The position numbers and the translations under genes were made by a program. The notes below the pieces were generated by a model that saw nothing but the letters and a program-made list of their open reading frames with translations, was not told the origin of the DNA and made no database searches. This document shows positions 1-64,000 of a DNA stretch of 64,000 bases, in pieces. Location: positions 1,550,001 through 1,614,000 of the forward strand of contig NZ_CP092370.1 of NCBI RefSeq assembly GCF_028473145.1, given 5' to 3'. Every line of letters begins with the position of its first letter. Position 1 is the stretch's first letter. This DNA is from Flavobacterium sp. CBA20B-1. GTDB lineage: Bacteria > Bacteroidota > Bacteroidia > Flavobacteriales > Flavobacteriaceae.

Positions 1-308
1 TGTATAAATTCATGAAGAAAGACGGTTCTAGAAACGATGCTTTTATAGACCGTTTGTTGTTTGCTGCAATGATTGAAGCCAGAAGTTGTGAGCGTTTCCG
101 CGTGCTTTCTGAAAATATTAAAGATGAAGAGTTGGCTAAATTTTATAGAGATTTAATGATTTCTGAGGCGGGACACTATACCACTTTTATAAAGTTTGCT
201 AAAAAATATACCGAACGAACCAATGTGGACAAGCGTTGGAAAGAATGGCTGGAATTTGAAGGACAATTGATTCAAAATTACGGTACAAAAGAAACCGTTC
301 ATGGATAA
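1..308 (+). CDS. miaE: tRNA-(ms2io6A37)-hydroxylase-like protein, 3' part
   Basis: C-terminal part of a MiaE-type non-haem diiron enzyme, which hydroxylates the modified adenosine next to the anticodon of some tRNAs. The reading frame is open to the left edge, so the true start lies outside the window; the ATG at 12 is probably internal. Diiron-ligand motifs are visible: Glu in MIEARSCERF and the ExxH in SEAGHY. About 100 residues are present of an expected total near 190. It ends directly before a strong hairpin terminator. Family assignment is by motif; the exact tRNA substrate is inferred from the family. Confidence 0.85.
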   Translation, partial: YKFMKKDGSRNDAFIDRLLFAAMIEARSCERFRVLSENIKDEELAKFYRDLMISEAGHYTTFIKFAKKYTERTNVDKRWKEWLEFEGQLIQNYGTKETVHG

Positions 309-310
309 AA

Positions 311-337
311 AAACACCTCAGTGCATCTGAGGTGTTT
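311..337. terminator. Bidirectional hairpin terminator
   Basis: Perfect 11-bp stem (311-321 with 327-337) with a 5-nt loop and A/T flanks on both sides. It lies between the convergent miaE and MORN-like lipoprotein genes; the stop codon of the latter is inside the stem. Confidence 0.85.
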
Positions 338-704
338 GTGTTTCGAAGGTTATTGAATCAATAAGTTGTTCGCTTTCATTAAACAAAAACCACGTACCTA
401 CTTTTGTCCATGAATTTTTAGTTGTAAAGCTTTTGCCTATTTCACTCATTTTTCCGTTTTTGTGGTATAAAACATCTACAGAATAGGGATAAAAATATTT
501 TTCTGACCTAAAAAGGGTTTCGTTATTGTAATATTTCCAAACACCTTTTTCTCGTCCGTACTTATCATATCTACCTTTAATTATATTTCTCTCGGTTTTT
601 GTGCCCGAAACATATTTCCACCTGCCAACTTCTACTCCATTTTTTTTCTGATTGATTTTGCAGGAAACAAGAAATACTACAAAAAACAAAATGGCTATCT
701 TCAT
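318..704 (-). CDS. MORN/YwqK-like lipoprotein
   Basis: A 128-residue predicted lipoprotein. The N-terminus is a hydrophobic signal ending in LVSC, so Cys15 should be the lipidated residue. The mature part has spaced G-x-W and NG-K motifs (GRWKY, GVWKY, HKNGKMSEIG, GTWFLF), as in MORN-repeat proteins and the YwqK family. It starts one base after the end of the M56 protease gene (705) and is probably co-transcribed with it. Function unknown; the MORN-like pattern suggests a small beta-sheet surface protein. Confidence 0.7.
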   Translation of the reverse strand: MKIAILFFVVFLVSCKINQKKNGVEVGRWKYVSGTKTERNIIKGRYDKYGREKGVWKYYNNETLFRSEKYFYPYSVDVLYHKNGKMSEIGKSFTTKNSWTKVGTWFLFNESEQLIDSITFETQTPQMH

Positions 705-2264
705 TTAGTTTTCAACTTCATTTAACGGTTGTTTTATCTTGATTTTTATAGGCATGGTAAATGTAGATCGCACCACTTTTCCTTCATGTTCTGCAGGCTG
801 CCATTTAGGCATTGTTTTTAAAACCCGAATGGCTTCGTTAGACGCTTCTTCATTACCGCCACCAACTGCTAAAATATTGGAAAAACTACCATCTTTTTCT
901 ACAATAAATTTTAATCTGGTTGAAATTAATGTATCGTTTGAGTGAATCGTTTCAGAATTAAAAGATGTAATAAAATTATCAAAGAAAGACCTAAGACCTT
1001 CTTTAGGTTGTGCTTTTTTATCTACAAAAGTGTGCAGTTGTTCACCATCTTGATTAGCTGCGTTAGTAGCCGAATTCAATTCATTATTCCGGTTATCGGT
1101 TTGCTCCTCGGCTTTAATTTCTTCTAATCGAAAGGTAAAATTTTTATTTTCTTGCAGAACCCCATAACGGTTGTAAATAGTAACTTGTTGTTCTGGACTA
1201 ATCACGTAGTAATACACCAATTTGTCTTTCGGATTGTAAAAATATCCTGAATTTTCTTTACCCTTGATATATTTCAAAATGATTATTTCTTGATCAACAG
1301 ACTGATTCGAACCATTTGGTGTTGCTTTGGTTTCTTTTAAAGTTGGTTTTTGAACTGCGTTTTCAATTACATTGGTTAGCGTATCTTCCATTTTTTTTAA
1401 TTCAGTTGCTTGCGCCTCCATTCCCACAAACCCAATGTAGGTTAGTAAAATAATAAAGGAGTAAAATACCGGTACCCAAATTTTTGCTTTTGTTTTGCTT
1501 TTCATCATAATAAATCGTTTTTTTAAATTTTTGAAATGTATAGCGCTGCTCAACGCTACAATTGGTTCGTTTTTGCTATAATAGTTTAAGATTAATTCTT
1601 GATATTGCTTCAGGTTGTTTGTTTGCTTTAAAGTAGCTTCATCTGCTAAAAATTCATGATTTTCTTGGATAAGTTTCTTATACTGATAGACAAATGGCTG
1701 AAACCAAAAAAAAACTTTTATCAACTCTATCAATAAAATATCAATAGTGTGTTTCTGTGTGATATGAGCTTGTTCATGCACTAAAATGGATTGGTTTATT
1801 TTGTTTTCATTCCATTCATTTGCATTTACATAAATACAATTAAAAAACGAGAAAGGTGAAGTTACTTTTGGATTCGTAATCACTTTACCATAAATGGTTT
1901 TAACCGCTATTCCGCTTTTATTCAATTTATTGATTTTTAATAAATTGAAAACAAACTTCATTAAAAAAACACTACAAACCAACAGATAAATTAGAGAAAT
2001 AACAGATAAATCTGCTGCAGAATGCTGCGTTATTTCAACTGGCAATTCTGAAATGCTTTCATAGACAAATTCTTTCGTTTTTACTACTGGATTTTCTGTT
2101 ACGAAAAACGTAAATTGAAACAAGGGAATCAGCAATGCTGTAAAAACAGCAATAAGCAAATAATACCTTATAAACACTAATGATTTTTTGTTTTCAAGGC
2201 TTCCTTTGTAAATCAACCAAAAAATAAACAATAAAAATGTTGATTTAAAAATATACAAAACCAT
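705..2264 (-). CDS. BlaR1/MecR1-type M56 metallopeptidase with C-terminal TonB-like domain
   Basis: Membrane-bound zinc protease of 519 residues. There are hydrophobic segments in the first 110 residues, the zinc motif HEQAH at residues 163-167, a further acidic ligand region (ENHEFLAD) about 35 residues later, and another membrane segment near 270. The last ~95 residues (RLKFIVEKDGSFS ... PIKIKI) resemble the TonB C-terminal domain, not the penicillin-binding domain of true BlaR1. It lies 2 bp after the BlaI-type repressor gene. In this family the protease removes the repressor when a signal is sensed. The TonB-like sensor end is common in Bacteroidota; the signal here is unknown. Confidence 0.85.
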   Translation of the reverse strand: MVLYIFKSTFLLFIFWLIYKGSLENKKSLVFIRYYLLIAVFTALLIPLFQFTFFVTENPVVKTKEFVYESISELPVEITQHSAADLSVISLIYLLVCSVFLMKFVFNLLKINKLNKSGIAVKTIYGKVITNPKVTSPFSFFNCIYVNANEWNENKINQSILVHEQAHITQKHTIDILLIELIKVFFWFQPFVYQYKKLIQENHEFLADEATLKQTNNLKQYQELILNYYSKNEPIVALSSAIHFKNLKKRFIMMKSKTKAKIWVPVFYSFIILLTYIGFVGMEAQATELKKMEDTLTNVIENAVQKPTLKETKATPNGSNQSVDQEIIILKYIKGKENSGYFYNPKDKLVYYYVISPEQQVTIYNRYGVLQENKNFTFRLEEIKAEEQTDNRNNELNSATNAANQDGEQLHTFVDKKAQPKEGLRSFFDNFITSFNSETIHSNDTLISTRLKFIVEKDGSFSNILAVGGGNEEASNEAIRVLKTMPKWQPAEHEGKVVRSTFTMPIKIKIKQPLNEVEN

Positions 2265-2266
2265 AA

Positions 2267-2632
2267 CTACTTATTTTTAAGTTCATCATCTATCAAATCG
2301 CGAAGTTTTTGTAATTCTTCTTTTGTTAACGAAGCATCTTTTGCAAAGAAAGAAGCAAACTGCGAGGTAGAATTATCAAAAAACTGTTTAATCATATTTT
2401 TCATTTGTTTTGAAAAATAGTTTTCCTTCTTTACAATTGCATAGTATAAACGAGTATTACCAATTTCGTTGTATCCCACAAAACCCTTATCAATTAATTT
2501 TTTTACAGTAGTTGCCACTGTTGTTTTTGCAGGCTTTGGATCGTTGTAACTATCAATTAAATCTTTAAGAACCACATCTCCGCGCTTCCAAATGTATTGC
2601 ATGAGTTGTTCTTCGGCTGCTGTTAACTTCAT
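2267..2632 (-). CDS. BlaI/MecI/CopY-family transcriptional repressor
   Basis: A 121-residue winged-helix regulator. The N-terminal part (TAAEEQLMQYIWKRG, then KPAKTTVATTVKKLIDKGFV) matches the BlaI DNA-binding fold; the C-terminal helices form the dimer and cleavage region. It is the first gene of an operon with the M56 protease, the usual pairing in which the protease inactivates the repressor. Overlapping inverted repeats just upstream (2645-2670) are a plausible self-operator. The regulated targets, beyond its own operon, cannot be told from the sequence; a beta-lactam role is not implied. Confidence 0.88.
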   Translation of the reverse strand: MKLTAAEEQLMQYIWKRGDVVLKDLIDSYNDPKPAKTTVATTVKKLIDKGFVGYNEIGNTRLYYAIVKKENYFSKQMKNMIKQFFDNSTSQFASFFAKDASLTKEELQKLRDLIDDELKNK

Positions 2633-2644
2633 ATTCTATATTTT

Positions 2645-2670
2645 TAGAATTAGTTCTACTAAATTAGAAC
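2645..2670 (-). promoter_or_regulatory. Candidate BlaI-type operator
   Basis: Three alternating half-sites form two overlapping palindromes: TAGAA-N4-TTCTA (2645-2658) and GTTCTA-N6-TAGAAC (2653-2670). They lie 13-38 bp upstream of the repressor start codon. On the minus strand TAATTTAG inside the site resembles the -7 box TAnnTTTG, so binding would block transcription. Inferred from position and symmetry. Confidence 0.5.
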
Positions 2671-2716
2671 AATATTTTAAATAAAAAAACAGTATGCGTG
2701 TTTTTTTATTTAATTT

Positions 2717-3169
2717 CTATTGCAATCGTTGCACTACTGTTTTACCGCTGCTGTCGTGTCCGTTGTTTAAATTAATATTTAGTTGCAGGTACGAATTCAC
2801 TGGTTTGTTACCGATTTTTGCAGGTATCCATTGGTTTGATTGTTCCACAATTTGTTTAATTGCGTCGTTGCATATGCTTACATCTGCCTTCACAAAATCA
2901 ACTTTTGCAACTTTTCCTTTATCTGTAACCAACACATCTATAAGAAGCGTAGCATCTTTTCCTTTCATTGAACCACGCTTGCATTTTCGGGTACCATCTT
3001 CAATTTGCTTTAATAATACTTGATAGCCACCACGGTATTTCGCCATTACATCTACATCTCTATAAACTGGAATTTCTCTGTAAACGGTGTCGTTTTTAAT
3101 TGATTGCTGTGCATGTGCAAAAAGCGTGAAGAATGTACAAAAAAGTACATAGAAGAGTTTTGTTTTCAT
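2717..3169 (-). CDS. Secreted TonB C-terminal-domain-like protein
   Basis: About 150 residues starting with a signal peptide that ends in FAHAQ. The start at 3169 is chosen because a longer frame (to 3211) would put 14 residues in front of the signal peptide. The mature part (GGYQVLLKQIEDG ... DVLVTDKGKVAKV ... NQWIPAKIGNKPVNSYLQLNINL) follows the pattern of flavobacterial 'energy transducer TonB' domain proteins but lacks the membrane anchor and proline-rich spacer of true TonB. It lies upstream of, and on the same strand as, the BlaI operon. Function unknown. Confidence 0.65.
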   Translation of the reverse strand: MKTKLFYVLFCTFFTLFAHAQQSIKNDTVYREIPVYRDVDVMAKYRGGYQVLLKQIEDGTRKCKRGSMKGKDATLLIDVLVTDKGKVAKVDFVKADVSICNDAIKQIVEQSNQWIPAKIGNKPVNSYLQLNINLNNGHDSSGKTVVQRLQ

Positions 3170-3266
3170 AAGTTCTATATATTTCGGGCAAAAGTACAAT
3201 TTTGTTTCCAAACGATAAAATTTTAGTTTTCTGGCTTAGTTTCTTATTTTTGCTGAAAATTTTCCG

Positions 3267-4046
3267 ATGTTCAATTACAAAAATACCGCTATTCATTATA
3301 CTGATACCGGCAAAGGCAATGCAGTGGTATTGGTTCATGGTTTTTTGGAAAATGCCAGTATGTGGCAAAAAACAGCTAAGGAATTAGCAAAACGCTACCG
3401 TGTGATTACTGTTGATTTATTAGGACACGGTAAAAGCAAATGTTATGGTTACATTCATACGATGGAAGACCAAGCCGACATGCTTTTTGCTTTGATTTCG
3501 CACCTTCGCCTGCGAAAAATCTCTATTGTGGGGCATTCTATGGGCGGATATGTTGCTTTGGCTTTTGCTGAATTGTATCCTGATAATGTACGCTCATTGG
3601 TTTTATTAAACGCATCGGCACAGGCAGATTCAGAAGAGCGAAAAATTAATCGGGGGCGCGCCATTGAGGTGGTAAAAAAAAACAGCGATGCGTTTATACA
3701 AATGGCCACACGCAATTTATTTGATGATAAAGCACATAAAAAATTAAAAAAGGAAATAGCTTTTTTTACAACCCAAGCCTTACAAACTCCCGTACAAGGC
3801 ATTATTGCTGCTTTAGAAGGAATGAAAACCCGAATGGACCGCGAAGCTTTATTGCATTTTGGTCCTTATCCCAAATTGATGATTGCCAGCGAAAACGACA
3901 CCATTATTCCAATAAACGATATAAAGGAACAAGTTGAAAACGCAGATGTTTCACTTGAAATCGTGCCTGGCGGACATGTTTCAACCATTGAACAATTCCA
4001 TAAGGTGCTCGATATTTTATCCGCTTTTTTAAAGAAAAACGGTTAG
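3267..4046 (+). CDS. Alpha/beta-fold hydrolase
   Basis: A 259-residue alpha/beta hydrolase without a signal peptide. Visible are the oxyanion motif VLVHGFLEN (residues ~22-30), the nucleophile elbow GHSMGGY, the acid Asp in ASENDTIIP and the catalytic His in GGHVST near the C-terminus, so the triad looks complete. Substrate cannot be predicted; esterase, lactonase or haloperoxidase-like activity are all possible. Its stop overlaps by 4 bp the end of the convergent addB gene. Confidence 0.85.
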   Translation: MFNYKNTAIHYTDTGKGNAVVLVHGFLENASMWQKTAKELAKRYRVITVDLLGHGKSKCYGYIHTMEDQADMLFALISHLRLRKISIVGHSMGGYVALAFAELYPDNVRSLVLLNASAQADSEERKINRGRAIEVVKKNSDAFIQMATRNLFDDKAHKKLKKEIAFFTTQALQTPVQGIIAALEGMKTRMDREALLHFGPYPKLMIASENDTIIPINDIKEQVENADVSLEIVPGGHVSTIEQFHKVLDILSAFLKKNG

Positions 4047-6793
4047 TTTTCCGTTGCTTCAAATACCACATTTGGGTTTAAAATCTCGCTTAACAATTCC
4101 ACCAATTCATCTGTAAAATCGGTCAGTAACTCTTGCGTAATATACTCGTTAACTGTTTTATCTTCTTTCAAACCAAAAAGTAAATAACCCGATTTTCTAT
4201 TTTTAAAGGAGTAAATACCAGCTTGTATCGGCAAATTGGTTTTATCAAAATACATCAATCCGTATAATAACAATTGAATGGCTTTTTCAAATTTCACATC
4301 GCTGGCAATTCCATTGATTTCTGTTATTTGCACTTGATTTTGCTCTACTTTCCCGGTTTTGTAATCAATAATACGCAGCACATTGTTTCGAATTTCAATT
4401 CGATCGGCAATTCCAGATAATTTAATCGTATAGGGTAATTTTTGATGCGTTAAAACAGTTTCTAAGTTTTGCTCCAACCCAATGATTGCAACATCATCAC
4501 CTTTTTCTAACATCGATTTTTCAAGCATTAAAAAATGATACACATTGCGCTTTGCTACTTCAAAGGCCAAAAGATTTTTTCCGTGTTTATCTGCATTGTC
4601 GGAATAATTGATTTCAAACTGCTTGGCGATTTCCTCTTCGTAATCTTGCAGCATTCCATCAATCATAGCTATTGATAGCTTTTTACCCACAAATGGAAGG
4701 TATAAATTCTCTAAAGCACCATGAATAATGGTTCCTAAAGTATTAAGAGCTATGTTTTCTTCTACTTCGTCCACTTCTTTTATACCCAACACCCGTTGCA
4801 TATAAAATTGCATCGGATTGCGCAGATAATTGCCAAGTGCCGATGGAGAAAAACCTTTTCCACAAGCAATTTCTTTCAATCGCTCTTGCAATAAAGGTGA
4901 TTTTTCAATAAAAAGTGGGTCGGAAACAGTTTCAGGTGCTTTAGCAAAATAGTTGTGTATTTTCACCGAATGTTTAGGATGCGGATCTAAAGTTAATTGG
5001 GTGATGAATCGACTTTTTTCGCCAGCATCTAATCCCTCTGCATCAGAATTATACAACAAATAAATGTTTTTTGCCCGCAATAATAAATGATAAAAATGGT
5101 AGGTATAAATCGCGTCTTTTTCTTTAAAGGTTGGCAATCCCAATTCTACCTTTACATCGTGCGGAATAAACGAGTTTATTGATTTACCTGCTGGAAATTT
5201 ACCTTCGTTGACCGATGTGATGATTACATTTTCAAAATCTAACACCCTACTTTCCAAAACACCCATAATTTGCAAACCTTCTAAGGGTTCACCTTCAAAA
5301 GAAACCTCAGCCAAATCGGCAATTTGTTTGTAAATTGTTACTAATTGTTGTGCGTTTGTTATTACTTGATATTTTAACTGATAGTTTTTTATTTGGTTGA
5401 TTACTTGATGAAAAGCATATAAAAAGACCAATGAAACATCGTCTTTGGCTTCTCGCAAATGCAACCGAATTTTAAAAACCAGTTGTTCTATACGTTCCAA
5501 AATTTCGGGCACAGTATCTGTCCAAGGCATCGCAATTAGCTGCAACAAGTCGGTTGCGGTGCTTGAAGCATCCAACTTTTTAAATTCAAAAAAAGATAAA
5601 TTTCGTTTGTTGATTTCATCAACCATTGGTTTAGTAGCTGCAATATGCGCTACTAATGGATGCGACAACACATCTAACACCTCTTTATGGTAAAAAACAG
5701 CCTTGTTTTTACCGCGGTTTAATGCGTTTGTGTGCATTTTAAAAAACTTGCCAAAAAACAACTGCACAGGGTTCGATTTGCTGTCGTAACCCATCGTTAC
5801 ATTTAGCGAGCTAACTGTTTCAGGCAAAGCGTATAAAACCGGAATTAATAAATTTTCTTCCGAAAGAACCACAGCCGTATTTTGCAGATTTGGATTCTTT
5901 TTTTGCAATTCTTCTACAAGTTGCCCTGTGATTTTTGCCTGACCAACCGATTTGGGTGTGCTGATGATTTCGATGTTTTTATGTTGACCAAATTCATTAA
6001 CGATCCATTCATAAGGATGCGATTTGTAATAAGACCAATTTTGTTTGATACGGCGTGCAAAATATCCGGCTCCGTGGTCAAAATAGTTTAAAAAATGGGT
6101 ATCGGTATCCCAAAAAACCTTGCCCATTGCATTTTTCAGTAACTTTTGAATAATTTGCTCTTCTGCTTGATTCAATGCGTTAAAACCGGCAAAGTAGAAC
6201 ATTTTCGAACTGTTTTGCTGAATAAATGCATCGATGTTTTGCACCGCCAATCGATAGGCCATTCCTTGATAGCCGCAGTTAATTTCTAAAAGATGCTTTT
6301 GAAGTGCTTTATAATAAGCAGGCAGTTGGTTCCAAAAAGTTAAATACCGATTAATTAACAAAGTATGATCTTCGGTTTTAACCGACCAATGGTTTATGAT
6401 ATCGATTTCTTTTAAGTAATCAAAAACATGCGATGGCTTGAGCAAATAACGGTCTATTTCATTAAAATCTTGCAACAGCATTTTAGCCCAATTGCTGAAT
6501 TGTTCAAAATCTTGCTGCGCTTCTGTGACGGTTATTTCTTTATAAACCTCATAAAATTCTAATAAAAGTTCTACGCTGTTTAAAACATTTATCTTTGAAA
6601 GAGTATCTATTAAATCTTCAATACTGATAATTTCAGGTGCAAAAAAAGTTTGATTTGCTGCTTTTTTAAAACTTTCTAATAAAAACAAACGCGCTCTTTT
6701 ATTGGGCAAAACAATAACTACTGATGAAAAATCAACCTGATGGGTACGCACAATTTCTTGTGCCAATTTATCTAAAAAACAATGTGCTTCCAT
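4043..6793 (-). CDS. AddB-like PD-(D/E)XK exonuclease subunit
   Basis: A 916-residue protein of the AddB/RexB type found in Bacteroidota. The N-terminal region is helicase-like but inactive. The C-terminal third holds a RecB-like nuclease: SPSALGNYLRNPMQFYM, LGTIIHGALENLY, ADRIEI and IDYKTGK, with Asp and Lys of the catalytic core. With the AddA-like helicase-nuclease at 9653-12796, it should process DNA double-strand ends for RecA loading. Unlike many genomes, addB and addA are separated here by ompA and kbl, all on the minus strand. No clear four-cysteine Fe-S cluster set was noticed, unlike Bacillus AddB. Confidence 0.8.
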   Translation of the reverse strand: MEAHCFLDKLAQEIVRTHQVDFSSVVIVLPNKRARLFLLESFKKAANQTFFAPEIISIEDLIDTLSKINVLNSVELLLEFYEVYKEITVTEAQQDFEQFSNWAKMLLQDFNEIDRYLLKPSHVFDYLKEIDIINHWSVKTEDHTLLINRYLTFWNQLPAYYKALQKHLLEINCGYQGMAYRLAVQNIDAFIQQNSSKMFYFAGFNALNQAEEQIIQKLLKNAMGKVFWDTDTHFLNYFDHGAGYFARRIKQNWSYYKSHPYEWIVNEFGQHKNIEIISTPKSVGQAKITGQLVEELQKKNPNLQNTAVVLSEENLLIPVLYALPETVSSLNVTMGYDSKSNPVQLFFGKFFKMHTNALNRGKNKAVFYHKEVLDVLSHPLVAHIAATKPMVDEINKRNLSFFEFKKLDASSTATDLLQLIAMPWTDTVPEILERIEQLVFKIRLHLREAKDDVSLVFLYAFHQVINQIKNYQLKYQVITNAQQLVTIYKQIADLAEVSFEGEPLEGLQIMGVLESRVLDFENVIITSVNEGKFPAGKSINSFIPHDVKVELGLPTFKEKDAIYTYHFYHLLLRAKNIYLLYNSDAEGLDAGEKSRFITQLTLDPHPKHSVKIHNYFAKAPETVSDPLFIEKSPLLQERLKEIACGKGFSPSALGNYLRNPMQFYMQRVLGIKEVDEVEENIALNTLGTIIHGALENLYLPFVGKKLSIAMIDGMLQDYEEEIAKQFEINYSDNADKHGKNLLAFEVAKRNVYHFLMLEKSMLEKGDDVAIIGLEQNLETVLTHQKLPYTIKLSGIADRIEIRNNVLRIIDYKTGKVEQNQVQITEINGIASDVKFEKAIQLLLYGLMYFDKTNLPIQAGIYSFKNRKSGYLLFGLKEDKTVNEYITQELLTDFTDELVELLSEILNPNVVFEATEN

Positions 6794-6807
6794 TTGATAA
6801 AAATAAA

Positions 6808-6835
6808 AAAACGTCCCGACAAATCGAGACGTTTT
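6808..6835 (-). terminator. Terminator after ompA-like gene
   Basis: Twelve-position stem with one mismatch (6808-6819 with 6824-6835), loop of 4 nt, and T-run on the minus strand. It lies between the ompA stop and the addB start. Confidence 0.8.
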
Positions 6836-6856
6836 AAGGTATTATTTAAAAGTAAA

Positions 6857-8320
6857 TTATTTTACTAATTTAATTTCTGTACGACGGTTGTTTGCACGAC
6901 CGGCTGCTGTACTGTTATCGTCTATAGGACGTTTTGAACCAAAACCTTGAGAAGATAAACGGCTTGCAGAAATTCCTTTAGAAATTAAGTACTCTCTTAC
7001 TGCGTTTGCACGATCATTTGATAATGGGTCGTTAATCTTATCTGTTCCTGTGCTGTCTGTGTGACCTTCGATTGCAAATTTCGCATTCGGGAACTGATTC
7101 ATAACTCTAGCCATATTATCTAACACTTCGTATGATTTTTCTTGGAAAGTTGATTTACCTGTGTTGAACAAGATTGTTTTTCCGTAATCATTTAATTGTT
7201 TGATATGCTCTTCTTTTACTTCAGGACATCCTTTGTTTGATGCTGGACCAGCAACTTCAGGACACTCATCGTCTTTATCAAAAACGCCGTCACCGTCTGA
7301 ATCTGGCCAAGGACAACCGTTGTTTGCTTTTGGACCTGCTTCTTCTGGACATTCGTCTTGTGCGTCTGTAATTCCGTCACCATCTGTATCAGGACATCCG
7401 TTGAATTCAGCTAAACCTGGTACATCAATACAAGCATCTTGGTTATCAGGGATACCATCACCGTCTGTATCAGGACATCCGTTGAATTCAGCTAAACCAA
7501 ATACATCTGGACATTGGTCTAAATGATCAACCACACCGTCACCGTCTGAATCAGGACAACCATTGAATTGTTTTAAACCAGCAACTTCCGGACACTCATC
7601 ATATTTATCTAAGATACCATCATTATCTGTATCTTTTCCACCGAAACGGAACGTTACACCAGCTGTGTGTTGTAAATGGGTTGGTACAGAAATATCTTGG
7701 CCTCTTTCAAAGTTGAATAAATCATCTTGTCCATCTTCAAACTGATGTTTGTAGGTAGATGATAAGTTTAAACCAATGTTCTCAGAGAACCAAAATGTTA
7801 AACCTAAACCTCCGTTCACGTTTCCTGAAGATGCTTTTCCTAAGAATGCATATCCACCACCAACATGAATTGAAGGATCAAACCATTTAGAACCGATTAA
7901 TCCACCAATGCTGTAACGGAATTGACCATCAACACCATAGTACATTAAATCTGTTCCATCTACGCGTCTTTGACCATTAAAATCGCCGCCAATAACTCTT
8001 GAACCTTGTCTTTGCAAGTTGTCAAAACCATCGGCCATTACCATTTTTTTCATTTTGTTTACAGACCCTGTAATACCAAATGATACATTGGCACCTAAAT
8101 AACGAGATACGTTTAAAACAGAGGCAGATGGTAAAATACTCCAGTTATCTGTTTGGAAATATTGACCAAAACGATCAGGAAAGTCTGTTGCAACACTTGA
8201 ACGTCCACCGTCCAAAGCATTAACCCCCACGGTAATTGCCCATGGTTGATCAGCATTCTGTGCTTGCGTAGCTGTACCAGCTAATAGCAAAGCAGCTGCA
8301 AATACTTTTAATTGTTTCAT
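6857..8320 (-). CDS. OmpA-family outer-membrane protein with thrombospondin type-3 repeats
   Basis: A 487-residue porin. Signal peptide ends in ATQAQ; residues ~23-230 form a beta-barrel region rich in aromatic residues. About five calcium-binding TSP3 repeats follow ([27 protein letters not shown] and others, residues ~230-365), then a peptidoglycan-binding OmpA domain (IEGHTDSTG ... [12 protein letters not shown] ... NNRRTEIKL) to the C-terminus. This is the typical major OmpA of flavobacteria, anchoring the outer membrane to the wall. A consensus promoter lies upstream (8354-8384) and a terminator follows. Confidence 0.93.
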
Positions 8321-8353
8321 AACTATTCAATTTTCTACTTTACGTAATTTTGA

Positions 8354-8384
8354 CAAAAATAAATTGTTTCAACGAATATACAAA
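8354..8384 (-). promoter_or_regulatory. Bacteroidota housekeeping promoter of ompA-like gene
   Basis: Reading the minus strand: TTTG (8384-8381), a 19-bp spacer, then TATTTTTG (8361-8354). This is a perfect fit to TTTG-N19-TAnnTTTG; a start site near 8347 would give a short leader to the start codon at 8320. Confidence 0.75.
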
Positions 8385-8423
8385 ATAATTTCTTGAAACC
8401 TTTAACATTTTTATAAGATTTTT

Positions 8424-9617
8424 TTAGATAACACCTAATTCTTTGCCTACTTGGGTAAATGCTTCTATGGCTTTGTCTAAATGTTCTTGGGTATGGGCAG
8501 CAGATAATTGCACACGAATACGCGCTTTATCTTTTGGAACCACAGGAAAGAAAAAGCCAATTACATAGATGCCTTTTTGTAACAATTTATCAGCCATTAC
8601 TTGGGATAATTTGGCATCGTATAACATCACTGGCACGATTGCAGAATCGCCATCAATAATATCAAAACCTGCTGCTTTCATTCCCTTTTTAAAATAATTG
8701 GTGTTCCATTCTAATTGATCTCTCAATTTGGTGTCTTTCTTTAATAATTCAAAAACTTTTAAAGATGCTCCTACAATTGACGGCGCTAAAGAGTTTGAAA
8801 ACAAATACGGACGAGAACGTTGACGCAAAATATCAATAATTTCTTTTTTGGCTGTGGTGTATCCGCCCATTGCACCTCCTAAAGCTTTTCCTAAAGTTCC
8901 AGTAATAATATCTACACGACCCATTACGCTTTTCGCTTCTAAAGTTCCTTTACCAGTTGCACCAATAAAGCCGGCTGCGTGGCATTCATCAACCATTACC
9001 ATCGCATCGTACTTATCTGCTAAGTCGCAAATTTTATCTAACGGAGCTACTAATCCATCCATTGAAAAAACGCCATCGGTCACAATTAATTTAAAACGGC
9101 GGCCATCGGCAACTGCTTGTTGCAATTGTTTTTCCAAATCTTCCATATTATTATTTTCGTAACGGTAGCGACCTGCTTTGCACAAACGAACGCCATCAAT
9201 AATCGAGGCGTGGTTTAAACTATCAGAAATAATACAGTCTTCGGCTCCTAACAACGGTTCAAAAACTCCGCCATTGGCATCAAAAGCAGCTGCGTATAAA
9301 ATGGTGTCTTCTGTTCCGTAAAAATCGGCGATTTCTTTTTCTAATTGTTTGTGAATGTCTTGTGTGCCGCAGATAAACCGAACAGACGACATCCCAAAAC
9401 CATGACTGTCTAATGCATCTTTTGCGGCTTGCACCACTTCTGGGTGTGATGATAACCCCAAATAATTGTTTGCACAAAAATTCAAAACCGTTTCGCCGGT
9501 GTTGATACTAATTTCGGCTCCTTGCGGCGATGTGATAATGCGTTCTTTTTTATACAAACCATTTTCTTTAATGGTGTCGATTTCGTTTTGCAAAAATTCT
9601 TTAATTGCTCCGTACAT
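8424..9617 (-). CDS. kbl: Glycine C-acetyltransferase (2-amino-3-ketobutyrate CoA ligase)
   Basis: A 397-residue PLP enzyme, the same length as E. coli Kbl (398). It cleaves 2-amino-3-ketobutyrate with CoA to glycine and acetyl-CoA, the second step of threonine breakdown. Visible: [15 protein letters not shown] start of the fold, the PLP-ring stack region [10 protein letters not shown], Asp in [10 protein letters not shown] and the Schiff-base Lys244 in GTLGKALGG. No threonine dehydrogenase gene lies nearby. Related alpha-oxoamine synthases (8-amino-7-oxononanoate synthase, serine palmitoyltransferase) share the fold, but motifs and length favour Kbl. Confidence 0.93.
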
Positions 9618-9652
9618 AATTATATGATTTGTTTTGTTTAAAATTTGATGTG

Positions 9653-12600
9653 TTACAAATGTATTATTTTTAAATCGTCTTGAATATACAACACTACTTT
9701 TTTTGCAATTTCATAGCCCATTTCTTCGATTGCTAAGGCATATTCATTTACTTGTTGAGCATATTTCGATTGCTCTTCTCCTGTTTTGTAATCAATGATA
9801 TATGCTTTTTTTCCGTTGATTGCCACGCGATCGGGTTTGCTATTTTTATAGGACTGATGCAAAATGGTGCGCTCGTTATAAATGATGTATTCTTTGTTAA
9901 AAAACGGTTGAAGAGCTTCGTGGAATACAATTTTTTCAATAGTTTCACGAATCTCATCGGTTGCAGTGGCAGGAATCATTCCTTTTGAAACTGCGCGTTG
10001 AATTACAAAATCGATATCATCTGCAGTAAAAATCTCAGAAAGCAATTCGTGGATTAAATTTCCTTTTTCAATGGCTTGCTGCTGTTTGGTATCCCACATA
10101 ATCGCTTCGCGTTTGGCAATTTTTATCACCGATGAAGTAATAGGCTTTTCTACCGATTGAATAATGATTGGTTTTTCTTGATGCTTTTTTTGCGCAGAAA
10201 CTTTGGCAGGATTTCCAAATGGATAATGCAACTCGTTTTCAGAAAGCCGACCTGAATCTTCTAAAAAAGTCACAAAAAAACGTGCCAAGGTGTTTGCTAA
10301 TGTCCCGTCTTTGTTGCGTTTATAGTTGCTAATGATGTATAATTGCTCTTCGGCGCGGGTTAATGCCACATACAACACGTTTAAATTATCTAGCAATTCT
10401 TCTTGCTTTTTTTGTTCGTATAACCGCTGCGCTGTTGCGCCATACATTTTCACATCGTTTTTTAGATCGACCAATGCTTTCGGGATAACCAACTGCTCGT
10501 TTTCTTCTAAATCAACCCAAATTTTATCGCGCGATCTAGAGAAATCGTCATCGGCAAAGGGATAAATCACCACTGGAAATTCCAACCCTTTGGCTTTGTG
10601 TACCGTCATCAATCGAACCGCATTTTCGTTTTCGGGCGAAGGAATGCTTAATTTATGATAATTCTGCTCCCAATAATTCAGAAAATCGGCTACGGTTGAT
10701 TGATTTTTAACGGTTCGCTCTAATATTAAATCTAAAAAATACTGCACATAGGCTTCGGTTTTTTTGCTTGGAAGAAACGCCGATACCATTAATTCTACCG
10801 CAACATACAAATTGTTTTTACGGAGTTCTTTAAAGTTGATTTCGATACCAAATGTTTTCAGATAATTCTGAAAATCGGTTTCATTATCCATCGCCATTCC
10901 TTTCACAATTACATCGTGTACTTTGGCATCTTTCAAGATAAATCGTCCCACATAATATAAAATCAGTGCTTTTGCTTCTTTATCGTGATTGTTCTTTAAA
11001 AAGCGTAACAAATTCAGCAGCAACTGCACTTCGGTAGCATTATTAATCAACAAGGTTTCCGATGATAAAATGCGGATTCCATTTTTTGTTAAATGATTGG
11101 CAACTTCCACTCCATTTTTACTTTTACGTGTTAAAACCACAATATCGCTCAAAGAAAAACCTTGTTGCAACACACTGTTTATGGTTTTTAGCACCTCATC
11201 TAAGTACAAATCGGTTTTTGTAACTTCGTTTTCTTCCGATAACAAGTTTTGATCTAGAAATGAAATCTTTACAAAGCCGCCTTTTTTGGATGTGGTGTTT
11301 TGATGCGAATAGTTTTCGTAGAGATTTTGATAGGCTCCGTTATTAAACTGATTTGCCAAAAACTTGAAAATGCAGTTGTTGAATTCGATTACTTCCGAAA
11401 AACTGCGGTAATTGGTGTCTAAACTAACGGTAGCTTTGGAAGGATTAGAAAACGGATTTTCGCCATCGCTCAACTGCATAAACTGTTCTGCTTTGCCACC
11501 ACGCCAGCGATAAATGGCTTGTTTGGGATCGCCCACAATCATTAGCGAACCTTCTTTGCCGTAATCGTCTGCTCCGGAAAGCGCGTTATCAATCAACGGA
11601 ACCAGATTTTGCCATTGCATTTCGGAGGTATCCTGAAATTCATCAATAAAAAAATGGCGGTATTTTTCGCCCAATCGTTCATAAATAAAAGGCGCAGGCT
11701 GATTTTTTAATTCTTCGTAAATAATCTTATTGAACTGCGAAATCGAAAGAATCTGTTGTTCGTTTTGTATGCGATTAATTTCATTGCTGATGAAATTCAA
11801 CAACGAAAGTGGCACCAGATTTTTCAGAAATGCTTCGTAAAAATAGATCTTTCCAAACAATGGATAGATTTTTTTGGTGATTGCCAACAAATCGGGAATT
11901 AATTGCTCTATTGCATCTTTATCTTTCGCTGTTTTATTTATTGATATATGTTCTGGTTGAGAAAATTCTTTATTTACATTAGTAAAATCTCTATTACTAA
12001 TTCGCTGTAAATAATTGGGGAATGTGCCTCTGCTAAACGATTTTAGGTTGATACCATTCGTTTCTAACAATTGTAATGCTTCTGTTGCCAATAAAACGGT
12101 TTGATTGCTAAGTTGATCTATTTGATGGTGCAACCAAGTTTTTAACGACAAAAACGTTTGCATATCAATATTTTCAAATGCTTCCAACTCTTGTTTGTTG
12201 TTTTCATTGAGCAACAAACGCCCAATTTCCATTAATTCCCTTGATATATCCCAGCTTTTATCATCATCTGCTTTACTTATTGAAAAATCGACCAATAATT
12301 TCGTTAATTCCTCATTAACGCCGGCTTGAGCAATTAAGGCATCAACCGCTTCTTGCAGCAATGCTTCGGTATCCAAAGAAACTTCAAAATGAAAAGGCAA
12401 ATTCAAATCAAATGCAAACGACCGGATTACTTTGTGCGTGAATTTATCGATTGTAGAAATATCAAAACCTGCATAATTATGAATAATGTTCTTTAAAATC
12501 TTTTTCGATTTTTCGCGGATATATGCTTCGGTAAAAGTTGTTTCGGCAACAATTTGTTCCAACAGTTGATATTCCTTCGCAGGAATTTCGTTCAAAGTAA

Positions 12601-12796
12601 ATGCGTAAATACACGACACAATGCGCGATTTCATTTCGTTTACCGCTTTATTGGTAAAGGTAATTGCCAAAATATTTCGGTAGGCATCGTCTTTGTTCGA
12701 ATATCCCAATAAAATTTTAAGATACTCTTTTACAAGCGTATGGGTTTTTCCGGCACCTGCCGATGCATTGTATATGGTAAAGGCTTTTTTCTCCAA
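9653..12796 (-). CDS. AddA-like UvrD/RecB-family helicase-nuclease
   Basis: A 1047-residue superfamily-1 DNA helicase. Walker A is near the N-terminus (SAGAGKTHT, residues ~12-20), Walker B is FIDEFQDTS, followed by [13 protein letters not shown], a TNYRS motif, and [15 protein letters not shown] and YVALTRAEE of motifs V/VI. The C-terminal ~150 residues hold a RecB nuclease domain ending in DYKTGEE. With the AddB-like protein it forms the double-strand-end resection enzyme. Its start faces the divergent sod gene with only ~65 bp before the sod -7 box, so the two promoters are close. Confidence 0.9.
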
Positions 12797-12860
12797 GATA
12801 ATTTATAAAAATGTTAACAAACCGCCGCTATAATAATTTTTATAGCTGTGTTTTTTTGCG

Positions 12861-12868
12861 TAAATTTG
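12861..12868 (+). promoter_or_regulatory. -7 box of superoxide dismutase gene
   Basis: TAAATTTG matches TAnnTTTG exactly and lies 38 bp before the sod start codon. No good TTTG -33 box is seen at the usual distance. Confidence 0.5.
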
Positions 12869-12906
12869 GAATAAAAATAATACTAATCTTTAAAAAAATA
12901 ATAGTT

Positions 12907-13512
12907 ATGGCTTTCGAATTACCAAAATTATCTTATTCTTATGACGCTTTAGAGCCTCATATTGACGCACGAACAATGGAAATTCACTACTCGAAACACC
13001 ACCAAGCATATACCAACAATTTGAATGCAGCAATTGAAGGAACTGATTTAGCAGGAAAATCGATTGATGATATTTTAAAAAATCTAGATTTAAACAATAA
13101 AGCGCTTCGCAACAACGGTGGTGGTTTTTACAATCATAATTTGTTTTGGGAAGTTATGGCACCAAATGCTGGTGGCGAACCAACTGGCGATTTAGCAACT
13201 GCTATCAACGAAGCTTTTGGAAGTTTTGAAGCATTTAAAGATGCATTTGCAAAGGCAGCTGCAACACAGTTTGGGTCGGGATGGGCTTGGTTGTGTGTTA
13301 AAAACGGTAAATTAGAAGTGTGTGCTACTGCAAACCAAGACAACCCTTTAATGCCGGGAATTGGTTGCGAAGGTACACCAATTTTAGGTTTAGATGTTTG
13401 GGAACACGCCTACTACTTAAACTACCAAAACCGCAGACCCGATTATATCAACGCATTTTTTAATGTGATTAATTGGGATGCTGTTGCAAAAAAATATGCA
13501 GACGCTAAATAA
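12907..13512 (+). CDS. sodA: Superoxide dismutase (Fe/Mn family, manganese-type signature)
   Basis: A 201-residue cytoplasmic superoxide dismutase. Metal ligands are visible at His27, His77 (YNHNLFW), Asp163 and His167 ([11 protein letters not shown]). Active-site Gln is supplied by Gln144 in NQDNP, with Gly at the position where iron enzymes carry Gln, a pattern usual for manganese or cambialistic enzymes. The ATG at 12907 is chosen: an upstream extension to 12811 would add residues that match no known SOD and would run through the promoter. The gene is monocistronic, with a terminator right after it. Confidence 0.94.
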
Positions 13513-13529
13513 TTTTTTTCATAATTGTG

Positions 13530-13556
13530 AAAATCGCCTTTCGGGGCGATTTTTTT
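13530..13556 (+). terminator. sod terminator
   Basis: Stem AAAATCGCC (13530-13538) with its complement (13545-13553), 6-nt loop, followed by a T-run. Confidence 0.85.
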
Positions 13557-13733
13557 ATTCCTTCAAGATTTCTTTAATTCGGGATATTATATACAATAAA
13601 GGCTTCAAAACACCCGAAAAACAAGAAATTTTTCGAATTTATTCAGAATATTAAAAATAAAATTAAGTAATAATTGAATTTCAATACAATATTTTTATAT
13701 ATTAGCAAAATAAACATATAAAACATTTTAAAT

Positions 13734-14429
13734 ATGAAAAAAATCTTAATGTTATGTACAATAGCTTTTACAGTAGCTTGTTCAAGTGATTCAGCAGAAT
13801 CAGTAAACGAATTAACACAAACAAATGAAGTCACCACAAATCAGACAATGTCTGTAACTTCAGAAGATGAGCCTACAATTGATGACGACATTGACCAAAT
13901 GTTCTATGATTATGTAAATTCTCAAGAATTTTTTAATGCTGAAAATGCTCATATCTCTTTTTTTTCAAAGTTAAATTATACTGGCAATTATAACAATATC
14001 AAAAAAGTTAGTACGCTAATCCTTTGGGTTGAAAATAATTTAGCTACTACAAACTTTGTTACTGTAAGTGAAGCTGAAGCAGAATTAACATCTTTAATAA
14101 GTTTAGAAAAAATTAAGGAGGATAAGTTTTCTGCATTATTTAACTTTATCAAAACAGCTCCCTTAAAAGACGTCATATTTCGTTTTAACAAATGGATATA
14201 CCCTAATAACTTGGTAACAACAAATAATCAAAAGTGCCATGATATACTAAAAAACTGTATGGATAGTGTTTCAGCTCAGTATCAATTAGAAATCAGAGAA
14301 AATTATTCAGCAACTGACTGTTCAGAAGATGAAATTAAAGTTTCAAATCTGGCTGCTAAACAAGCCTATCAAGATGGTATGAATCGTTGTCAAGATGATT
14401 GGGCAGTTTGTATGAACCCAAAAAGATAA
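13734..14429 (+). CDS. Lipoprotein of unknown function, paralogue 1 of 3
   Basis: A 231-residue predicted lipoprotein; signal ends TVACSS, so lipidation is at Cys16. I do not recognise the family. It resembles the next two proteins: all share a segment of the form 'W hydrophobic x N-L x x T x F x s/t hydrophobic' (here LILWVENNLATTNF). The first two also share an acidic 'D-Q-M/D-x-F-Y-D/N-Y' block and four spaced cysteines near the C-terminus (CHDILKNC and RCQDDWAVC), perhaps two disulphides outside the cytoplasm. First gene of a likely three-gene operon. Confidence 0.7.
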   Translation: MKKILMLCTIAFTVACSSDSAESVNELTQTNEVTTNQTMSVTSEDEPTIDDDIDQMFYDYVNSQEFFNAENAHISFFSKLNYTGNYNNIKKVSTLILWVENNLATTNFVTVSEAEAELTSLISLEKIKEDKFSALFNFIKTAPLKDVIFRFNKWIYPNNLVTTNNQKCHDILKNCMDSVSAQYQLEIRENYSATDCSEDEIKVSNLAAKQAYQDGMNRCQDDWAVCMNPKR

Positions 14430-14447
14430 ACTTAAAACTTAAACAAA

Positions 14448-15098
14448 ATGAAAAAAATTTTTATTTTCAATATTCTTTCTATTTTATTACTAGGATGTAG
14501 TGATACTGGAATTGGCAATCAAGAAGATATTCATGATGTAAAATTTGCAACTCAACAAACTTATAAGTCTATGGAAAATGATCAAATAGACTCTTTGTTC
14601 TACAATTATATAAACTCATTTGAGTATAAGGAATCTAACAGGCTTTTGAGTATTTTTCAAGCTAAATTTAAAATTTCAGTATCAAAAGATGATTTCAATA
14701 CTGAAACAGAAATGCTACAATGGATTGGTCTAAACTTAGAAAAAACTGATTTTAATTCTATAGAAGATGCTGAAGTTGAATGGCAACCAATTTCAGATTT
14801 ATTAGAACTAAGCTTTAATAATCATCAAGAGGTTCTCAACTTCATTAGAGGTTCTCAGCCAGAAATTTCAATTTATTACTTTGAGAAATGGCTCACAAAA
14901 ACCTCAACTGACGAAGACCCATGTACTAAACAACTTAAAACATGTGAAGCTAATGCACTTGCTAACTTAATAGACGATGTAATATTTACTGCTGGAGGAC
15001 CTGACGCTTTAAACGCATATAGAAGCGCTCATTTTTTCTTTAACAAAAGTTTGACGGTTTGTGCGGACAATTTTGAATTATGTGTAGCTAATTCCTAA
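14448..15098 (+). CDS. Lipoprotein of unknown function, paralogue 2 of 3
   Basis: A 216-residue predicted lipoprotein; the signal ends LLLGCSD, with Cys17 as lipidation site. Like the gene before it, it has QIDSLFYNYINS near residue 45, MLQWIGLNLEKTDFNS in the middle and paired cysteines at the C-terminus (CTKQLKTC, VCADNFELC). Only 18 bp separate it from the first gene and 11 bp from the third, so one transcript is likely. No known domain recognised. Confidence 0.7.
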   Translation: MKKIFIFNILSILLLGCSDTGIGNQEDIHDVKFATQQTYKSMENDQIDSLFYNYINSFEYKESNRLLSIFQAKFKISVSKDDFNTETEMLQWIGLNLEKTDFNSIEDAEVEWQPISDLLELSFNNHQEVLNFIRGSQPEISIYYFEKWLTKTSTDEDPCTKQLKTCEANALANLIDDVIFTAGGPDALNAYRSAHFFFNKSLTVCADNFELCVANS

Positions 15099-15109
15099 AT
15101 AAAATTATT

Positions 15110-15577
15110 ATGAAAAAGTTTATTTCTATAATCATACTACTTATTATTCCATGTATTGCTTTTTCACAAAAAACTGAAGATGTAATTTTAAACGATAACG
15201 AATTTAAAGCATTAGCTAAAAAAGCTACTGAATTTTATACATCTGAAGCTTACATAAACTTTGAAAAAAATAGGGAAGAATTCTCCGAAAAAGTTGGTAG
15301 ATCTTTTTATCCGGAAGGATCTTTAGAACCTGAAAAATACAAAAGTTGGATTAAGGAAAATCTAGATAAGACAAATTTTACTTCTTTAGAAGAGGGGTTA
15401 TCTGTTTACTATCAGTATTACAATTCCATATTAACAAAACCAAATGAAAAAGAGATCACTAGTTTGTTATTTAAACTAGATGAAAAATATGGATCCGACA
15501 CATTTAGACCAATTTTCACTAAATATGTTTTAAGTGAGGTTTTTATAGTTTGGGACAAAAACGGAATTAACCCATAA
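15110..15577 (+). CDS. Secreted protein of unknown function, paralogue 3 of 3
   Basis: A 155-residue protein with a cleavable signal (ending AFSQ), not a lipobox. It is a shorter relative of the two lipoproteins upstream: KSWIKENLDKTNFTSLEEG aligns with their central block, but the C-terminal cysteines are absent. A terminator overlaps its stop codon, closing the operon. Free release from the membrane, in contrast to its two lipid-anchored neighbours, suggests a division of roles; that is inference. Confidence 0.65.
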   Translation: MKKFISIIILLIIPCIAFSQKTEDVILNDNEFKALAKKATEFYTSEAYINFEKNREEFSEKVGRSFYPEGSLEPEKYKSWIKENLDKTNFTSLEEGLSVYYQYYNSILTKPNEKEITSLLFKLDEKYGSDTFRPIFTKYVLSEVFIVWDKNGINP

Positions 15578-15606
15578 AAAAATCGCCCTGAAAGGCGATT
15601 TTTTTT
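15576..15606. terminator. Bidirectional terminator
   Basis: Stem AAAAATCGCC / GGCGATTTTT around a 6-nt loop, A-rich on the left and T-rich on the right. It serves the paralogue operon (+) and the convergent gene ending at 15618 (-). Confidence 0.85.
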
Positions 15607-15617
15607 AATCATACAAC

Positions 15618-16160
15618 TCAATCTCCTTGTTTTACTTTATTTTTTAAGTTGAATAAATTTCCTTTTGCAGATTTTTTTAATCCTTTTAAATCAGTGATTT
15701 TGTCTTTAGATTCAATCACTTTAATTCCCGCATTTGTTTTATTTCCTTCTGCAAAATAAGTATCGTAAACAACATACTTTACTCCGTTGTTTATAAAAGC
15801 TAAATATTTTAATTCCATTGCTGCATTTTGAATTCCTCCACCTCTTTTATATTCAGAATATTCAAACTTTTGAAAGCTTGACAAATCTTTTTCTTTAGGA
15901 TATTCTAACTCAATTTTATTTTTTGAACCAAATCTATAAACAATATACTTCTCGTTTTTATCCATACAAATAAACAATAGTTTACCATTTTTCATAGTGA
16001 GTTGATAAACCACCTTTTCATTTTTTAATTGATAAGCTGCTTTTTTTCGAACATTTTGCTCCATTGGTATAAAAAACAGCTTTTTATCGCTAATTTCAGT
16101 ACCTTTATCAAACAGAAACATCGGCAAAAACAAAAGTGTATATACTATAAACTTTGTCAT
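15618..16160 (-). CDS. Hypothetical secreted protein
   Basis: About 180 residues with an N-terminal hydrophobic segment (KFIVYTLLFLPMFLF). The start at 16160 is preferred over 16199, which would overlap truC and put charged residues in front of the signal. The mature part is rich in Lys, Tyr and Glu; no known domain recognised. It is the only minus-strand gene between two plus-strand groups. Confidence 0.6.
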   Translation of the reverse strand: MTKFIVYTLLFLPMFLFDKGTEISDKKLFFIPMEQNVRKKAAYQLKNEKVVYQLTMKNGKLLFICMDKNEKYIVYRFGSKNKIELEYPKEKDLSSFQKFEYSEYKRGGGIQNAAMELKYLAFINNGVKYVVYDTYFAEGNKTNAGIKVIESKDKITDLKGLKKSAKGNLFNLKNKVKQGD

Positions 16161-16189
16161 TTTCTTTTTTATAAAAGTAAAAAAAATAA

Positions 16190-16888
16190 ATGTATCCACT
16201 CGAAATAATTTATCAAGACGAATATCTGGTTGCCATCAACAAACCGCATGATTTACTGGTTCATCAGTCGCCTATTGCTCGAAATGCTGAAGAATTTGCC
16301 ATTCAAATAGTGCGTGATCAAATTGGCCAGAAAGTGTTTCCCGTACATCGATTAGACCGAAAAACATCGGGCGTTTTGCTTTTTGCTTTGGATAAAGAAA
16401 CCAACAGAAATTTAGTGGAACAGTTTACCAACAAATCAACCGAAAAAAAATATTGGGCAATTGTTCGTGGATTTTGCACCGATGAATTAACAATTGATTA
16501 CGCTTTGCATCGTGATGATGGTGTGTTGCAAGATGCTATTACCAAAATAAAAACACTGGAAAAAGCCGAAATTGTTTTACCTTATGGAAAACACTCTACA
16601 TCTCGTTACAGTTTAATTGAAGCCGAGACATTAACTGGACGCATGCACCAAATACGCAAACACATGGCACATATTTTACACCCAATTATTGGCGATCGTC
16701 CGCATGGTTGCAACAAACAGAACAAATTGTGGCTGGAGAAATTTGGCATGAAAACCATGTTGCTGCATGCGCACACTTTGGCGTTTACCCATCCGCAAAG
16801 TAAGCAACGCATTTATTTAACAGCAAAACCCTCGCAAGTATTCACAAATGTTTATGAACTGCTTGGTTTTAAAACTTTAAATTTGTAA
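16190..16888 (+). CDS. truC: tRNA pseudouridine(65) synthase-type RluA-family enzyme
   Basis: A 232-residue pseudouridine synthase. The catalytic motif HRLDRKTSG holds Asp56; the N-terminus (YQDEYLVAINKPHDLLVHQS) and length match TruC, which isomerises U65 of tRNA, more than the larger S4-domain RluD or RluC. No S4 RNA-binding domain is present. Substrate within the RluA family is inferred from similarity. The next gene follows after 12 bp and may be co-transcribed. Confidence 0.85.
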   Translation: MYPLEIIYQDEYLVAINKPHDLLVHQSPIARNAEEFAIQIVRDQIGQKVFPVHRLDRKTSGVLLFALDKETNRNLVEQFTNKSTEKKYWAIVRGFCTDELTIDYALHRDDGVLQDAITKIKTLEKAEIVLPYGKHSTSRYSLIEAETLTGRMHQIRKHMAHILHPIIGDRPHGCNKQNKLWLEKFGMKTMLLHAHTLAFTHPQSKQRIYLTAKPSQVFTNVYELLGFKTLNL

Positions 16889-16900
16889 AAAAAAGAAGGA

Positions 16901-17983
16901 ATGGAAATTGGTTTTTATTGTTTTTCGGCGCTTTTGGTTTTTGCATCATTAGTGCCTCTTATACAAAATCAGCATTGGTTTTTCAGAATTTTCGATTTTG
17001 GTAAAGTCCAAATTTTAATACTGCAACTTCTTGTTTTTATTGCGGCGTGGTTTCTGCTGCCAAAATCTACAAACTTCTATATCATGCAAGCAGCGCTAAT
17101 GGGTTGTATGATTTATGAAATGTATTTGTTGTATCCTTACACACCTCTTTATAAAATCGAAACAAAAACTAAAAACCAAAATTCATCTAAAAGTATTTCT
17201 ATTTTATCTACCAATATTTATCAGTTTAACAAAGAATACCATCGGTTTTTAAACCTTGTTAATGAGGTAAATCCTGATATTATTCTCACTATGGAATCGA
17301 ATCAAGATTGGGAAAATGCCCTGCAACCTTTGAAAGAACAATATCCCTATTTTTGTGAAATTGCTTTAGAAAATACTTATGGAATGCATCTTTATTCTAA
17401 AATTGAAATGACCAACTGCCAAAAGCACTATTTCATGGCAGATGATATTCCGAGCATTGAAGCTGATTTTAAAACCAAAGACGGTTTTGAATTTGTTTTT
17501 TTTGGTGTGCATCCGCCGCCGCCAAGCCCTACCGAAGAAGAAAATGCCAAAGAACGAGATGGCGAATTATTAGCTGTTGCAAAAAAAGTAAAACAAAACA
17601 AAAAACCTACGGTGGTAATTGGCGATTTTAATAATGTGGCATGGGCAAAATCATCGGTTTTGTTTAGAAAAACTTCCGAAACAATTGACCCCCGAATTGG
17701 TCGTGGTTTTATATCAACTTTTCACGCAAATTATAAATTATTGCGTTTTCCGATTGATCAAATGTTTCATACTACCGATATTTTTGTGGAAAAACTAAAG
17801 GCATTGCAACCCATTGGTTCAGATCATTTGCCCTTATACTGCTCTTTTTTTATCGACAAAATAAACAATGATCAGGAGGATTTAGTGGAACCTATCGAAA
17901 AAGAAGACTATGAAGATATAAATGAAATGATTGAAGAAGGAAAAAATGAAGAAAGCAACCGCGAAAGTGTTGCCACAGAATAA
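16901..17983 (+). CDS. Endonuclease/exonuclease/phosphatase-family membrane protein
   Basis: A 360-residue protein: three hydrophobic segments in the first ~90 residues, then an EEP catalytic domain (STNIYQFN at the start, Glu in MESNQDW, GDFNNVAW, and the final SDHLPLYC with catalytic His). A very acidic tail of about 40 residues (EDLVEPIEKEDYEDINEMIEEG) follows. The arrangement resembles YafD-type proteins, with the catalytic domain probably outside the cytoplasm. Substrate unknown. It follows truC by 12 bp. Confidence 0.82.
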   Translation: MEIGFYCFSALLVFASLVPLIQNQHWFFRIFDFGKVQILILQLLVFIAAWFLLPKSTNFYIMQAALMGCMIYEMYLLYPYTPLYKIETKTKNQNSSKSISILSTNIYQFNKEYHRFLNLVNEVNPDIILTMESNQDWENALQPLKEQYPYFCEIALENTYGMHLYSKIEMTNCQKHYFMADDIPSIEADFKTKDGFEFVFFGVHPPPPSPTEEENAKERDGELLAVAKKVKQNKKPTVVIGDFNNVAWAKSSVLFRKTSETIDPRIGRGFISTFHANYKLLRFPIDQMFHTTDIFVEKLKALQPIGSDHLPLYCSFFIDKINNDQEDLVEPIEKEDYEDINEMIEEGKNEESNRESVATE

Positions 17984-18031
17984 TTTTCTTTATTAATTTA
18001 CTTACCTTTACAAAAAAAACTGCCAAATTAA

Positions 18032-18436
18032 ATGAAAGCATACATATCGGTTGATACCGAAACAAGAAAAACGTTAGGAAAAGAAATTATTGCATTGGGT
18101 ATGGCAATGAGTTCTGCAAATGTAGAGCAATTTATTTTTGTTGATAAATATCCTTTTGAAGCAGGTCAGGAAGCCGAATTGATGCAAAAAGCAATGAAAG
18201 AAATCGATTCTAGTAATTTTATGATTATTGAAGCTACAAAAGTAAACGTAACTTCATGTATTGAATTGGGTTATGCCAAAGCAAAGCGCAAACCAATTGT
18301 TTATCTGCAAAAAGCCGAAGCCGATACCAACGAACTGCTTTTTGCCCTAAGCAATTTTCATATTTTATACAACAGTCCAAAAGATTTGTTTGATCAATTA
18401 AACGAATTTTTAAAAAACGTTTTACCGCAAAACTAA
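18032..18436 (+). CDS. Nucleoside 2-deoxyribosyltransferase-like small protein
   Basis: A 134-residue cytoplasmic protein. The pattern (MKAYISVDTE at the start, IEATKVNVTSCIELGYAKAKRKPIVYLQ in the centre) resembles the nucleotide-binding fold of nucleoside deoxyribosyltransferase-like and TIR-like NAD-sensing proteins, in which a conserved acidic residue in 'S-x-E-hydrophobic-G' is catalytic (here C-I-E-L-G-Y). Activity is not proven by sequence. A hairpin terminator follows directly. Confidence 0.6.
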   Translation: MKAYISVDTETRKTLGKEIIALGMAMSSANVEQFIFVDKYPFEAGQEAELMQKAMKEIDSSNFMIIEATKVNVTSCIELGYAKAKRKPIVYLQKAEADTNELLFALSNFHILYNSPKDLFDQLNEFLKNVLPQN

Positions 18437-18437
18437 C

Positions 18438-18464
18438 GCTTTGATTTTTATCAAGGCTTTTTTT
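18438..18464 (+). terminator. Terminator between two plus-strand genes
   Basis: Stem GCTTTGAT / ATCAAGGC (one G-U pair), 4-nt loop, followed by seven T. The T-run abuts the ATG at 18465. Confidence 0.65.
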
Positions 18465-18986
18465 ATGTACCGTTTTCAACTTTTCCATCCAGCCGCCAAA
18501 CAGCCATTGCCTGCCATTGCTAAATGGTTTGTAGCACTGTTTGCGGGCATGTTGCTTTTTTGCGTAACACCTGCTGCCATAAAAACTTTCAAAACAATTG
18601 TGTTTTTCATAAATATGCTGCTTTGTGGCTATATTGCCTATTATTTAGCAACCAATTACAAACGATTTTACTTTACAAAAGGGACATTTACAGGCGCGCT
18701 GACTTTTTCAAATGAAGGTATTCTCTTAAAGCATCAATTCATACCCTATGGCGAAATACAGCAGATACAATTCACCCACCATGATTTTTTAGGAAAATAC
18801 AACAAAACATCGGTTTTTAATCCTTCGGTATCCATCGGTGTATCCAACCAAATCAAAATTACCCTGAAAAACCAAGAAGTTCACAGCCACAATTTTCAAA
18901 TGCAACACGATTATGAATTGTTTCGCGCTTTTCCCTATCTCAACAAAAGCAAAACTTCTTATCTATGGAAACAAAATTCCATATAA
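18465..18986 (+). CDS. Small membrane protein, PH-like
   Basis: A 173-residue protein with two adjacent hydrophobic segments (residues ~20-65), followed by a mainly beta-strand soluble part with tyrosines and histidines (EGILLKHQFIPYGEIQQIQF), as in PH-like membrane-associated proteins. The ATG at 18465 is preferred to the one at 18441 because the latter lies within the terminator stem. Function unknown. Confidence 0.6.
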   Translation: MYRFQLFHPAAKQPLPAIAKWFVALFAGMLLFCVTPAAIKTFKTIVFFINMLLCGYIAYYLATNYKRFYFTKGTFTGALTFSNEGILLKHQFIPYGEIQQIQFTHHDFLGKYNKTSVFNPSVSIGVSNQIKITLKNQEVHSHNFQMQHDYELFRAFPYLNKSKTSYLWKQNSI

Positions 18987-19023
18987 TTATTAATATATTT
19001 GTTTTATTAACACGTATTCATCT

Positions 19024-21063
19024 ATGAAATTTAATCAATTTGCCCTAATAGCTTTGGCAGTTGCTTCGATAACTGCTTGCAACAAAGAAGACAAAATGCA
19101 GCATGAAACGCGCAGAATAGACAGTTTGAAAAACATTCAGTTTCAACCTGAGCAATTTGCCGATGTGCAAGTGTTGAAATACGATATTCCGGGTTGGGAA
19201 AAACTAACCCTGAAAGAAAAAAAGCTTGTCTATTATTTGGCACAAGCAGGATATTCTGGCCGCGATATTTTTTGGGATCAAAACTACAAATACAATCTAA
19301 AAATTCGCACAGCTTTAGAAAACATCTATACCAACTACAAAGGCGATAGATCTAGTGAAAACTGGAAAAAATTTGAAACCTATTTAAAACGAATTTGGTT
19401 TTCAAACGGTATTCACCATCATTATTCAAACGATAAAATAAAACCAGGTTTTCCGCAAACGTATCTTCAAAAACTATTAAAAGACACCAAAACAAACCTA
19501 AGTGCAAGCATTGTGGAAATCCTTTTTAACGATGTAGATGCCAAAAAAGTCAACCTAAACGAATCGAAAGGTTTGGTCCAAGGATCGGCTGTAAATTTTT
19601 ATGGCAAAGGATTAAATGCGGCCGACGTAGAAAAATTCTATGCCAACATGCCGCAACCAGATAGCTTGCGCCCACTTTCTTTTGGATTGAATTCAAAACT
19701 AGTACGAACAGAATCGGGCAAAATAGAAGAACGCATTTGGCGCAGTGGCGGAATGTATGGTGCTGCTATCGACAAAATTGTTTTTTGGTTGGAAAAAGCC
19801 GTAAAAGTATCAGAAAATAAAGAACAAGCCGAAGCTTTAAATATTTTGATTGATTTTTACAAAACCGGCGACCTTAAAAAATGGGACGATTACAACGTGG
19901 CGTGGGTAAAAGCAACCGAAGGAAATATCGATTATATCAATGGATTTATAGAAGTGTATAACGATCCATTGGGACACAAAGCTTCATATGAATCAACTGT
20001 GCAGATAAAAGATTTTGATATGTCTGCTAAAATGGAAGTGATTTCTAAAAGTGCGCAGTGGTTTGAAGACAATTCCCCTTTAATGCCCGAACATAAAAAG
20101 AAAAATGTGGTGGGCGTTTCTTATAAAACAGTTATTGTGGCAGCAGAAAGTGGCGACACCTCTCCCGCAACACCGATTGGAGTGAATTTACCCAATGCCG
20201 ATTGGATTCGTGCTGAGCATGGATCTAAATCTATTTCGTTAGGAAATATTATTGAAGCATACAACAAAGCAGGCGGAAGTGATAAATTAAAAGAATTTGC
20301 CTTCGATGAAAATGAAATACAATTATCGGAACGATACAGCGAATTGGCAGATAAATTACACACGGCTTTGCACGAAGTAATCGGGCATGCATCAGGACAA
20401 CTAAATCCTGGAGTGGGCACACCTAAAGAAACACTAAAAAGCTACGCATCTACTTTAGAAGAAGGTCGTGCCGATTTAGTAGCATTATATTATTTATACG
20501 ACCAAAAGATACAAGATTTGGGCTTGGTAGATGACTGGAAAAGCTTGGGAATGGCTGCATACAATGATTATATCCGCAATGGCTTAATGACGCAATTGGT
20601 GCGTATTGAACCAGGCAGTGATATTGAAGAAGCACACATGCGCAATCGCCAATGGGTTTCGGCTTGGGTGTATGAAAAAGGAAAAGCAGAAAATGTAATA
20701 GAAAAAGTGGTTCGCGACAACAAAACCTATTTTAAAATAAACAATTATGAACGTTTACATGAATTGTTTGGAGAACTACTGCGAGAAACTCAACGCATAA
20801 AATCGGAAGGTGATTTTAAAGCCGCTAAAAGTTTGGTAGAAAACTACGGGGTAAAAGTGGACAAACAATTGCATAAAGAAGTGTTGGAGCGCAACAAAAA
20901 ATTCAACACAGCACCATATCGCGGTTTTGTAAACCCAATTTTAGTTCCTGTAACCAATGAACAAGGCGAAATTACCGATATAGTGATCACCTATCCTAAA
21001 ACGTTTGCAGAACAAATGTTGTATTATTCTAAAAATTATAATTTCTTACCTTTGGAGAATTAA
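19024..21063 (+). CDS. Dipeptidyl peptidase III (M49), lipoprotein
   Basis: A 679-residue zinc peptidase that removes dipeptides from peptide N-termini. A lipoprotein signal (ITACNKED) puts it on a membrane. The M49 zinc motif is HEVIGH (residues 450-455, HExxxH), with the second motif EEGRAD (479-484). The length is typical of bacterial members. The lipid anchor suggests use of external peptides, in line with the proteolytic life of flavobacteria. Monocistronic, with a terminator 10 bp after the stop. Confidence 0.92.
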   Translation: MKFNQFALIALAVASITACNKEDKMQHETRRIDSLKNIQFQPEQFADVQVLKYDIPGWEKLTLKEKKLVYYLAQAGYSGRDIFWDQNYKYNLKIRTALENIYTNYKGDRSSENWKKFETYLKRIWFSNGIHHHYSNDKIKPGFPQTYLQKLLKDTKTNLSASIVEILFNDVDAKKVNLNESKGLVQGSAVNFYGKGLNAADVEKFYANMPQPDSLRPLSFGLNSKLVRTESGKIEERIWRSGGMYGAAIDKIVFWLEKAVKVSENKEQAEALNILIDFYKTGDLKKWDDYNVAWVKATEGNIDYINGFIEVYNDPLGHKASYESTVQIKDFDMSAKMEVISKSAQWFEDNSPLMPEHKKKNVVGVSYKTVIVAAESGDTSPATPIGVNLPNADWIRAEHGSKSISLGNIIEAYNKAGGSDKLKEFAFDENEIQLSERYSELADKLHTALHEVIGHASGQLNPGVGTPKETLKSYASTLEEGRADLVALYYLYDQKIQDLGLVDDWKSLGMAAYNDYIRNGLMTQLVRIEPGSDIEEAHMRNRQWVSAWVYEKGKAENVIEKVVRDNKTYFKINNYERLHELFGELLRETQRIKSEGDFKAAKSLVENYGVKVDKQLHKEVLERNKKFNTAPYRGFVNPILVPVTNEQGEITDIVITYPKTFAEQMLYYSKNYNFLPLEN

Positions 21064-21071
21064 ATTTAATT

Positions 21072-21098
21072 AAAAGACCATGAAAAATGGTCTTTTTT
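21072..21098. terminator. Bidirectional terminator
   Basis: Ten-bp perfect stem AAAAGACCAT / ATGGTCTTTT, loop GAAAA, between the convergent DPP III and cyclase-family genes. Confidence 0.85.
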
Positions 21099-21101
21099 CA
21101 T

Positions 21102-21878
21102 TTAGAAAACTTTAAAAACCACAGGTTTACTTGGCGATGCATCGTTTTCGAAAGAGGCAATTTGCAGGTTTAAAATATATGTTCCGTTTGCAACTTCATT
21201 ATCAATAAAAACCAATTCGGTAATGGTGCAATGAAAACGGGCATCGGCATTTACTTCGTTTATATTTTTCACATTCCAAAAGGCTTTATGCGCCACTAAT
21301 TTACCTTCATCAACTTCTTTGTCCACACTTGGTAAATCAATCAACAAATGCTCTATTCCCTTTTCTCTGATAAAAACAGCAGCTTCTTCAGATAAATAAG
21401 CCGGATTGGTATTGGAATAATTTTTATGCTTTTTATCGATTGAATTTGGAAGCGTTCGGATAATTAAAGCTTCCGATGATTTATTTTGCAATGCTTTTTC
21501 AATCTGATTTTTTGTGATTACTGAATCATCGTCTATCATTTCAGGTTCAATAGAAATTAATTCAGCCGTAAAAAAAAACGTTTTTAGGGTTTGATTGATT
21601 GAATAAAAATCCTTGGTAATATGTCCCAAACATTCGGTATGTGTGCCATGACCATGCGGATTGAACAAAATATTATTAAAATTTGTTGATGATTTACCCG
21701 ATGCCACACTGCCTACAAAATCGCCCATAACCACAGGATTTATTTCAGGCTGATCCAAATACCAAGCAATGGGATTTTGCTCATTGTTTTGAATTGGTAA
21801 AGAAATATCGATGGGTTGTGATAAATCGATAGTGTAGGTTTTGTTGTTATGTTGTATGGTTGTCTTCATAGATTTCAT
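21102..21878 (-). CDS. Cyclase/kynurenine formamidase-family hydrolase
   Basis: A 258-residue metal-dependent hydrolase of the PF04199 type. The metal site HGHGTHTE is visible near residue 77, as in KynB (usual form H-x-G-T-H-x-D; here a Glu replaces the Asp). LLIDLPSVD lies in the second half. Members hydrolyse formyl-kynurenine, isatin or related amides; no other kynurenine-pathway gene is nearby, so the substrate is open. An alternative ATG lies 9 bases inside. Confidence 0.75.
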   Translation of the reverse strand: MKSMKTTIQHNNKTYTIDLSQPIDISLPIQNNEQNPIAWYLDQPEINPVVMGDFVGSVASGKSSTNFNNILFNPHGHGTHTECLGHITKDFYSINQTLKTFFFTAELISIEPEMIDDDSVITKNQIEKALQNKSSEALIIRTLPNSIDKKHKNYSNTNPAYLSEEAAVFIREKGIEHLLIDLPSVDKEVDEGKLVAHKAFWNVKNINEVNADARFHCTITELVFIDNEVANGTYILNLQIASFENDASPSKPVVFKVF

Positions 21879-21879
21879 A

Positions 21880-22515
21880 CTAATTAGTTAGTATTTTTAT
21901 TATTGGAATTCTATATTCCTCATCTTTTTCGTGTAGTTCAATCTCTTGTGTTTCGGTATTTATATTCAAATAAAGTTCAGAATACAAATCTTCATTATCT
22001 TCTTCAAAGAAAAGTTTAAGTTTATAGTAACCATTTTTGGCAAGATTTACCATTTCCTCATTTAGTGAAAATACGGTTGCAGAAATAGCTTGCTTCGTAA
22101 AACTCTTTTTCATTGGGACTTCATACAATTCAGCTAGTGCATTAACCAATTCATCACTTTCTTTTCCAATTGATTTAAAGCTAACGCCTTTTAAAACAAA
22201 ACCATTCTTATGATCTATTTCATTCCCTATAAATCCTGCATTTATATTAGAACTTATTTCTATTTGAAGCCCTACAATCTCTTCTTTGTAAAGTCCTTTT
22301 ACAATATAAATATGTGAACTATCTGTTCTTTTATCTTCGATAATTTTAAGAAAAATATCTTTCCAACCTTCTTCAAAATCTATTCGAGAAGTAATTTCTT
22401 CAAGATTACTACTCTCAATATTATTCTTTTGTACGTTTTGATTGTTATTATTTTTACAACCAAATAAAAATGAAAAAAATCCCATAAGAAGTATTAAAGT
22501 TATTTGTTTAGTCAT
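21880..22515 (-). CDS. Lipoprotein of unknown function
   Basis: A 211-residue predicted lipoprotein; the signal ends FLFGCKNN with Cys20 lipidated, followed by an Asn-rich linker. The body has many acidic residues and no recognised domain. Its stop is one base before the start of the cyclase-family gene, suggesting translational coupling. Confidence 0.65.
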   Translation of the reverse strand: MTKQITLILLMGFFSFLFGCKNNNNQNVQKNNIESSNLEEITSRIDFEEGWKDIFLKIIEDKRTDSSHIYIVKGLYKEEIVGLQIEISSNINAGFIGNEIDHKNGFVLKGVSFKSIGKESDELVNALAELYEVPMKKSFTKQAISATVFSLNEEMVNLAKNGYYKLKLFFEEDNEDLYSELYLNINTETQEIELHEKDEEYRIPIIKILTN

Positions 22516-22570
22516 ATTATGTTTTGCTCTTGCGGTTGTTTAAACAGCTAATTATTTAATTTTTTGCTGG

Positions 22571-22631
22571 TGCGAGCATCTTGCTCGTACATTAAATTCC
22601 TCAAACTTTTCACGAGCGTGACGCTCGCGAG
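22571..22631. repeat. REP-like palindrome pair
   Basis: Two hairpins of the same 6-3-6 design in an AT-rich gap: CGAGCA-TCT-TGCTCG (22573-22587) and CGAGCG-TGA-CGCTCG (22613-22627), followed by the palindrome CTCGCGAG. GC content far exceeds the flanks. They look like dispersed repetitive extragenic palindromes. Confidence 0.55.
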
Positions 22632-22681
22632 AGCGATTACAGATAGAAAAAAAAAAATCATCTGTGCGTCTGTGGGAATTA

Positions 22682-23806
22682 TCAATGAATCCAAAACAAT
22701 TCACTTGCAATGCCATCGCAAAAGAATTTACCTTTTAAAGTTGTTTTTAAAATGTTCTTTTCAATTATCAATTTTTCGTTGGTGAGAAAAATTTCTGCGT
22801 TTTTCAATAAATAATCTAAATAATTTTGTCCAAAATCGACTTTTATTTTTTCTAAAGATACGCCCCAAACGGTTCGTAAACCTGTCATTACATATTCGTT
22901 GTAGCGATCATTTTTGGATAAAACTTCTACTTCGCTTGGTAATTTATCTTGTTGAATAGCTTTTATATACAAAGAATTATTGGCAATATTCCACGAGCGG
23001 TTTTCGCCATTAAAACTATGTGCAGAAGGACCAATTCCTAAATAGTTCTTTCCCAACCAATAAGCAGAATTATTTTTAGAGAAATAATCGGGCTTACCAA
23101 AATTAGATAATTCGTAATGAATAAATCCTGCTTTTTCTAGCATTTCAATCAATAATAAAAAATGTTCATGGGCAACTCCGTCGTCTGGTGTGGGGATTTT
23201 TCCGTTTTTAATCAAGGTTGCCAATGCCGTTTTTGGTTCAACGGTTAACGCGTAACTGGATATATGCGGAATGTTTAAATCTAATGCTTTCTGAACGTTT
23301 TGCTGCCAGCGATCAACAGTCATTTCGGGAATTCCATAAATTAAATCAATCGAAATATTATCAAAATATTTTTTGGCTTCTTGCAACGAATTCCACGCTT
23401 CATCAGCATTATGCGCCCGGTTCATCATTTTTATATCTTCATCAAAAAAAGATTGAATCCCGATGCTTAAACGATTGATTTTTGATTCAGCCAATTCTTT
23501 TATTCGATCTGCCGTTAAATCATCTGGATTGGCTTCCAATGTAATCTCCGGCTTCTGAACAACATCAAATAGCTGATAAATGGCATCAACCAATAAATTA
23601 ATTTCTTGGTTCGATAAAACACTCGGAGTTCCTCCACCAAAATAAATGGTTTCTATGGGCTCTGTAATTTCATTTTTTCGTAAAAAAAGTTCCCGATGCA
23701 ATGCCGCAATCATCTCTTCTTTCTTTTTCAGTGAGGTAGAAAAATGAAAGTCGCAGTAATGACAAGCTTGTTTACAAAAAGGAATATGGATATAAATGCC
23801 TGCCAT
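22682..23806 (-). CDS. hemW: Radical SAM haem chaperone HemW
   Basis: A 374-residue radical-SAM protein. The cluster motif CxxxCxxC is at Cys11, Cys15 and Cys18 (IPFCKQACHYCDF), the HemW form, which lacks the extra residues of the true coproporphyrinogen oxidase HemN. FGGGTPS and the C-terminal HemN-like domain (IGPSAHSF, MTGLRTVWG) are present. HemW transfers haem to membrane proteins. Its ATG overlaps the ruvC stop (TAATG), so the two genes form an operon. Confidence 0.9.
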   Translation of the reverse strand: MAGIYIHIPFCKQACHYCDFHFSTSLKKKEEMIAALHRELFLRKNEITEPIETIYFGGGTPSVLSNQEINLLVDAIYQLFDVVQKPEITLEANPDDLTADRIKELAESKINRLSIGIQSFFDEDIKMMNRAHNADEAWNSLQEAKKYFDNISIDLIYGIPEMTVDRWQQNVQKALDLNIPHISSYALTVEPKTALATLIKNGKIPTPDDGVAHEHFLLLIEMLEKAGFIHYELSNFGKPDYFSKNNSAYWLGKNYLGIGPSAHSFNGENRSWNIANNSLYIKAIQQDKLPSEVEVLSKNDRYNEYVMTGLRTVWGVSLEKIKVDFGQNYLDYLLKNAEIFLTNEKLIIEKNILKTTLKGKFFCDGIASELFWIH

Positions 23807-24363
23807 TATTTTTTATTTACACGATCGGCGTTTTGACTAACAAACGCGCCCCAACCTGAATAGCTTTTGCCTACAACGGTTTTTCCTGAGTTAAAATAAT
23901 GACAAACCGCAGCTGCCAAACCATCGGTAGAATCTAGGTTTTTGGGCAATTCTTTTATACCCAATAATTGCTGTAACATTTTGGCTACTTGTTCTTTACT
24001 GGCATTTCCGTTGCCTGTAATTGCCATTTTTATCTTCTTGGGCTCGTATTCGGTAATAGGAATTTGGCGTGATAATCCGGCTGCCATTGCCACACCTTGT
24101 GCCCTACCCAATTTCAGCATCGATTGTACATTTTTTCCGAAAAACGGCGCTTCGATTGCTATTTCATCGGGATTATGTGTATCGATCAATTCAATGGTGC
24201 GTTCAAAAATGCGTTGCAATTTTAAATAAGGATCGGTCATTTTGGCAAGATTTAACTCGTTCAGTTGCATGAATTCCATGGAATTTTTCACCACTTTAAT
24301 CAATCCAAAACCCATAATGGTTGTTCCGGGATCAATTCCTAATATAATACGTTCGTTTGCCAA
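23806..24363 (-). CDS. ruvC: Holliday-junction resolvase RuvC
   Basis: Crossover-junction endonuclease of ~185 residues that cleaves four-way DNA junctions with RuvAB. Catalytic acids are visible: Asp11 in LGIDPGTT, Glu in IAIEAPFFGKN, and the Asp pair in LDSTDGLAAA. A TTG start at 24363 (MANERIILGIDPG) is proposed because this is where RuvC proteins normally begin; the upstream ATG at 24432 would add 23 unrelated hydrophobic residues. It is translationally coupled to hemW. Confidence 0.88.
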   Translation of the reverse strand: MANERIILGIDPGTTIMGFGLIKVVKNSMEFMQLNELNLAKMTDPYLKLQRIFERTIELIDTHNPDEIAIEAPFFGKNVQSMLKLGRAQGVAMAAGLSRQIPITEYEPKKIKMAITGNGNASKEQVAKMLQQLLGIKELPKNLDSTDGLAAAVCHYFNSGKTVVGKSYSGWGAFVSQNADRVNKK

Positions 24364-24508
24364 AATTGTCTTTATAAATTGAAATAGTGTAAAATTTAAT
24401 TCAAAATAAACGTGTAATAAACTAATTATCAACGATATATTAAACTAAATTTCAGCAAATAAAGTTACAACTATTATTTAAAAGTTGCGGCACATATTTA
24501 ATTTTTCA

Positions 24509-25351
24509 TTACTGAAAAACTTCTTCCTTTATACCATCAAAACTTGCAAAAACCATACTTGGATGCGAATCTTGATGAAAGATATTACCCTGATTGTCAA
24601 TCGCAATTGCTCCTGCAAAACCATCGTAAGGCTTTAATTCGGCAAAGGTTTTTTCAAACGCTTGTTCTAACGAAAAACCATCGGTAACACGGGTTACAAT
24701 CTTTGCTGCCACGGCACCGCTCACAATATCTTCGCCAACGCCTGTTAAGCTTACACCGCAAAATGAATTGGCATAATTTCCGGCAACGGTAGCTGAATCG
24801 GATATTCTTCCAGGAATTTCAAACCCTTTTCCGCCGGTTGAAGTAGCAACTGCAATTTTTCCGTTTTTATCTAAAACAACACAACCAACAGTTCCTGTTC
24901 CTAACGATTTTACTTTTGCTTCGTATTCAGCTTTTCGTTGGGGGATTTCAGTAGAAAAAGCTTCAAATCCATGCTTACGGGCAAAGTTTGTAGCGCCGCT
25001 TCCGCCTAAAATTCGGTCGTCAACCTGCATTAAAACCTCTGCCACTTGAATGGGGTTTTTAACGTCTTCGATATTAATCACACCGCTCATTTTCTGCGTT
25101 TCGCCGTCCATTAAAGAAGCACTCATTCTTATTTTTCCGTCAGATTGAATTTGAGAACCAATTCCTGCATTGAACAATTCATCGTCTTCTAACTGCGAAA
25201 CCGCATAGACCACTGTTTCTAATGCCGAATGATTTTGCAAATACGCATAAGCATCTTTCACAATGCGTAAAAGTGCTTGTTGTTTGGCAATTTTGGTTTC
25301 TAAATTGGTGGTTGATTCAGAGAAAAAACCACCGTGAATAATGATTTTCAT
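24509..25351 (-). CDS. Isoaspartyl peptidase / plant-type L-asparaginase
   Basis: A 280-residue Ntn hydrolase. The nucleophile is Thr154 in GTVGCV, where the precursor should cut itself into two subunits. Supporting motifs: NAGIGSQIQ, ATSTGG and GVGEDIV. It hydrolyses beta-aspartyl peptides. Seven bases downstream of the cyanophycinase gene, it is well placed to split beta-Asp-Arg dipeptides released from cyanophycin into Asp and Arg. Confidence 0.9.
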   Translation of the reverse strand: MKIIIHGGFFSESTTNLETKIAKQQALLRIVKDAYAYLQNHSALETVVYAVSQLEDDELFNAGIGSQIQSDGKIRMSASLMDGETQKMSGVINIEDVKNPIQVAEVLMQVDDRILGGSGATNFARKHGFEAFSTEIPQRKAEYEAKVKSLGTGTVGCVVLDKNGKIAVATSTGGKGFEIPGRISDSATVAGNYANSFCGVSLTGVGEDIVSGAVAAKIVTRVTDGFSLEQAFEKTFAELKPYDGFAGAIAIDNQGNIFHQDSHPSMVFASFDGIKEEVFQ

Positions 25352-25357
25352 AACCTC

Positions 25358-26233
25358 TTAATTTGTATATTGCGAAGAATGAATACTCATTTTATATGTA
25401 TTTAGATCAAATTTATCAAATTGACTCATCACGTGTGTTACCAAATGATTGATTGATATAGGTTGACCCAATTCCACTTGTGTTAAACTGGTGTCTTTTA
25501 CTTCTCGTCCGTCAACCAGAATCACCAAGCCCGAACCAATAGCTTCCATTTGATGCCCATTGGTAATCAACAAGCCCGTATCTTCGCCCAAGCCAACACC
25601 TAAAACTTTTGGATTGCTCACTACTGCTTGAAACAAACGACCAATTCGCCCCCTTTGAACGAAGTGTGTATCAATCACCACATCGTCAATCAACCCTAAA
25701 CCCGATGTGATTTTTACTTCACCTTTCAGCAAAGCTTCCTTGCTGCTTCCTTGATAAATCATACTGTTTGAGGCTGCTGCTGCACCTGCTGATGTTCCGG
25801 CATAGATAAATTCGGTAGTTCTGTATTTCGAAATCAACAAATCTACAAAAGGAGTTCCACCCAAAATAGAGGTTAAACGCAATTGATCGCCGCCGGTAAA
25901 CATTACCACATCTGCTGCTTTTAAGCGCTCTAAAACCTCCGGATCGCTTGCCTGTTCGCGGTTTTCAATATACAACACATCGGCGTTGTTTGCCTCTAAA
26001 TAGCTGAATGCTTTAATATATTCGGGACCTATTTCTCTTGGAATTTTCGACGCAGTTGTAATCACTTCAATTCGTGATTTTTCCTTATGTTTTGATTCCT
26101 CAATGATTCTTTTTAGAATTCCTGTTTCAAAAAAATTCAAATTCTTTGAAGCGTCTTTATCTAAATTGGTTTCTGTAAAACTTCCCTTATCTACAGCACC
26201 ACCTATTATAATTAATTTTCCTAATATTTCCAT
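25358..26233 (-). CDS. cphB: Cyanophycinase
   Basis: A 291-residue peptidase of family S51. The nucleophile Ser148 lies in AGTSAGA; FTGGDQLRL and GEDTGLL are further family signatures. It cuts cyanophycin to beta-Asp-Arg dipeptides. The start at 26233 (MEILGKLIIIGGAVDKG) is the standard start; an upstream ATG at 26371 would add 46 unrelated residues running into the divergent promoter region. It forms an operon with the isoaspartyl peptidase and is divergent from cyanophycin synthetase. Confidence 0.9.
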   Translation of the reverse strand: MEILGKLIIIGGAVDKGSFTETNLDKDASKNLNFFETGILKRIIEESKHKEKSRIEVITTASKIPREIGPEYIKAFSYLEANNADVLYIENREQASDPEVLERLKAADVVMFTGGDQLRLTSILGGTPFVDLLISKYRTTEFIYAGTSAGAAAASNSMIYQGSSKEALLKGEVKITSGLGLIDDVVIDTHFVQRGRIGRLFQAVVSNPKVLGVGLGEDTGLLITNGHQMEAIGSGLVILVDGREVKDTSLTQVELGQPISINHLVTHVMSQFDKFDLNTYKMSIHSSQYTN

Positions 26234-26469
26234 GGCGTAAAAATAACTATTTCTTGAAATTACACAAATTCCAACACAAAAGAAAATGATAATTTTTTTT
26301 ACACACTTTTCAAAAAAAATCGTCAAACGCAAGGAATCTTTCAGAGAGAAAGCACTAATTAGTATATTCACTATTTATTTCGTTTTTTTTATCTAAAACA
26401 ATCAACATTTAAAATATTTTTTTATTTTTAACAAAATGAACATCATATAAGAAAAAATTATTGTTTTTT

Positions 26470-29091
26470 ATGAAAATATTAAAAGTACAAGCCTTAAGAG
26501 GACCTAACATTTGGAGCGTTCGCAGAAAAAAATTAATACAAATGCGATTAGATTTGGAAGAAATGGAAGAATTTCCCACCAATAAAATTGAAGGATTTAG
26601 AGAGCGAATTGAAGCAATGTTTCCAACGATGATTGAACATCGCTGTTCAGAAGGAACCAGAGGTGGTTTTTTCTCTCGTGTAGAACGAGGCACGTGGATG
26701 GGACATGTTATTGAGCATATTGCATTAGAAATTCAAACGCTAGCCGGCATGGAAACAGGCTTTGGAAGAACGCGTGAAACCAAAACACCAGGTGTTTACA
26801 ATGTAGTTTTTAGTTATACCGAAGAAAACGTTGGCTTGTTTGCGGCTGAAAGTGCCGTTCGTATTGCCGAAGCTTTAATTGCTGGAACCGAATACGATGT
26901 GGAAGCAGACATTCAAAGAATGCGTGAAATTCGCGAACGCGTTCGCTTGGGACCGTCAACCGGAAGCATTGTGGAAGAAGCAGTTGCACGCGATATTCCT
27001 TGGATTCGTTTAGGTACTAATTCCTTAGTTCAGTTGGGATATGGCATCAATCAAATGCGTTTCCAGGCAACTATCACCTGCAAAACAAGCAATATTGCTG
27101 TGGACATTGCTTGTGATAAAGAAGAAACCAAACGCTTGTTAGAATTGGCGTCGATTCCTGTGGCAAGTGGCGGCATTTGTGTGGATGAAGAAGATTTAGA
27201 AGAAGTAGTGAAAAAAATTGGATACCCAATTGTGATTAAACCTTTAGACGGTAATCACGGCAAGGGTGCATCAATTAACGTGAAAAATTGGGAAGATGCG
27301 GTCACCGGATTGGCTTATGCAAAAAATTACAGCCGCAGAGTGATCGTTGAAAAATTTATTACCGGATTTGATTTTCGTGTGTTGATAATCGATCATAAAT
27401 TGGTGGCAGCTGCCAAAAGAGAACCCGCTCATGTGAAAGGTGATGGCGTGCAAACCATTCAACAATTAATCGATGAAACCAATCAAGACCCAAGACGCGG
27501 GTACGGACATGAAAATGTTTTAACGCAAATTGATGTGGACCGAGATACCACCGATTTATTAGATAAATTGGGCTATACTTTAGAAACAATTCCCAACAAA
27601 GGCGAAATTGTATATTTAAAATCTACTGCTAATTTAAGCACCGGTGGAACATCGGTTGATGTGACTGATATGATGCATCCCGAAAACATTTTTCTTTGCG
27701 AACGCATTTCTCGCGTAATTGGTTTAGATGTTTGCGGAATTGATATCATGGCAGAAAATTTAACACAACCACTTAAGGAAAATGGTGGATGTATTTTAGA
27801 AGTAAACGCAGCTCCTGGTTTCCGCATGCATTTGGCTCCAAGCGAAGGATTACCCAGAAATGTTGCCGCTCCGGTGATTGATATGTTGTATCCGCCCGGA
27901 AAACCAAGCCGTATTCCTATCATTGCTGTAACAGGAACAAATGGCAAAACAACCACCACCCGATTAATTGCACATATTGTAAAAAATAACGGTTACAAAG
28001 TGGGTTTCACCACATCAGACGGAATTTATGTGCAAAACCACATGATGGAAAAAGGCGACACCACCGGACCTATTTCGGCAGAATATATATTGAAAGACCC
28101 TACGGTAGAATTTGCTGTTTTAGAAACGGCAAGAGGAGGTATTTTAAGGTCGGGGCTTGGATTTAGTCGTTGTGATATTGGAATCATCACAAATATTCAA
28201 GAAGATCATTTGGGATTGTCTGATATTCATACCTTAGACGATTTAGCCCGCGTAAAAAGTGTGGTTGTGCGCAGTGTGAAAGAAGACGGCTGGGCAATCT
28301 TAAACGCAGAAGATGAACAATGCCTGAAAATTGCAAAGGATTTAAGTTGCAATGTGGCTTATTTCAGCATGGATGAAAATGCCCCAATCGTAAAACAATT
28401 TGCAAAAGATGGAAAAATTGTAGCGGTTTATGAAAACGGTTTCATCACCATAAAAAAAGGAGAATGGAAAATTCGTGTTGAAAGAGCCACTCATGTTCCG
28501 TTAACTCTTGGGGGAAAAGCAAAATTTATGATTGCCAATGTGTTGGCAGCAACTTTAGCGGCATACTTACAAGGATTTAAAACCGAAGATATTAGTTTAT
28601 CCCTACAAACATTTATTCCGAGTGCTGCACAAACTCCAGGGCGAATGAATATTTTTGAGTTTAAAAAGTTTAAAGTTTTGATTGATTTTGCACATAATCC
28701 TGCCGGTTATCGTGGTGTGGAAGAATATTTAAGTACCGTGGAAGCCACTAAAAAAATAGGAATTATTGCCGGAGTTGGAGACCGAAGAGATGAAGACATT
28801 AAAGAATGTGCCATGATTGCTGCCCGAATGTTTGACCATATTATTATTCGACAGGAAAAACACTTGCGTGGCAGAACCGAACAAGAAATCATTGATTTGA
28901 TTATGGAGGGTATTTCAGAATCAGAACGCACTGTTACTTATGAAATCATTACTAAAGAAACCGAAGCTATTAAACACGCAATAAACAGCGCCGAAGACGG
29001 CACTTTTATTACTGCCTTGAGTGATGTAATTACCAATGCAATCGAGATTGTTCAGGAATATTTAGATAAAGAAAACGAAGAAGTTAGTTAG
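26470..29091 (+). CDS. cphA: Cyanophycin synthetase
   Basis: An 873-residue ATP-dependent polymerase that makes the (Asp-Arg)n nitrogen store cyanophycin without ribosomes. Order of domains: an N-terminal domain (~1-160), an ATP-grasp domain (~215-470, with YPIVIKPLDGNHGKGAS) and a Mur-ligase-like domain with its P-loop GTNGKTTT at residues 489-496. The length matches CphA1. ATG at 26470 is preferred to a TTG three codons upstream. A 236-bp gap to cphB holds the divergent promoters. Confidence 0.93.
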   Translation: MKILKVQALRGPNIWSVRRKKLIQMRLDLEEMEEFPTNKIEGFRERIEAMFPTMIEHRCSEGTRGGFFSRVERGTWMGHVIEHIALEIQTLAGMETGFGRTRETKTPGVYNVVFSYTEENVGLFAAESAVRIAEALIAGTEYDVEADIQRMREIRERVRLGPSTGSIVEEAVARDIPWIRLGTNSLVQLGYGINQMRFQATITCKTSNIAVDIACDKEETKRLLELASIPVASGGICVDEEDLEEVVKKIGYPIVIKPLDGNHGKGASINVKNWEDAVTGLAYAKNYSRRVIVEKFITGFDFRVLIIDHKLVAAAKREPAHVKGDGVQTIQQLIDETNQDPRRGYGHENVLTQIDVDRDTTDLLDKLGYTLETIPNKGEIVYLKSTANLSTGGTSVDVTDMMHPENIFLCERISRVIGLDVCGIDIMAENLTQPLKENGGCILEVNAAPGFRMHLAPSEGLPRNVAAPVIDMLYPPGKPSRIPIIAVTGTNGKTTTTRLIAHIVKNNGYKVGFTTSDGIYVQNHMMEKGDTTGPISAEYILKDPTVEFAVLETARGGILRSGLGFSRCDIGIITNIQEDHLGLSDIHTLDDLARVKSVVVRSVKEDGWAILNAEDEQCLKIAKDLSCNVAYFSMDENAPIVKQFAKDGKIVAVYENGFITIKKGEWKIRVERATHVPLTLGGKAKFMIANVLAATLAAYLQGFKTEDISLSLQTFIPSAAQTPGRMNIFEFKKFKVLIDFAHNPAGYRGVEEYLSTVEATKKIGIIAGVGDRRDEDIKECAMIAARMFDHIIIRQEKHLRGRTEQEIIDLIMEGISESERTVTYEIITKETEAIKHAINSAEDGTFITALSDVITNAIEIVQEYLDKENEEVS

Positions 29092-29115
29092 TTAGGTTTT
29101 TTAAAGAACATCTAT

Positions 29116-29147
29116 AAAAATGCTCCAATAAAATTTGGAGCATTTTT
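29116..29147 (+). terminator. cphA terminator
   Basis: Perfect 13-bp stem AAAAATGCTCCAA / TTGGAGCATTTTT with a 6-nt loop and T-run, 25 bp after the cphA stop. Confidence 0.88.
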
Positions 29148-29225
29148 TATTTCAATCGAAGCCAATCATCCATATAATTCGTTAATTTAATATGCAGGTG
29201 CTCAAAAAAATCATTTCTTTGCACT

Positions 29226-30182
29226 ATGAAATTGCTATCGCCCAAAATGAAACAATTCCTAATACTGTTGCTAAAAATAGCAGTAGTTGGTGGCGCTTTT
29301 TATTTTATTAACAAACAACTCACCGAGAAAGATTTCGATTGGGAAATTATTGCCAAAGCCTTACACAAACCAAATGCATGGTTTTTAGTGGACATACTGT
29401 TGCTGCTTACCTTTTTAAACAGATTTATCGAGATTTTAAAATGGAAAAATTTGGCACAAACTGTAAAGCCAATCAGCATTTGGGAAAGCACCAAACAGGT
29501 TTTAATTGGTATTACTTTTGGGATTGTTACACCAAACGGTATTGGCGAATACGCAGGAAAAGCATGGTTTTATGAGCGGAAAAACACCGTGAAAATTATC
29601 TTTTTAAATGCGGTTTGCAACGGTATTCAAGTGGTATTTTCTGTTAGTTTTGGGTTAATTGGTACGTTTTACATTAATTCTTTATACCAATTTATTGCTA
29701 CAAAATATATTTTACTGTTTTTCGGGGTTTTAATAGCGGTAATTGTAGTGTTTTTTTCCGTTAAAAACATTCGCATAAAGGGTTATTCACTGCAAACACT
29801 GTTTAAAAGTTTAAACGAAATTCCTAAAACAATTCATCGAAAAAACATCGGTTTGGCTTTGTTAAGGTATGTAGTGTTGATCCATCAGTATTTTATTCTG
29901 TACACACTTTTCCATGTAGAAATCTCGTATATTGTATTATTGGCTGTGGTGGCGAGTATTTATCTGTTGGCATCGAGCTTGCCCAATTTTCAAGCGGTAG
30001 ATTTTGCTTTGAAAGGAAGTGTGGCTATTTATTTATTCAGCTTTTTTGGTGTGGACGGATGGATTGTAACGCTTGTAGCAGCTCTTATTTGGTTGTTAAA
30101 TTTGGTAATTCCTATATCAATTGGAAGTATTTTTCTGCTTATTTTTAATCCGAAGAAGAATTTAAACCAACAGGCAGTATAA
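29226..30182 (+). CDS. Flippase-like integral membrane protein (lysyl-PG synthase TM family)
   Basis: A 318-residue protein with about eight hydrophobic segments. It resembles the PF03706 flippase-like domain of MprF/AglD proteins (motif TPNGIGEYAGKAWFY in the first third) but has no aminoacyltransferase domain. It probably moves a lipid or helps envelope assembly; substrate unknown. Its last 38 bp overlap the end of the convergent lipoprotein gene. Confidence 0.75.
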   Translation: MKLLSPKMKQFLILLLKIAVVGGAFYFINKQLTEKDFDWEIIAKALHKPNAWFLVDILLLLTFLNRFIEILKWKNLAQTVKPISIWESTKQVLIGITFGIVTPNGIGEYAGKAWFYERKNTVKIIFLNAVCNGIQVVFSVSFGLIGTFYINSLYQFIATKYILLFFGVLIAVIVVFFSVKNIRIKGYSLQTLFKSLNEIPKTIHRKNIGLALLRYVVLIHQYFILYTLFHVEISYIVLLAVVASIYLLASSLPNFQAVDFALKGSVAIYLFSFFGVDGWIVTLVAALIWLLNLVIPISIGSIFLLIFNPKKNLNQQAV

Positions 30183-30624
30183 ATTGGGTTTTAACGGGAA
30201 TACCGCGTTTGGTTGCCGGATGTATTTTTGAAAAACTTTTTTGGTGATGCGCCATAATACTGTCTAGCATTTTTTTGGGAAGCAATTTTTCATTTACCAT
30301 TTGTGTTTTGAACTGAAGGTCGCTCTTCGGAGAAATTGTTACTAAAAACTGTACGGTATCAATAGTAGAAATTTGCACCAGTGAATCGGTTTTTAAAACA
30401 TGAACCACTTCAAAATGCAATCGATCAAAAAAACACGCTTTGTTTTCCTCTTCTGTTTTTAGCTTTTCGCAGGCATCATAAGTAGGATAGGTATCTACTT
30501 TATTCCAATCGATAGTATGCAATTCGCGTCTTAACAACTCTTGTGAATTAGGTAGTTCTTTCTGTGCGAAATTGCAAGAAGTAAGAAAAATACTAAAAAA
30601 AAGAAATGCCCAATAATTCTTCAT
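30145..30624 (-). CDS. TonB-like lipoprotein
   Basis: About 159 residues with a lipobox signal (FLTSCNF). The YPTYDACEKLKTEEENKACF segment, with two cysteines around an acidic run, recurs in flavobacterial lipoproteins that carry a degenerate TonB C-terminal domain; the rest is consistent with that fold. The start at 30624 (MKNYWAF) is as good as the ATG two codons upstream. Function unknown. It overlaps the convergent flippase-like gene by 38 bp. Confidence 0.65.
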   Translation of the reverse strand: MKNYWAFLFFSIFLTSCNFAQKELPNSQELLRRELHTIDWNKVDTYPTYDACEKLKTEEENKACFFDRLHFEVVHVLKTDSLVQISTIDTVQFLVTISPKSDLQFKTQMVNEKLLPKKMLDSIMAHHQKSFSKIHPATKRGIPVKTQFILPVGLNSSSD

Positions 30625-30671
30625 GAACAATTAAATCGTAAATTTAGAGACAAAAATACAAAAAAATTACT

Positions 30672-31169
30672 ATGGAAATTTTAATACTGATTATAAGTTT
30701 GTTATTTGTAATTGCCGGAATTGTTGGCAGCGTGTTGCCTGCTTTACCCGGACCGCCTATCAGCTGGATTGGACTGCTGATTTTATACACCACACCCGGC
30801 ATCGTTTTTGACTATTGGCTATTGGGAATTACGTTTGTATTTACGCTGATCATTGTGATTTTAGATTATGTGATTCCGGCACAAGGCACCAAACGCTTTG
30901 GCGGCAGCAAGTACGGAATTTGGGGCACAAACATTGGATTGATTGTGGGGCTATTCTTTCCTCCTTTTGGGTTTGTTATTGGGCCATTCTTAGGTGCTTT
31001 TATTGGGGAATTGATTTACGACCAAACCGATTCAAAACGAGCATTGAAAGCAGCTACGGGTTCTTTTATAGGTTTTGTGGCCTCTACTTTTGTAAAATTT
31101 GTGTTTTGTATGATTTTATTGGGGATTTATATTCACACCGTTTGGAAGTATTGGAGTGTTTGGTTTTAG
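30672..31169 (+). CDS. DUF456 membrane protein
   Basis: A 165-residue protein of about five hydrophobic segments rich in Gly and Pro (VLPALPGPPISWIG, FGGSKYGIWGTNIG, FPPFGFVIGPFLGAFIGEL), the hallmark of DUF456. Function unknown. Its end overlaps the convergent gene at 31166 by 4 bp. Confidence 0.88.
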   Translation: MEILILIISLLFVIAGIVGSVLPALPGPPISWIGLLILYTTPGIVFDYWLLGITFVFTLIIVILDYVIPAQGTKRFGGSKYGIWGTNIGLIVGLFFPPFGFVIGPFLGAFIGELIYDQTDSKRALKAATGSFIGFVASTFVKFVFCMILLGIYIHTVWKYWSVWF

Positions 31170-32017
31170 ATTTTTAGTTTGAAGGTTCGTTTCAAATCAG
31201 CAAAATTAAACTTTGAAATTTGCGCATTGGTCGAAATCACTGTGATATTGATTAAATAGGTCCCAGCGATAAAGTAAATGGTGTTGTTATAATACATCAC
31301 TTCATTACTATTCACACTGAAATAGCCTTCTAAAGCTTTATAGCTTTTGTAATCAACTTCCTTAATTGCTGTTTTTTTCAATGCCGCATCTGTTTTAATG
31401 ATATTCAAATGGTGCGTTGTATTGCTCAAAAGTATTTCCTTTATGGTAATGGAGTAAAAAGTGCTGTTGTCTGCGGTGCTGTATGAAAACTCTTTCACCT
31501 TATTGTATTGATTGGTGCTGCTATTGATTAATTTACAACTACACTCAAATTCAAAATAATCGGTGCTTACTGTTCGTTCTAAAATGGCTTTGTCTAATAA
31601 GGCTTTATCAACATTTCGCATGGGAAACCTAAGTGTAATGGGCACTGTATGAAAAGAACGAACTATTTTTCCATTTTTTTCGGCAGGTTTCCAAGCCGGC
31701 ATCATTTTTAAAACCCTGATTATTTCACCGATATAACCATAAGCATGTTCATTTCCTTTTATTTCAGCATTAGAAAGCAACCCATTTTTTTCGACAACAA
31801 ATTGCAGTTTAAAAGAAATTTCATCATATTTTGGCGGAATAACCAATGGATTAAACTCATTAGTGAAAGCTTGCAAAAAAGCAGACATTTCTTGTTTGGG
31901 TACTGCTTGTTTCTGTACAAATCGATATATTTTGTTATCATCCATCTCATTTATTTCTTGAGCTTGAATAATATCTGACGAAAACAGAATAAGAAAGATG
32001 AGCAGGAAGGTTTTCAT
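31166..32017 (-). CDS. Secreted TonB-domain protein, paralogue A
   Basis: A 283-residue secreted protein (signal ends IIQAQ). Residues ~35-125 resemble a TonB C-terminal domain (LQFVVEKNGLLSNAEIKG ... KMMPAWKPAEKNGKIVRSFHTVPITLRF), followed by a ~130-residue domain starting with FEFECSC. The gene at 32064-32930 has the same layout, so this is a tandem duplication. No membrane anchor, so it is not a normal energy transducer. Confidence 0.7.
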   Translation of the reverse strand: MKTFLLIFLILFSSDIIQAQEINEMDDNKIYRFVQKQAVPKQEMSAFLQAFTNEFNPLVIPPKYDEISFKLQFVVEKNGLLSNAEIKGNEHAYGYIGEIIRVLKMMPAWKPAEKNGKIVRSFHTVPITLRFPMRNVDKALLDKAILERTVSTDYFEFECSCKLINSSTNQYNKVKEFSYSTADNSTFYSITIKEILLSNTTHHLNIIKTDAALKKTAIKEVDYKSYKALEGYFSVNSNEVMYYNNTIYFIAGTYLINITVISTNAQISKFNFADLKRTFKLKI

Positions 32018-32063
32018 AGGTTTTGAAAATCAATTATATACTTCCTAAATTACAAAATAATAC

Positions 32064-32930
32064 TCAATTAGAGTTATTTGCATCTTTCCATCTAAAGTTT
32101 TTCACTAAATGATTAAATGTTAAATCTAATATTTGTCTATTTACAGAAACAACATTTAAACCAACAACAAAGTTATTTTCCTTAAAAAACATTGTTCGAT
32201 AATAAAATTCATACCCTTCACTTGGAACACTAATTAGAGTTTCTATCGCTTTTTTACTTTTATATTGAACCTCTTTATATGTTCCGTTTTGCCTTTCTAC
32301 ATCATTCTTTATACCTGTAAAATAATCTTCAACATTATCAGATTCTGCGACTTTTAAACCAATTGAATAAAAGACACTTTTATCTGGAGCATCATAAGAA
32401 AATTCTACTATTTTATTTTTTTCGTGAAAAATATTTTTCTCAAAGATACAATTGCACGAAAATTCAAAATGTTTATTTTCTATTTTATTAGTTGTCAATG
32501 ACTGTAGATATGAAGCAATCTCTTGTTCAGTTTTAAATTGAACATCAGAAGGATTACCAATATTGTCAATTCTTATTTTAATAGGTAAAGTAAAAGAACT
32601 TTTAATAGCTTTATCATCATATAATGCAGGATTCCATGAAGGCATTAGCATTAAAACACGTTTAGCTTCTTCTCCTACCCCACTTTTATCATCCACCACT
32701 TGAATATCAGAAAAAGAACCATCTTCTTCTACTATGAATTTTAATCTAATTGCAATTTCATCTATATTATTCGATACATGTGGAATTTTAAATTCTTTAA
32801 TGAAGTTTTGCATAAAACTTTCCATTCCTTCTTTTGGGCGTGCTTTTACTTGCGGAATTATAGATGTTTCTTGAGCGAATGTTGATAAGCAAACAAACAA
32901 AATAATAAATAAGGATAAAATATTTTTCAT
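32064..32930 (-). CDS. Secreted TonB-domain protein, paralogue B
   Basis: A 288-residue secreted protein (signal ends TFAQ). A TonB-like domain (LKFIVEEDGSFSDIQVVDD ... LMPSWNPALYDDKAIKSSFTLPIKIRI) comes first, and a second domain beginning FEFSCNC follows. It matches the gene 47 bp downstream along its whole length. Its TonB-like part is also close to the C-terminus of the M56 protease at 705-2264. Function unknown. Confidence 0.7.
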   Translation of the reverse strand: MKNILSLFIILFVCLSTFAQETSIIPQVKARPKEGMESFMQNFIKEFKIPHVSNNIDEIAIRLKFIVEEDGSFSDIQVVDDKSGVGEEAKRVLMLMPSWNPALYDDKAIKSSFTLPIKIRIDNIGNPSDVQFKTEQEIASYLQSLTTNKIENKHFEFSCNCIFEKNIFHEKNKIVEFSYDAPDKSVFYSIGLKVAESDNVEDYFTGIKNDVERQNGTYKEVQYKSKKAIETLISVPSEGYEFYYRTMFFKENNFVVGLNVVSVNRQILDLTFNHLVKNFRWKDANNSN

Positions 32931-32956
32931 AAGAAATGTATTAAGTTGTAAAAAAT

Positions 32957-32983
32957 CAAAAAAGCCCTCCGATTTGGAAAGCT
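32957..32983 (-). terminator. Terminator after tRNA-Asp genes
   Basis: Minus-strand stem AGCTTTCC / GGAGGGCT (two G-U pairs), loop of 5, followed by T6. It separates the tRNA transcript from the TonB-domain gene downstream. Confidence 0.7.
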
Positions 32984-33063
32984 TTTCATTGGTCTAACTA
33001 CTAAACCAGGTACTTGCGTACCTAAACAACACAACTATTTTTGATTCTAAAGCGAGAATCTCG

Positions 33064-33137
33064 CGGTCTGGACGGGACTCGAACCCGCGACCCCATGCGT
33101 GACAGGCATGTATTCTAACCAACTGAACTACCAAACC
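33064..33137 (-). tRNA. tRNA-Asp (GTC), copy 1
   Basis: 74-nt cloverleaf on the minus strand: acceptor GGTTTGG/CCAGACC, anticodon loop CTGTCAC with anticodon GTC, T-arm GGGTTCGAGTCCC, discriminator G. Identical to the two copies upstream. Confidence 0.97.
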
Positions 33138-33157
33138 AAAACATTAAAGGGCACAAA

Positions 33158-33179
33158 AGCCCCTCGTAACCGAAGGGCT
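33158..33179 (-). terminator. Hairpin between tRNA-Asp copies 2 and 1
   Basis: Nine-position stem with one mismatch, AGCCCCTCG (33158-33166) with 33171-33179, followed on the minus strand by T4. It may be a weak terminator or processing signal. Confidence 0.5.
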
Positions 33180-33191
33180 ATTGTATCTTGG

Positions 33192-33265
33192 CGGTCTGGA
33201 CGGGACTCGAACCCGCGACCCCATGCGTGACAGGCATGTATTCTAACCAACTGAACTACCAAACC
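33192..33265 (-). tRNA. tRNA-Asp (GTC), copy 2
   Basis: Identical 74-nt tRNA-Asp with anticodon GTC. It lies 54 bp from copy 1 and 71 bp from copy 3; the spacers are unrelated. Confidence 0.97.
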
Positions 33266-33336
33266 AAGATAATGTTTTATGTCAAAGAAATTTTACTTTC
33301 GCAAAATTGTAAAGAAACTTGTTCTTTTGTTTTTTG

Positions 33337-33410
33337 CGGTCTGGACGGGACTCGAACCCGCGACCCCATGCGTGACAGGCATGTATTCTAACCAACTGAA
33401 CTACCAAACC
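33337..33410 (-). tRNA. tRNA-Asp (GTC), copy 3
   Basis: Identical 74-nt tRNA-Asp with anticodon GTC, the first copy after the promoter at 33450-33480. Confidence 0.97.
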
Positions 33411-33449
33411 GTTTGTGATCTTAATGTGTTCTTCATTAATTCAACGGTG

Positions 33450-33480
33450 CAAATATACGACCATTTACTAATGGTGCAAA
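33450..33480 (-). promoter_or_regulatory. Promoter of the tRNA-Asp cluster
   Basis: On the minus strand TTTG (33480-33477), exactly 19 bp spacer, TATATTTG (33457-33450): a perfect Bacteroidota promoter. It is followed by GCACCG, close to the GCAACCG after the rrn -7 boxes. Confidence 0.85.
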
Positions 33481-33555
33481 CATTTTTTTAAAAAATTCAA
33501 TTGTTGTTGCTCATATTTTTTTCAGAGGGTTATTTTTCAGTTATTTACAAAAAAA

Positions 33556-33578
33556 ATACCGGAATAAATCCGGCATCT
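33556..33578 (-). terminator. trxA terminator
   Basis: Short GC-rich stem around CCGGA / TCCGG with an A-run on the plus strand giving a U-run in the transcript. Confidence 0.6.
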
Positions 33579-33594
33579 TTTGTATGTATATTGC

Positions 33595-33912
33595 TTATAA
33601 AAGTTTATTTAAAGCATCAACGTATGTTTGTTTTGGTGCTACACCTACTTGGCGACCAACTACTTCTCCGTTTTGAAAAATTAAAACTGTTGGTATATTG
33701 CGCACCCCGTATTGCGATGCAAAATCTTGATTTGCATCTACATCTACTTTTCCTACTACTACTTTTCCATCAAAATCACCTGATAGTTCTTCAATAGTTG
33801 GACCTAACATTTTACAAGGACCACACCATTCTGCCCAAAAATCTACTACTACTGGTTTGTCTGATTTTAATACTACTTCGTCAAAGGTAGCATCTGTTAT
33901 TTCTAAAGCCAT
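33595..33912 (-). CDS. trxA: Thioredoxin
   Basis: A 105-residue cytoplasmic thioredoxin. Active site WCGPC has Cys30 and Cys33; buried Asp (VVVDFWAEW) and the cis-Pro region (RNIPTVLIF) are present. It reduces disulphides in partner proteins, with electrons from thioredoxin reductase. A reductase-like gene at 58920 is far away and probably a separate system. Confidence 0.96.
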   Translation of the reverse strand: MALEITDATFDEVVLKSDKPVVVDFWAEWCGPCKMLGPTIEELSGDFDGKVVVGKVDVDANQDFASQYGVRNIPTVLIFQNGEVVGRQVGVAPKQTYVDALNKLL

Positions 33913-34011
33913 AATTTATTTTTTATATCTATGTTCTATACAAATTTAATCATTTTTTTAATTGGTGCAAGCCCCAAATCATAACTTCTGTCTATTGCAC
34001 AATAAGCTTTT

Positions 34012-37000
34012 TTAATTCAATCTAAAGGAAACCTGCATACGCTCTAACTCTTCTAATAAATCAGACGATATTTCAATGCGCATATTTTTGCTGGGCATTT
34101 CTAATAGATTTTTTTTCAAATACTGCACCTCGGGCAATGGAATGTCGGTGGTTTTTTCTTCTATGAGCTCTGCCGTTCCTTCGTCTGACACATCGGGCAA
34201 TAATTTGTTGATCTCTTCGGTTTGCAAACGATTTTGCACTTCTTCCAATTCAAAAACTTCAAAAACAACTGCTTTTGAACCGGGATTTTGATCCATTATA
34301 AAACGAATTTTTTCAACTTGCATTTCTTTTAATTGGCGAACATCGATTTGAATAATTAGTTTTTTGGCAAATGTTGGAATCACTTCGTTCAACAACTTTA
34401 GCTCAACAAACTGCATGCGCGGTTCTGAACGTTCGTTGCTATCTTTCTTAATCCAGCCTTCTTTAACATACACCTTAAAATACACAAAAGTGTTGTTCAA
34501 CAAAAAGTGTCGGTTTTTCAGATAATCTTCATTAAACATGCGCATTTCAATGCTTTCATCATATCCTTCTACCGTAAAAATCGCCCAATCTTTTCCTTTT
34601 GAAGAGGTTTTGAACTGCACATTTGAAATCATTCCGCCAAAAGTTACGGTTCTGCCCACCAAAAGATCTAAATTTTTCAACTGCTCTAATTTTACATTGC
34701 AAAAATATTTGAGTTCAAACTTAAAATCATCTAACGGATGCCCTGAAATGTAAATACCCACGACATCTTTTTCTTTTGCCAATTTTTCCATCGTTGTCCA
34801 TTCTTCGCAACTTGGAATTACAGGCTCGGGAATTTGTACTTCGCTGCTTTCTCCAAACAAACTCACTTGGGCAGAGTTTTCATTTTCTTGAAATTTAGCT
34901 CCGTATTTCATTGCTTTCTCTAAAAAAGTAATTCCATCGCCTTCGGTATAAAAATATTGTGCGCGATGCGTATCTGTAAAACAATCAAAACCACCGGCCA
35001 ATGCCAGATTTTCGAAGGCTTTTTTATTGGCCGATCTTAAGTCGATGCGTTTTGCCAAATCAAAAATCGATTTATAATTTCCGTTTTTTCTATTCTCGAT
35101 AATGGTGTTTACAGCACCTTCGCCAACTCCTTTAATAGCACCCATACCAAAGCGAATTTGATAATTCTCGTTTACGGCAAATTTGTAGTGCGACTCATTT
35201 ACATCAGGGCCTAACACGTCTAAGCCCATGCGGCGGCACTCTTCCATGAAAAAAGTAACCGATTTAATATCGTTCATATTGTTTGAAAGCACAGCAGCCA
35301 TATATTCTGCTGGGTAATGTGCTTTTAAATAAGCGGTTTGATAAGCCACCCACGCATAACAAGTAGAGTGTGACTTGTTGAAGGCATACGAAGCAAAAGC
35401 TTCCCAGTCTTTCCAGATTTTTTCTAATATTTTAGGATCATGTCCTTTTGCAGCTGCTTGTTCTACAAATTTAGGTTTCATTTTATCCAAAACATCTTTT
35501 TGTTTTTTACCCATTGCCTTACGCAACACATCGGCTTCACCTTTAGTAAAATCGGCTAATTTTTGCGACAAAAGCATTACCTGTTCCTGATAAACAGTGA
35601 TTCCGTAGGTTTCTTTTAAGTATTCTTCGCATGCATCTAAATCGTAGGTAATTTCTTCCTCACCATTTTTTCTTCGAACGAACGATGGAATATATTCTAG
35701 CGGTCCCGGGCGATACAAAGCATTCATGGCAATTAAATCACCAAAAACCGTAGGTTTCAGCTCGCGCATGTATTTTTGCATTCCCGGCGATTCGTATTGA
35801 AACACACCTACGGTTTCTCCGCGTTGGAACAATTCATAGGTTTTCGCATCATCAATCGGAATTTCTTCTGGATCTATTTCTAAACCGGTACGTTGCTTTA
35901 TAATTGCAACGGTATCTTTTATTAAAGTAAGGGTTTTTAAACCCAAGAAATCCATTTTAAGCAAACCGGCACTCTCGGCTACCGAGTTATCAAATTGAGT
36001 TACATACAATTCAGAATCTTTTGCCGTTTGAACAGGCACGAAATTGGTAATATCATCGGGCGTAATGATTACTCCACAGGCATGAATTCCGGTGTTTCGC
36101 ATAGAACCTTCAATGATTTTTGCCTGCTGAATGGTTTCTGAAAGCAAATCGTTTTGTTTGGCAACGTTGATTAATTCTTTCACCGCATCAAACTCTTCCG
36201 AACGCAATACTTTTTTGATATCTTCCTCTGGTTCTGATAAAAAACGACGCAAATTCCATTTACTAGGCATCATGGTCGGAATCATTTTGGCGATACGTTC
36301 CGATTCATATAAAGGTAAATCTAACACACGCGCCGCATCTTTAATAGCCGATTTAGTTGCCATTTTACCATAAGTAATGATTTGCGCCACTTGATTTGCA
36401 CCGTATTTTTTGATTACATAATCCATAACACGCCCACGCCCTTCATCATCGAAATCGATATCAATATCGGGCATCGACACACGGTCTGGATTCAAAAAAC
36501 GCTCAAAAAGCAAATCATATTTAATAGGATCTAAATTGGTGATTCCCAAACAATAGGCCACCGCAGAACCCGCAGCAGAACCACGCCCTGGACCAACCGA
36601 CACTCCCATTTTTCGGGCTGCCGCAATGAAATCTTGCACAATTAAAAAATAACCCGGATAACCTGAATTTTCAACTGTTTTTAATTCAAAATCTAAGCGT
36701 TCGGTAATTGTTTCGTCAATTTCTTTGTATCGACGTTTGGCTCCTTCATAGGTTAAATATCGTAAATAAGCATTTTCACCTCGTTTTCCTCCATCAATCG
36801 CATCTTCTGGGTGGATAAATTCAGCAGGAATATCGAATTTTGGCAATAAAATATCTCTGTACAACGAATATACTTCTATCTTATCTACAATTTCTTGAAT
36901 ATTAATGATGGCTTCAGGCAAATCTTTAAAAAGCGCCTTCATTTCCGCCTGGGTTTTATAATAATACTCTTGATTGGGCAAGCCATAACGATAACCGCGT

Positions 37001-38538
37001 CCGCGTCCAATTGGTGTTGCTTGCTTTTCGCCGTCTTTTACACATAAAAGAATATCATGGGCATTGGCATCGGATTTTTCTAAATAATAGGTATTGTTTG
37101 TCGCGATTAATTTTATGTTGTGCTTTTTAGAAAATGCGATTAACGTTTTGTTTACACGGTCTTCATCTTCTTGGTTGTGGCGCATGATTTCCAAATAAAA
37201 ATCATCTTGAAAATGTTCTTTCCACCACAAAAGCGCTTCTTCGGCTTGCTTTTCACCAATGTTTAAAATTTTATTGGGAATTTCACCAAACAAATTACCA
37301 GAAAGCACGATTACATCTTCCTTATATTTTAATAATGTTTCTTTATCGATACGAGGCACATAATAAAACCCATTTATCGATGCAATTGATGATAATTTTG
37401 CAAGATTGTGGTATCCGTTTTTATTTTTTGCCAACAATACGATTTGATATCCGTTGTCTTTTTTAGATTTATCGGTATGATTTTCGCACACAAAAAACTC
37501 GCAACCAACAATAGGTTTTAGTTCGGTTTCGGTAGGATCTTCGCCATTTTCAATCGCAGCTTCATTGGCTTTTTTTACATTTTTGTTGTGATCTAAAACC
37601 GCACTAACAAATTTAAAAGCACCCATCATGTTTCCGTGATCGGTCATTGCCACGGCAGACATTTTCTCTTTGGCAGCTTTTTTAATCATTGCACCAATAT
37701 CAATCGTAGATTGCAAAACAGAAAACTGTGTGTGATTGTGCAAATGCGCAAAAACAGCAGCTTCGTAAGCTTTTTTAACATCGGTAGATATTACTTGCTT
37801 CGCTTCTTCTTTTATAACACCCGCTGCTTCTAATTGCTTCCGAATTTCTTCAGATGCTTTTTTTAGGTTGATATGTTTTAGACCGATTAACTGAAAAGGT
37901 TGCGGATTTACTTCTTTAAAATGTTGTAAATATCCGGCTGGTTGCTGCAATTCACTTTCTGTGAAAACGTTTTTACGAATCAATTCAAAAAAACATCGTG
38001 TGGTAGCTTCCACATCGGCAGTAGCGTTGTGTGCTTCGCCAAAAGGCACTCCAAACAAATATTCGTGTAACTCTGTTAAAGTGGGCAATTTGTATCTGCC
38101 TCCACGTCCGCCTGAAAGTTTCAGTAAATCGGCTGTAACTTCGGTACACGTATCCAGCACCGGCATATTGTTTAAAGACGATTGCACGGCTGCCCTGTGA
38201 AATTCGGCACCCATAATATTCAAATCGAAACCTACATTTTGCCCCACAACAAATTTGGCTTTGCTCAAAGCTGTGTTAAACTTGGTAAGAACCGTATTTA
38301 TATCGATTCCTTTTTCGGTTGCCAATAAGGTAGAAATACCATGAATTCGTTCTGAATCATAAGGAATATCAAAACCATCGGGTTTTATCAAATAGTCTTC
38401 ATGTGCTACCAAATTTCCCAATTCATCATGCAACTGCCAAGCAATTTGTATGCATCGTGGCCAATTGTCAACATCGGTAATAGGTGCATTCCAATCCTTT
38501 GGTAAACCTGTGGTTTCGGTATCAAAAATTATATACAT
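34012..38538 (-). CDS. dnaE: DNA polymerase III alpha subunit with N-terminal DnaQ-like exonuclease
   Basis: A 1508-residue replicative polymerase. Residues ~1-190 form a DEDDh proofreading exonuclease (FDTETTGLP, then VGQNVGFDLNIM and HNATADVEAT). The PHP domain follows (FAHLHNHTQFSVL, VAMTDHGNM) and then the polymerase core with SVGPGRGSAAGS, PDIDIDFDDEGR and the finger and thumb regions. The last ~250 residues hold an OB-fold. An exonuclease fused to DnaE is usual in Bacteroidota and replaces or supplements a separate epsilon subunit. Downstream on the same strand is trxA. Confidence 0.95.
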   Translation of the reverse strand: MYIIFDTETTGLPKDWNAPITDVDNWPRCIQIAWQLHDELGNLVAHEDYLIKPDGFDIPYDSERIHGISTLLATEKGIDINTVLTKFNTALSKAKFVVGQNVGFDLNIMGAEFHRAAVQSSLNNMPVLDTCTEVTADLLKLSGGRGGRYKLPTLTELHEYLFGVPFGEAHNATADVEATTRCFFELIRKNVFTESELQQPAGYLQHFKEVNPQPFQLIGLKHINLKKASEEIRKQLEAAGVIKEEAKQVISTDVKKAYEAAVFAHLHNHTQFSVLQSTIDIGAMIKKAAKEKMSAVAMTDHGNMMGAFKFVSAVLDHNKNVKKANEAAIENGEDPTETELKPIVGCEFFVCENHTDKSKKDNGYQIVLLAKNKNGYHNLAKLSSIASINGFYYVPRIDKETLLKYKEDVIVLSGNLFGEIPNKILNIGEKQAEEALLWWKEHFQDDFYLEIMRHNQEDEDRVNKTLIAFSKKHNIKLIATNNTYYLEKSDANAHDILLCVKDGEKQATPIGRGRGYRYGLPNQEYYYKTQAEMKALFKDLPEAIINIQEIVDKIEVYSLYRDILLPKFDIPAEFIHPEDAIDGGKRGENAYLRYLTYEGAKRRYKEIDETITERLDFELKTVENSGYPGYFLIVQDFIAAARKMGVSVGPGRGSAAGSAVAYCLGITNLDPIKYDLLFERFLNPDRVSMPDIDIDFDDEGRGRVMDYVIKKYGANQVAQIITYGKMATKSAIKDAARVLDLPLYESERIAKMIPTMMPSKWNLRRFLSEPEEDIKKVLRSEEFDAVKELINVAKQNDLLSETIQQAKIIEGSMRNTGIHACGVIITPDDITNFVPVQTAKDSELYVTQFDNSVAESAGLLKMDFLGLKTLTLIKDTVAIIKQRTGLEIDPEEIPIDDAKTYELFQRGETVGVFQYESPGMQKYMRELKPTVFGDLIAMNALYRPGPLEYIPSFVRRKNGEEEITYDLDACEEYLKETYGITVYQEQVMLLSQKLADFTKGEADVLRKAMGKKQKDVLDKMKPKFVEQAAAKGHDPKILEKIWKDWEAFASYAFNKSHSTCYAWVAYQTAYLKAHYPAEYMAAVLSNNMNDIKSVTFFMEECRRMGLDVLGPDVNESHYKFAVNENYQIRFGMGAIKGVGEGAVNTIIENRKNGNYKSIFDLAKRIDLRSANKKAFENLALAGGFDCFTDTHRAQYFYTEGDGITFLEKAMKYGAKFQENENSAQVSLFGESSEVQIPEPVIPSCEEWTTMEKLAKEKDVVGIYISGHPLDDFKFELKYFCNVKLEQLKNLDLLVGRTVTFGGMISNVQFKTSSKGKDWAIFTVEGYDESIEMRMFNEDYLKNRHFLLNNTFVYFKVYVKEGWIKKDSNERSEPRMQFVELKLLNEVIPTFAKKLIIQIDVRQLKEMQVEKIRFIMDQNPGSKAVVFEVFELEEVQNRLQTEEINKLLPDVSDEGTAELIEEKTTDIPLPEVQYLKKNLLEMPSKNMRIEISSDLLEELERMQVSFRLN

Positions 38539-38581
38539 GTATTCTAAAGCAAGTTAATTCATACAAAGTTACAATAAAAAA

Positions 38582-38608
38582 AAGTCGCTCTTAAAAAAGA
38601 ACGACTTA
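38582..38608 (-). terminator. Terminator after lipoprotein gene
   Basis: Eleven-position stem with one mismatch (38582-38592 with 38598-38608) between the dnaE start and the lipoprotein stop, followed on the minus strand by T-rich DNA. Confidence 0.75.
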
Positions 38609-38637
38609 AGGATGTGTTAAACACCTTTAATATATTA

Positions 38638-39150
38638 TTATTGTTTGGGTGCTTGTGGTGCAGCAGATGGATACGATAATGGAATTCTAAAAAACACCCC
38701 TTTGTTTAAGTTCACAATAGGCATTTCCGGCAAAACCATTGCTTCGTCAACCGGTACCATTTCTGCCATAAAAGTACCAGAGATTGTTCCGGGAACTTGT
38801 TTTTCAACCGGATTCAACTTAATATAACCTTTTCCTGTTGATGATGAAGTGCTGTATAAATACATTTTATCATCTATAGTTTTTGAATAAGTTGCTACAT
38901 TTAAGTTAGAAACTCCTAAAGTATATTCGCCACCAAATTCATAGTTATCTATAAATAGGGTAACATTTTCAGATTCGTTTACACCTACAATAACTAAATC
39001 ACCATCACTATTCACGTTTGCTGCCAAGTTGTTTGCTCGCCAAAACGTATAACCATTCATGACTTCTAAAGTGGGTGTATTAGTGCTTAATTCTTCTTCG
39101 CACGAAACTAATGAGACTGCCATTAATGCAAGTAAAAAATATTTTTTCAT
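38638..39150 (-). CDS. Lipoprotein of unknown function
   Basis: A 170-residue predicted lipoprotein (signal ends LVSCEEE, Cys17). The body is beta-strand rich with many Gly, Asn and Thr (FIDNYEFGGEYTLG, PGTISGTFMAEMVP), resembling DUF6252-like Bacteroidota lipoproteins, and ends in a Pro/Ala tail. Function unknown. Confidence 0.65.
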   Translation of the reverse strand: MKKYFLLALMAVSLVSCEEELSTNTPTLEVMNGYTFWRANNLAANVNSDGDLVIVGVNESENVTLFIDNYEFGGEYTLGVSNLNVATYSKTIDDKMYLYSTSSSTGKGYIKLNPVEKQVPGTISGTFMAEMVPVDEAMVLPEMPIVNLNKGVFFRIPLSYPSAAPQAPKQ

Positions 39151-39305
39151 ATTTATTTAGATTCTGAATTCAATGTTTACAAACAAAAATAGAATATTTT
39201 CTTTACAGCCAATCATTTTTTTTAATAATTATTTAACTTTTTTAAATTTTAACACAATTTCACCTATTTTTAATCGCAAAAAATGGGTGGTATAAAAAAA
39301 ATAAC

Positions 39306-39313
39306 TAATTTTG
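39306..39313 (+). promoter_or_regulatory. -7 box of rpsP-rimM operon
   Basis: TAATTTTG matches TAnnTTTG 58 bp before the rpsP start codon. No TTTG is seen at -33. Confidence 0.5.
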
Positions 39314-39335
39314 CACATTGAAATTTATAACAAAT

Positions 39336-39350
39336 GAGGTCGGGAACCTC
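39336..39350 (+). promoter_or_regulatory. Leader hairpin before rpsP
   Basis: GAGGT-CGGGA-ACCTC: perfect 5-bp stem in the short rpsP leader, 20 bp from the ATG. It may be an autoregulatory ribosomal-protein leader; inferred only from position. Confidence 0.35.
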
Positions 39351-39370
39351 GATTAAATCATTAAAAGATT

Positions 39371-39898
39371 ATGTCTGTAAAAATTAGATTACAAAGACAC
39401 GGTAAAAAAGGAAAACCTTTTTACTGGGTAGTAGCTGCTGATGCACGTGCTAAAAGAGATGGTAAATTCTTAGAAAAAATTGGAACTTACAATCCAAACA
39501 CAAATCCTGCAACGATTGACTTAAACGTTGATGCTGCTGCAAAATGGTTATTTAATGGTGCGCAACCAACCGATACTGCTCGCGCAATTTTATCGTACAA
39601 AGGTGCATTATTAAAACACCACTTAAACGGAGGTGTTCGCAAAGGTGCTTTAACTCAAGAACAAGCTGATGCAAAATTTGCTGCTTGGTTGGAAGAAAAA
39701 GCAAACAAAGTGAACTCTAAAGTTTCTGGATTGGCTGACAACAAAGCTGCTGCTAAAGCTGCTGCATTAAACGCTGAAAAAGAAGTAAATGCAAAACGTA
39801 TTGCTGCTGCACAAGAAGCTAAAGCTGCTGCTGAAGCTGCAACTGCAGAAGAAGCTACTCCTGAAGTAGAAGAAAATACAGAAGAAACGGAAGCATAA
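39371..39898 (+). CDS. rpsP: 30S ribosomal protein bS16
   Basis: A 175-residue bS16. The first ~80 residues are the standard domain ([38 protein letters not shown]). The remaining ~95 residues are a low-complexity Ala/Lys/Glu tail ending in a run of acidic residues; such tails are common in Bacteroidota. It heads an operon with rimM, the usual partner. Confidence 0.96.
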
Positions 39899-39915
39899 TT
39901 TGTAAGCGATTTTGA

Positions 39916-40440
39916 ATGCGTATAAAAGATTGTTTTTACTTAGGAAAAATCGCAAAGAAATTTAGTTTCAAAGGCGAAGTTTTGGTGTTTTTAGACACCG
40001 ACGAGCCTGAATTGTACACAGAATTGGAATCAATGTTCGTTGAAATAAACGGACATTTGGTTCCTTTTTTTATTGAAAAAGCATCCATACACAAAGAAAA
40101 ATTTCTTCGCACACAATTTGAAGATGTGCATTCTGAAGATGCAGCTGATGATTTAGTGGGAAAAGATGTGTATTTGCCACTTACCATGCTTCCGAAATTA
40201 GAAGGAAACAAATTTTACTACCATGAAGTGGTGGGTTTTGATGCCATTGACCAGCGATTAGGTAATTTTGGAACTATTGCCCGAATAAGCGACAACGGCG
40301 TACAAGCCTTGTTTGAAGTTCAGAAAGATGATGCCTTAATATTAGTTCCTTTAATTGATGAATTTATTATTGAAGTAAATCGCGAAAATAAATCCATTAT
40401 TTTCAATACTCCGGAAGGTTTGATAGATTTGTACTTATAA
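39916..40440 (+). CDS. rimM: 16S rRNA processing protein RimM
   Basis: A 174-residue 30S maturation factor. It has the RimM N-terminal barrel (LGKIAKKFSFKGEVLVFLDTD) and a C-terminal PRC-barrel (YYHEVVGFDAIDQRLGNFGTI ... LVPLIDEFI). It lies 17 bp after rpsP and is co-transcribed. Confidence 0.93.
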   Translation: MRIKDCFYLGKIAKKFSFKGEVLVFLDTDEPELYTELESMFVEINGHLVPFFIEKASIHKEKFLRTQFEDVHSEDAADDLVGKDVYLPLTMLPKLEGNKFYYHEVVGFDAIDQRLGNFGTIARISDNGVQALFEVQKDDALILVPLIDEFIIEVNRENKSIIFNTPEGLIDLYL

Positions 40441-40496
40441 TTACCGCTAACTTTCATTTTAAAGCAGTATTTTTGAAGTAAAAACCCACTTCAAAA

Positions 40497-41210
40497 ATGT
40501 TCCAATTCAAACAATTTACCGTTCAACAAGATCATTGTGCCATGAAAGTTGGTACAGACGGCGTTTTGCTAGGTGCTTGGACTCCTATTTTTCATAAACC
40601 ATTCAATATATTGGATATTGGTGCAGGCACAGGTTTAATTGCTTTAATGTTGGCTCAAAGAAGCGATGCACAGCAAATTGATGCGGTTGAAATAGACGAA
40701 GAAGCTTACGAGCAATGTGTAGAAAATTTTGAGCAAAGCCCTTGGAACGACCGTTTATTTTGCTACCATGCATCGATTGATGAATTCACAGAAGAATTTT
40801 TTGAAGATGAAGAAGAATATGATTTAATTGTATCGAACCCACCTTTTTATTCTGAAAATTATTCATCGGGATACGAAAAACGCGATCAAGCACGCTTTCA
40901 AGAAGCTTTACCGTTTGATGAATTAATAGAATCGGCACAAGCTTTATTGTCTGAAAAAGGCATCTTCGCAGTGATCATTCCTCATAAAGAAGAAGAAAAC
41001 TTTATTGATTTAGCAGAATCTGTTGGATTGTTCCCGTTAAAGATAACACGAGTTAAAGGAAACACGGTATCTGAAATTAAACGCAGTTTAATCGCTTTTT
41101 CTAGATTCAAACAAGAACCTATTATTGATGCTTTAACCATTGAAACAACTCGCCACAATTACACTCAAGAATACATAAACCTGACTAAAGATTTTTATTT
41201 GAAAATGTAA
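40497..41210 (+). CDS. tRNA1(Val) A37 N6-methyltransferase-like
   Basis: A 237-residue SAM-dependent methyltransferase. The SAM loop is ILDIGAGTGLIALMLAQR and the catalytic motif is SNPPFY (N-P-P-F/Y), which acts on the exocyclic amine of adenine. Start and length match TrmN6 (YfiC), which modifies A37 of tRNA-Val. A single gene 56 bp after rimM. Confidence 0.88.
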   Translation: MFQFKQFTVQQDHCAMKVGTDGVLLGAWTPIFHKPFNILDIGAGTGLIALMLAQRSDAQQIDAVEIDEEAYEQCVENFEQSPWNDRLFCYHASIDEFTEEFFEDEEEYDLIVSNPPFYSENYSSGYEKRDQARFQEALPFDELIESAQALLSEKGIFAVIIPHKEEENFIDLAESVGLFPLKITRVKGNTVSEIKRSLIAFSRFKQEPIIDALTIETTRHNYTQEYINLTKDFYLKM

Positions 41211-41336
41211 CTACATTTCTATCACAAACAAAGTGCACATTGTTTTTTAAAATTTTTAATGAGAATAATATAATTTTTATTTGTAGATATTGAATTTTTA
41301 ATTACTTTTATATAATAATTTTAAAAAATTCTAACC

Positions 41337-42239
41337 ATGAAAAAAATTTTACTCTCTTTAGCATTTATAGGTGCTACTAGTATTGCAGCAAATGCGCAAA
41401 CAACTCTTTCACAAACGGGCGGAGCAGCCCCAACTACAAATACTATCTTTTGTCCTCTACAATCAGGAACTCCTCCGCAAACTGTAGGTACTCAAGCAAC
41501 TAGTTATTATAGATCATACACTATGACTGCTGCTACTAAAATTGTATCTGTAAAAGTTGGAAACATAGTGAACCTCGCAACAGGAACAGGAGCACCTACT
41601 AGTTTTCCTATTACTGTAACTTTACATAAAAGTAATGGTGCTTTTCCAGCTTCTAGTTTAACGCAATTAGCTACCGTTAACAAAGCATTACCTAAATCTG
41701 CAGTAGATTCTCAAAATAATTTAATTCCTGCAACTGAAAATATTGCTTTACCTACGCCTGTCCCGGTTGCTGTAGGAGATATAATTGTTGTAGAGGTAAG
41801 TCATGCTACGGTTAATGGAGGTTTGTTTTTAATGGGAGCTGTAGCCCCAACAGCTACGGGTACTAGTGGCTTTATTAAAGCAACAAATTGTGGTATTGCA
41901 AACCCAACAGATATTAGCACAGTAAATGTAGGTACACCTCCGGCACCGGCTAACGGTAAAATTGTATTAGACTTAGTTGAAGATGCTTCAGCTTCATCAG
42001 AACAATTCTTCACAGAAAACTTTAATTTATACCCTAACCCAACTTCAGATGTTTTAAATATTTCATCTAAAAACGGTTTAGAAATGAAAGAAATTAAAAT
42101 TACGGATTTATCTGGAAGAGTGGTAAGAACTTTAAACAATGTTTCTACAATTAATGTTTCTGATCTTTCTGCAGGTACTTATTTAATTGATATTACTACT
42201 ATGAAAGGAAAAGCTTCTTCTAAGTTTGTTAAAAAGTAA
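41337..42239 (+). CDS. T9SS-secreted protein with type A sorting domain
   Basis: A 300-residue protein with a signal peptide (ends ANAQ), a beta-rich Thr/Ala/Pro central part and a C-terminal type A sorting domain from about residue 225 (NFNLYPNPTSD ... LSAGTYLIDI ... SKFVKK). It should be exported by type IX secretion and either released or anchored to the surface. No catalytic domain recognised. Confidence 0.88.
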   Translation: MKKILLSLAFIGATSIAANAQTTLSQTGGAAPTTNTIFCPLQSGTPPQTVGTQATSYYRSYTMTAATKIVSVKVGNIVNLATGTGAPTSFPITVTLHKSNGAFPASSLTQLATVNKALPKSAVDSQNNLIPATENIALPTPVPVAVGDIIVVEVSHATVNGGLFLMGAVAPTATGTSGFIKATNCGIANPTDISTVNVGTPPAPANGKIVLDLVEDASASSEQFFTENFNLYPNPTSDVLNISSKNGLEMKEIKITDLSGRVVRTLNNVSTINVSDLSAGTYLIDITTMKGKASSKFVKK

Positions 42240-42266
42240 CATTAAGAACTTTCAATAAAGTAAATC

Positions 42267-42297
42267 AAACCGTCTCATTAGTATTGAGACGGTTTTT
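42267..42297 (+). terminator. Terminator of the T9SS cargo gene
   Basis: Stem AAACCGTCTCA / TGAGACGGTTT (42267-42277 with 42285-42295), loop of 7, then T-run. Confidence 0.88.
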
Positions 42298-42417
42298 TAC
42301 TATAACTCATTTAACCCTTTAAGACCTAAGACAAAGAATATGCTATAATATTACATCTCATCATTTATATGAAAAATATTGTGTAAAGATATTGGGTACT
42401 GTACAAAAAAAGCGACA

Positions 42418-42452
42418 ACCCGATCCGCCGAGGCGGAGAATTGCGCCGCACC
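42418..42452. repeat. 35-bp GC-rich repeat, copy A
   Basis: Identical over 35 bp to 42540-42574; contains the palindrome TCCGCCGAGGCGGA. It lies downstream of the rrn operon beyond the second hairpin terminator. Confidence 0.85.
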
Positions 42453-42494
42453 ACCCAAGCGAAGCGAACGGTACGCAGTAAATAACAAAAAAAG

Positions 42495-42522
42495 AAAGCC
42501 CGTCTTGAAAAAGACAGGCTTT
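42495..42522 (-). terminator. Second terminator of rrn operon
   Basis: Twelve-position stem with one mismatch (42495-42506 with 42511-42522) and T-run on the minus strand. Back-up to the terminator at 42586-42612. Confidence 0.75.
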
Positions 42523-42539
42523 ACTAAAAAAAGGCGGCG

Positions 42540-42574
42540 ACCCGATCCGCCGAGGCGGAGAATTGCGCCGCACC
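42540..42574. repeat. 35-bp GC-rich repeat, copy B
   Basis: Same as 42418-42452. It is preceded by AAAAAAAGGCGGCGA, which also forms the 3' boundary of the 5S gene at 42616-42630, so the whole segment looks like a duplication of the rrn tail. Confidence 0.85.
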
Positions 42575-42585
42575 TATAACAAAAA

Positions 42586-42612
42586 AGAGGATTACTAAAA
42601 TAGTAATCCTCT
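42586..42612 (-). terminator. Main terminator of rrn operon
   Basis: Perfect 12-bp stem AGAGGATTACTA / TAGTAATCCTCT with 3-nt loop and T6 on the minus strand, 10 bp after the 5S gene. Confidence 0.9.
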
Positions 42613-42621
42613 CTTAAAAAA

Positions 42622-42731
<110 letters not shown>

Positions 42732-42924
42732 ATCTTTGTTTAAGGTTTAAAGTTTTTTTTGTTTTAGGTTTTAACCTTGAACGTTAAACTTTGAACTTTA
42801 AACGCCACGCCAATGGCGGGCTAATATTGTTAACATATTTTCGATACTTTTTTTTGTAGATATTCTAGTCTTAATACTTAATACTTAATACTAAAATCTT
42901 AATACTATTCTTTACAAAGCAACT
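42732..42924 (-). other. 23S-5S spacer
   Basis: 193 bp without a gene. It holds an inverted repeat (GTTTAAAGTT near 42745, AACTTTAAAC near 42797) that may form a processing stem, a small hairpin CCGCCATTGGCG-like at 42807-42820, and about four heptamer copies of TTAATAC at 42870-42907. Confidence 0.6.
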
Positions 42925-45808
<2,884 letters not shown>

Positions 45809-46066
45809 TGTGCTCTATTTTTTTTGTTTCATGTTTCTTTTTTTAAGGTTTCAAGTTAAACTTGTTACTTTAAAAAAATTTATAACCCAAAAAATGTGCT
45901 TTATACTATTTTCAACACCAGTTAAAACTGATGCCTATTGAAAATATTTTTAAATATTTCTACTTTTTAAATGTATCTCAATATGTCAATGAACTTTTTT
46001 TGTTTAATTGTTAAACCGTGTTATCGGTTAACCGATTAAACAAATCAACGATTAATCGTTGAATCG

Positions 46067-46142
46067 TGGAGAATAAGGGAGTCGAACCCTTGACCTTCCC
46101 GCCTGTAGCGGGACGCTCCAGCCCCTTTTGGCTGAATCTCTT
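46067..46142 (-). pseudogene. Degenerate tRNA-Ala-like copy
   Basis: A full-length but abnormal tRNA-like sequence 3' of tRNA-Ala. Its 3' third is identical to tRNA-Ala (31 bp at 46066-46096 equal 46146-46176). The D-arm is altered (AGCC-AAAAGG-GGCT), the anticodon stem is CCCGC/GCGGG with loop CTACAGG (anticodon would be ACA, not normally used), and the acceptor stem pairs poorly. Probably a duplicated, decayed gene; it may still fold. Confidence 0.6.
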
Positions 46143-46146
46143 ATGG

Positions 46147-46220
46147 TGGAGAATAAGGGAGTCGAACCCTTGACCTCCTGCGTGCAAGGCAGGCGCTCTA
46201 GCCAGCTGAGCTAATCCCCC
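46147..46220 (-). tRNA. tRNA-Ala (TGC)
   Basis: 74-nt cloverleaf in the 16S-23S spacer: acceptor GGGGGAT/ATTCTCC, anticodon loop CTTGCAC with TGC, discriminator A. Confidence 0.97.
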
Positions 46221-46300
46221 CCAATTTAATTATGAATTGTGGATTATGAAATATGAACTAAATTTAATAATCCCTCAACCCTAAAATTTGCTTTGAATAA

Positions 46301-46325
46301 AATACTTTGTAGTCCCGGGCAGACT
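46301..46325 (-). repeat. Partial copy of the tRNA-Ile 3' end
   Basis: 24 of 25 bp equal 46367-46391, which covers the last 16 nt of tRNA-Ile plus its downstream flank. Between the copies is a segment (CTTCGACTTGGCTCAGC, 46329-46345) resembling a dispersed Bacteroidota repeat of the form GAGCnnAGTCGAAG. Confidence 0.65.
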
Positions 46326-46375
46326 TGCTTCGACTTGGCTCAGCATAAACTTCTCGTCTTCCCAGTAATACTTCG

Positions 46376-46449
46376 TAGTCCCGGGCAGACTCGAACTGCC
46401 GACCCCTACATTATCAGTGTAGTACTCTAACCAGCTGAGCTACGAGACT
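46376..46449 (-). tRNA. tRNA-Ile (GAT)
   Basis: 74-nt cloverleaf in the 16S-23S spacer: acceptor AGTCTCG/CGGGACT, anticodon loop CTGATAA with GAT, discriminator A. Confidence 0.97.
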
Positions 46450-46516
46450 CTGTATTTTTTATTCTGCTTTTTTTTGAACCAACAGTTAAAGAGTAAAAGA
46501 TGTTTAAACCATCTCT

Positions 46517-48034
<1,518 letters not shown>

Positions 48035-48170
48035 GTATAATTTTTTTTATTGTTGATGTGTCGTTTAAAACCTCTTGGTGACCCAAGAGCTTTTACTCTT
48101 TAATTCTCTGTTAATCCAATATGTCTATGAACTTATTCTTCTTTCCTTCGCTTCTCTCTCAAAGCGGTTG

Positions 48171-48201
48171 CAAAAGTAAAACTTATTTTTTAATCAGCAA
48201 A
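48171..48201 (-). promoter_or_regulatory. 16S rRNA promoter
   Basis: Minus strand: TTTG (48201-48198), 19-bp spacer, TACTTTTG (48178-48171), followed by CAACCGCTTT. A consensus match about 140 bp before the 16S gene. Confidence 0.8.
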
Positions 48202-48236
48202 TTTATTTTTGCTTTTTTTTGAAAAAGTTTTTTTTG

Positions 48237-48311
48237 TGGGCGATGAGGGGTTCGAACCCCCGACCCCCTCGGTGTAAACGAGGTGCTCTGAACCAGCTGA
48301 GCTAATCGCCC
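48237..48311 (-). tRNA. tRNA-Val (TAC)
   Basis: 75-nt cloverleaf: acceptor GGGCGAT/ATCGCCC, anticodon loop TTTACAC with TAC, discriminator A. It lies ~200 bp upstream of 16S on the same strand. Confidence 0.97.
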
Positions 48312-48332
48312 TTTTTCTTTTTGAACGGACTG

Positions 48333-48365
48333 CAAAGATAATAACCTTTTTCTATACCATCCAAA
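48333..48365 (-). promoter_or_regulatory. tRNA-Val proximal promoter
   Basis: Minus strand: TTTG (48365-48362), 21-bp spacer, TATCTTTG (48340-48333), about 20 bp before the tRNA. Confidence 0.6.
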
Positions 48366-48421
48366 TTTATTTTTTACTTTTTTTTCTAGGAACGTGGCTT
48401 TCGTTGTCCTGAAAGCGGTTG

Positions 48422-48454
48422 CAAATATACTACTCTTTTTTTGGCTTTTGCAAA
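48422..48454 (-). promoter_or_regulatory. Upstream stable-RNA promoter
   Basis: Minus strand: TTTG (48454-48451), 21-bp spacer, TATATTTG (48429-48422), followed by CAACCGCTTT as in the 16S promoter. Probably the distal promoter of tRNA-Val. Confidence 0.6.
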
Positions 48455-48534
48455 TGCTTTTTGAAAGTTTTTTAAACTTTTTTGTAATTATTTGACAGCG
48501 TGTGGTTTTGAAGTTTTAGCTAGGTTAAAATAAT

Positions 48535-48563
48535 CTTTGCCAAAGTTTGGAACTTTGGCAAAG
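48535..48563. repeat. CTTTGCCAAAG hairpin repeat, copy 1
   Basis: Perfect 11-bp inverted repeat CTTTGCCAAAG / CTTTGGCAAAG with a 7-nt loop. The same element occurs at 52661-52689. It may also serve as terminator of the T9SS gene ending at 48590. Confidence 0.75.
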
Positions 48564-48589
48564 TTGTTTTGAAGCTACAGAAAAAAAAA

Positions 48590-49687
48590 CTACTTTTTCA
48601 CCAGCTTCTTAACCGCTGTGCCTTGGTTGGTTTGCAAATGCAGCATATACGTGCCGCTTGCTAAGTTTGCAACGTTTAATTGTATATCGGTTTCGTTGTT
48701 GTAGTTTTGAGTACTAAATTGCTTGCCTGCAACATCATATACCGTGATTTGCTGTATCTGCATATTCTCGGCGTTGGTGATGTTTACCACGCTGTTTGCT
48801 GGGTTGGGGTATAAGTTAAATTTTGCAGCCAACTGCTCGGTAGTTGCTAAAGTGGGTACCGTGTTTTGAGCTACTAAATTAATGTTATCTATTTTGGGGG
48901 TATAAAAAGTACCATCAACATCGCCAGACTTCGTGTAAAAAAACACTAATTCAACAGGGCTGTCATCAGGCAAGGGGTTGCCCTCGGTATCTAAACCACC
49001 CAACTCTAAAGTAAATGCAATGTTTTTAACATTCGTATAGTTTAAAGTTGGTATGCTGAAATACGCTTTGTTGTTATCATAATCTATATACATTTCTACA
49101 GTAATCCAACTGCCCATTGGTGGCGGTTGTAAGGGGGTACCGGGGCTTACCAATACAGCTTCACCTCCTCCGCGATTAAAATTACCCCTAGAAAAATCAA
49201 AACCGGCACCAAAACGATGATAACGAGGTTCATATGAAAACCTGGTCAACCCTCCTTCCTTGCTGTATAAAATTATACGTATTGGATCAGATGGAGGAGT
49301 GGAGCTTATATAACTATCATCTACATACAAATCAAAACTGCACTTAAAAACATTATTACCTGCCGTACGCTGCTGCCAATAGGTGTTTAAATCGGTACGG
49401 AATAAAGTACGGTTCGCTTCGCCTTTTTTGGTGAGGGGTCCTATTTGTGCAACATTCCCTTTGTTGGCTTCGGCTACAATTTTATAATCGTTATTGATAA
49501 GCGGTAAATTGTAAATGAGCTTATTTACAGATTTGGTAAACCAACCGCCTACACCAGGTACCGTGCCGTTATAATCGGTGCCTATATTTCCCACAGGATA
49601 ATTGTTAAAATTTTCGGTGTAGAGTACTTGGGCAGTTAAGTTATAAACGCCTAATAAGGTGGTTATAATAAGGAGAATCTTTTTCAT
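48590..49687 (-). CDS. T9SS-secreted protein with type A sorting domain
   Basis: A 365-residue protein: signal peptide (ends LTAQ), a ~260-residue beta-sandwich-like region (TENFNNYPVGNIG at its start, DLYVDDSYIS, WITVEMYIDYDNNKAYFS), then the type A sorting domain (FNLYPNPANSV ... YDVAGKQF ... LASGTYMLHLQT ... KKLVKK). The middle resembles concanavalin-like lectin/glucanase folds; no catalytic residues can be named. It starts 10 bp after the frame-shifted lipoprotein gene and should be co-transcribed with it. Confidence 0.87.
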   Translation of the reverse strand: MKKILLIITTLLGVYNLTAQVLYTENFNNYPVGNIGTDYNGTVPGVGGWFTKSVNKLIYNLPLINNDYKIVAEANKGNVAQIGPLTKKGEANRTLFRTDLNTYWQQRTAGNNVFKCSFDLYVDDSYISSTPPSDPIRIILYSKEGGLTRFSYEPRYHRFGAGFDFSRGNFNRGGGEAVLVSPGTPLQPPPMGSWITVEMYIDYDNNKAYFSIPTLNYTNVKNIAFTLELGGLDTEGNPLPDDSPVELVFFYTKSGDVDGTFYTPKIDNINLVAQNTVPTLATTEQLAAKFNLYPNPANSVVNITNAENMQIQQITVYDVAGKQFSTQNYNNETDIQLNVANLASGTYMLHLQTNQGTAVKKLVKK

Positions 49688-49697
49688 AGTTAACTAT

Positions 49698-50739
49698 TTA
49701 CTCTATATAAATTTTTACTCCACGAGGTTGTCTATTAGGTTTTGGCACCCAAGGACCGGTAAGAGCCGGAATTTGAACCCACTCATCATAAAACGGCACG
49801 GTAGTTATTTTGCGAATACCAGTGCCGCTGCCTGGGGTAGCAGTACCAAACAACTCTCTAGACCTTTTGCGATGTTGAGGATCTGGACCTGTAAACGTAA
49901 TTGGATCAACAACAATTTCTTTTGTGCTTACACCACTGGGGCTATCGTGATAAAACAAAACGCTGCCAAAAGGCATATCTGAAAGCCCCATTGGAGACCA
50001 ATCACCATTTGTAGTAACATTATTTTCTAAGGCTAATACATAATACGCATCGGGGTCAAAATTATACATATCGGTACCAAACTCTACTTTGTAATAAAAC
50101 ACTTTGCCATACTCGCGCAACAAACGTTCTTCTGCACCCGTACCAGCAGGTGGCGGCGCAGGTAATGGATACCCTAACTGCATAGGTTGTACAATATTGT
50201 TGTTTACAATATCAAAACCAATACTGTTTAAATTATAATTAATACCCACTGGTATGTTTACTAACGGGCAATGATCTTCATCGTGTTGCACCCACAACTC
50301 GTGGGTGTACCAACCTGTACCAGGCACTTGTGTTAATACAATAGGATTTGCTTGTACATAATCGCCGTATTCATTTCCACTGGCAAAAAGATTTGGATAG
50401 GCACCGCTTGCCAAGTTAAACCCACCTGTTGGGGTATTGTAAAAACCGTCATTAGCACCATCATAATATGCCAAACCTATATAAGGGGTTACCCGGACGT
50501 GTACACCGTCGTTCATTGTACCGCTGTATAATTCGTATTTCACTTTATACAATGAATCAATATCCCATGGCGACTCATAAGAATCAGACATGCTATAAGT
50601 TGCATACTGTGAACCGGGATTAGAAGGATGCTCTGAAGTACTTGCTTGACCATTGTCCTCAAATACACTGTCGGTTGTACATGCTGTAAGGGTTAGGCCT
50701 ATTACCCCCCCCCCACAAAATTTTGCTTAATTTGCTCAT
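49698..50739 (-). pseudogene. Lipoprotein gene out of frame at a G10 tract (possible phase-variable OFF state)
   Basis: From the ATG at 50739 the frame reads MSKLSKILWGG, then enters ten G (50714-50705 on this strand) and stops after about 26 codons. With nine G the same start would run on as VIGLTLTACTTDSVFED, a lipobox signal, and stay open through 297 further residues (YESPWDIDSLYK ... RQPRGVKIYIE) to 49698. So the full product would be a lipoprotein of about 345 residues, not a known family. A G10 run is very unusual in this AT-rich DNA and is a classic slippage site; a sequencing error is the alternative. Followed after 10 bp by a T9SS cargo gene. Confidence 0.8.
50705..50714 (-). repeat. 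Homopolymer of ten G (minus strand)
   Basis: Ten consecutive C on the plus strand within the signal-peptide codons of the lipoprotein gene. It is one base longer than the number that restores the frame. Confidence 0.9.
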
Positions 50740-50801
50740 AATTATTATATTTAAGTTGATTGAATTGTAAATATAATAAAAAAATTAACATGTTGTTAAA
50801 T

Positions 50802-52590
50802 AAGAAGCTGTCCGAAAAGTCGGACAGCTTTTTTTTGTTGTATTTTTTCTCCAAAATAATTATCTTAGAGTTGCACAAAAAACCAACAATGGCTAAGGTA
50901 GTTTTTAAAAATCAAACAGGCAATAGTCCTGAACTTTTTCCGATTAATATTTTTGATAAAATCCCTAATAATCACCCTGTTCGATTAATCGAAGAGGTCG
51001 TTAACTCGTTGGATATTAGCAATATAATTAAGTTGTACAAAGGAGGTGGTACCTCTGCATATCATCCAAGAATGATGATTAAAGTGTTGTTTTACAGCTA
51101 TTTGTCAAACGTTTATTCTTGCCGGAAAATAGCTAAAGCACTCACCGAAAACATCTATTTCATGTACATTTCGGGCAACTCTACGCCCGATTTCCGAACC
51201 ATTAACGACTTTCGAGGGAAAATATTAAAAAATCATATTCAACAACTATTTGCCGAAGTAGTGAAAATGCTGGTTGAAATGGGCTATGTAAGTCTTGATA
51301 TTCAGTACATTGATGGAACAAAAATCGAAGCCAAATCGAATCGTTATACTTTTGTTTGGAGAGGTTCGATTGAAAAATACAAGGAAAAATTAGAAGTTAA
51401 AATCAACACGATTATTTCAGATATCGAAAGTGCTATTCAGTCTGATAATCAAGAAATTAACAAAGAAGAATTACCTAAAAGCATCAATTCGGAAGAACTT
51501 CGGGAGAAGCTATCGATCTTGAATAAAAAGCTGAAAGAACCCACTAAAAAACAGGCAAAAGAGCTACAAAAACTTCAGGATGAGCATCTTCCAAAATTAG
51601 AAAAATACGAAAAAGACCTAGAAACTTTAGGCGATAGGAATTCTTACAGCAAAACCGACCCTGGCGCTACTTTTATGCGGATGAAGGAAGATCACATGAA
51701 AAACGGACAGCTTAAACCGGCTTATAATACGCAGATTTCAACTGAAAATCAGTTTATTACCCACGTTTCCATCCATCAAAAACCGGGGGATACCACGACT
51801 TTGGAATCGCATCTCGATGGTTTTGAAAATCTCTATGGAAAACAAAGCAAAGATGTGGTTGCCGATGCAGGTTATGGAAGCGAAGAAAATTACGAAATGC
51901 TTGAAAATAAAAGCATTAAAGCCTACGTGAAGTACAATTATTTTCACAAAGAAGCGAAACGGACGATGAAAAATAATCCGTTTTTGGTTCAGAATTTATT
52001 CTACAACAAAGAACAAGATTTTTACGTTTGTCCGATGGGGCAACGAATGGAAAATGTTGGCAAAGGAAAACGAATTTCGAGCAACGGACACGAATCGAAA
52101 GTGTCTTATTATCAATCAAAAAACTGTAATAATTGTCCGCTTCGAGAGGAATGTTTCAATGCAAAAGGTAATCGCAGAATAGAAGTCAATCACCGTTTGA
52201 ATGAGCTTAAAGAAAGAGCGAGAAATTTATTAACGAGCGAGAAAGGGCTGGAACATCGCAGTAGACGCCCTATAGAAGTAGAGGCTGTTTTTGGGCAACT
52301 CAAGTACAATAATGATTTTAATAGATTTACATTCAAAGGCTTAGAGAAAGTAGAATTAGAATTTCTACTGATGGCTCTTGGACATAATTTTAGAAAAATG
52401 GTGGCTGTAGCAGTTGCGGGAAGAAAAACGGTATTCAAACGCCGTATTTTTGGTTCTAAACTTGTCATTTTTGTCGAATTTAGATGCTATCAGCGGTCTT
52501 TATTTCAAAAAAAGCAAGAAATTAACTTTAGTGATGATGTTGAAAAGTTAGTAGTATAACAAAGAGGCTATCCTTTTTGGACAGCCTCTT
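50802..52590 (+). mobile_element. IS1182-family insertion sequence
   Basis: About 1.79 kb with one transposase gene. Imperfect terminal inverted repeats: the left end begins AAGAAGCTGTCC (50802) and the right end, reversed, AAGAGGCTGTCC (52590). Each end contains an inner inverted copy (GGACAGCTT at 50822-50830; GGCTATCC at 52566-52573), giving hairpins. No clear target duplication is seen. Confidence 0.85.
50889..52559 (+). CDS. IS1182-family transposase
   Basis: A 556-residue DDE transposase. N-terminal domain (MAKVVFKNQTGNSPELFP, then SAYHPRMMIKVLFYSYL), catalytic Asp in YIDGTKIEAKSNR, second Asp in VVADAGYGSEENYE, a CPLREEC zinc-like segment, and Glu in RRPIEVEAVFGQLKYNNDF. An insertion with coiled-coil character sits between the first and second Asp. 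It looks intact. The ATG at 50889 is preferred over an upstream ATG at 50760 that lies outside the element. Confidence 0.92.
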   Translation: MAKVVFKNQTGNSPELFPINIFDKIPNNHPVRLIEEVVNSLDISNIIKLYKGGGTSAYHPRMMIKVLFYSYLSNVYSCRKIAKALTENIYFMYISGNSTPDFRTINDFRGKILKNHIQQLFAEVVKMLVEMGYVSLDIQYIDGTKIEAKSNRYTFVWRGSIEKYKEKLEVKINTIISDIESAIQSDNQEINKEELPKSINSEELREKLSILNKKLKEPTKKQAKELQKLQDEHLPKLEKYEKDLETLGDRNSYSKTDPGATFMRMKEDHMKNGQLKPAYNTQISTENQFITHVSIHQKPGDTTTLESHLDGFENLYGKQSKDVVADAGYGSEENYEMLENKSIKAYVKYNYFHKEAKRTMKNNPFLVQNLFYNKEQDFYVCPMGQRMENVGKGKRISSNGHESKVSYYQSKNCNNCPLREECFNAKGNRRIEVNHRLNELKERARNLLTSEKGLEHRSRRPIEVEAVFGQLKYNNDFNRFTFKGLEKVELEFLLMALGHNFRKMVAVAVAGRKTVFKRRIFGSKLVIFVEFRCYQRSLFQKKQEINFSDDVEKLVV

Positions 52591-52660
52591 GTATAAAATC
52601 TTATTTCATTTCCTGCAACCAATTGCGCATTGAAACTTCTTCGTTGATAATGTTTTTAAT

Positions 52661-52689
52661 CTTTGCCAAAGTTCTAAACTTTGGCAAAG
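52661..52689. repeat. CTTTGCCAAAG hairpin repeat, copy 2
   Basis: Same 11-bp inverted repeat as 48535-48563 with a different loop (TTCTAAA). The flanking bases (AAT before, TTGT after) are also the same. Confidence 0.75.
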
Positions 52690-52731
52690 TTGTACAATTT
52701 TAAAACATACAATTTACATTATACAGTAAAA

Positions 52732-52807
52732 ACCGCGTTAGGGATAGCAGCGAAAATCCTTTTTGTGAGCTCGCGAACAAAAAGATTGTAGCGAATAGCC
52801 CGACCCG
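52732..52807. ncRNA. Structured element typical of flavobacterial intergenic regions (candidate Flavo-1-like RNA)
   Basis: An outer GGG/CCC pairing (52741-52743 with 52799-52801) encloses two similar internal strands (AGCAGCG at 52746 and TGTAGCG at 52788). An inner 11-position stem ATCCTTTTTGT / ACAAAAAGAT (one bulge) follows. From memory, this 'TTAGGG ... AGCCCGACC' layout recurs between genes of flavobacteria and may be the Flavo-1 motif. Strand and function uncertain. Confidence 0.4.
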
Positions 52808-52994
52808 ACTGTTTGCTTGGATTTTTCTGTGGTGGACGAAATGGTATGTGTACCCTGAGCTTTGTTTTGAAACGGAATGGAAGGGGAACGCCCAAATTTA
52901 ATTTATACTTATTAAAGGCGCTGAAATTAAACAGATTAAGGGTTAAGCTAAATTTCTTTGGTTAATTTATTAGGTTTTGTAAGGTTTTTGCGTT

Positions 52995-53002
52995 TATATT
53001 TG
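52995..53002 (+). promoter_or_regulatory. -7 box of tRNA-Trp
   Basis: TATATTTG, 15 bp before the tRNA, followed by CAACCG as at the rrn promoters. No TTTG at 19 bp. Confidence 0.6.
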
Positions 53003-53017
53003 CAACCGAAATGTTCT

Positions 53018-53088
53018 ACGGGTGTAGTTCAAGGGTAGAATAGCGGTCTCCAAAACCGTTGATGGGGGTTCGAATCCCTCCACCCGTG
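53018..53088 (+). tRNA. tRNA-Trp (CCA)
   Basis: 71-nt cloverleaf: acceptor ACGGGTG/CACCCGT, anticodon loop CTCCAAA with CCA, discriminator G. Confidence 0.97.
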
Positions 53089-53092
53089 CATA

Positions 53093-53120
53093 AAAAAACC
53101 AGCTGATGAGCTGGTTTTTT
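53093..53120. terminator. Bidirectional terminator
   Basis: Perfect 12-bp stem AAAAAACCAGCT / AGCTGGTTTTTT with loop GATG, shared by tRNA-Trp (+) and the beta-barrel gene ending at 53124 (-). Confidence 0.9.
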
Positions 53121-53123
53121 GTT

Positions 53124-54143
53124 TTATAAGCCTAATTGAAGGCCGATGCTCCAATAGTTTTGATCTACTATATTGTCACTGAACACAGGGTTTAGATCGT
53201 ATTTTAGCACCAGCTTGAACGTGTCTTTTCCTGCATAAGCGGTTAAACCGTATTGAAAATCGTTTACGTTCCAATCGCCTTTTTGCTGTTCGGAAATTTT
53301 GTATCCATCGGCGTTTTCGTATCTGATGAATTGTTTGGAATTGATGTTGTACCCTACATATCCTCCTATCCCAAAGTTGATGCCTTCGTTTGTTGTGAAT
53401 CGGCGGTTTGCTTGGTTATAGGTTTTTGTGGTGGTTGTGAAATCTAACGAAAGGGGTATGGTTATATAGGTGTTTCGCAAATAGGCGTAGTTTTTACGCA
53501 ATTCTTTTGTTGAAGGCGCTGTTACTGTTTGGTTACCTGCAAGGGTGAATTCGCGATTTTGTGTGGTTGCTAATCCGTTGTATTTAAAACCTAAACCGTA
53601 ACGAATTCCCCATTTGTTGTTGGTTTTACTGAAAGGTGCTCGTGCGGCGATTCCCCATTCGAAATAATTGGAACGCAGATAACCGAATTCGGAATTGGCG
53701 AAAGCACCATCGGTTGCTACATTGCCTACACCAAATGCCAGATAAGGGGTAACTTTAGTGCGGTATTTTACTACGGTATCCATTTGTACGCCCATGGCAA
53801 AATCGAAAGGTGAGGTTTCTTTGCCCCAATCGTAATCATAGTTTTCTTCGGTTGCATCAACTGCTTCTACTTCAACAACCTCAACTTCTTCCACAACTGG
53901 AACAACTTGTATCGCTACTGGCGGTTCGTTTGAAATTTTGGTGATGATTTGATAGGCTTGCTCTTTTGAGATACGCCCCATATCTACTTGATCATTAACC
54001 ACTTTAATTTTATCGGTTAACGAATAATCTTCGTTGGCAACCGCTTCTTTTATTGCAGTGTTTTTTTCGATGAGGCTATCGATATTCTGTGCTTGTACCG
54101 ATACGGTGAATGCAAATAATGCAAAACATAATAGTTTTTTCAT
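53124..54143 (-). CDS. Outer-membrane beta-barrel protein, paralogue 1
   Basis: A 339-residue protein with signal peptide (ends VQAQ), a helical, acidic N-terminal part (~20-105, with a Val/Glu-rich run) and a C-terminal barrel of alternating aromatic strands ending YWSIGLQLGL. It resembles the next gene upstream in layout and at the C-terminus. Last gene of the ECF sigma operon; a 95-bp gap separates it from its paralogue. Confidence 0.78.
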   Translation of the reverse strand: MKKLLCFALFAFTVSVQAQNIDSLIEKNTAIKEAVANEDYSLTDKIKVVNDQVDMGRISKEQAYQIITKISNEPPVAIQVVPVVEEVEVVEVEAVDATEENYDYDWGKETSPFDFAMGVQMDTVVKYRTKVTPYLAFGVGNVATDGAFANSEFGYLRSNYFEWGIAARAPFSKTNNKWGIRYGLGFKYNGLATTQNREFTLAGNQTVTAPSTKELRKNYAYLRNTYITIPLSLDFTTTTKTYNQANRRFTTNEGINFGIGGYVGYNINSKQFIRYENADGYKISEQQKGDWNVNDFQYGLTAYAGKDTFKLVLKYDLNPVFSDNIVDQNYWSIGLQLGL

Positions 54144-54238
54144 TCTTAAGTATTTAATTTTTTAAGTGAGTGTGTAATTTAATAATTTGTTACATGCAAA
54201 GGCAAAGCTTGTGCCGTTTTTAACATTTTATTACAAAA

Positions 54239-55267
54239 TTATAGTAATTCTATAACAACACTCATATTAAATATGTTTTGATCTGCAAATGATCGTTTAA
54301 ATACTTGGTTTAGATTATAGGTAGCTCTTAAACTAAAATTCTGGTAACCTATATAAGCTCCTACTCCATAAATAAATTGATTGGAATTGAATTTAGCAGC
54401 GGTTGTTTGTCTGTATTTTTCTCCGTCAATTTCATATTCTAACTGCCTACTTAATTGTGAATATCCTAAAAAACCTCCTAGTCCTGCAAAAAAAGATTGG
54501 CGAGATTTTATGATTTGATTTCCAAATTCATCATATTTTCTCTTAGAAAAATCATATTCTAAATAATTAGACCAATTTAGTTCTGTAAAATTCATTCTTG
54601 ATTTAGTTACAGGAAAATCAACATCATCTAAAACGGTTTCGTTATTAACACTCTCAAATGTTTTATTATCTTTTATCTTGAAAAGATGAAAGTTAACGTC
54701 CAGCATAGATTTCCAATAAATTTGGGAAGTTTCTTTTCCAATACGCGTTTTTGCTCCTAAACCAACACCTGCCGAAGAAACAAAACCACTTTCATAGTAA
54801 TCTTTATATACCGAATCGTCAATTATTAAAGAACTGTTACCAAATCTATATTCTACCACAAATAATGATTTATTCTCTATTAACTGCTTTTGATAAGCTG
54901 TCATATCTGAACTAAAATTAATATTATCTTCGATTTTATTATTAATTAGCACTTTAATTTTATCTTCCTGAATTTTGGTTTCTTCTTCGATTTGTTTGGC
55001 ATAAAACTCGGCTTTTTCGTTACGTAACTTATCCGCTTCGGCTTTTGTTAATTCGTTATTTTCAACTTTTAGGTCGATTTCGTTCAAATCCTGTTTCAAC
55101 TTTTCTTTGTTGTTTTTAATGATTAGATCGATATCATATGAAATATCGTTTACCTTTTTTGTAAACTCATTTGCCGATTGCACGGGGCGTTTGTCGCTAA
55201 AAAATTCTTGTGCCTGAACACTTAAAATGCTTAATAAAAATGCGGTTGTTAAAATTACTTTTTTCAT
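54239..55267 (-). CDS. Outer-membrane beta-barrel protein, paralogue 2
   Basis: A 342-residue protein with signal peptide (ends VQAQ), a coiled-coil-like Lys/Glu-rich stretch (residues ~35-110) and a C-terminal barrel (FIYGVGAYIGYQNFSLRATYNLNQVF ... NMSVVIELL). Layout matches the gene downstream. It starts 6 bp after the putative anti-sigma gene. The helical part may sit in the periplasm and sense or tether. Confidence 0.78.
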   Translation of the reverse strand: MKKVILTTAFLLSILSVQAQEFFSDKRPVQSANEFTKKVNDISYDIDLIIKNNKEKLKQDLNEIDLKVENNELTKAEADKLRNEKAEFYAKQIEEETKIQEDKIKVLINNKIEDNINFSSDMTAYQKQLIENKSLFVVEYRFGNSSLIIDDSVYKDYYESGFVSSAGVGLGAKTRIGKETSQIYWKSMLDVNFHLFKIKDNKTFESVNNETVLDDVDFPVTKSRMNFTELNWSNYLEYDFSKRKYDEFGNQIIKSRQSFFAGLGGFLGYSQLSRQLEYEIDGEKYRQTTAAKFNSNQFIYGVGAYIGYQNFSLRATYNLNQVFKRSFADQNIFNMSVVIELL

Positions 55268-55273
55268 AATGGA

Positions 55274-55906
55274 TTATTTTGAATGTGCTACAACTGTGTT
55301 TATTTCCTTTATTTTTTTCCAGAAATTTTGACCGTTTGAAACCATATTGTCGGTTTGGCGTTCCATTTCGGCGCTTCGCAACAATTTGCTTGGATTCACT
55401 TTGATTTCAACTTTTGATGCAGCTATCAAAGGCTTTTCTTCGATTTCCCTATCTGCTTTCTGAATGATAGAATAACTTTCGATTGGCTGACCTACTTCGT
55501 ATTCTTGTGGTTGATTTTTAATATTTTGAACGATTTCTGCAGGAACTTTCTTGATTATTGCCGACTGCTTTTTAGTATCTTCTGTTTTCTGCGGAACAAC
55601 TGCTGTTTTCACAATTGGATGATGGTTTTGTGGTTGCTGTATTTTATTTGATAATGTGTCTTTTGATACATACACATTATTGGAAGCCGGTTGAATCAAT
55701 TCCGAATCTTGCTTCTGTAGTAACGTAAACAACCCGAATAGTACAACAACAGATGCTGCTACTGCCCAATAAATTCTATATGCGTTTTTTGGTTTTGCTT
55801 GTGGTTCGTTTAAAAGATGTTCCATTCGTTGCCATGCATCTGCCGATGGTTTTATTTCACGGCGTTGGAAAAAATCTTTTATTTTTTTTTCAAAATCCTC
55901 CATCAT
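55274..55906 (-). CDS. Putative anti-sigma factor
   Basis: A 210-residue single-pass membrane protein: about 40 cytoplasmic residues (FQRREIKPSADAWQRMEHLLNE), a membrane segment (~45-65, AVAASVVVLFGLFTLL) and a periplasmic tail rich in Pro, Gln and Lys. The W-x-R-M-E-x-L-L pattern after 'PSADAW' is common in Bacteroidota anti-sigma factors. Its ATG directly follows the sigma-factor stop. It probably holds the ECF sigma inactive until an envelope signal is sensed. Confidence 0.8.
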   Translation of the reverse strand: MMEDFEKKIKDFFQRREIKPSADAWQRMEHLLNEPQAKPKNAYRIYWAVAASVVVLFGLFTLLQKQDSELIQPASNNVYVSKDTLSNKIQQPQNHHPIVKTAVVPQKTEDTKKQSAIIKKVPAEIVQNIKNQPQEYEVGQPIESYSIIQKADREIEEKPLIAASKVEIKVNPSKLLRSAEMERQTDNMVSNGQNFWKKIKEINTVVAHSK

Positions 55907-56440
55907 CTATCGTATTAATTCAATTTGTTGTTTTAATAATTTTTTAGCGTAAGCCAGCTGCGATTTCGATGTTCCTACTGAAATATGCAGCATTTCGGCA
56001 ATTTCCTGGTGTTTGTATCCTTCAATCACACTCAACACGAAAACATATCGGCAGCCTTGTGGCAAATCGTCTATCAGTTTTTGGTAATCGTTTGATATTT
56101 CGTAGGAATCTGAAACCACACTTAATACCGATTGACTGGCGTCTTCTATAAAATCGAGTTCTTTTTTTGAACGAAGAAACGACAAGCTTTCGCGAATCAT
56201 GATTTTTCGGATCCAGCCTTCAAAACTACCATCGTTCCGGTACTGATTGATGTTTTGAAATACTTTCAAAAAGGCGCACAGCATAACATCTTCTGCATTG
56301 TGAAGATCTTTAATGTACTGCCTACAAGTACTCAACATTTTGGGTGAAAACTGATCGAACAATTGTTTTTGTGCCACCCGATTGTTATTCTGCACTTGTT
56401 GAATTAATTCTGTCTCGGAAAAATGGTTTATTACCTTCAA
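55907..56440 (-). CDS. ECF-type RNA polymerase sigma factor
   Basis: A 177-residue sigma-70 family member. Region 2 (LFDQFSPKMLSTCRQYIKDLHNAEDVMLCAFLKVFQ) and region 4 with a helix-turn-helix (LPQGCRYVFVLSVIEGYKHQEIAEML HIS) are present and region 3 is absent, as in ECF factors. First gene of an operon with an anti-sigma and two outer-membrane barrels. Targets probably include its own operon. Confidence 0.92.
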   Translation of the reverse strand: MKVINHFSETELIQQVQNNNRVAQKQLFDQFSPKMLSTCRQYIKDLHNAEDVMLCAFLKVFQNINQYRNDGSFEGWIRKIMIRESLSFLRSKKELDFIEDASQSVLSVVSDSYEISNDYQKLIDDLPQGCRYVFVLSVIEGYKHQEIAEMLHISVGTSKSQLAYAKKLLKQQIELIR

Positions 56441-56678
56441 CTTTTGGCTGTTTATTATATAGACGCAAAAGAAATCAAAAAGGTTGTATAGTGATTATTT
56501 TTTTTTTGAATATTTTTGGAGAGTATAATATTTGAGTAATTAAAACACTTTAAATATTGCGATAGGATTATGATCGAAAAAACCAACTTGGTTAATTATG
56601 TGAATACCATATTTTGTTGAGTCACTTCTAAATTGTTGTAAAGTAATAACAGTATTATCAGACTTGAATGTGCCTAAT

Positions 56679-57131
56679 ATGAATACAAACATACGAACTA
56701 AAATAGGTACTAATAATGACTTGAAAAGCGTATCAGGATCAATAGGTGTAGGAGTATCTAGGGGATTTTGGCTTACAAAAAATGACAATTCATTATCATA
56801 TTTTGGTGATAATACAAATTTACCTGCTCAAATTTCGCCTGCCACTACACCTAAAGAGGTTTATTATTGCGGGAAAGCTTCTGTACCGAGATATGAAAAT
56901 GAGATAAACATCAATCTATATCCTAATCCAACTACCGATAAACTTTTTTGGTCAGGAAAAGTTATCATAATTGAAAAAATCACCATATATGACATTAATG
57001 GAAAGAAGATAGTAGAACAAAATGTTTCTGAAAACAGCATAAATGTTTCGCATCTTGCATATGGGAATTATATAGTAAAATTAGAATCTAATAATGAAAT
57101 TAATTATCATTCTAAATTTATAAAAAAATAA
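56679..57131 (+). pseudogene. 5'-truncated T9SS cargo gene
   Basis: About 150 residues ending in a type A sorting domain (INLYPNPTTDKLFW ... YDINGKKIVEQN ... LAYGNYIVKLES ... SKFIKK), preceded by ~75 residues without a signal peptide. Without a signal the product could not reach type IX secretion, so this is likely the 3' remnant of a larger gene. Upstream the frame closes at 56601. The last 80 residues are a good match to the family. Confidence 0.7.
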
Positions 57132-57148
57132 GATTCAAAACAGAAAAC

Positions 57149-57170
57149 GTCCAAAGTTTAAACTTTGAAC
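57149..57170. terminator. Palindromic terminator
   Basis: The 16-bp perfect palindrome CAAAGTTTAAACTTTG (57152-57167) lies between the convergent T9SS fragment and the alkyltransferase-like gene. It resembles the CTTTGCCAAAG repeats. Confidence 0.55.
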
Positions 57171-57177
57171 ACTTTTT

Positions 57178-57489
57178 TCAAGGCTCCCAAAAATGTTCGT
57201 TAAAATTTTGAACCGTATTATCTTTTATTCTAACTCCTTCATTTTCCAATAACTGCTGCATTAAATTGGTTCCTTGGAAATGATGTTTACCCGTGAGCAA
57301 TCCTTTGCGATTTACCACTCGGTGTGCTGGAATTTCTTCGTTTAAATGCGAGGCATTTAAGGCATAACCCACCATTCGAGCTGATTTTGGTGCACCTATC
57401 TTTTTGGCAATAGCTCCGTAAGTGGTGATTCTTCCATACGGAATCTGTTTTACAACTTCATAAACCCGCTGAAAAAAATCCTTTTCCAT
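57178..57489 (-). CDS. Alkyltransferase-like protein (MGMT family, no catalytic Cys)
   Basis: A 103-residue protein with the DNA-binding fold of O6-alkylguanine-DNA alkyltransferase (PYGRITTYGAIAKKIG, SARMVGYALN). The active-site PCHRV is PAHRV here, with Ala55 in place of the nucleophilic Cys, so it should bind but not repair alkylated guanine, as ATL proteins do when flagging lesions for excision repair. It overlaps by 1 bp the LysE-family gene. Confidence 0.88.
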   Translation of the reverse strand: MEKDFFQRVYEVVKQIPYGRITTYGAIAKKIGAPKSARMVGYALNASHLNEEIPAHRVVNRKGLLTGKHHFQGTNLMQQLLENEGVRIKDNTVQNFNEHFWEP

Positions 57490-58112
57490 TATTTATAAAA
57501 CAGTTTACACAGATTAATAACAGTGATAATACCAGTGATGCATCCTAATATTTTATTGATGTTTTTCAACACAAAACTTTCTTCAACTACCGTGTTTTTA
57601 AATAGTTTTATGTAGAAAGTAAACGAAAGAAGTGTTCCTAGCAACACGCCGATGGTCAACAAAATATTGCTGATATAGTTTATGCTGTAAAAGTTATTAT
57701 TAATCGCCGTGATTGTTATAAAAACATAATAAAATATAGGAAACACGTTAATCAAAGCAAGCAATATTCCTTGACTGAAGCGTTTGCTTTTTCCTTTTAT
57801 GGTTACTTCGCTTTTTAATTTTTTTTTGGGTTTGGTTGCAAAAAAATAGATGGTTAAGATTAAAAATATCACAAAACCAATTTCGCGGAGCATATTAGTG
57901 ATAAACGCACTGCGGTCTATTATTTTAGCAAAAAAAACCGCCAAATAGGTTTGTAAAGCAATTACAATCAATGTGCCTGCAATAAAACTATATGCGTGTT
58001 TCATTCCTTCCTTTTTAGAAATTTTCACTACTGTGGCATTCAAAATACCCGGAAGCAGTGTTCCAAGTATCGATGCACCAAGACCAGTGAAAAAAGGAAA
58101 GAAATAGTTCAT
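57489..58112 (-). CDS. LysE-family transporter
   Basis: A 207-residue integral membrane protein with about six hydrophobic segments and a PG motif near the N-terminus (LGTLLPGILNATVVKIS), in line with LysE/RhtB amino-acid exporters. Substrate unknown. It overlaps by 1 bp both trmB and the alkyltransferase-like gene, so the three form a tightly coupled operon. Confidence 0.78.
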   Translation of the reverse strand: MNYFFPFFTGLGASILGTLLPGILNATVVKISKKEGMKHAYSFIAGTLIVIALQTYLAVFFAKIIDRSAFITNMLREIGFVIFLILTIYFFATKPKKKLKSEVTIKGKSKRFSQGILLALINVFPIFYYVFITITAINNNFYSINYISNILLTIGVLLGTLLSFTFYIKLFKNTVVEESFVLKNINKILGCITGIITVINLCKLFYK

Positions 58113-58786
58113 TATTTAATTTGAAATTTAATATAGGTAATGGGCTTGTTTTGCTCTAAATATTGCGATTCGTAAAATGTTTGAATGGCTGTTACCACAT
58201 CGGGTGCACCTTCGTTTCTATATACATTGTGGTTGGCATACAAAACTTTATGCCCAGCACCATGAAGCAAACCTAAGGTGTAACCATGCATAAACTCGCT
58301 ATCGGTTTTAAGATTAACCACTCCTTCGGATTTCAAAATGTTTTTGTATCGAGCCAAAAATTCGGCGTTGGTCAAGCGGTGTTTGGTGCGTTTGTATTTA
58401 ATCTGCGGATCGGGAAAAGTAATCCAAATTTCATCTACTTCATTTGCTGCAAAACACATTTCAATCAGTTCGATTTGTGTGCGTAAAAAAGCCACATTTG
58501 GTAAATTTTCTTCGATGGCGGTTTTTGCCCCACGCCAAAATCGAGATCCTTTTATATCAATACCAATAAAGTTTTTTTCTGGATATCGGCGTGCCAATTC
58601 CACCGAATATTCGCCTTTTCCACAGCCTAATTCTAAAACAATTGGGTTGTTGTTTTTAAAAACCTCTTTGTTCCAGTTGCCTTTAAAAGAAAAATTGTTT
58701 GTTGTAAGTGCTTCTCTGGTTGGCTGATATACATTTGAAAACGTTTCGTTTTCTCTGAAGCGTTTCAATTTGTTTTTACTTCCCAC
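58112..58786 (-). CDS. trmB: tRNA (guanine46-N7)-methyltransferase
   Basis: A 224-residue SAM methyltransferase. SAM loop VLELGCGKGEYSVELARR and the TrmB signature WITFPDPQIKYKRTKHRLTN are both visible. It methylates G46 in the tRNA variable loop. First gene of the trmB-LysE-alkyltransferase-like operon. Confidence 0.95.
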   Translation of the reverse strand: MGSKNKLKRFRENETFSNVYQPTREALTTNNFSFKGNWNKEVFKNNNPIVLELGCGKGEYSVELARRYPEKNFIGIDIKGSRFWRGAKTAIEENLPNVAFLRTQIELIEMCFAANEVDEIWITFPDPQIKYKRTKHRLTNAEFLARYKNILKSEGVVNLKTDSEFMHGYTLGLLHGAGHKVLYANHNVYRNEGAPDVVTAIQTFYESQYLEQNKPITYIKFQIK

Positions 58787-58837
58787 TTTTATAAATTTTG
58801 GTAAAAATACAACAATTGAACGGTAATTTATATTTCC

Positions 58838-58878
58838 AAAAACAAAAAAAGCGATTATTCTTTAACAGCTTTTTCAAT
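58838..58878. repeat. 41-bp direct repeat, left copy
   Basis: Identical over 41 bp to 60461-60501. It contains a second copy of the last 24 bp of the histidine-kinase gene with its stop, plus 17 bp downstream. The two copies bound the flavoprotein/Fur module. Confidence 0.95.
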
Positions 58879-58919
58879 TCTCTTTAAAATGATAAAACCC
58901 TCCAACTAGTTTATGATGC

Positions 58920-59933
58920 TTAAAAACGTTCCATTGTCAATTCATTATTAACCATGGACCCCGCAATACCTCCGGTTGCAACAGCGTATGATACCGAACG
59001 CATCATTGTTGCATTATCGCCACAAGCAAAAACACCTGGAACAGTTGTTTTCTGAAACATATCTACTTTGATATGCCCCCAATCTGTTAACTCACAACCT
59101 AATAAAAAAGGAATGTCTGAGTGCTGCTCGAATGGGATTGCTGCATAAGCGGCTTCAATGTTTTCTTTTGCTCCATCCTCATATAATAAAGCTGAAATAA
59201 TTCCTTTTTGATGTTCTATTTCTTTTACTTCTTTCTCCACTATTCTAACTTGATGCTTTTTGAGTTTTGCTAATTGTTCTTCTGAAAAATCGGCTTTTCC
59301 TCTTGTAACAATTGTAAGGTCATTAGTAAGATTATTCACTAAAGTACCTAAATGAAACGCACGATCACCGTTACCTAAAATAACTGTTTTTTTGCCTTTA
59401 AACTCATAACCGTGACAGTATGGGCAATGAATAACTGTTTTGCCCCAACAATCTTCAAAGTTTTTAATATTTGGAAAAATATCTTTTACACCGGTCGCAA
59501 AAATCAATTTTTTTGCCGAAAAATTTGTACCCGAATGTACTGAAATTTCAAAACCGTTTTCTGTTTTCTTCCCTTTAATTGCTTTTCCTTCAAAGAATTT
59601 TACGGTATGGTATTTCAAAACTTGCTCTTTTGCTTTTGATGCTATTTCAGAAGGAACAGCGCCATCGTGCGTTATGAAATTATGCGAATGGGGCGTGTAA
59701 CGATTGCACGGTTTTCCACTATCAATAATTAATACATTTTTTAAAGAACGCCCCAAAGCCATGGCTGCGGATAGACCAGCATAACTTCCACCGATAATTA
59801 TTACATCGAACTGATTGTTTTCTTTCATACTATTTGATTTTGCAAATGAAGTTAATGGAAAAGGTAGTATTAAAGCTGTGATTGCTAAACTACCTTGTTT
59901 AATTATTAAGCGCCTGCTGATTTTATTGTTCAT
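58920..59933 (-). CDS. Thioredoxin-reductase-like flavoprotein with Tat-like leader
   Basis: A 337-residue FAD/NAD(P)-binding oxidoreductase. Start at 59933 gives MNNKISRRLIIKQG and a hydrophobic run to SFAKS, a twin-arginine-like signal; a later ATG at 59828 would give a purely cytoplasmic protein. The FAD motif is VIIIGGSYAGLSA; redox cysteines Cys170 and Cys173 lie in HCPYCHGYE; the NAD(P) motif is VILGNGDRAFHLG and GVFACGDN closes the FAD domain. It is divergent from a Fur-family regulator with two operators between, so probably controlled by it. Confidence 0.85.
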   Translation of the reverse strand: MNNKISRRLIIKQGSLAITALILPFPLTSFAKSNSMKENNQFDVIIIGGSYAGLSAAMALGRSLKNVLIIDSGKPCNRYTPHSHNFITHDGAVPSEIASKAKEQVLKYHTVKFFEGKAIKGKKTENGFEISVHSGTNFSAKKLIFATGVKDIFPNIKNFEDCWGKTVIHCPYCHGYEFKGKKTVILGNGDRAFHLGTLVNNLTNDLTIVTRGKADFSEEQLAKLKKHQVRIVEKEVKEIEHQKGIISALLYEDGAKENIEAAYAAIPFEQHSDIPFLLGCELTDWGHIKVDMFQKTTVPGVFACGDNATMMRSVSYAVATGGIAGSMVNNELTMERF

Positions 59934-59968
59934 TTTTAATCCAAATGCTTGTTTAAGAAATTTATTAA

Positions 59969-59983
59969 TGCAATTGTGTTGCA
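59969..59983. promoter_or_regulatory. Fur-family operator 1
   Basis: Palindrome TGCAA-N5-TTGCA. It covers the -33 region of the plus-strand promoter and the start of the minus-strand -7 box (CAAAAATA, 59982-59989). Confidence 0.65.
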
Positions 59984-59994
59984 AAAATATGTAT

Positions 59995-60002
59995 TATATT
60001 TG
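59995..60002 (+). promoter_or_regulatory. -7 box of the Fur-family gene
   Basis: TATATTTG matches TAnnTTTG; TTG at 59974-59976 lies 18 bp upstream, inside operator 1. Confidence 0.65.
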
Positions 60003-60004
60003 TA

Positions 60005-60023
60005 AATGCAATAGAGTTGCATT
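60005..60023. promoter_or_regulatory. Fur-family operator 2
   Basis: Perfect 19-bp palindrome AATGCAA-N5-TTGCATT. It overlaps the -33 element of the minus-strand promoter (CAA at 60009-60011, 19 bp from its -7 box) and the start region of the plus-strand transcript. Confidence 0.7.
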
Positions 60024-60039
60024 AAATAATTATTTAATA

Positions 60040-60420
60040 ATGAAGAAAAGTAGAAATACAATAGCAAAAACGAAAATTCTAGAATTGATTACTGATTCGA
60101 AAAAAGCATTGGCTCATTCGGAAATTCACCAAATGTTAGAAGATTTTTGTGATAGAGTAACAATTTATAGGGTGTTAGACCGATTGATAGAAGAAGGCTT
60201 GATACATAAAGTTGTTACCATTTATGGAATGATTAAATATGCAGCCTGTCATGGCTGTTCCTCTAGCAAGCATCATCATAACCATATTCACTTTAGTTGT
60301 GAAGAATGTCATTCTGTAACTTGTATAGATGATGTAGAGCCCCTATTTAATTTACCAAAAGAATATAAAGTTTATAAGGTTAACTTTGCGCTATCGGGAA
60401 TATGCCCTGAATGTAAATAA
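60040..60420 (+). CDS. Fur-family metalloregulator
   Basis: A 126-residue repressor. Winged helix (residues ~1-60, DRVTIYRVLDRLIEEGLIHKV) and a dimer domain with HHHNHIHFSCEECHSVTC. Two CxxC pairs (Cys87/Cys90, Cys122/Cys125) fit the structural zinc site. The His-rich segment points to metal sensing; zinc (Zur) or peroxide (PerR) type are both possible. The ATG at 60040 is chosen because upstream extension runs through the operators. It is divergent from the flavoprotein gene. Confidence 0.9.
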   Translation: MKKSRNTIAKTKILELITDSKKALAHSEIHQMLEDFCDRVTIYRVLDRLIEEGLIHKVVTIYGMIKYAACHGCSSSKHHHNHIHFSCEECHSVTCIDDVEPLFNLPKEYKVYKVNFALSGICPECK

Positions 60421-60460
60421 ATAGAGGTGCTAAATGGTAGCAAGGTATTTAGCATATGAT

Positions 60461-60501
60461 AAAAACAAAAAAAGCGATTATTCTTTAACAGCTTTTTCAA
60501 T
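60461..60501. repeat. 41-bp direct repeat, right copy
   Basis: Identical to 58838-58878. Here it is the native 3' end of the histidine-kinase gene (stop at 60478). Confidence 0.95.
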
Positions 60502-61527
60502 GGTAAACGAAAACTCAGAGCCAACGCCCACTTTGCTTTCCACATAAATATGTTCGTTGTGGGCTTCTATAATGTGTTTTACGATTGAAAGTCCTAAACC
60601 AGAGCCACCAATATCGCGGGAGCGGCTGCTATCGGTTCGGTAGAAGCGTTCAAACAAGCGACCGATGTGTTTTTTTTCTATTCCGAAGCCATTGTCTGTA
60701 ATGCGAACCAGTAATTTTTTTTCGGTAAGATTTTCTATGGATACTTCGGTGGTGCCGTTTTCTTTTCCGTATTTTATGGAATTATCAATTAAATTAAGAA
60801 ACACTTGATTGATTTTTTCGCGATCGCCTTTCACCAAAATAGTGCGGTAATGGTCTTTATCAAACATCAAAGTAATGTCTTTTTTATCGGCTTTCATTTC
60901 CAAAAGATCAAAAACACTTTGAAAAAGTTCAATGATATCAAAAGATTGTATATTCAGTTTTAGTTCATTGGTTTCTAATTTGGTAATCATATCCAAATCG
61001 TTCACAATGTCAATTAACCGTTCAATGCCTTTATCGGCACGTTCTAAGTATTTTTTGCGGATTTCTTTATCTTTTACGTCGCCTTCTATTAATGTAGAAA
61101 TATAACCTTGCACGGTAAAAAGCGGTGTTTTAAGCTCATGTGCCACATTGCCAATAAACTCTCGGCGGTATTCTTCTTGCACTTTTAATGATTCTATTTC
61201 TACTTTTTTTTCGCTTGCAAACTTGTTTACTTCATACATTAAGGTTTGCATATCGGTGGTTATGGGCTGGTTTCGCAACACCGATTCATCTAAAATGCTT
61301 ACTTCTTTATAAATTTTTTGAATGCGGCGGTATATAAAGCGTTCCACACGGTATTGCAACACAAAAAAGCAAAAACCAAAAAACAGTAACGAAAAAGTTA
61401 CTGTGAAAAAGATGTCTATTTGATGAAAAAAATAGTGCAACAGAAACAAAAGCAGCAAACTGAATAGACTGATTACTGCTGCTGATTTTGCTGCAAACTT
61501 GTATGATTTACGATATTTTACACCCAT
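60478..61527 (-). CDS. PhoR-like sensor histidine kinase
   Basis: A 349-residue kinase: two membrane segments (~14-32 and 39-57), a short linker, then the phosphorylated His130 in FIGNVAHELKTPL, N box LNLIDNSIKYG, G1 DNGFGI and G2 GGSGLGLSIVKHI. There is hardly any periplasmic loop, so it may sense through membrane partners. Its start overlaps the response-regulator stop by 1 bp; together they form a PhoR/PhoB-type pair. Phosphate sensing is inferred. Confidence 0.9.
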   Translation of the reverse strand: MGVKYRKSYKFAAKSAAVISLFSLLLLFLLHYFFHQIDIFFTVTFSLLFFGFCFFVLQYRVERFIYRRIQKIYKEVSILDESVLRNQPITTDMQTLMYEVNKFASEKKVEIESLKVQEEYRREFIGNVAHELKTPLFTVQGYISTLIEGDVKDKEIRKKYLERADKGIERLIDIVNDLDMITKLETNELKLNIQSFDIIELFQSVFDLLEMKADKKDITLMFDKDHYRTILVKGDREKINQVFLNLIDNSIKYGKENGTTEVSIENLTEKKLLVRITDNGFGIEKKHIGRLFERFYRTDSSRSRDIGGSGLGLSIVKHIIEAHNEHIYVESKVGVGSEFSFTIEKAVKE

Positions 61528-62210
61528 TAAATCTCTATTTTGTAGCCCACGCCTTTTATGGTTTTAAACAAATCGTCGCCAATTTTTTCGCGCAATTTTC
61601 TTATGTGAACATCTATGGTTCTGCCACCCACAATCACTTCGTTGCCCCAAACTTTGTCTAAAATTTCTTCGCGTTTAAACACTTTTCCGGGTTTTGATGC
61701 CAGTAAATAAAACAATTCAAATTCTTTTCGCGGCAAAATAATTTCGGTATTGTCTTTTATGATTTTGTATTCTTCGCGGTTTATTTCAATGGTTCCAATG
61801 CGCAACACATCGTCTGCCAAGGCTTCTTCTTTTACCCTGCGAAGCAATGCTTTTACCTTGGTCACCAACAATTTCGGTTTAATAGGTTTGGTGATGTAAT
61901 CATCTGCGCCCACATCAAAACCGGCAACTTGCGAGTAATCTTCTCCTCGCGCCGTTAAAAAGGTAATAATGGTATTGTTCAATTCTGGCAACTTTCGCAT
62001 GTTTTCGCATGTTTCAATTCCATCCATTTCAGGCATCATCACATCAAGAATAACCAAGTTAGGAACTTCTTTCTTCGCAATTGTTAAAGCTTCTTTTCCG
62101 TTTTTTGCCGTAAAAACCTGATAGTTTTCTGCTTCTAAATTAAAACCTACAATTTCTAAAATGTCTGTATCGTCATCAACCAATAAGATTTTTATGTCCT
62201 TATTTTTCAT
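61527..62210 (-). CDS. PhoB/OmpR-family response regulator
   Basis: A 227-residue regulator: receiver domain with acidic pocket VDDDTD and phosphoacceptor Asp56 in VILDVMMPEMDG, Lys in ITKPIKPK, then an OmpR-type winged helix (RKEFELFYLLASKPGKVFKREEIL, GGRTIDVHIRKLREKIGDD). First gene of the pair, divergent from the TonB-dependent receptor gene. Confidence 0.92.
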   Translation of the reverse strand: MKNKDIKILLVDDDTDILEIVGFNLEAENYQVFTAKNGKEALTIAKKEVPNLVILDVMMPEMDGIETCENMRKLPELNNTIITFLTARGEDYSQVAGFDVGADDYITKPIKPKLLVTKVKALLRRVKEEALADDVLRIGTIEINREEYKIIKDNTEIILPRKEFELFYLLASKPGKVFKREEILDKVWGNEVIVGGRTIDVHIRKLREKIGDDLFKTIKGVGYKIEI

Positions 62211-62329
62211 TTGTCTTCTATGTTGTTTATGCTGTAAAATTAACGATAAATAAAAAGCAAACCACCGCTTAACAATTATTTAATGTGGTAACGTTTTGTT
62301 TACAAAAACCCAACCTATTGGTAAAGCCC

Positions 62330-62350
62330 CAATAACTTTACAATAACTTT
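62330..62350 (+). promoter_or_regulatory. Candidate PhoB-type direct-repeat operator
   Basis: Two exact copies of CAATAACTTT (62330-62339, 62341-62350) with an 11-bp period, the spacing at which OmpR/PhoB dimers bind. They lie ~42 bp before the receptor start and on its promoter side. Confidence 0.5.
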
Positions 62351-62391
62351 TAGGTAATTCCTTTGCACTGAAAATTTATAACACAAAAATA

Positions 62392-64000
62392 ATGAAATTA
62401 AATTTTTTGGCAGCAGCGTTATTATTTGGAGTAGTTACTTATGCGCAAGACACAAAAACGATCAAAGGCCACATTTATGATGCAGCAAATAACAACGAAC
62501 CATTGGCTTATGCAACCATTATGTTGAAAAACACCGAGCTTGGTGCAGAAGCTGATGAAAACGGATATTTTGAAATTGAATGTACGGAAGGTTCTTATTT
62601 GTTAGAAGCATCTTATATGGGTTACCAAACCTATACCATTTCTTACGAAACTGAAAATCCTGAAGAGTTAAATATCAACCTAATTCCCGAAGTGGGCGAT
62701 TTAGACGAGTTGGTTATTACAATTAATAACAGAAAATCGTCGGAAACAGCTTTGTTGAACGATCAAAGAAAATCATTGGAGATCAAACAGCAAATTGGTG
62801 CTCAGGAACTTTCGCGAAAAGGTGTGGGTGATGTGGCAGCAGCGGTTGCAAAAACATCGGGCATTTCAAAGCAAGAAGGAAGCAACAATGTATATGTTCG
62901 TGGTTTGGGCGATCGATACAATTCTACTACTTTGAACGGCTTGCCGGTTCCGTCAAACGATCCAGAGAAAAAGAACATCAATTTGCAATTATTTTCTACT
63001 GAGTTGGTAGAGTATATTTCGATTGATAAAACCTTTAGTTCGAGAAACACGGGTGATTTTGGTGGAGGAAATGTTGATATTTTATCAAAAGATTTTAAAG
63101 ACAGCGCTTTGTTCGAAATAGAATTAGGTGCACAAATAAACACCAATGCCACTAAAAAAGGAAGCGATTTTCTATTGCCACAAGGACCAAGCAAAATGGG
63201 CTATGCAAACTATGGTGTGCCTAATAACGCATTAAGTGGTTACAATTTTCAAAACAGTTTACAACCTGTAAACGCAGGACCTGTTGGAGGAAATTTTGCA
63301 GTGCGTGCCGGAAAATCATTTTTAATGGGCGAAACTGGTAAGTTGAATCTATTTGCAAATGCAAGTTTCAACAATGGATTTACGTTTAGAGAAGGAATCA
63401 ACCAAAGTGCAAGTGCGCAAGGTGCAAAGCTAAAATCGTTCTATCAAGAGAATTTTTCGCACACTACCAACACCACGGGTATGTTTAACGCTAATTATCA
63501 CGTAAACGATAAAAACCGTGTGGCTTATAACTTTTTGTACATTAATTCATCGGATTTATTTAGAGATACATTCACCGGTTTAGACCGCGACTTTGAAGGC
63601 GATCATGATGCTTTATTGGTGCAACGAGGTACTTTTATTCAAAACACCGTATTGATTAATCAATTGTTGGGAAATCATACATTCAATGATAAATTAGGAT
63701 TTGATTGGGCGGTTTCATACAACACCATTAAAAGCGATATGCCCGATAGAACTCAAAATAAATTGTTTTATTGGAACGATACCGACAGTTACACCTTGGC
63801 TCAGCGAACCATTACCGATAACCATCGCTATTTTCAAAACTTGAAGGAAGATGAGTTGGCAACAAATTTAGCGTTAAACTATAAATTGGGTGCCGATGAA
63901 AACGGGAACGAAAAAGGAAAATTAACAATTGGATACAACGGACGTGTAAAGAAAAGAGATTTTGAAGCCATTCAATTTAACTTCCGAATTGCAGGTGCGC
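62392..64000 (+). CDS. TonB-dependent receptor, 5' part
   Basis: The first ~536 residues of an outer-membrane receptor that runs off the right edge. Signal peptide (MKLNFLAAALLFGVVTYAQ), a carboxypeptidase-regulatory-like domain (residues ~24-105, TIKGHIYDAANNNEPLAYAT ... MGYQTY), a plug domain (~130-235, GVGDVAAAVAKTSGIS, VYVRGLGDRYNSTTLNG, NTGDFGGGNVDI), then barrel strands. It lacks a visible TonB box call. It is divergent from PhoB-like genes and may be a phosphate- or nutrient-regulated receptor; substrate unknown. Confidence 0.92.
   Translation, partial: MKLNFLAAALLFGVVTYAQDTKTIKGHIYDAANNNEPLAYATIMLKNTELGAEADENGYFEIECTEGSYLLEASYMGYQTYTISYETENPEELNINLIPEVGDLDELVITINNRKSSETALLNDQRKSLEIKQQIGAQELSRKGVGDVAAAVAKTSGISKQEGSNNVYVRGLGDRYNSTTLNGLPVPSNDPEKKNINLQLFSTELVEYISIDKTFSSRNTGDFGGGNVDILSKDFKDSALFEIELGAQINTNATKKGSDFLLPQGPSKMGYANYGVPNNALSGYNFQNSLQPVNAGPVGGNFAVRAGKSFLMGETGKLNLFANASFNNGFTFREGINQSASAQGAKLKSFYQENFSHTTNTTGMFNANYHVNDKNRVAYNFLYINSSDLFRDTFTGLDRDFEGDHDALLVQRGTFIQNTVLINQLLGNHTFNDKLGFDWAVSYNTIKSDMPDRTQNKLFYWNDTDSYTLAQRTITDNHRYFQNLKEDELATNLALNYKLGADENGNEKGKLTIGYNGRVKKRDFEAIQFNFRIAGA

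Follow-up and report, generated by a model that had tools for sequence, protein, structure and literature searches.

The run of ten G residues in the signal-peptide codons of a lipoprotein gene of Flavobacterium sp. CBA20B-1 is, with a probability of about 0.8, one switch of a multi-locus phase-variable contingency family. The gene lies in a stretch of 64,000 nucleotides (contig NZ_CP092370.1, positions 1,550,001 to 1,614,000), which we refer to as the window, and the 3.04 Mb genome, related to that of Paenimyroides aestuarii, contains nine lipoprotein paralogues with a G tract in these codons. A preliminary description of the window had read the tract as a phase-variable ON/OFF switch, and we found this reading to be supported as far as relatives can answer, the variation being that between copies and species. 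In the proposed mechanism, slipped-strand changes in tract length would shift the signal-peptide frame; nine G would give a lipoprotein of ~340 to 370 aa, and 7, 8, 10 or 11 G would end translation from the ATG after 11 to 26 residues. If the loci switch independently within a culture, the set of surface lipoproteins that the population presents would keep changing.

The G tract in the window

On the minus strand, 50739-50699 consists of ATG, 22 nt and G10-TAATAGG (Table 1). The ten G reported in the preliminary description are present (minus strand, 50714-50705), and the stop that it placed after about 26 codons is found at that point, the ATG frame yielding a 26-residue product (MSKLSKILWGGGNRPNPYSMYNRQCI); the window copy is OFF as sequenced. 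The same description held that nine G would open a frame with a lipobox, and a natural G9 paralogue at chromosomal position 1879655 does read MSKLSKILWGGVIGLTLTAC and encodes 351 aa, while the window frame stays open to a TAA at 49700-49698. The lipobox cysteine was identified by eye in MSKLSKILWGGVIGLTLTAC of this in-frame copy; the residues from the cysteine on, likewise read by eye, are CTTDSVFED in the window copy and CSDDVYEE in the homologue P0018. The SDDFE consensus of the surface-export (LES) signal, derived for F. johnsoniae, is summarised as polar then acidic residues after the +1 Cys (PMC5080379), and the lipoprotein may be exposed at the cell surface.

Table 1. Features of the lipoprotein-cargo cassette (positions within the window)
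Feature	Position	Strand	Remark
T9SS type A cargo gene, 365 aa, lectin-like (ConA-type) predicted fold	48590..49687	-	
T9SS C-terminal sorting domain	48599..48814	-	within conserved 3' block common to cassettes
Gap, lipoprotein stop to cargo ATG	49688..49697	-	10 nt; hairpin not unusual, z -0.54
Lipoprotein body, lipobox frame VIGLTLTAC-TTDSVFED...	49698..50705	-	335 codons and stop
OFF ORF at present tract length	50659..50739	-	26 residues, then stop
G10 tract, signal-peptide codons	50705..50714	-	seen in sequence
Leader start codon ATG	50737..50739	-	tract begins 25 nt past the A of ATG; same spacing at 21/21 leaders
Promoter-like TTAACA-18-TATATT	50770..50799	-	consensus scan only
Palindrome TTAACAACATGTTAA (TTAACA-N3-TGTTAA)	50785..50799	-	candidate operator overlapping -35-like element

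Chance models of orders 1 to 4 were built from the composition of the window and applied to 3,038,422 bases. G/C runs of at least 10 occur three times in the genome against 0.51 expected under the first-order model (0.12 to 0.97 at orders 2 to 4), so the G10, earlier called conspicuous, does exceed chance. The preliminary description had proposed a search for other G/C runs of at least 8 at gene starts; the whole genome, the window run included, has 11 such runs (first-order expectation 12.5, and 4.1 to 16.9 for orders 2 to 4), seven of which are located at the identical point of one shared leader; a genome-wide excess of G runs was rejected, since the 11 runs compare with 12.5 expected. Among individual runs, a G12 (G000:C1:1265266-1265277, L064) is inside an open 674-aa protein with a T9SS tail and is in frame as sequenced, and a G9 in the cargo gene of P. 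viscosum (G027; L046 763-771) is also in frame. A G8 (G000:C1:1860825-1860832, L070) terminates an L-type-lectin-like frame, and was left uncounted as a switch because the frame downstream lacks a simple resumption.

The lipoprotein family

The single lipoprotein gene of the preliminary description is real, but it is not alone, a profile search recovering nine paralogues. A leader pattern, ATTTTGTGGGG-N(0-12)-TAATAGG, gave eight matches in the genome and none when reversed. These eight paralogues have one shared leader comprising a promoter-like region, a palindrome (TTAACA-N3-TGTTAA) and an ATG 25 nt before the tract, and their tracts are G10 in the window, G8 at 1707132, G9 at 1879655, G10 at 2201890, G8 at 2246972, G7AG at 2249341, G8 at 2258164 and G8 at 2826748. 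The profile search recovered the eight and the ninth copy (1244073), which has a different leader and a G7 tract, with the nearer ATG out of frame and a farther ATG in frame. Only the G9 copy 1879655 (351 aa) and the interrupted G7AG copy 2249341 (344 aa) are in frame among the eight shared leaders, and 2246972 is also broken further downstream and is decayed. Judged by their sequences, seven copies look able to switch, namely the six shared-leader copies with an intact body and an unbroken tract and the ninth with its G7, and 2249341, with its broken tract, seems fixed ON. Neither Pfam, searched with the 297-aa lipoprotein fragment of the window and two paralogues, nor NCBIfam, searched with three lipoprotein paralogues, returned a family.

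Among database proteins, P0026 and P0034 start in frame (MTKFTKILWGGVI), and the residues of P0030 would fit six G. For others, such as P0002 (MGGVIGL..., the P. aestuarii G8 copy), the annotated start is a GTG located at the tract, which may act as a weak start. At G8, such a GTG inside TTTTGTGGGG could provide a short in-frame start, so that OFF at this length may be leaky. The chromosome analysed here (G000:C1) has 2,954,073 bases versus 2,954,087 for its protein-database record, which is possibly a second assembly.

Tract lengths among relatives

The leader pattern was run on 398 genomes of the genus and matched 10, of which 7 were kept; G320, G321 and G347 were dropped because their matches hold only four G. 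This gave 21 leader sites in 7 of the 398 genomes, with 2151556 of P. aestuarii (G022) and 1244073 of this genome standing outside the 21 as they do not fit the search pattern. A slightly stricter pattern run on 397 genomes drawn from the family (237 genera) matched nothing beyond this genome except a single place that lacks a long G run. Leaving out the interrupted G7AG copy, and including 2246972 and three copies of G276 despite their short bodies, we counted 20 uninterrupted tracts, with lengths of 7 (two tracts), 8 (nine), 9 (three), 10 (five) and 11 (one). The single nine-G length that would have pointed to an assembly error is thus not what relatives have. Near-identical bodies can also carry different tracts, the window copy (G10) and 2826748 (G8) being 99.4% identical in protein. 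G-to-A changes are found in two copies: G7AG stays in frame with its run broken, and in 2151556, a further copy of P. aestuarii, the run opens with an A that creates a stop codon in the leader.

Since nine G is the sole in-frame length, 17 of the 20 tracts are OFF; of the three that are in frame, G276 2175582 gives a product of only 43 residues. Against the one third expected of a free switch, 3/20 in frame corresponds to p 0.06, and 1/7 in this genome alone to p 0.26, both from copies that are not independent. Out-of-frame tracts are present in 6/7 genomes, including the multi-contig assemblies G027 (P. viscosum) and G107 (P. ummariense). Homopolymers are a recognised weak point of assemblies, and an error of sequencing or assembly would be one account of an out-of-frame run; with 17/20 sites out of frame in 6/7 genomes, and separate 80- and 90-contig assemblies among them, we consider it scarcely credible.

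G runs of such length are possible slippage sites, and RNA polymerase or the ribosome could slip on them so that every tract length would yield some full-length protein, in a regulated rather than stochastic manner. Such a process would fit the combination of mostly out-of-frame copies with bodies that are nonetheless under selection. One would expect a programmed site to hold a single length, however, and the lengths range from 7 to 11, which makes this explanation decidedly unlikely.

Constraint on the lipoprotein body

Fourteen of the 17 out-of-frame copies have an open body of at least 315 codons, the other three being 2246972 and two of G276. We compared 11 copies by dN/dS, reporting only pairs above 45% identity. 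Two OFF copies, that of the window (G10) and its nearest P. aestuarii counterpart (G7), differ with dS 0.209 and dN 0.036 (ratio 0.17), and the window copy gives ratios of 0.29 with 2201890, 0.27 with 2249341 and 0.28 with 2826748, the last from six changes only. The G9 copy 1879655 and P. aestuarii 1350740 (G10) have a ratio of 0.17, and P. aestuarii 1350740 and 904924 one of 0.35. Comparisons with 2246972 span 23 codons and range from 0.30 to 0.53, with one 20-codon comparison at 0.57; the remaining long pairs fall at 0.17 to 0.29, and one pair is without any non-synonymous change. These low ratios indicate that constraint has acted on the lipoprotein protein, although gene conversion by ON copies could account for part of them.

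A plain pseudogene is a natural suspicion for the window copy, its frame being broken as sequenced and a transposase gene lying just upstream. The frame is nevertheless free of stops for 335 codons, its dN/dS relative to an OFF copy from a different species is 0.17, the leader and palindrome are intact, and homology to the other copies begins just upstream of the palindrome, so that we regard simple decay as very improbable. Nor are the out-of-frame copies decayed as a class, the further possibility raised in the preliminary description (14/17 open for at least 315 codons; dN/dS 0.17 to 0.29 between the window copy and its four closest relatives). The spread of tract lengths, together with a mostly retained frame under purifying selection, favours a phase-variable contingency locus; a pseudogene or an assembly error fits less well.

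Palindrome and promoter-like region

TTAACA-N3-TGTTAA occurs at eight places in the genome, exactly the eight shared leaders, and the reversed pattern at three; the eight copies are paralogous and hence do not represent eight independent events. The palindrome is kept at 20/21 leaders of the 7 genomes with nine different spacers, and is read here as a candidate operator. The E. coli promoter consensus guides poorly in Bacteroidota, and a scan of 48300-51000 with this weak guide returned 14 promoter-like sites against 7.5 expected. The transposase gene directly upstream of the window leader (Pfam DDE_Tnp_1_6, DUF772), which we take to be IS1182-like, has left the palindrome intact, homology of the window copy to the others starting at ~50803.

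Exchange of cassette bodies

Comparison with P. aestuarii indicates that the bodies of cassettes have changed their place on the chromosome. The site 1707132 is syntenic with P. aestuarii 1279338, and the two share 95.6% identity between -1500 and +56 relative to the tract; past +56 their lipoprotein bodies differ up to the cargo, and the 1707132 body instead matches P. aestuarii 2151556 (90.6%). Within this genome, 2201890 and 2249341 encode lipoprotein bodies of identical amino acid sequence. The variable part is bounded on one side by the conserved leader, which spans about -124 to +45, and on the other by roughly the final 260 bp of the cargo; recombination between these two conserved blocks would shift bodies among sites.

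The in-frame share below one third means that many copies could be long-silent donors. In the extreme form of this idea, most copies are an archive fixed OFF, expression changes mainly by recombination into a few in-frame loci, and the tract simply marks silence. The low in-frame count (3/20), the identical bodies of 2201890 (OFF) and 2249341 (ON, with a broken tract) and the syntenic site with different bodies in two species are all compatible with it. Silent donors, however, would not have to keep an unbroken tract at every copy, nor the palindrome and the promoter-like region, and near-identical copies such as the window G10 and 2826748 G8 differ in length. We therefore hold it to be unlikely, though not negligible; our estimates for the alternatives are not exclusive of one another or of the phase-variable reading.

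The cargo gene and its probable coupling to the lipoprotein

The preliminary description had placed a T9SS cargo gene 10 bp downstream, and we confirm both the spacing and the sorting domain (Por_Secre_tail: PF18962, 60.3 bits, cut-off 27; TIGR04183, 55.5 bits, cut-off 23). Behind 21 of the 22 leaders inspected (the 21 and 2151556) lies a cargo gene, intact in 19 cases, one of them beyond an inserted transposase gene, and broken at 2826748 and one G276 site; none was found after the leader G261 2545845 (1/22). A cargo profile has 37 matches in the genome, with 12 genes spanning the whole model, one of these as two broken pieces (2827773-2828866), and the other 24 matches being mostly the sorting domain alone.

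Lipoprotein and cargo are separated by 9 to 10 nt in the window type and by 51 to 66 nt in others. Of three gaps that were folded, the long ones at 1707132 (z -4.06) and 1879655 (z -3.81) form strong hairpins, and that of the window (z -0.54) forms none. The cargo is probably switched together with the lipoprotein, by translational coupling or polarity at the short gaps and perhaps by hairpin attenuation at 50 to 66 nt. Polarity of the lipoprotein frame onto the cargo finds indirect support in G276, whose body extends only 29 to 32 codons from the tract at 3/3 leaders (tracts of 7, 8 and 9) and whose short leader ORFs stop 2, 11 and 2 nt short of the cargo ATG (the first spacing taken by eye, that cargo being broken). 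This spacing of 2 to 11 nt suggests that the cargo can be controlled directly through translation of the leader ORF. More tentatively, the leader, with its palindrome, promoter-like region and poly-G ORF, may form a heritable switch module that is portable and serves mainly to switch a secreted lectin-like T9SS protein, with the lipoprotein body optional (as in the 40-odd-residue ORF of G276) and with modules and bodies recombining into a combinatorial surface lectin repertoire.

Relation to known switching systems

The opa genes of N. gonorrhoeae are summarised in PMC13183285 as having repeats in the signal-sequence codons at 9 to 12 loci, gene conversion, and a mean of 1.7 in-frame genes where a one-third null predicts 3.4. 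The present family resembles opa in its roughly ten loci per genome, its repeat in the signal-sequence codons, its in-frame share below one third, its near-identical pairs and the gene conversion or shuffling among loci. The opa repeat is CTCTT, whereas here it is a G homopolymer, and unlike opa the product is a lipoprotein of an unnamed family with a T9SS cargo behind it, in a Bacteroidota lineage. Because the features are opa-like but the protein and the repeat type are not, we describe the family as working like opa rather than filing it as a member.

For the pil1 locus of S. gallolyticus, a leader-peptide mechanism has been proposed and tested, with a GCAGA repeat and a premature terminator studied genetically, according to the summary in PMC3894217. 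The likeness is that the repeat length in an upstream ORF moves the translation stop relative to a hairpin and the surface genes downstream, as could apply to the 51 to 66 nt cassettes and the G276 ORFs. It differs in that attenuation or coupling is only inferred for the present family, and that the upstream ORF in this genome is mostly a full lipoprotein gene.

Poly-G and poly-C contingency genes with tracts of similar length at surface-gene starts occur in Campylobacter, Neisseria and Treponema and resemble this family in that respect; we know of none with a shared leader, its own palindrome and a paired T9SS cargo. In Bacteroides, phase variation proceeds by invertible promoters, that is DNA inversion through recombinases. 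The result there is also surface antigen switching in Bacteroidota, but by inversion rather than homopolymer slippage. If the present reading is correct, the family would be a Bacteroidota case resting on homopolymer slippage instead of DNA inversion and tied to the type IX secretion system.

Opa-like repertoires are usually interpreted as evading host immunity. To our knowledge, Paenimyroides is mainly environmental, and this member of the Bacteroidota is not known as a pathogen. An Opa-like architecture in it suggests that phages, predators or substrates can also select for such repertoires, and a role in adhesion or in phage or predator avoidance would be conceivable. The open-access titles and abstracts examined contained no account of a comparable system in this group, and a word search of a survey of homopolymeric tracts gave 0 occurrences of Bacteroid or Flavobacter (PMC2831843). 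The tracts are directly countable in any culture.

Genomic surroundings of the cassettes

An rRNA operon (window 42619-48311) lies just downstream of the window cassette and is co-oriented with it, and the same arrangement is present at 2201890, 2826748 and P. aestuarii 2151556. A Flavo-1 RNA (Rfam RF01705) lies upstream of 3/4 of these rRNA-linked cassettes on the opposite strand (window 52742-52800; L069 4396-4478; L074 4271-4353). The segment 50803-52600 of the window is an insertion with the transposase gene (50889-52559), apparently replacing a terminator-like hairpin found upstream of the other leaders compared, and related transposase genes adjoin P. aestuarii cassettes.
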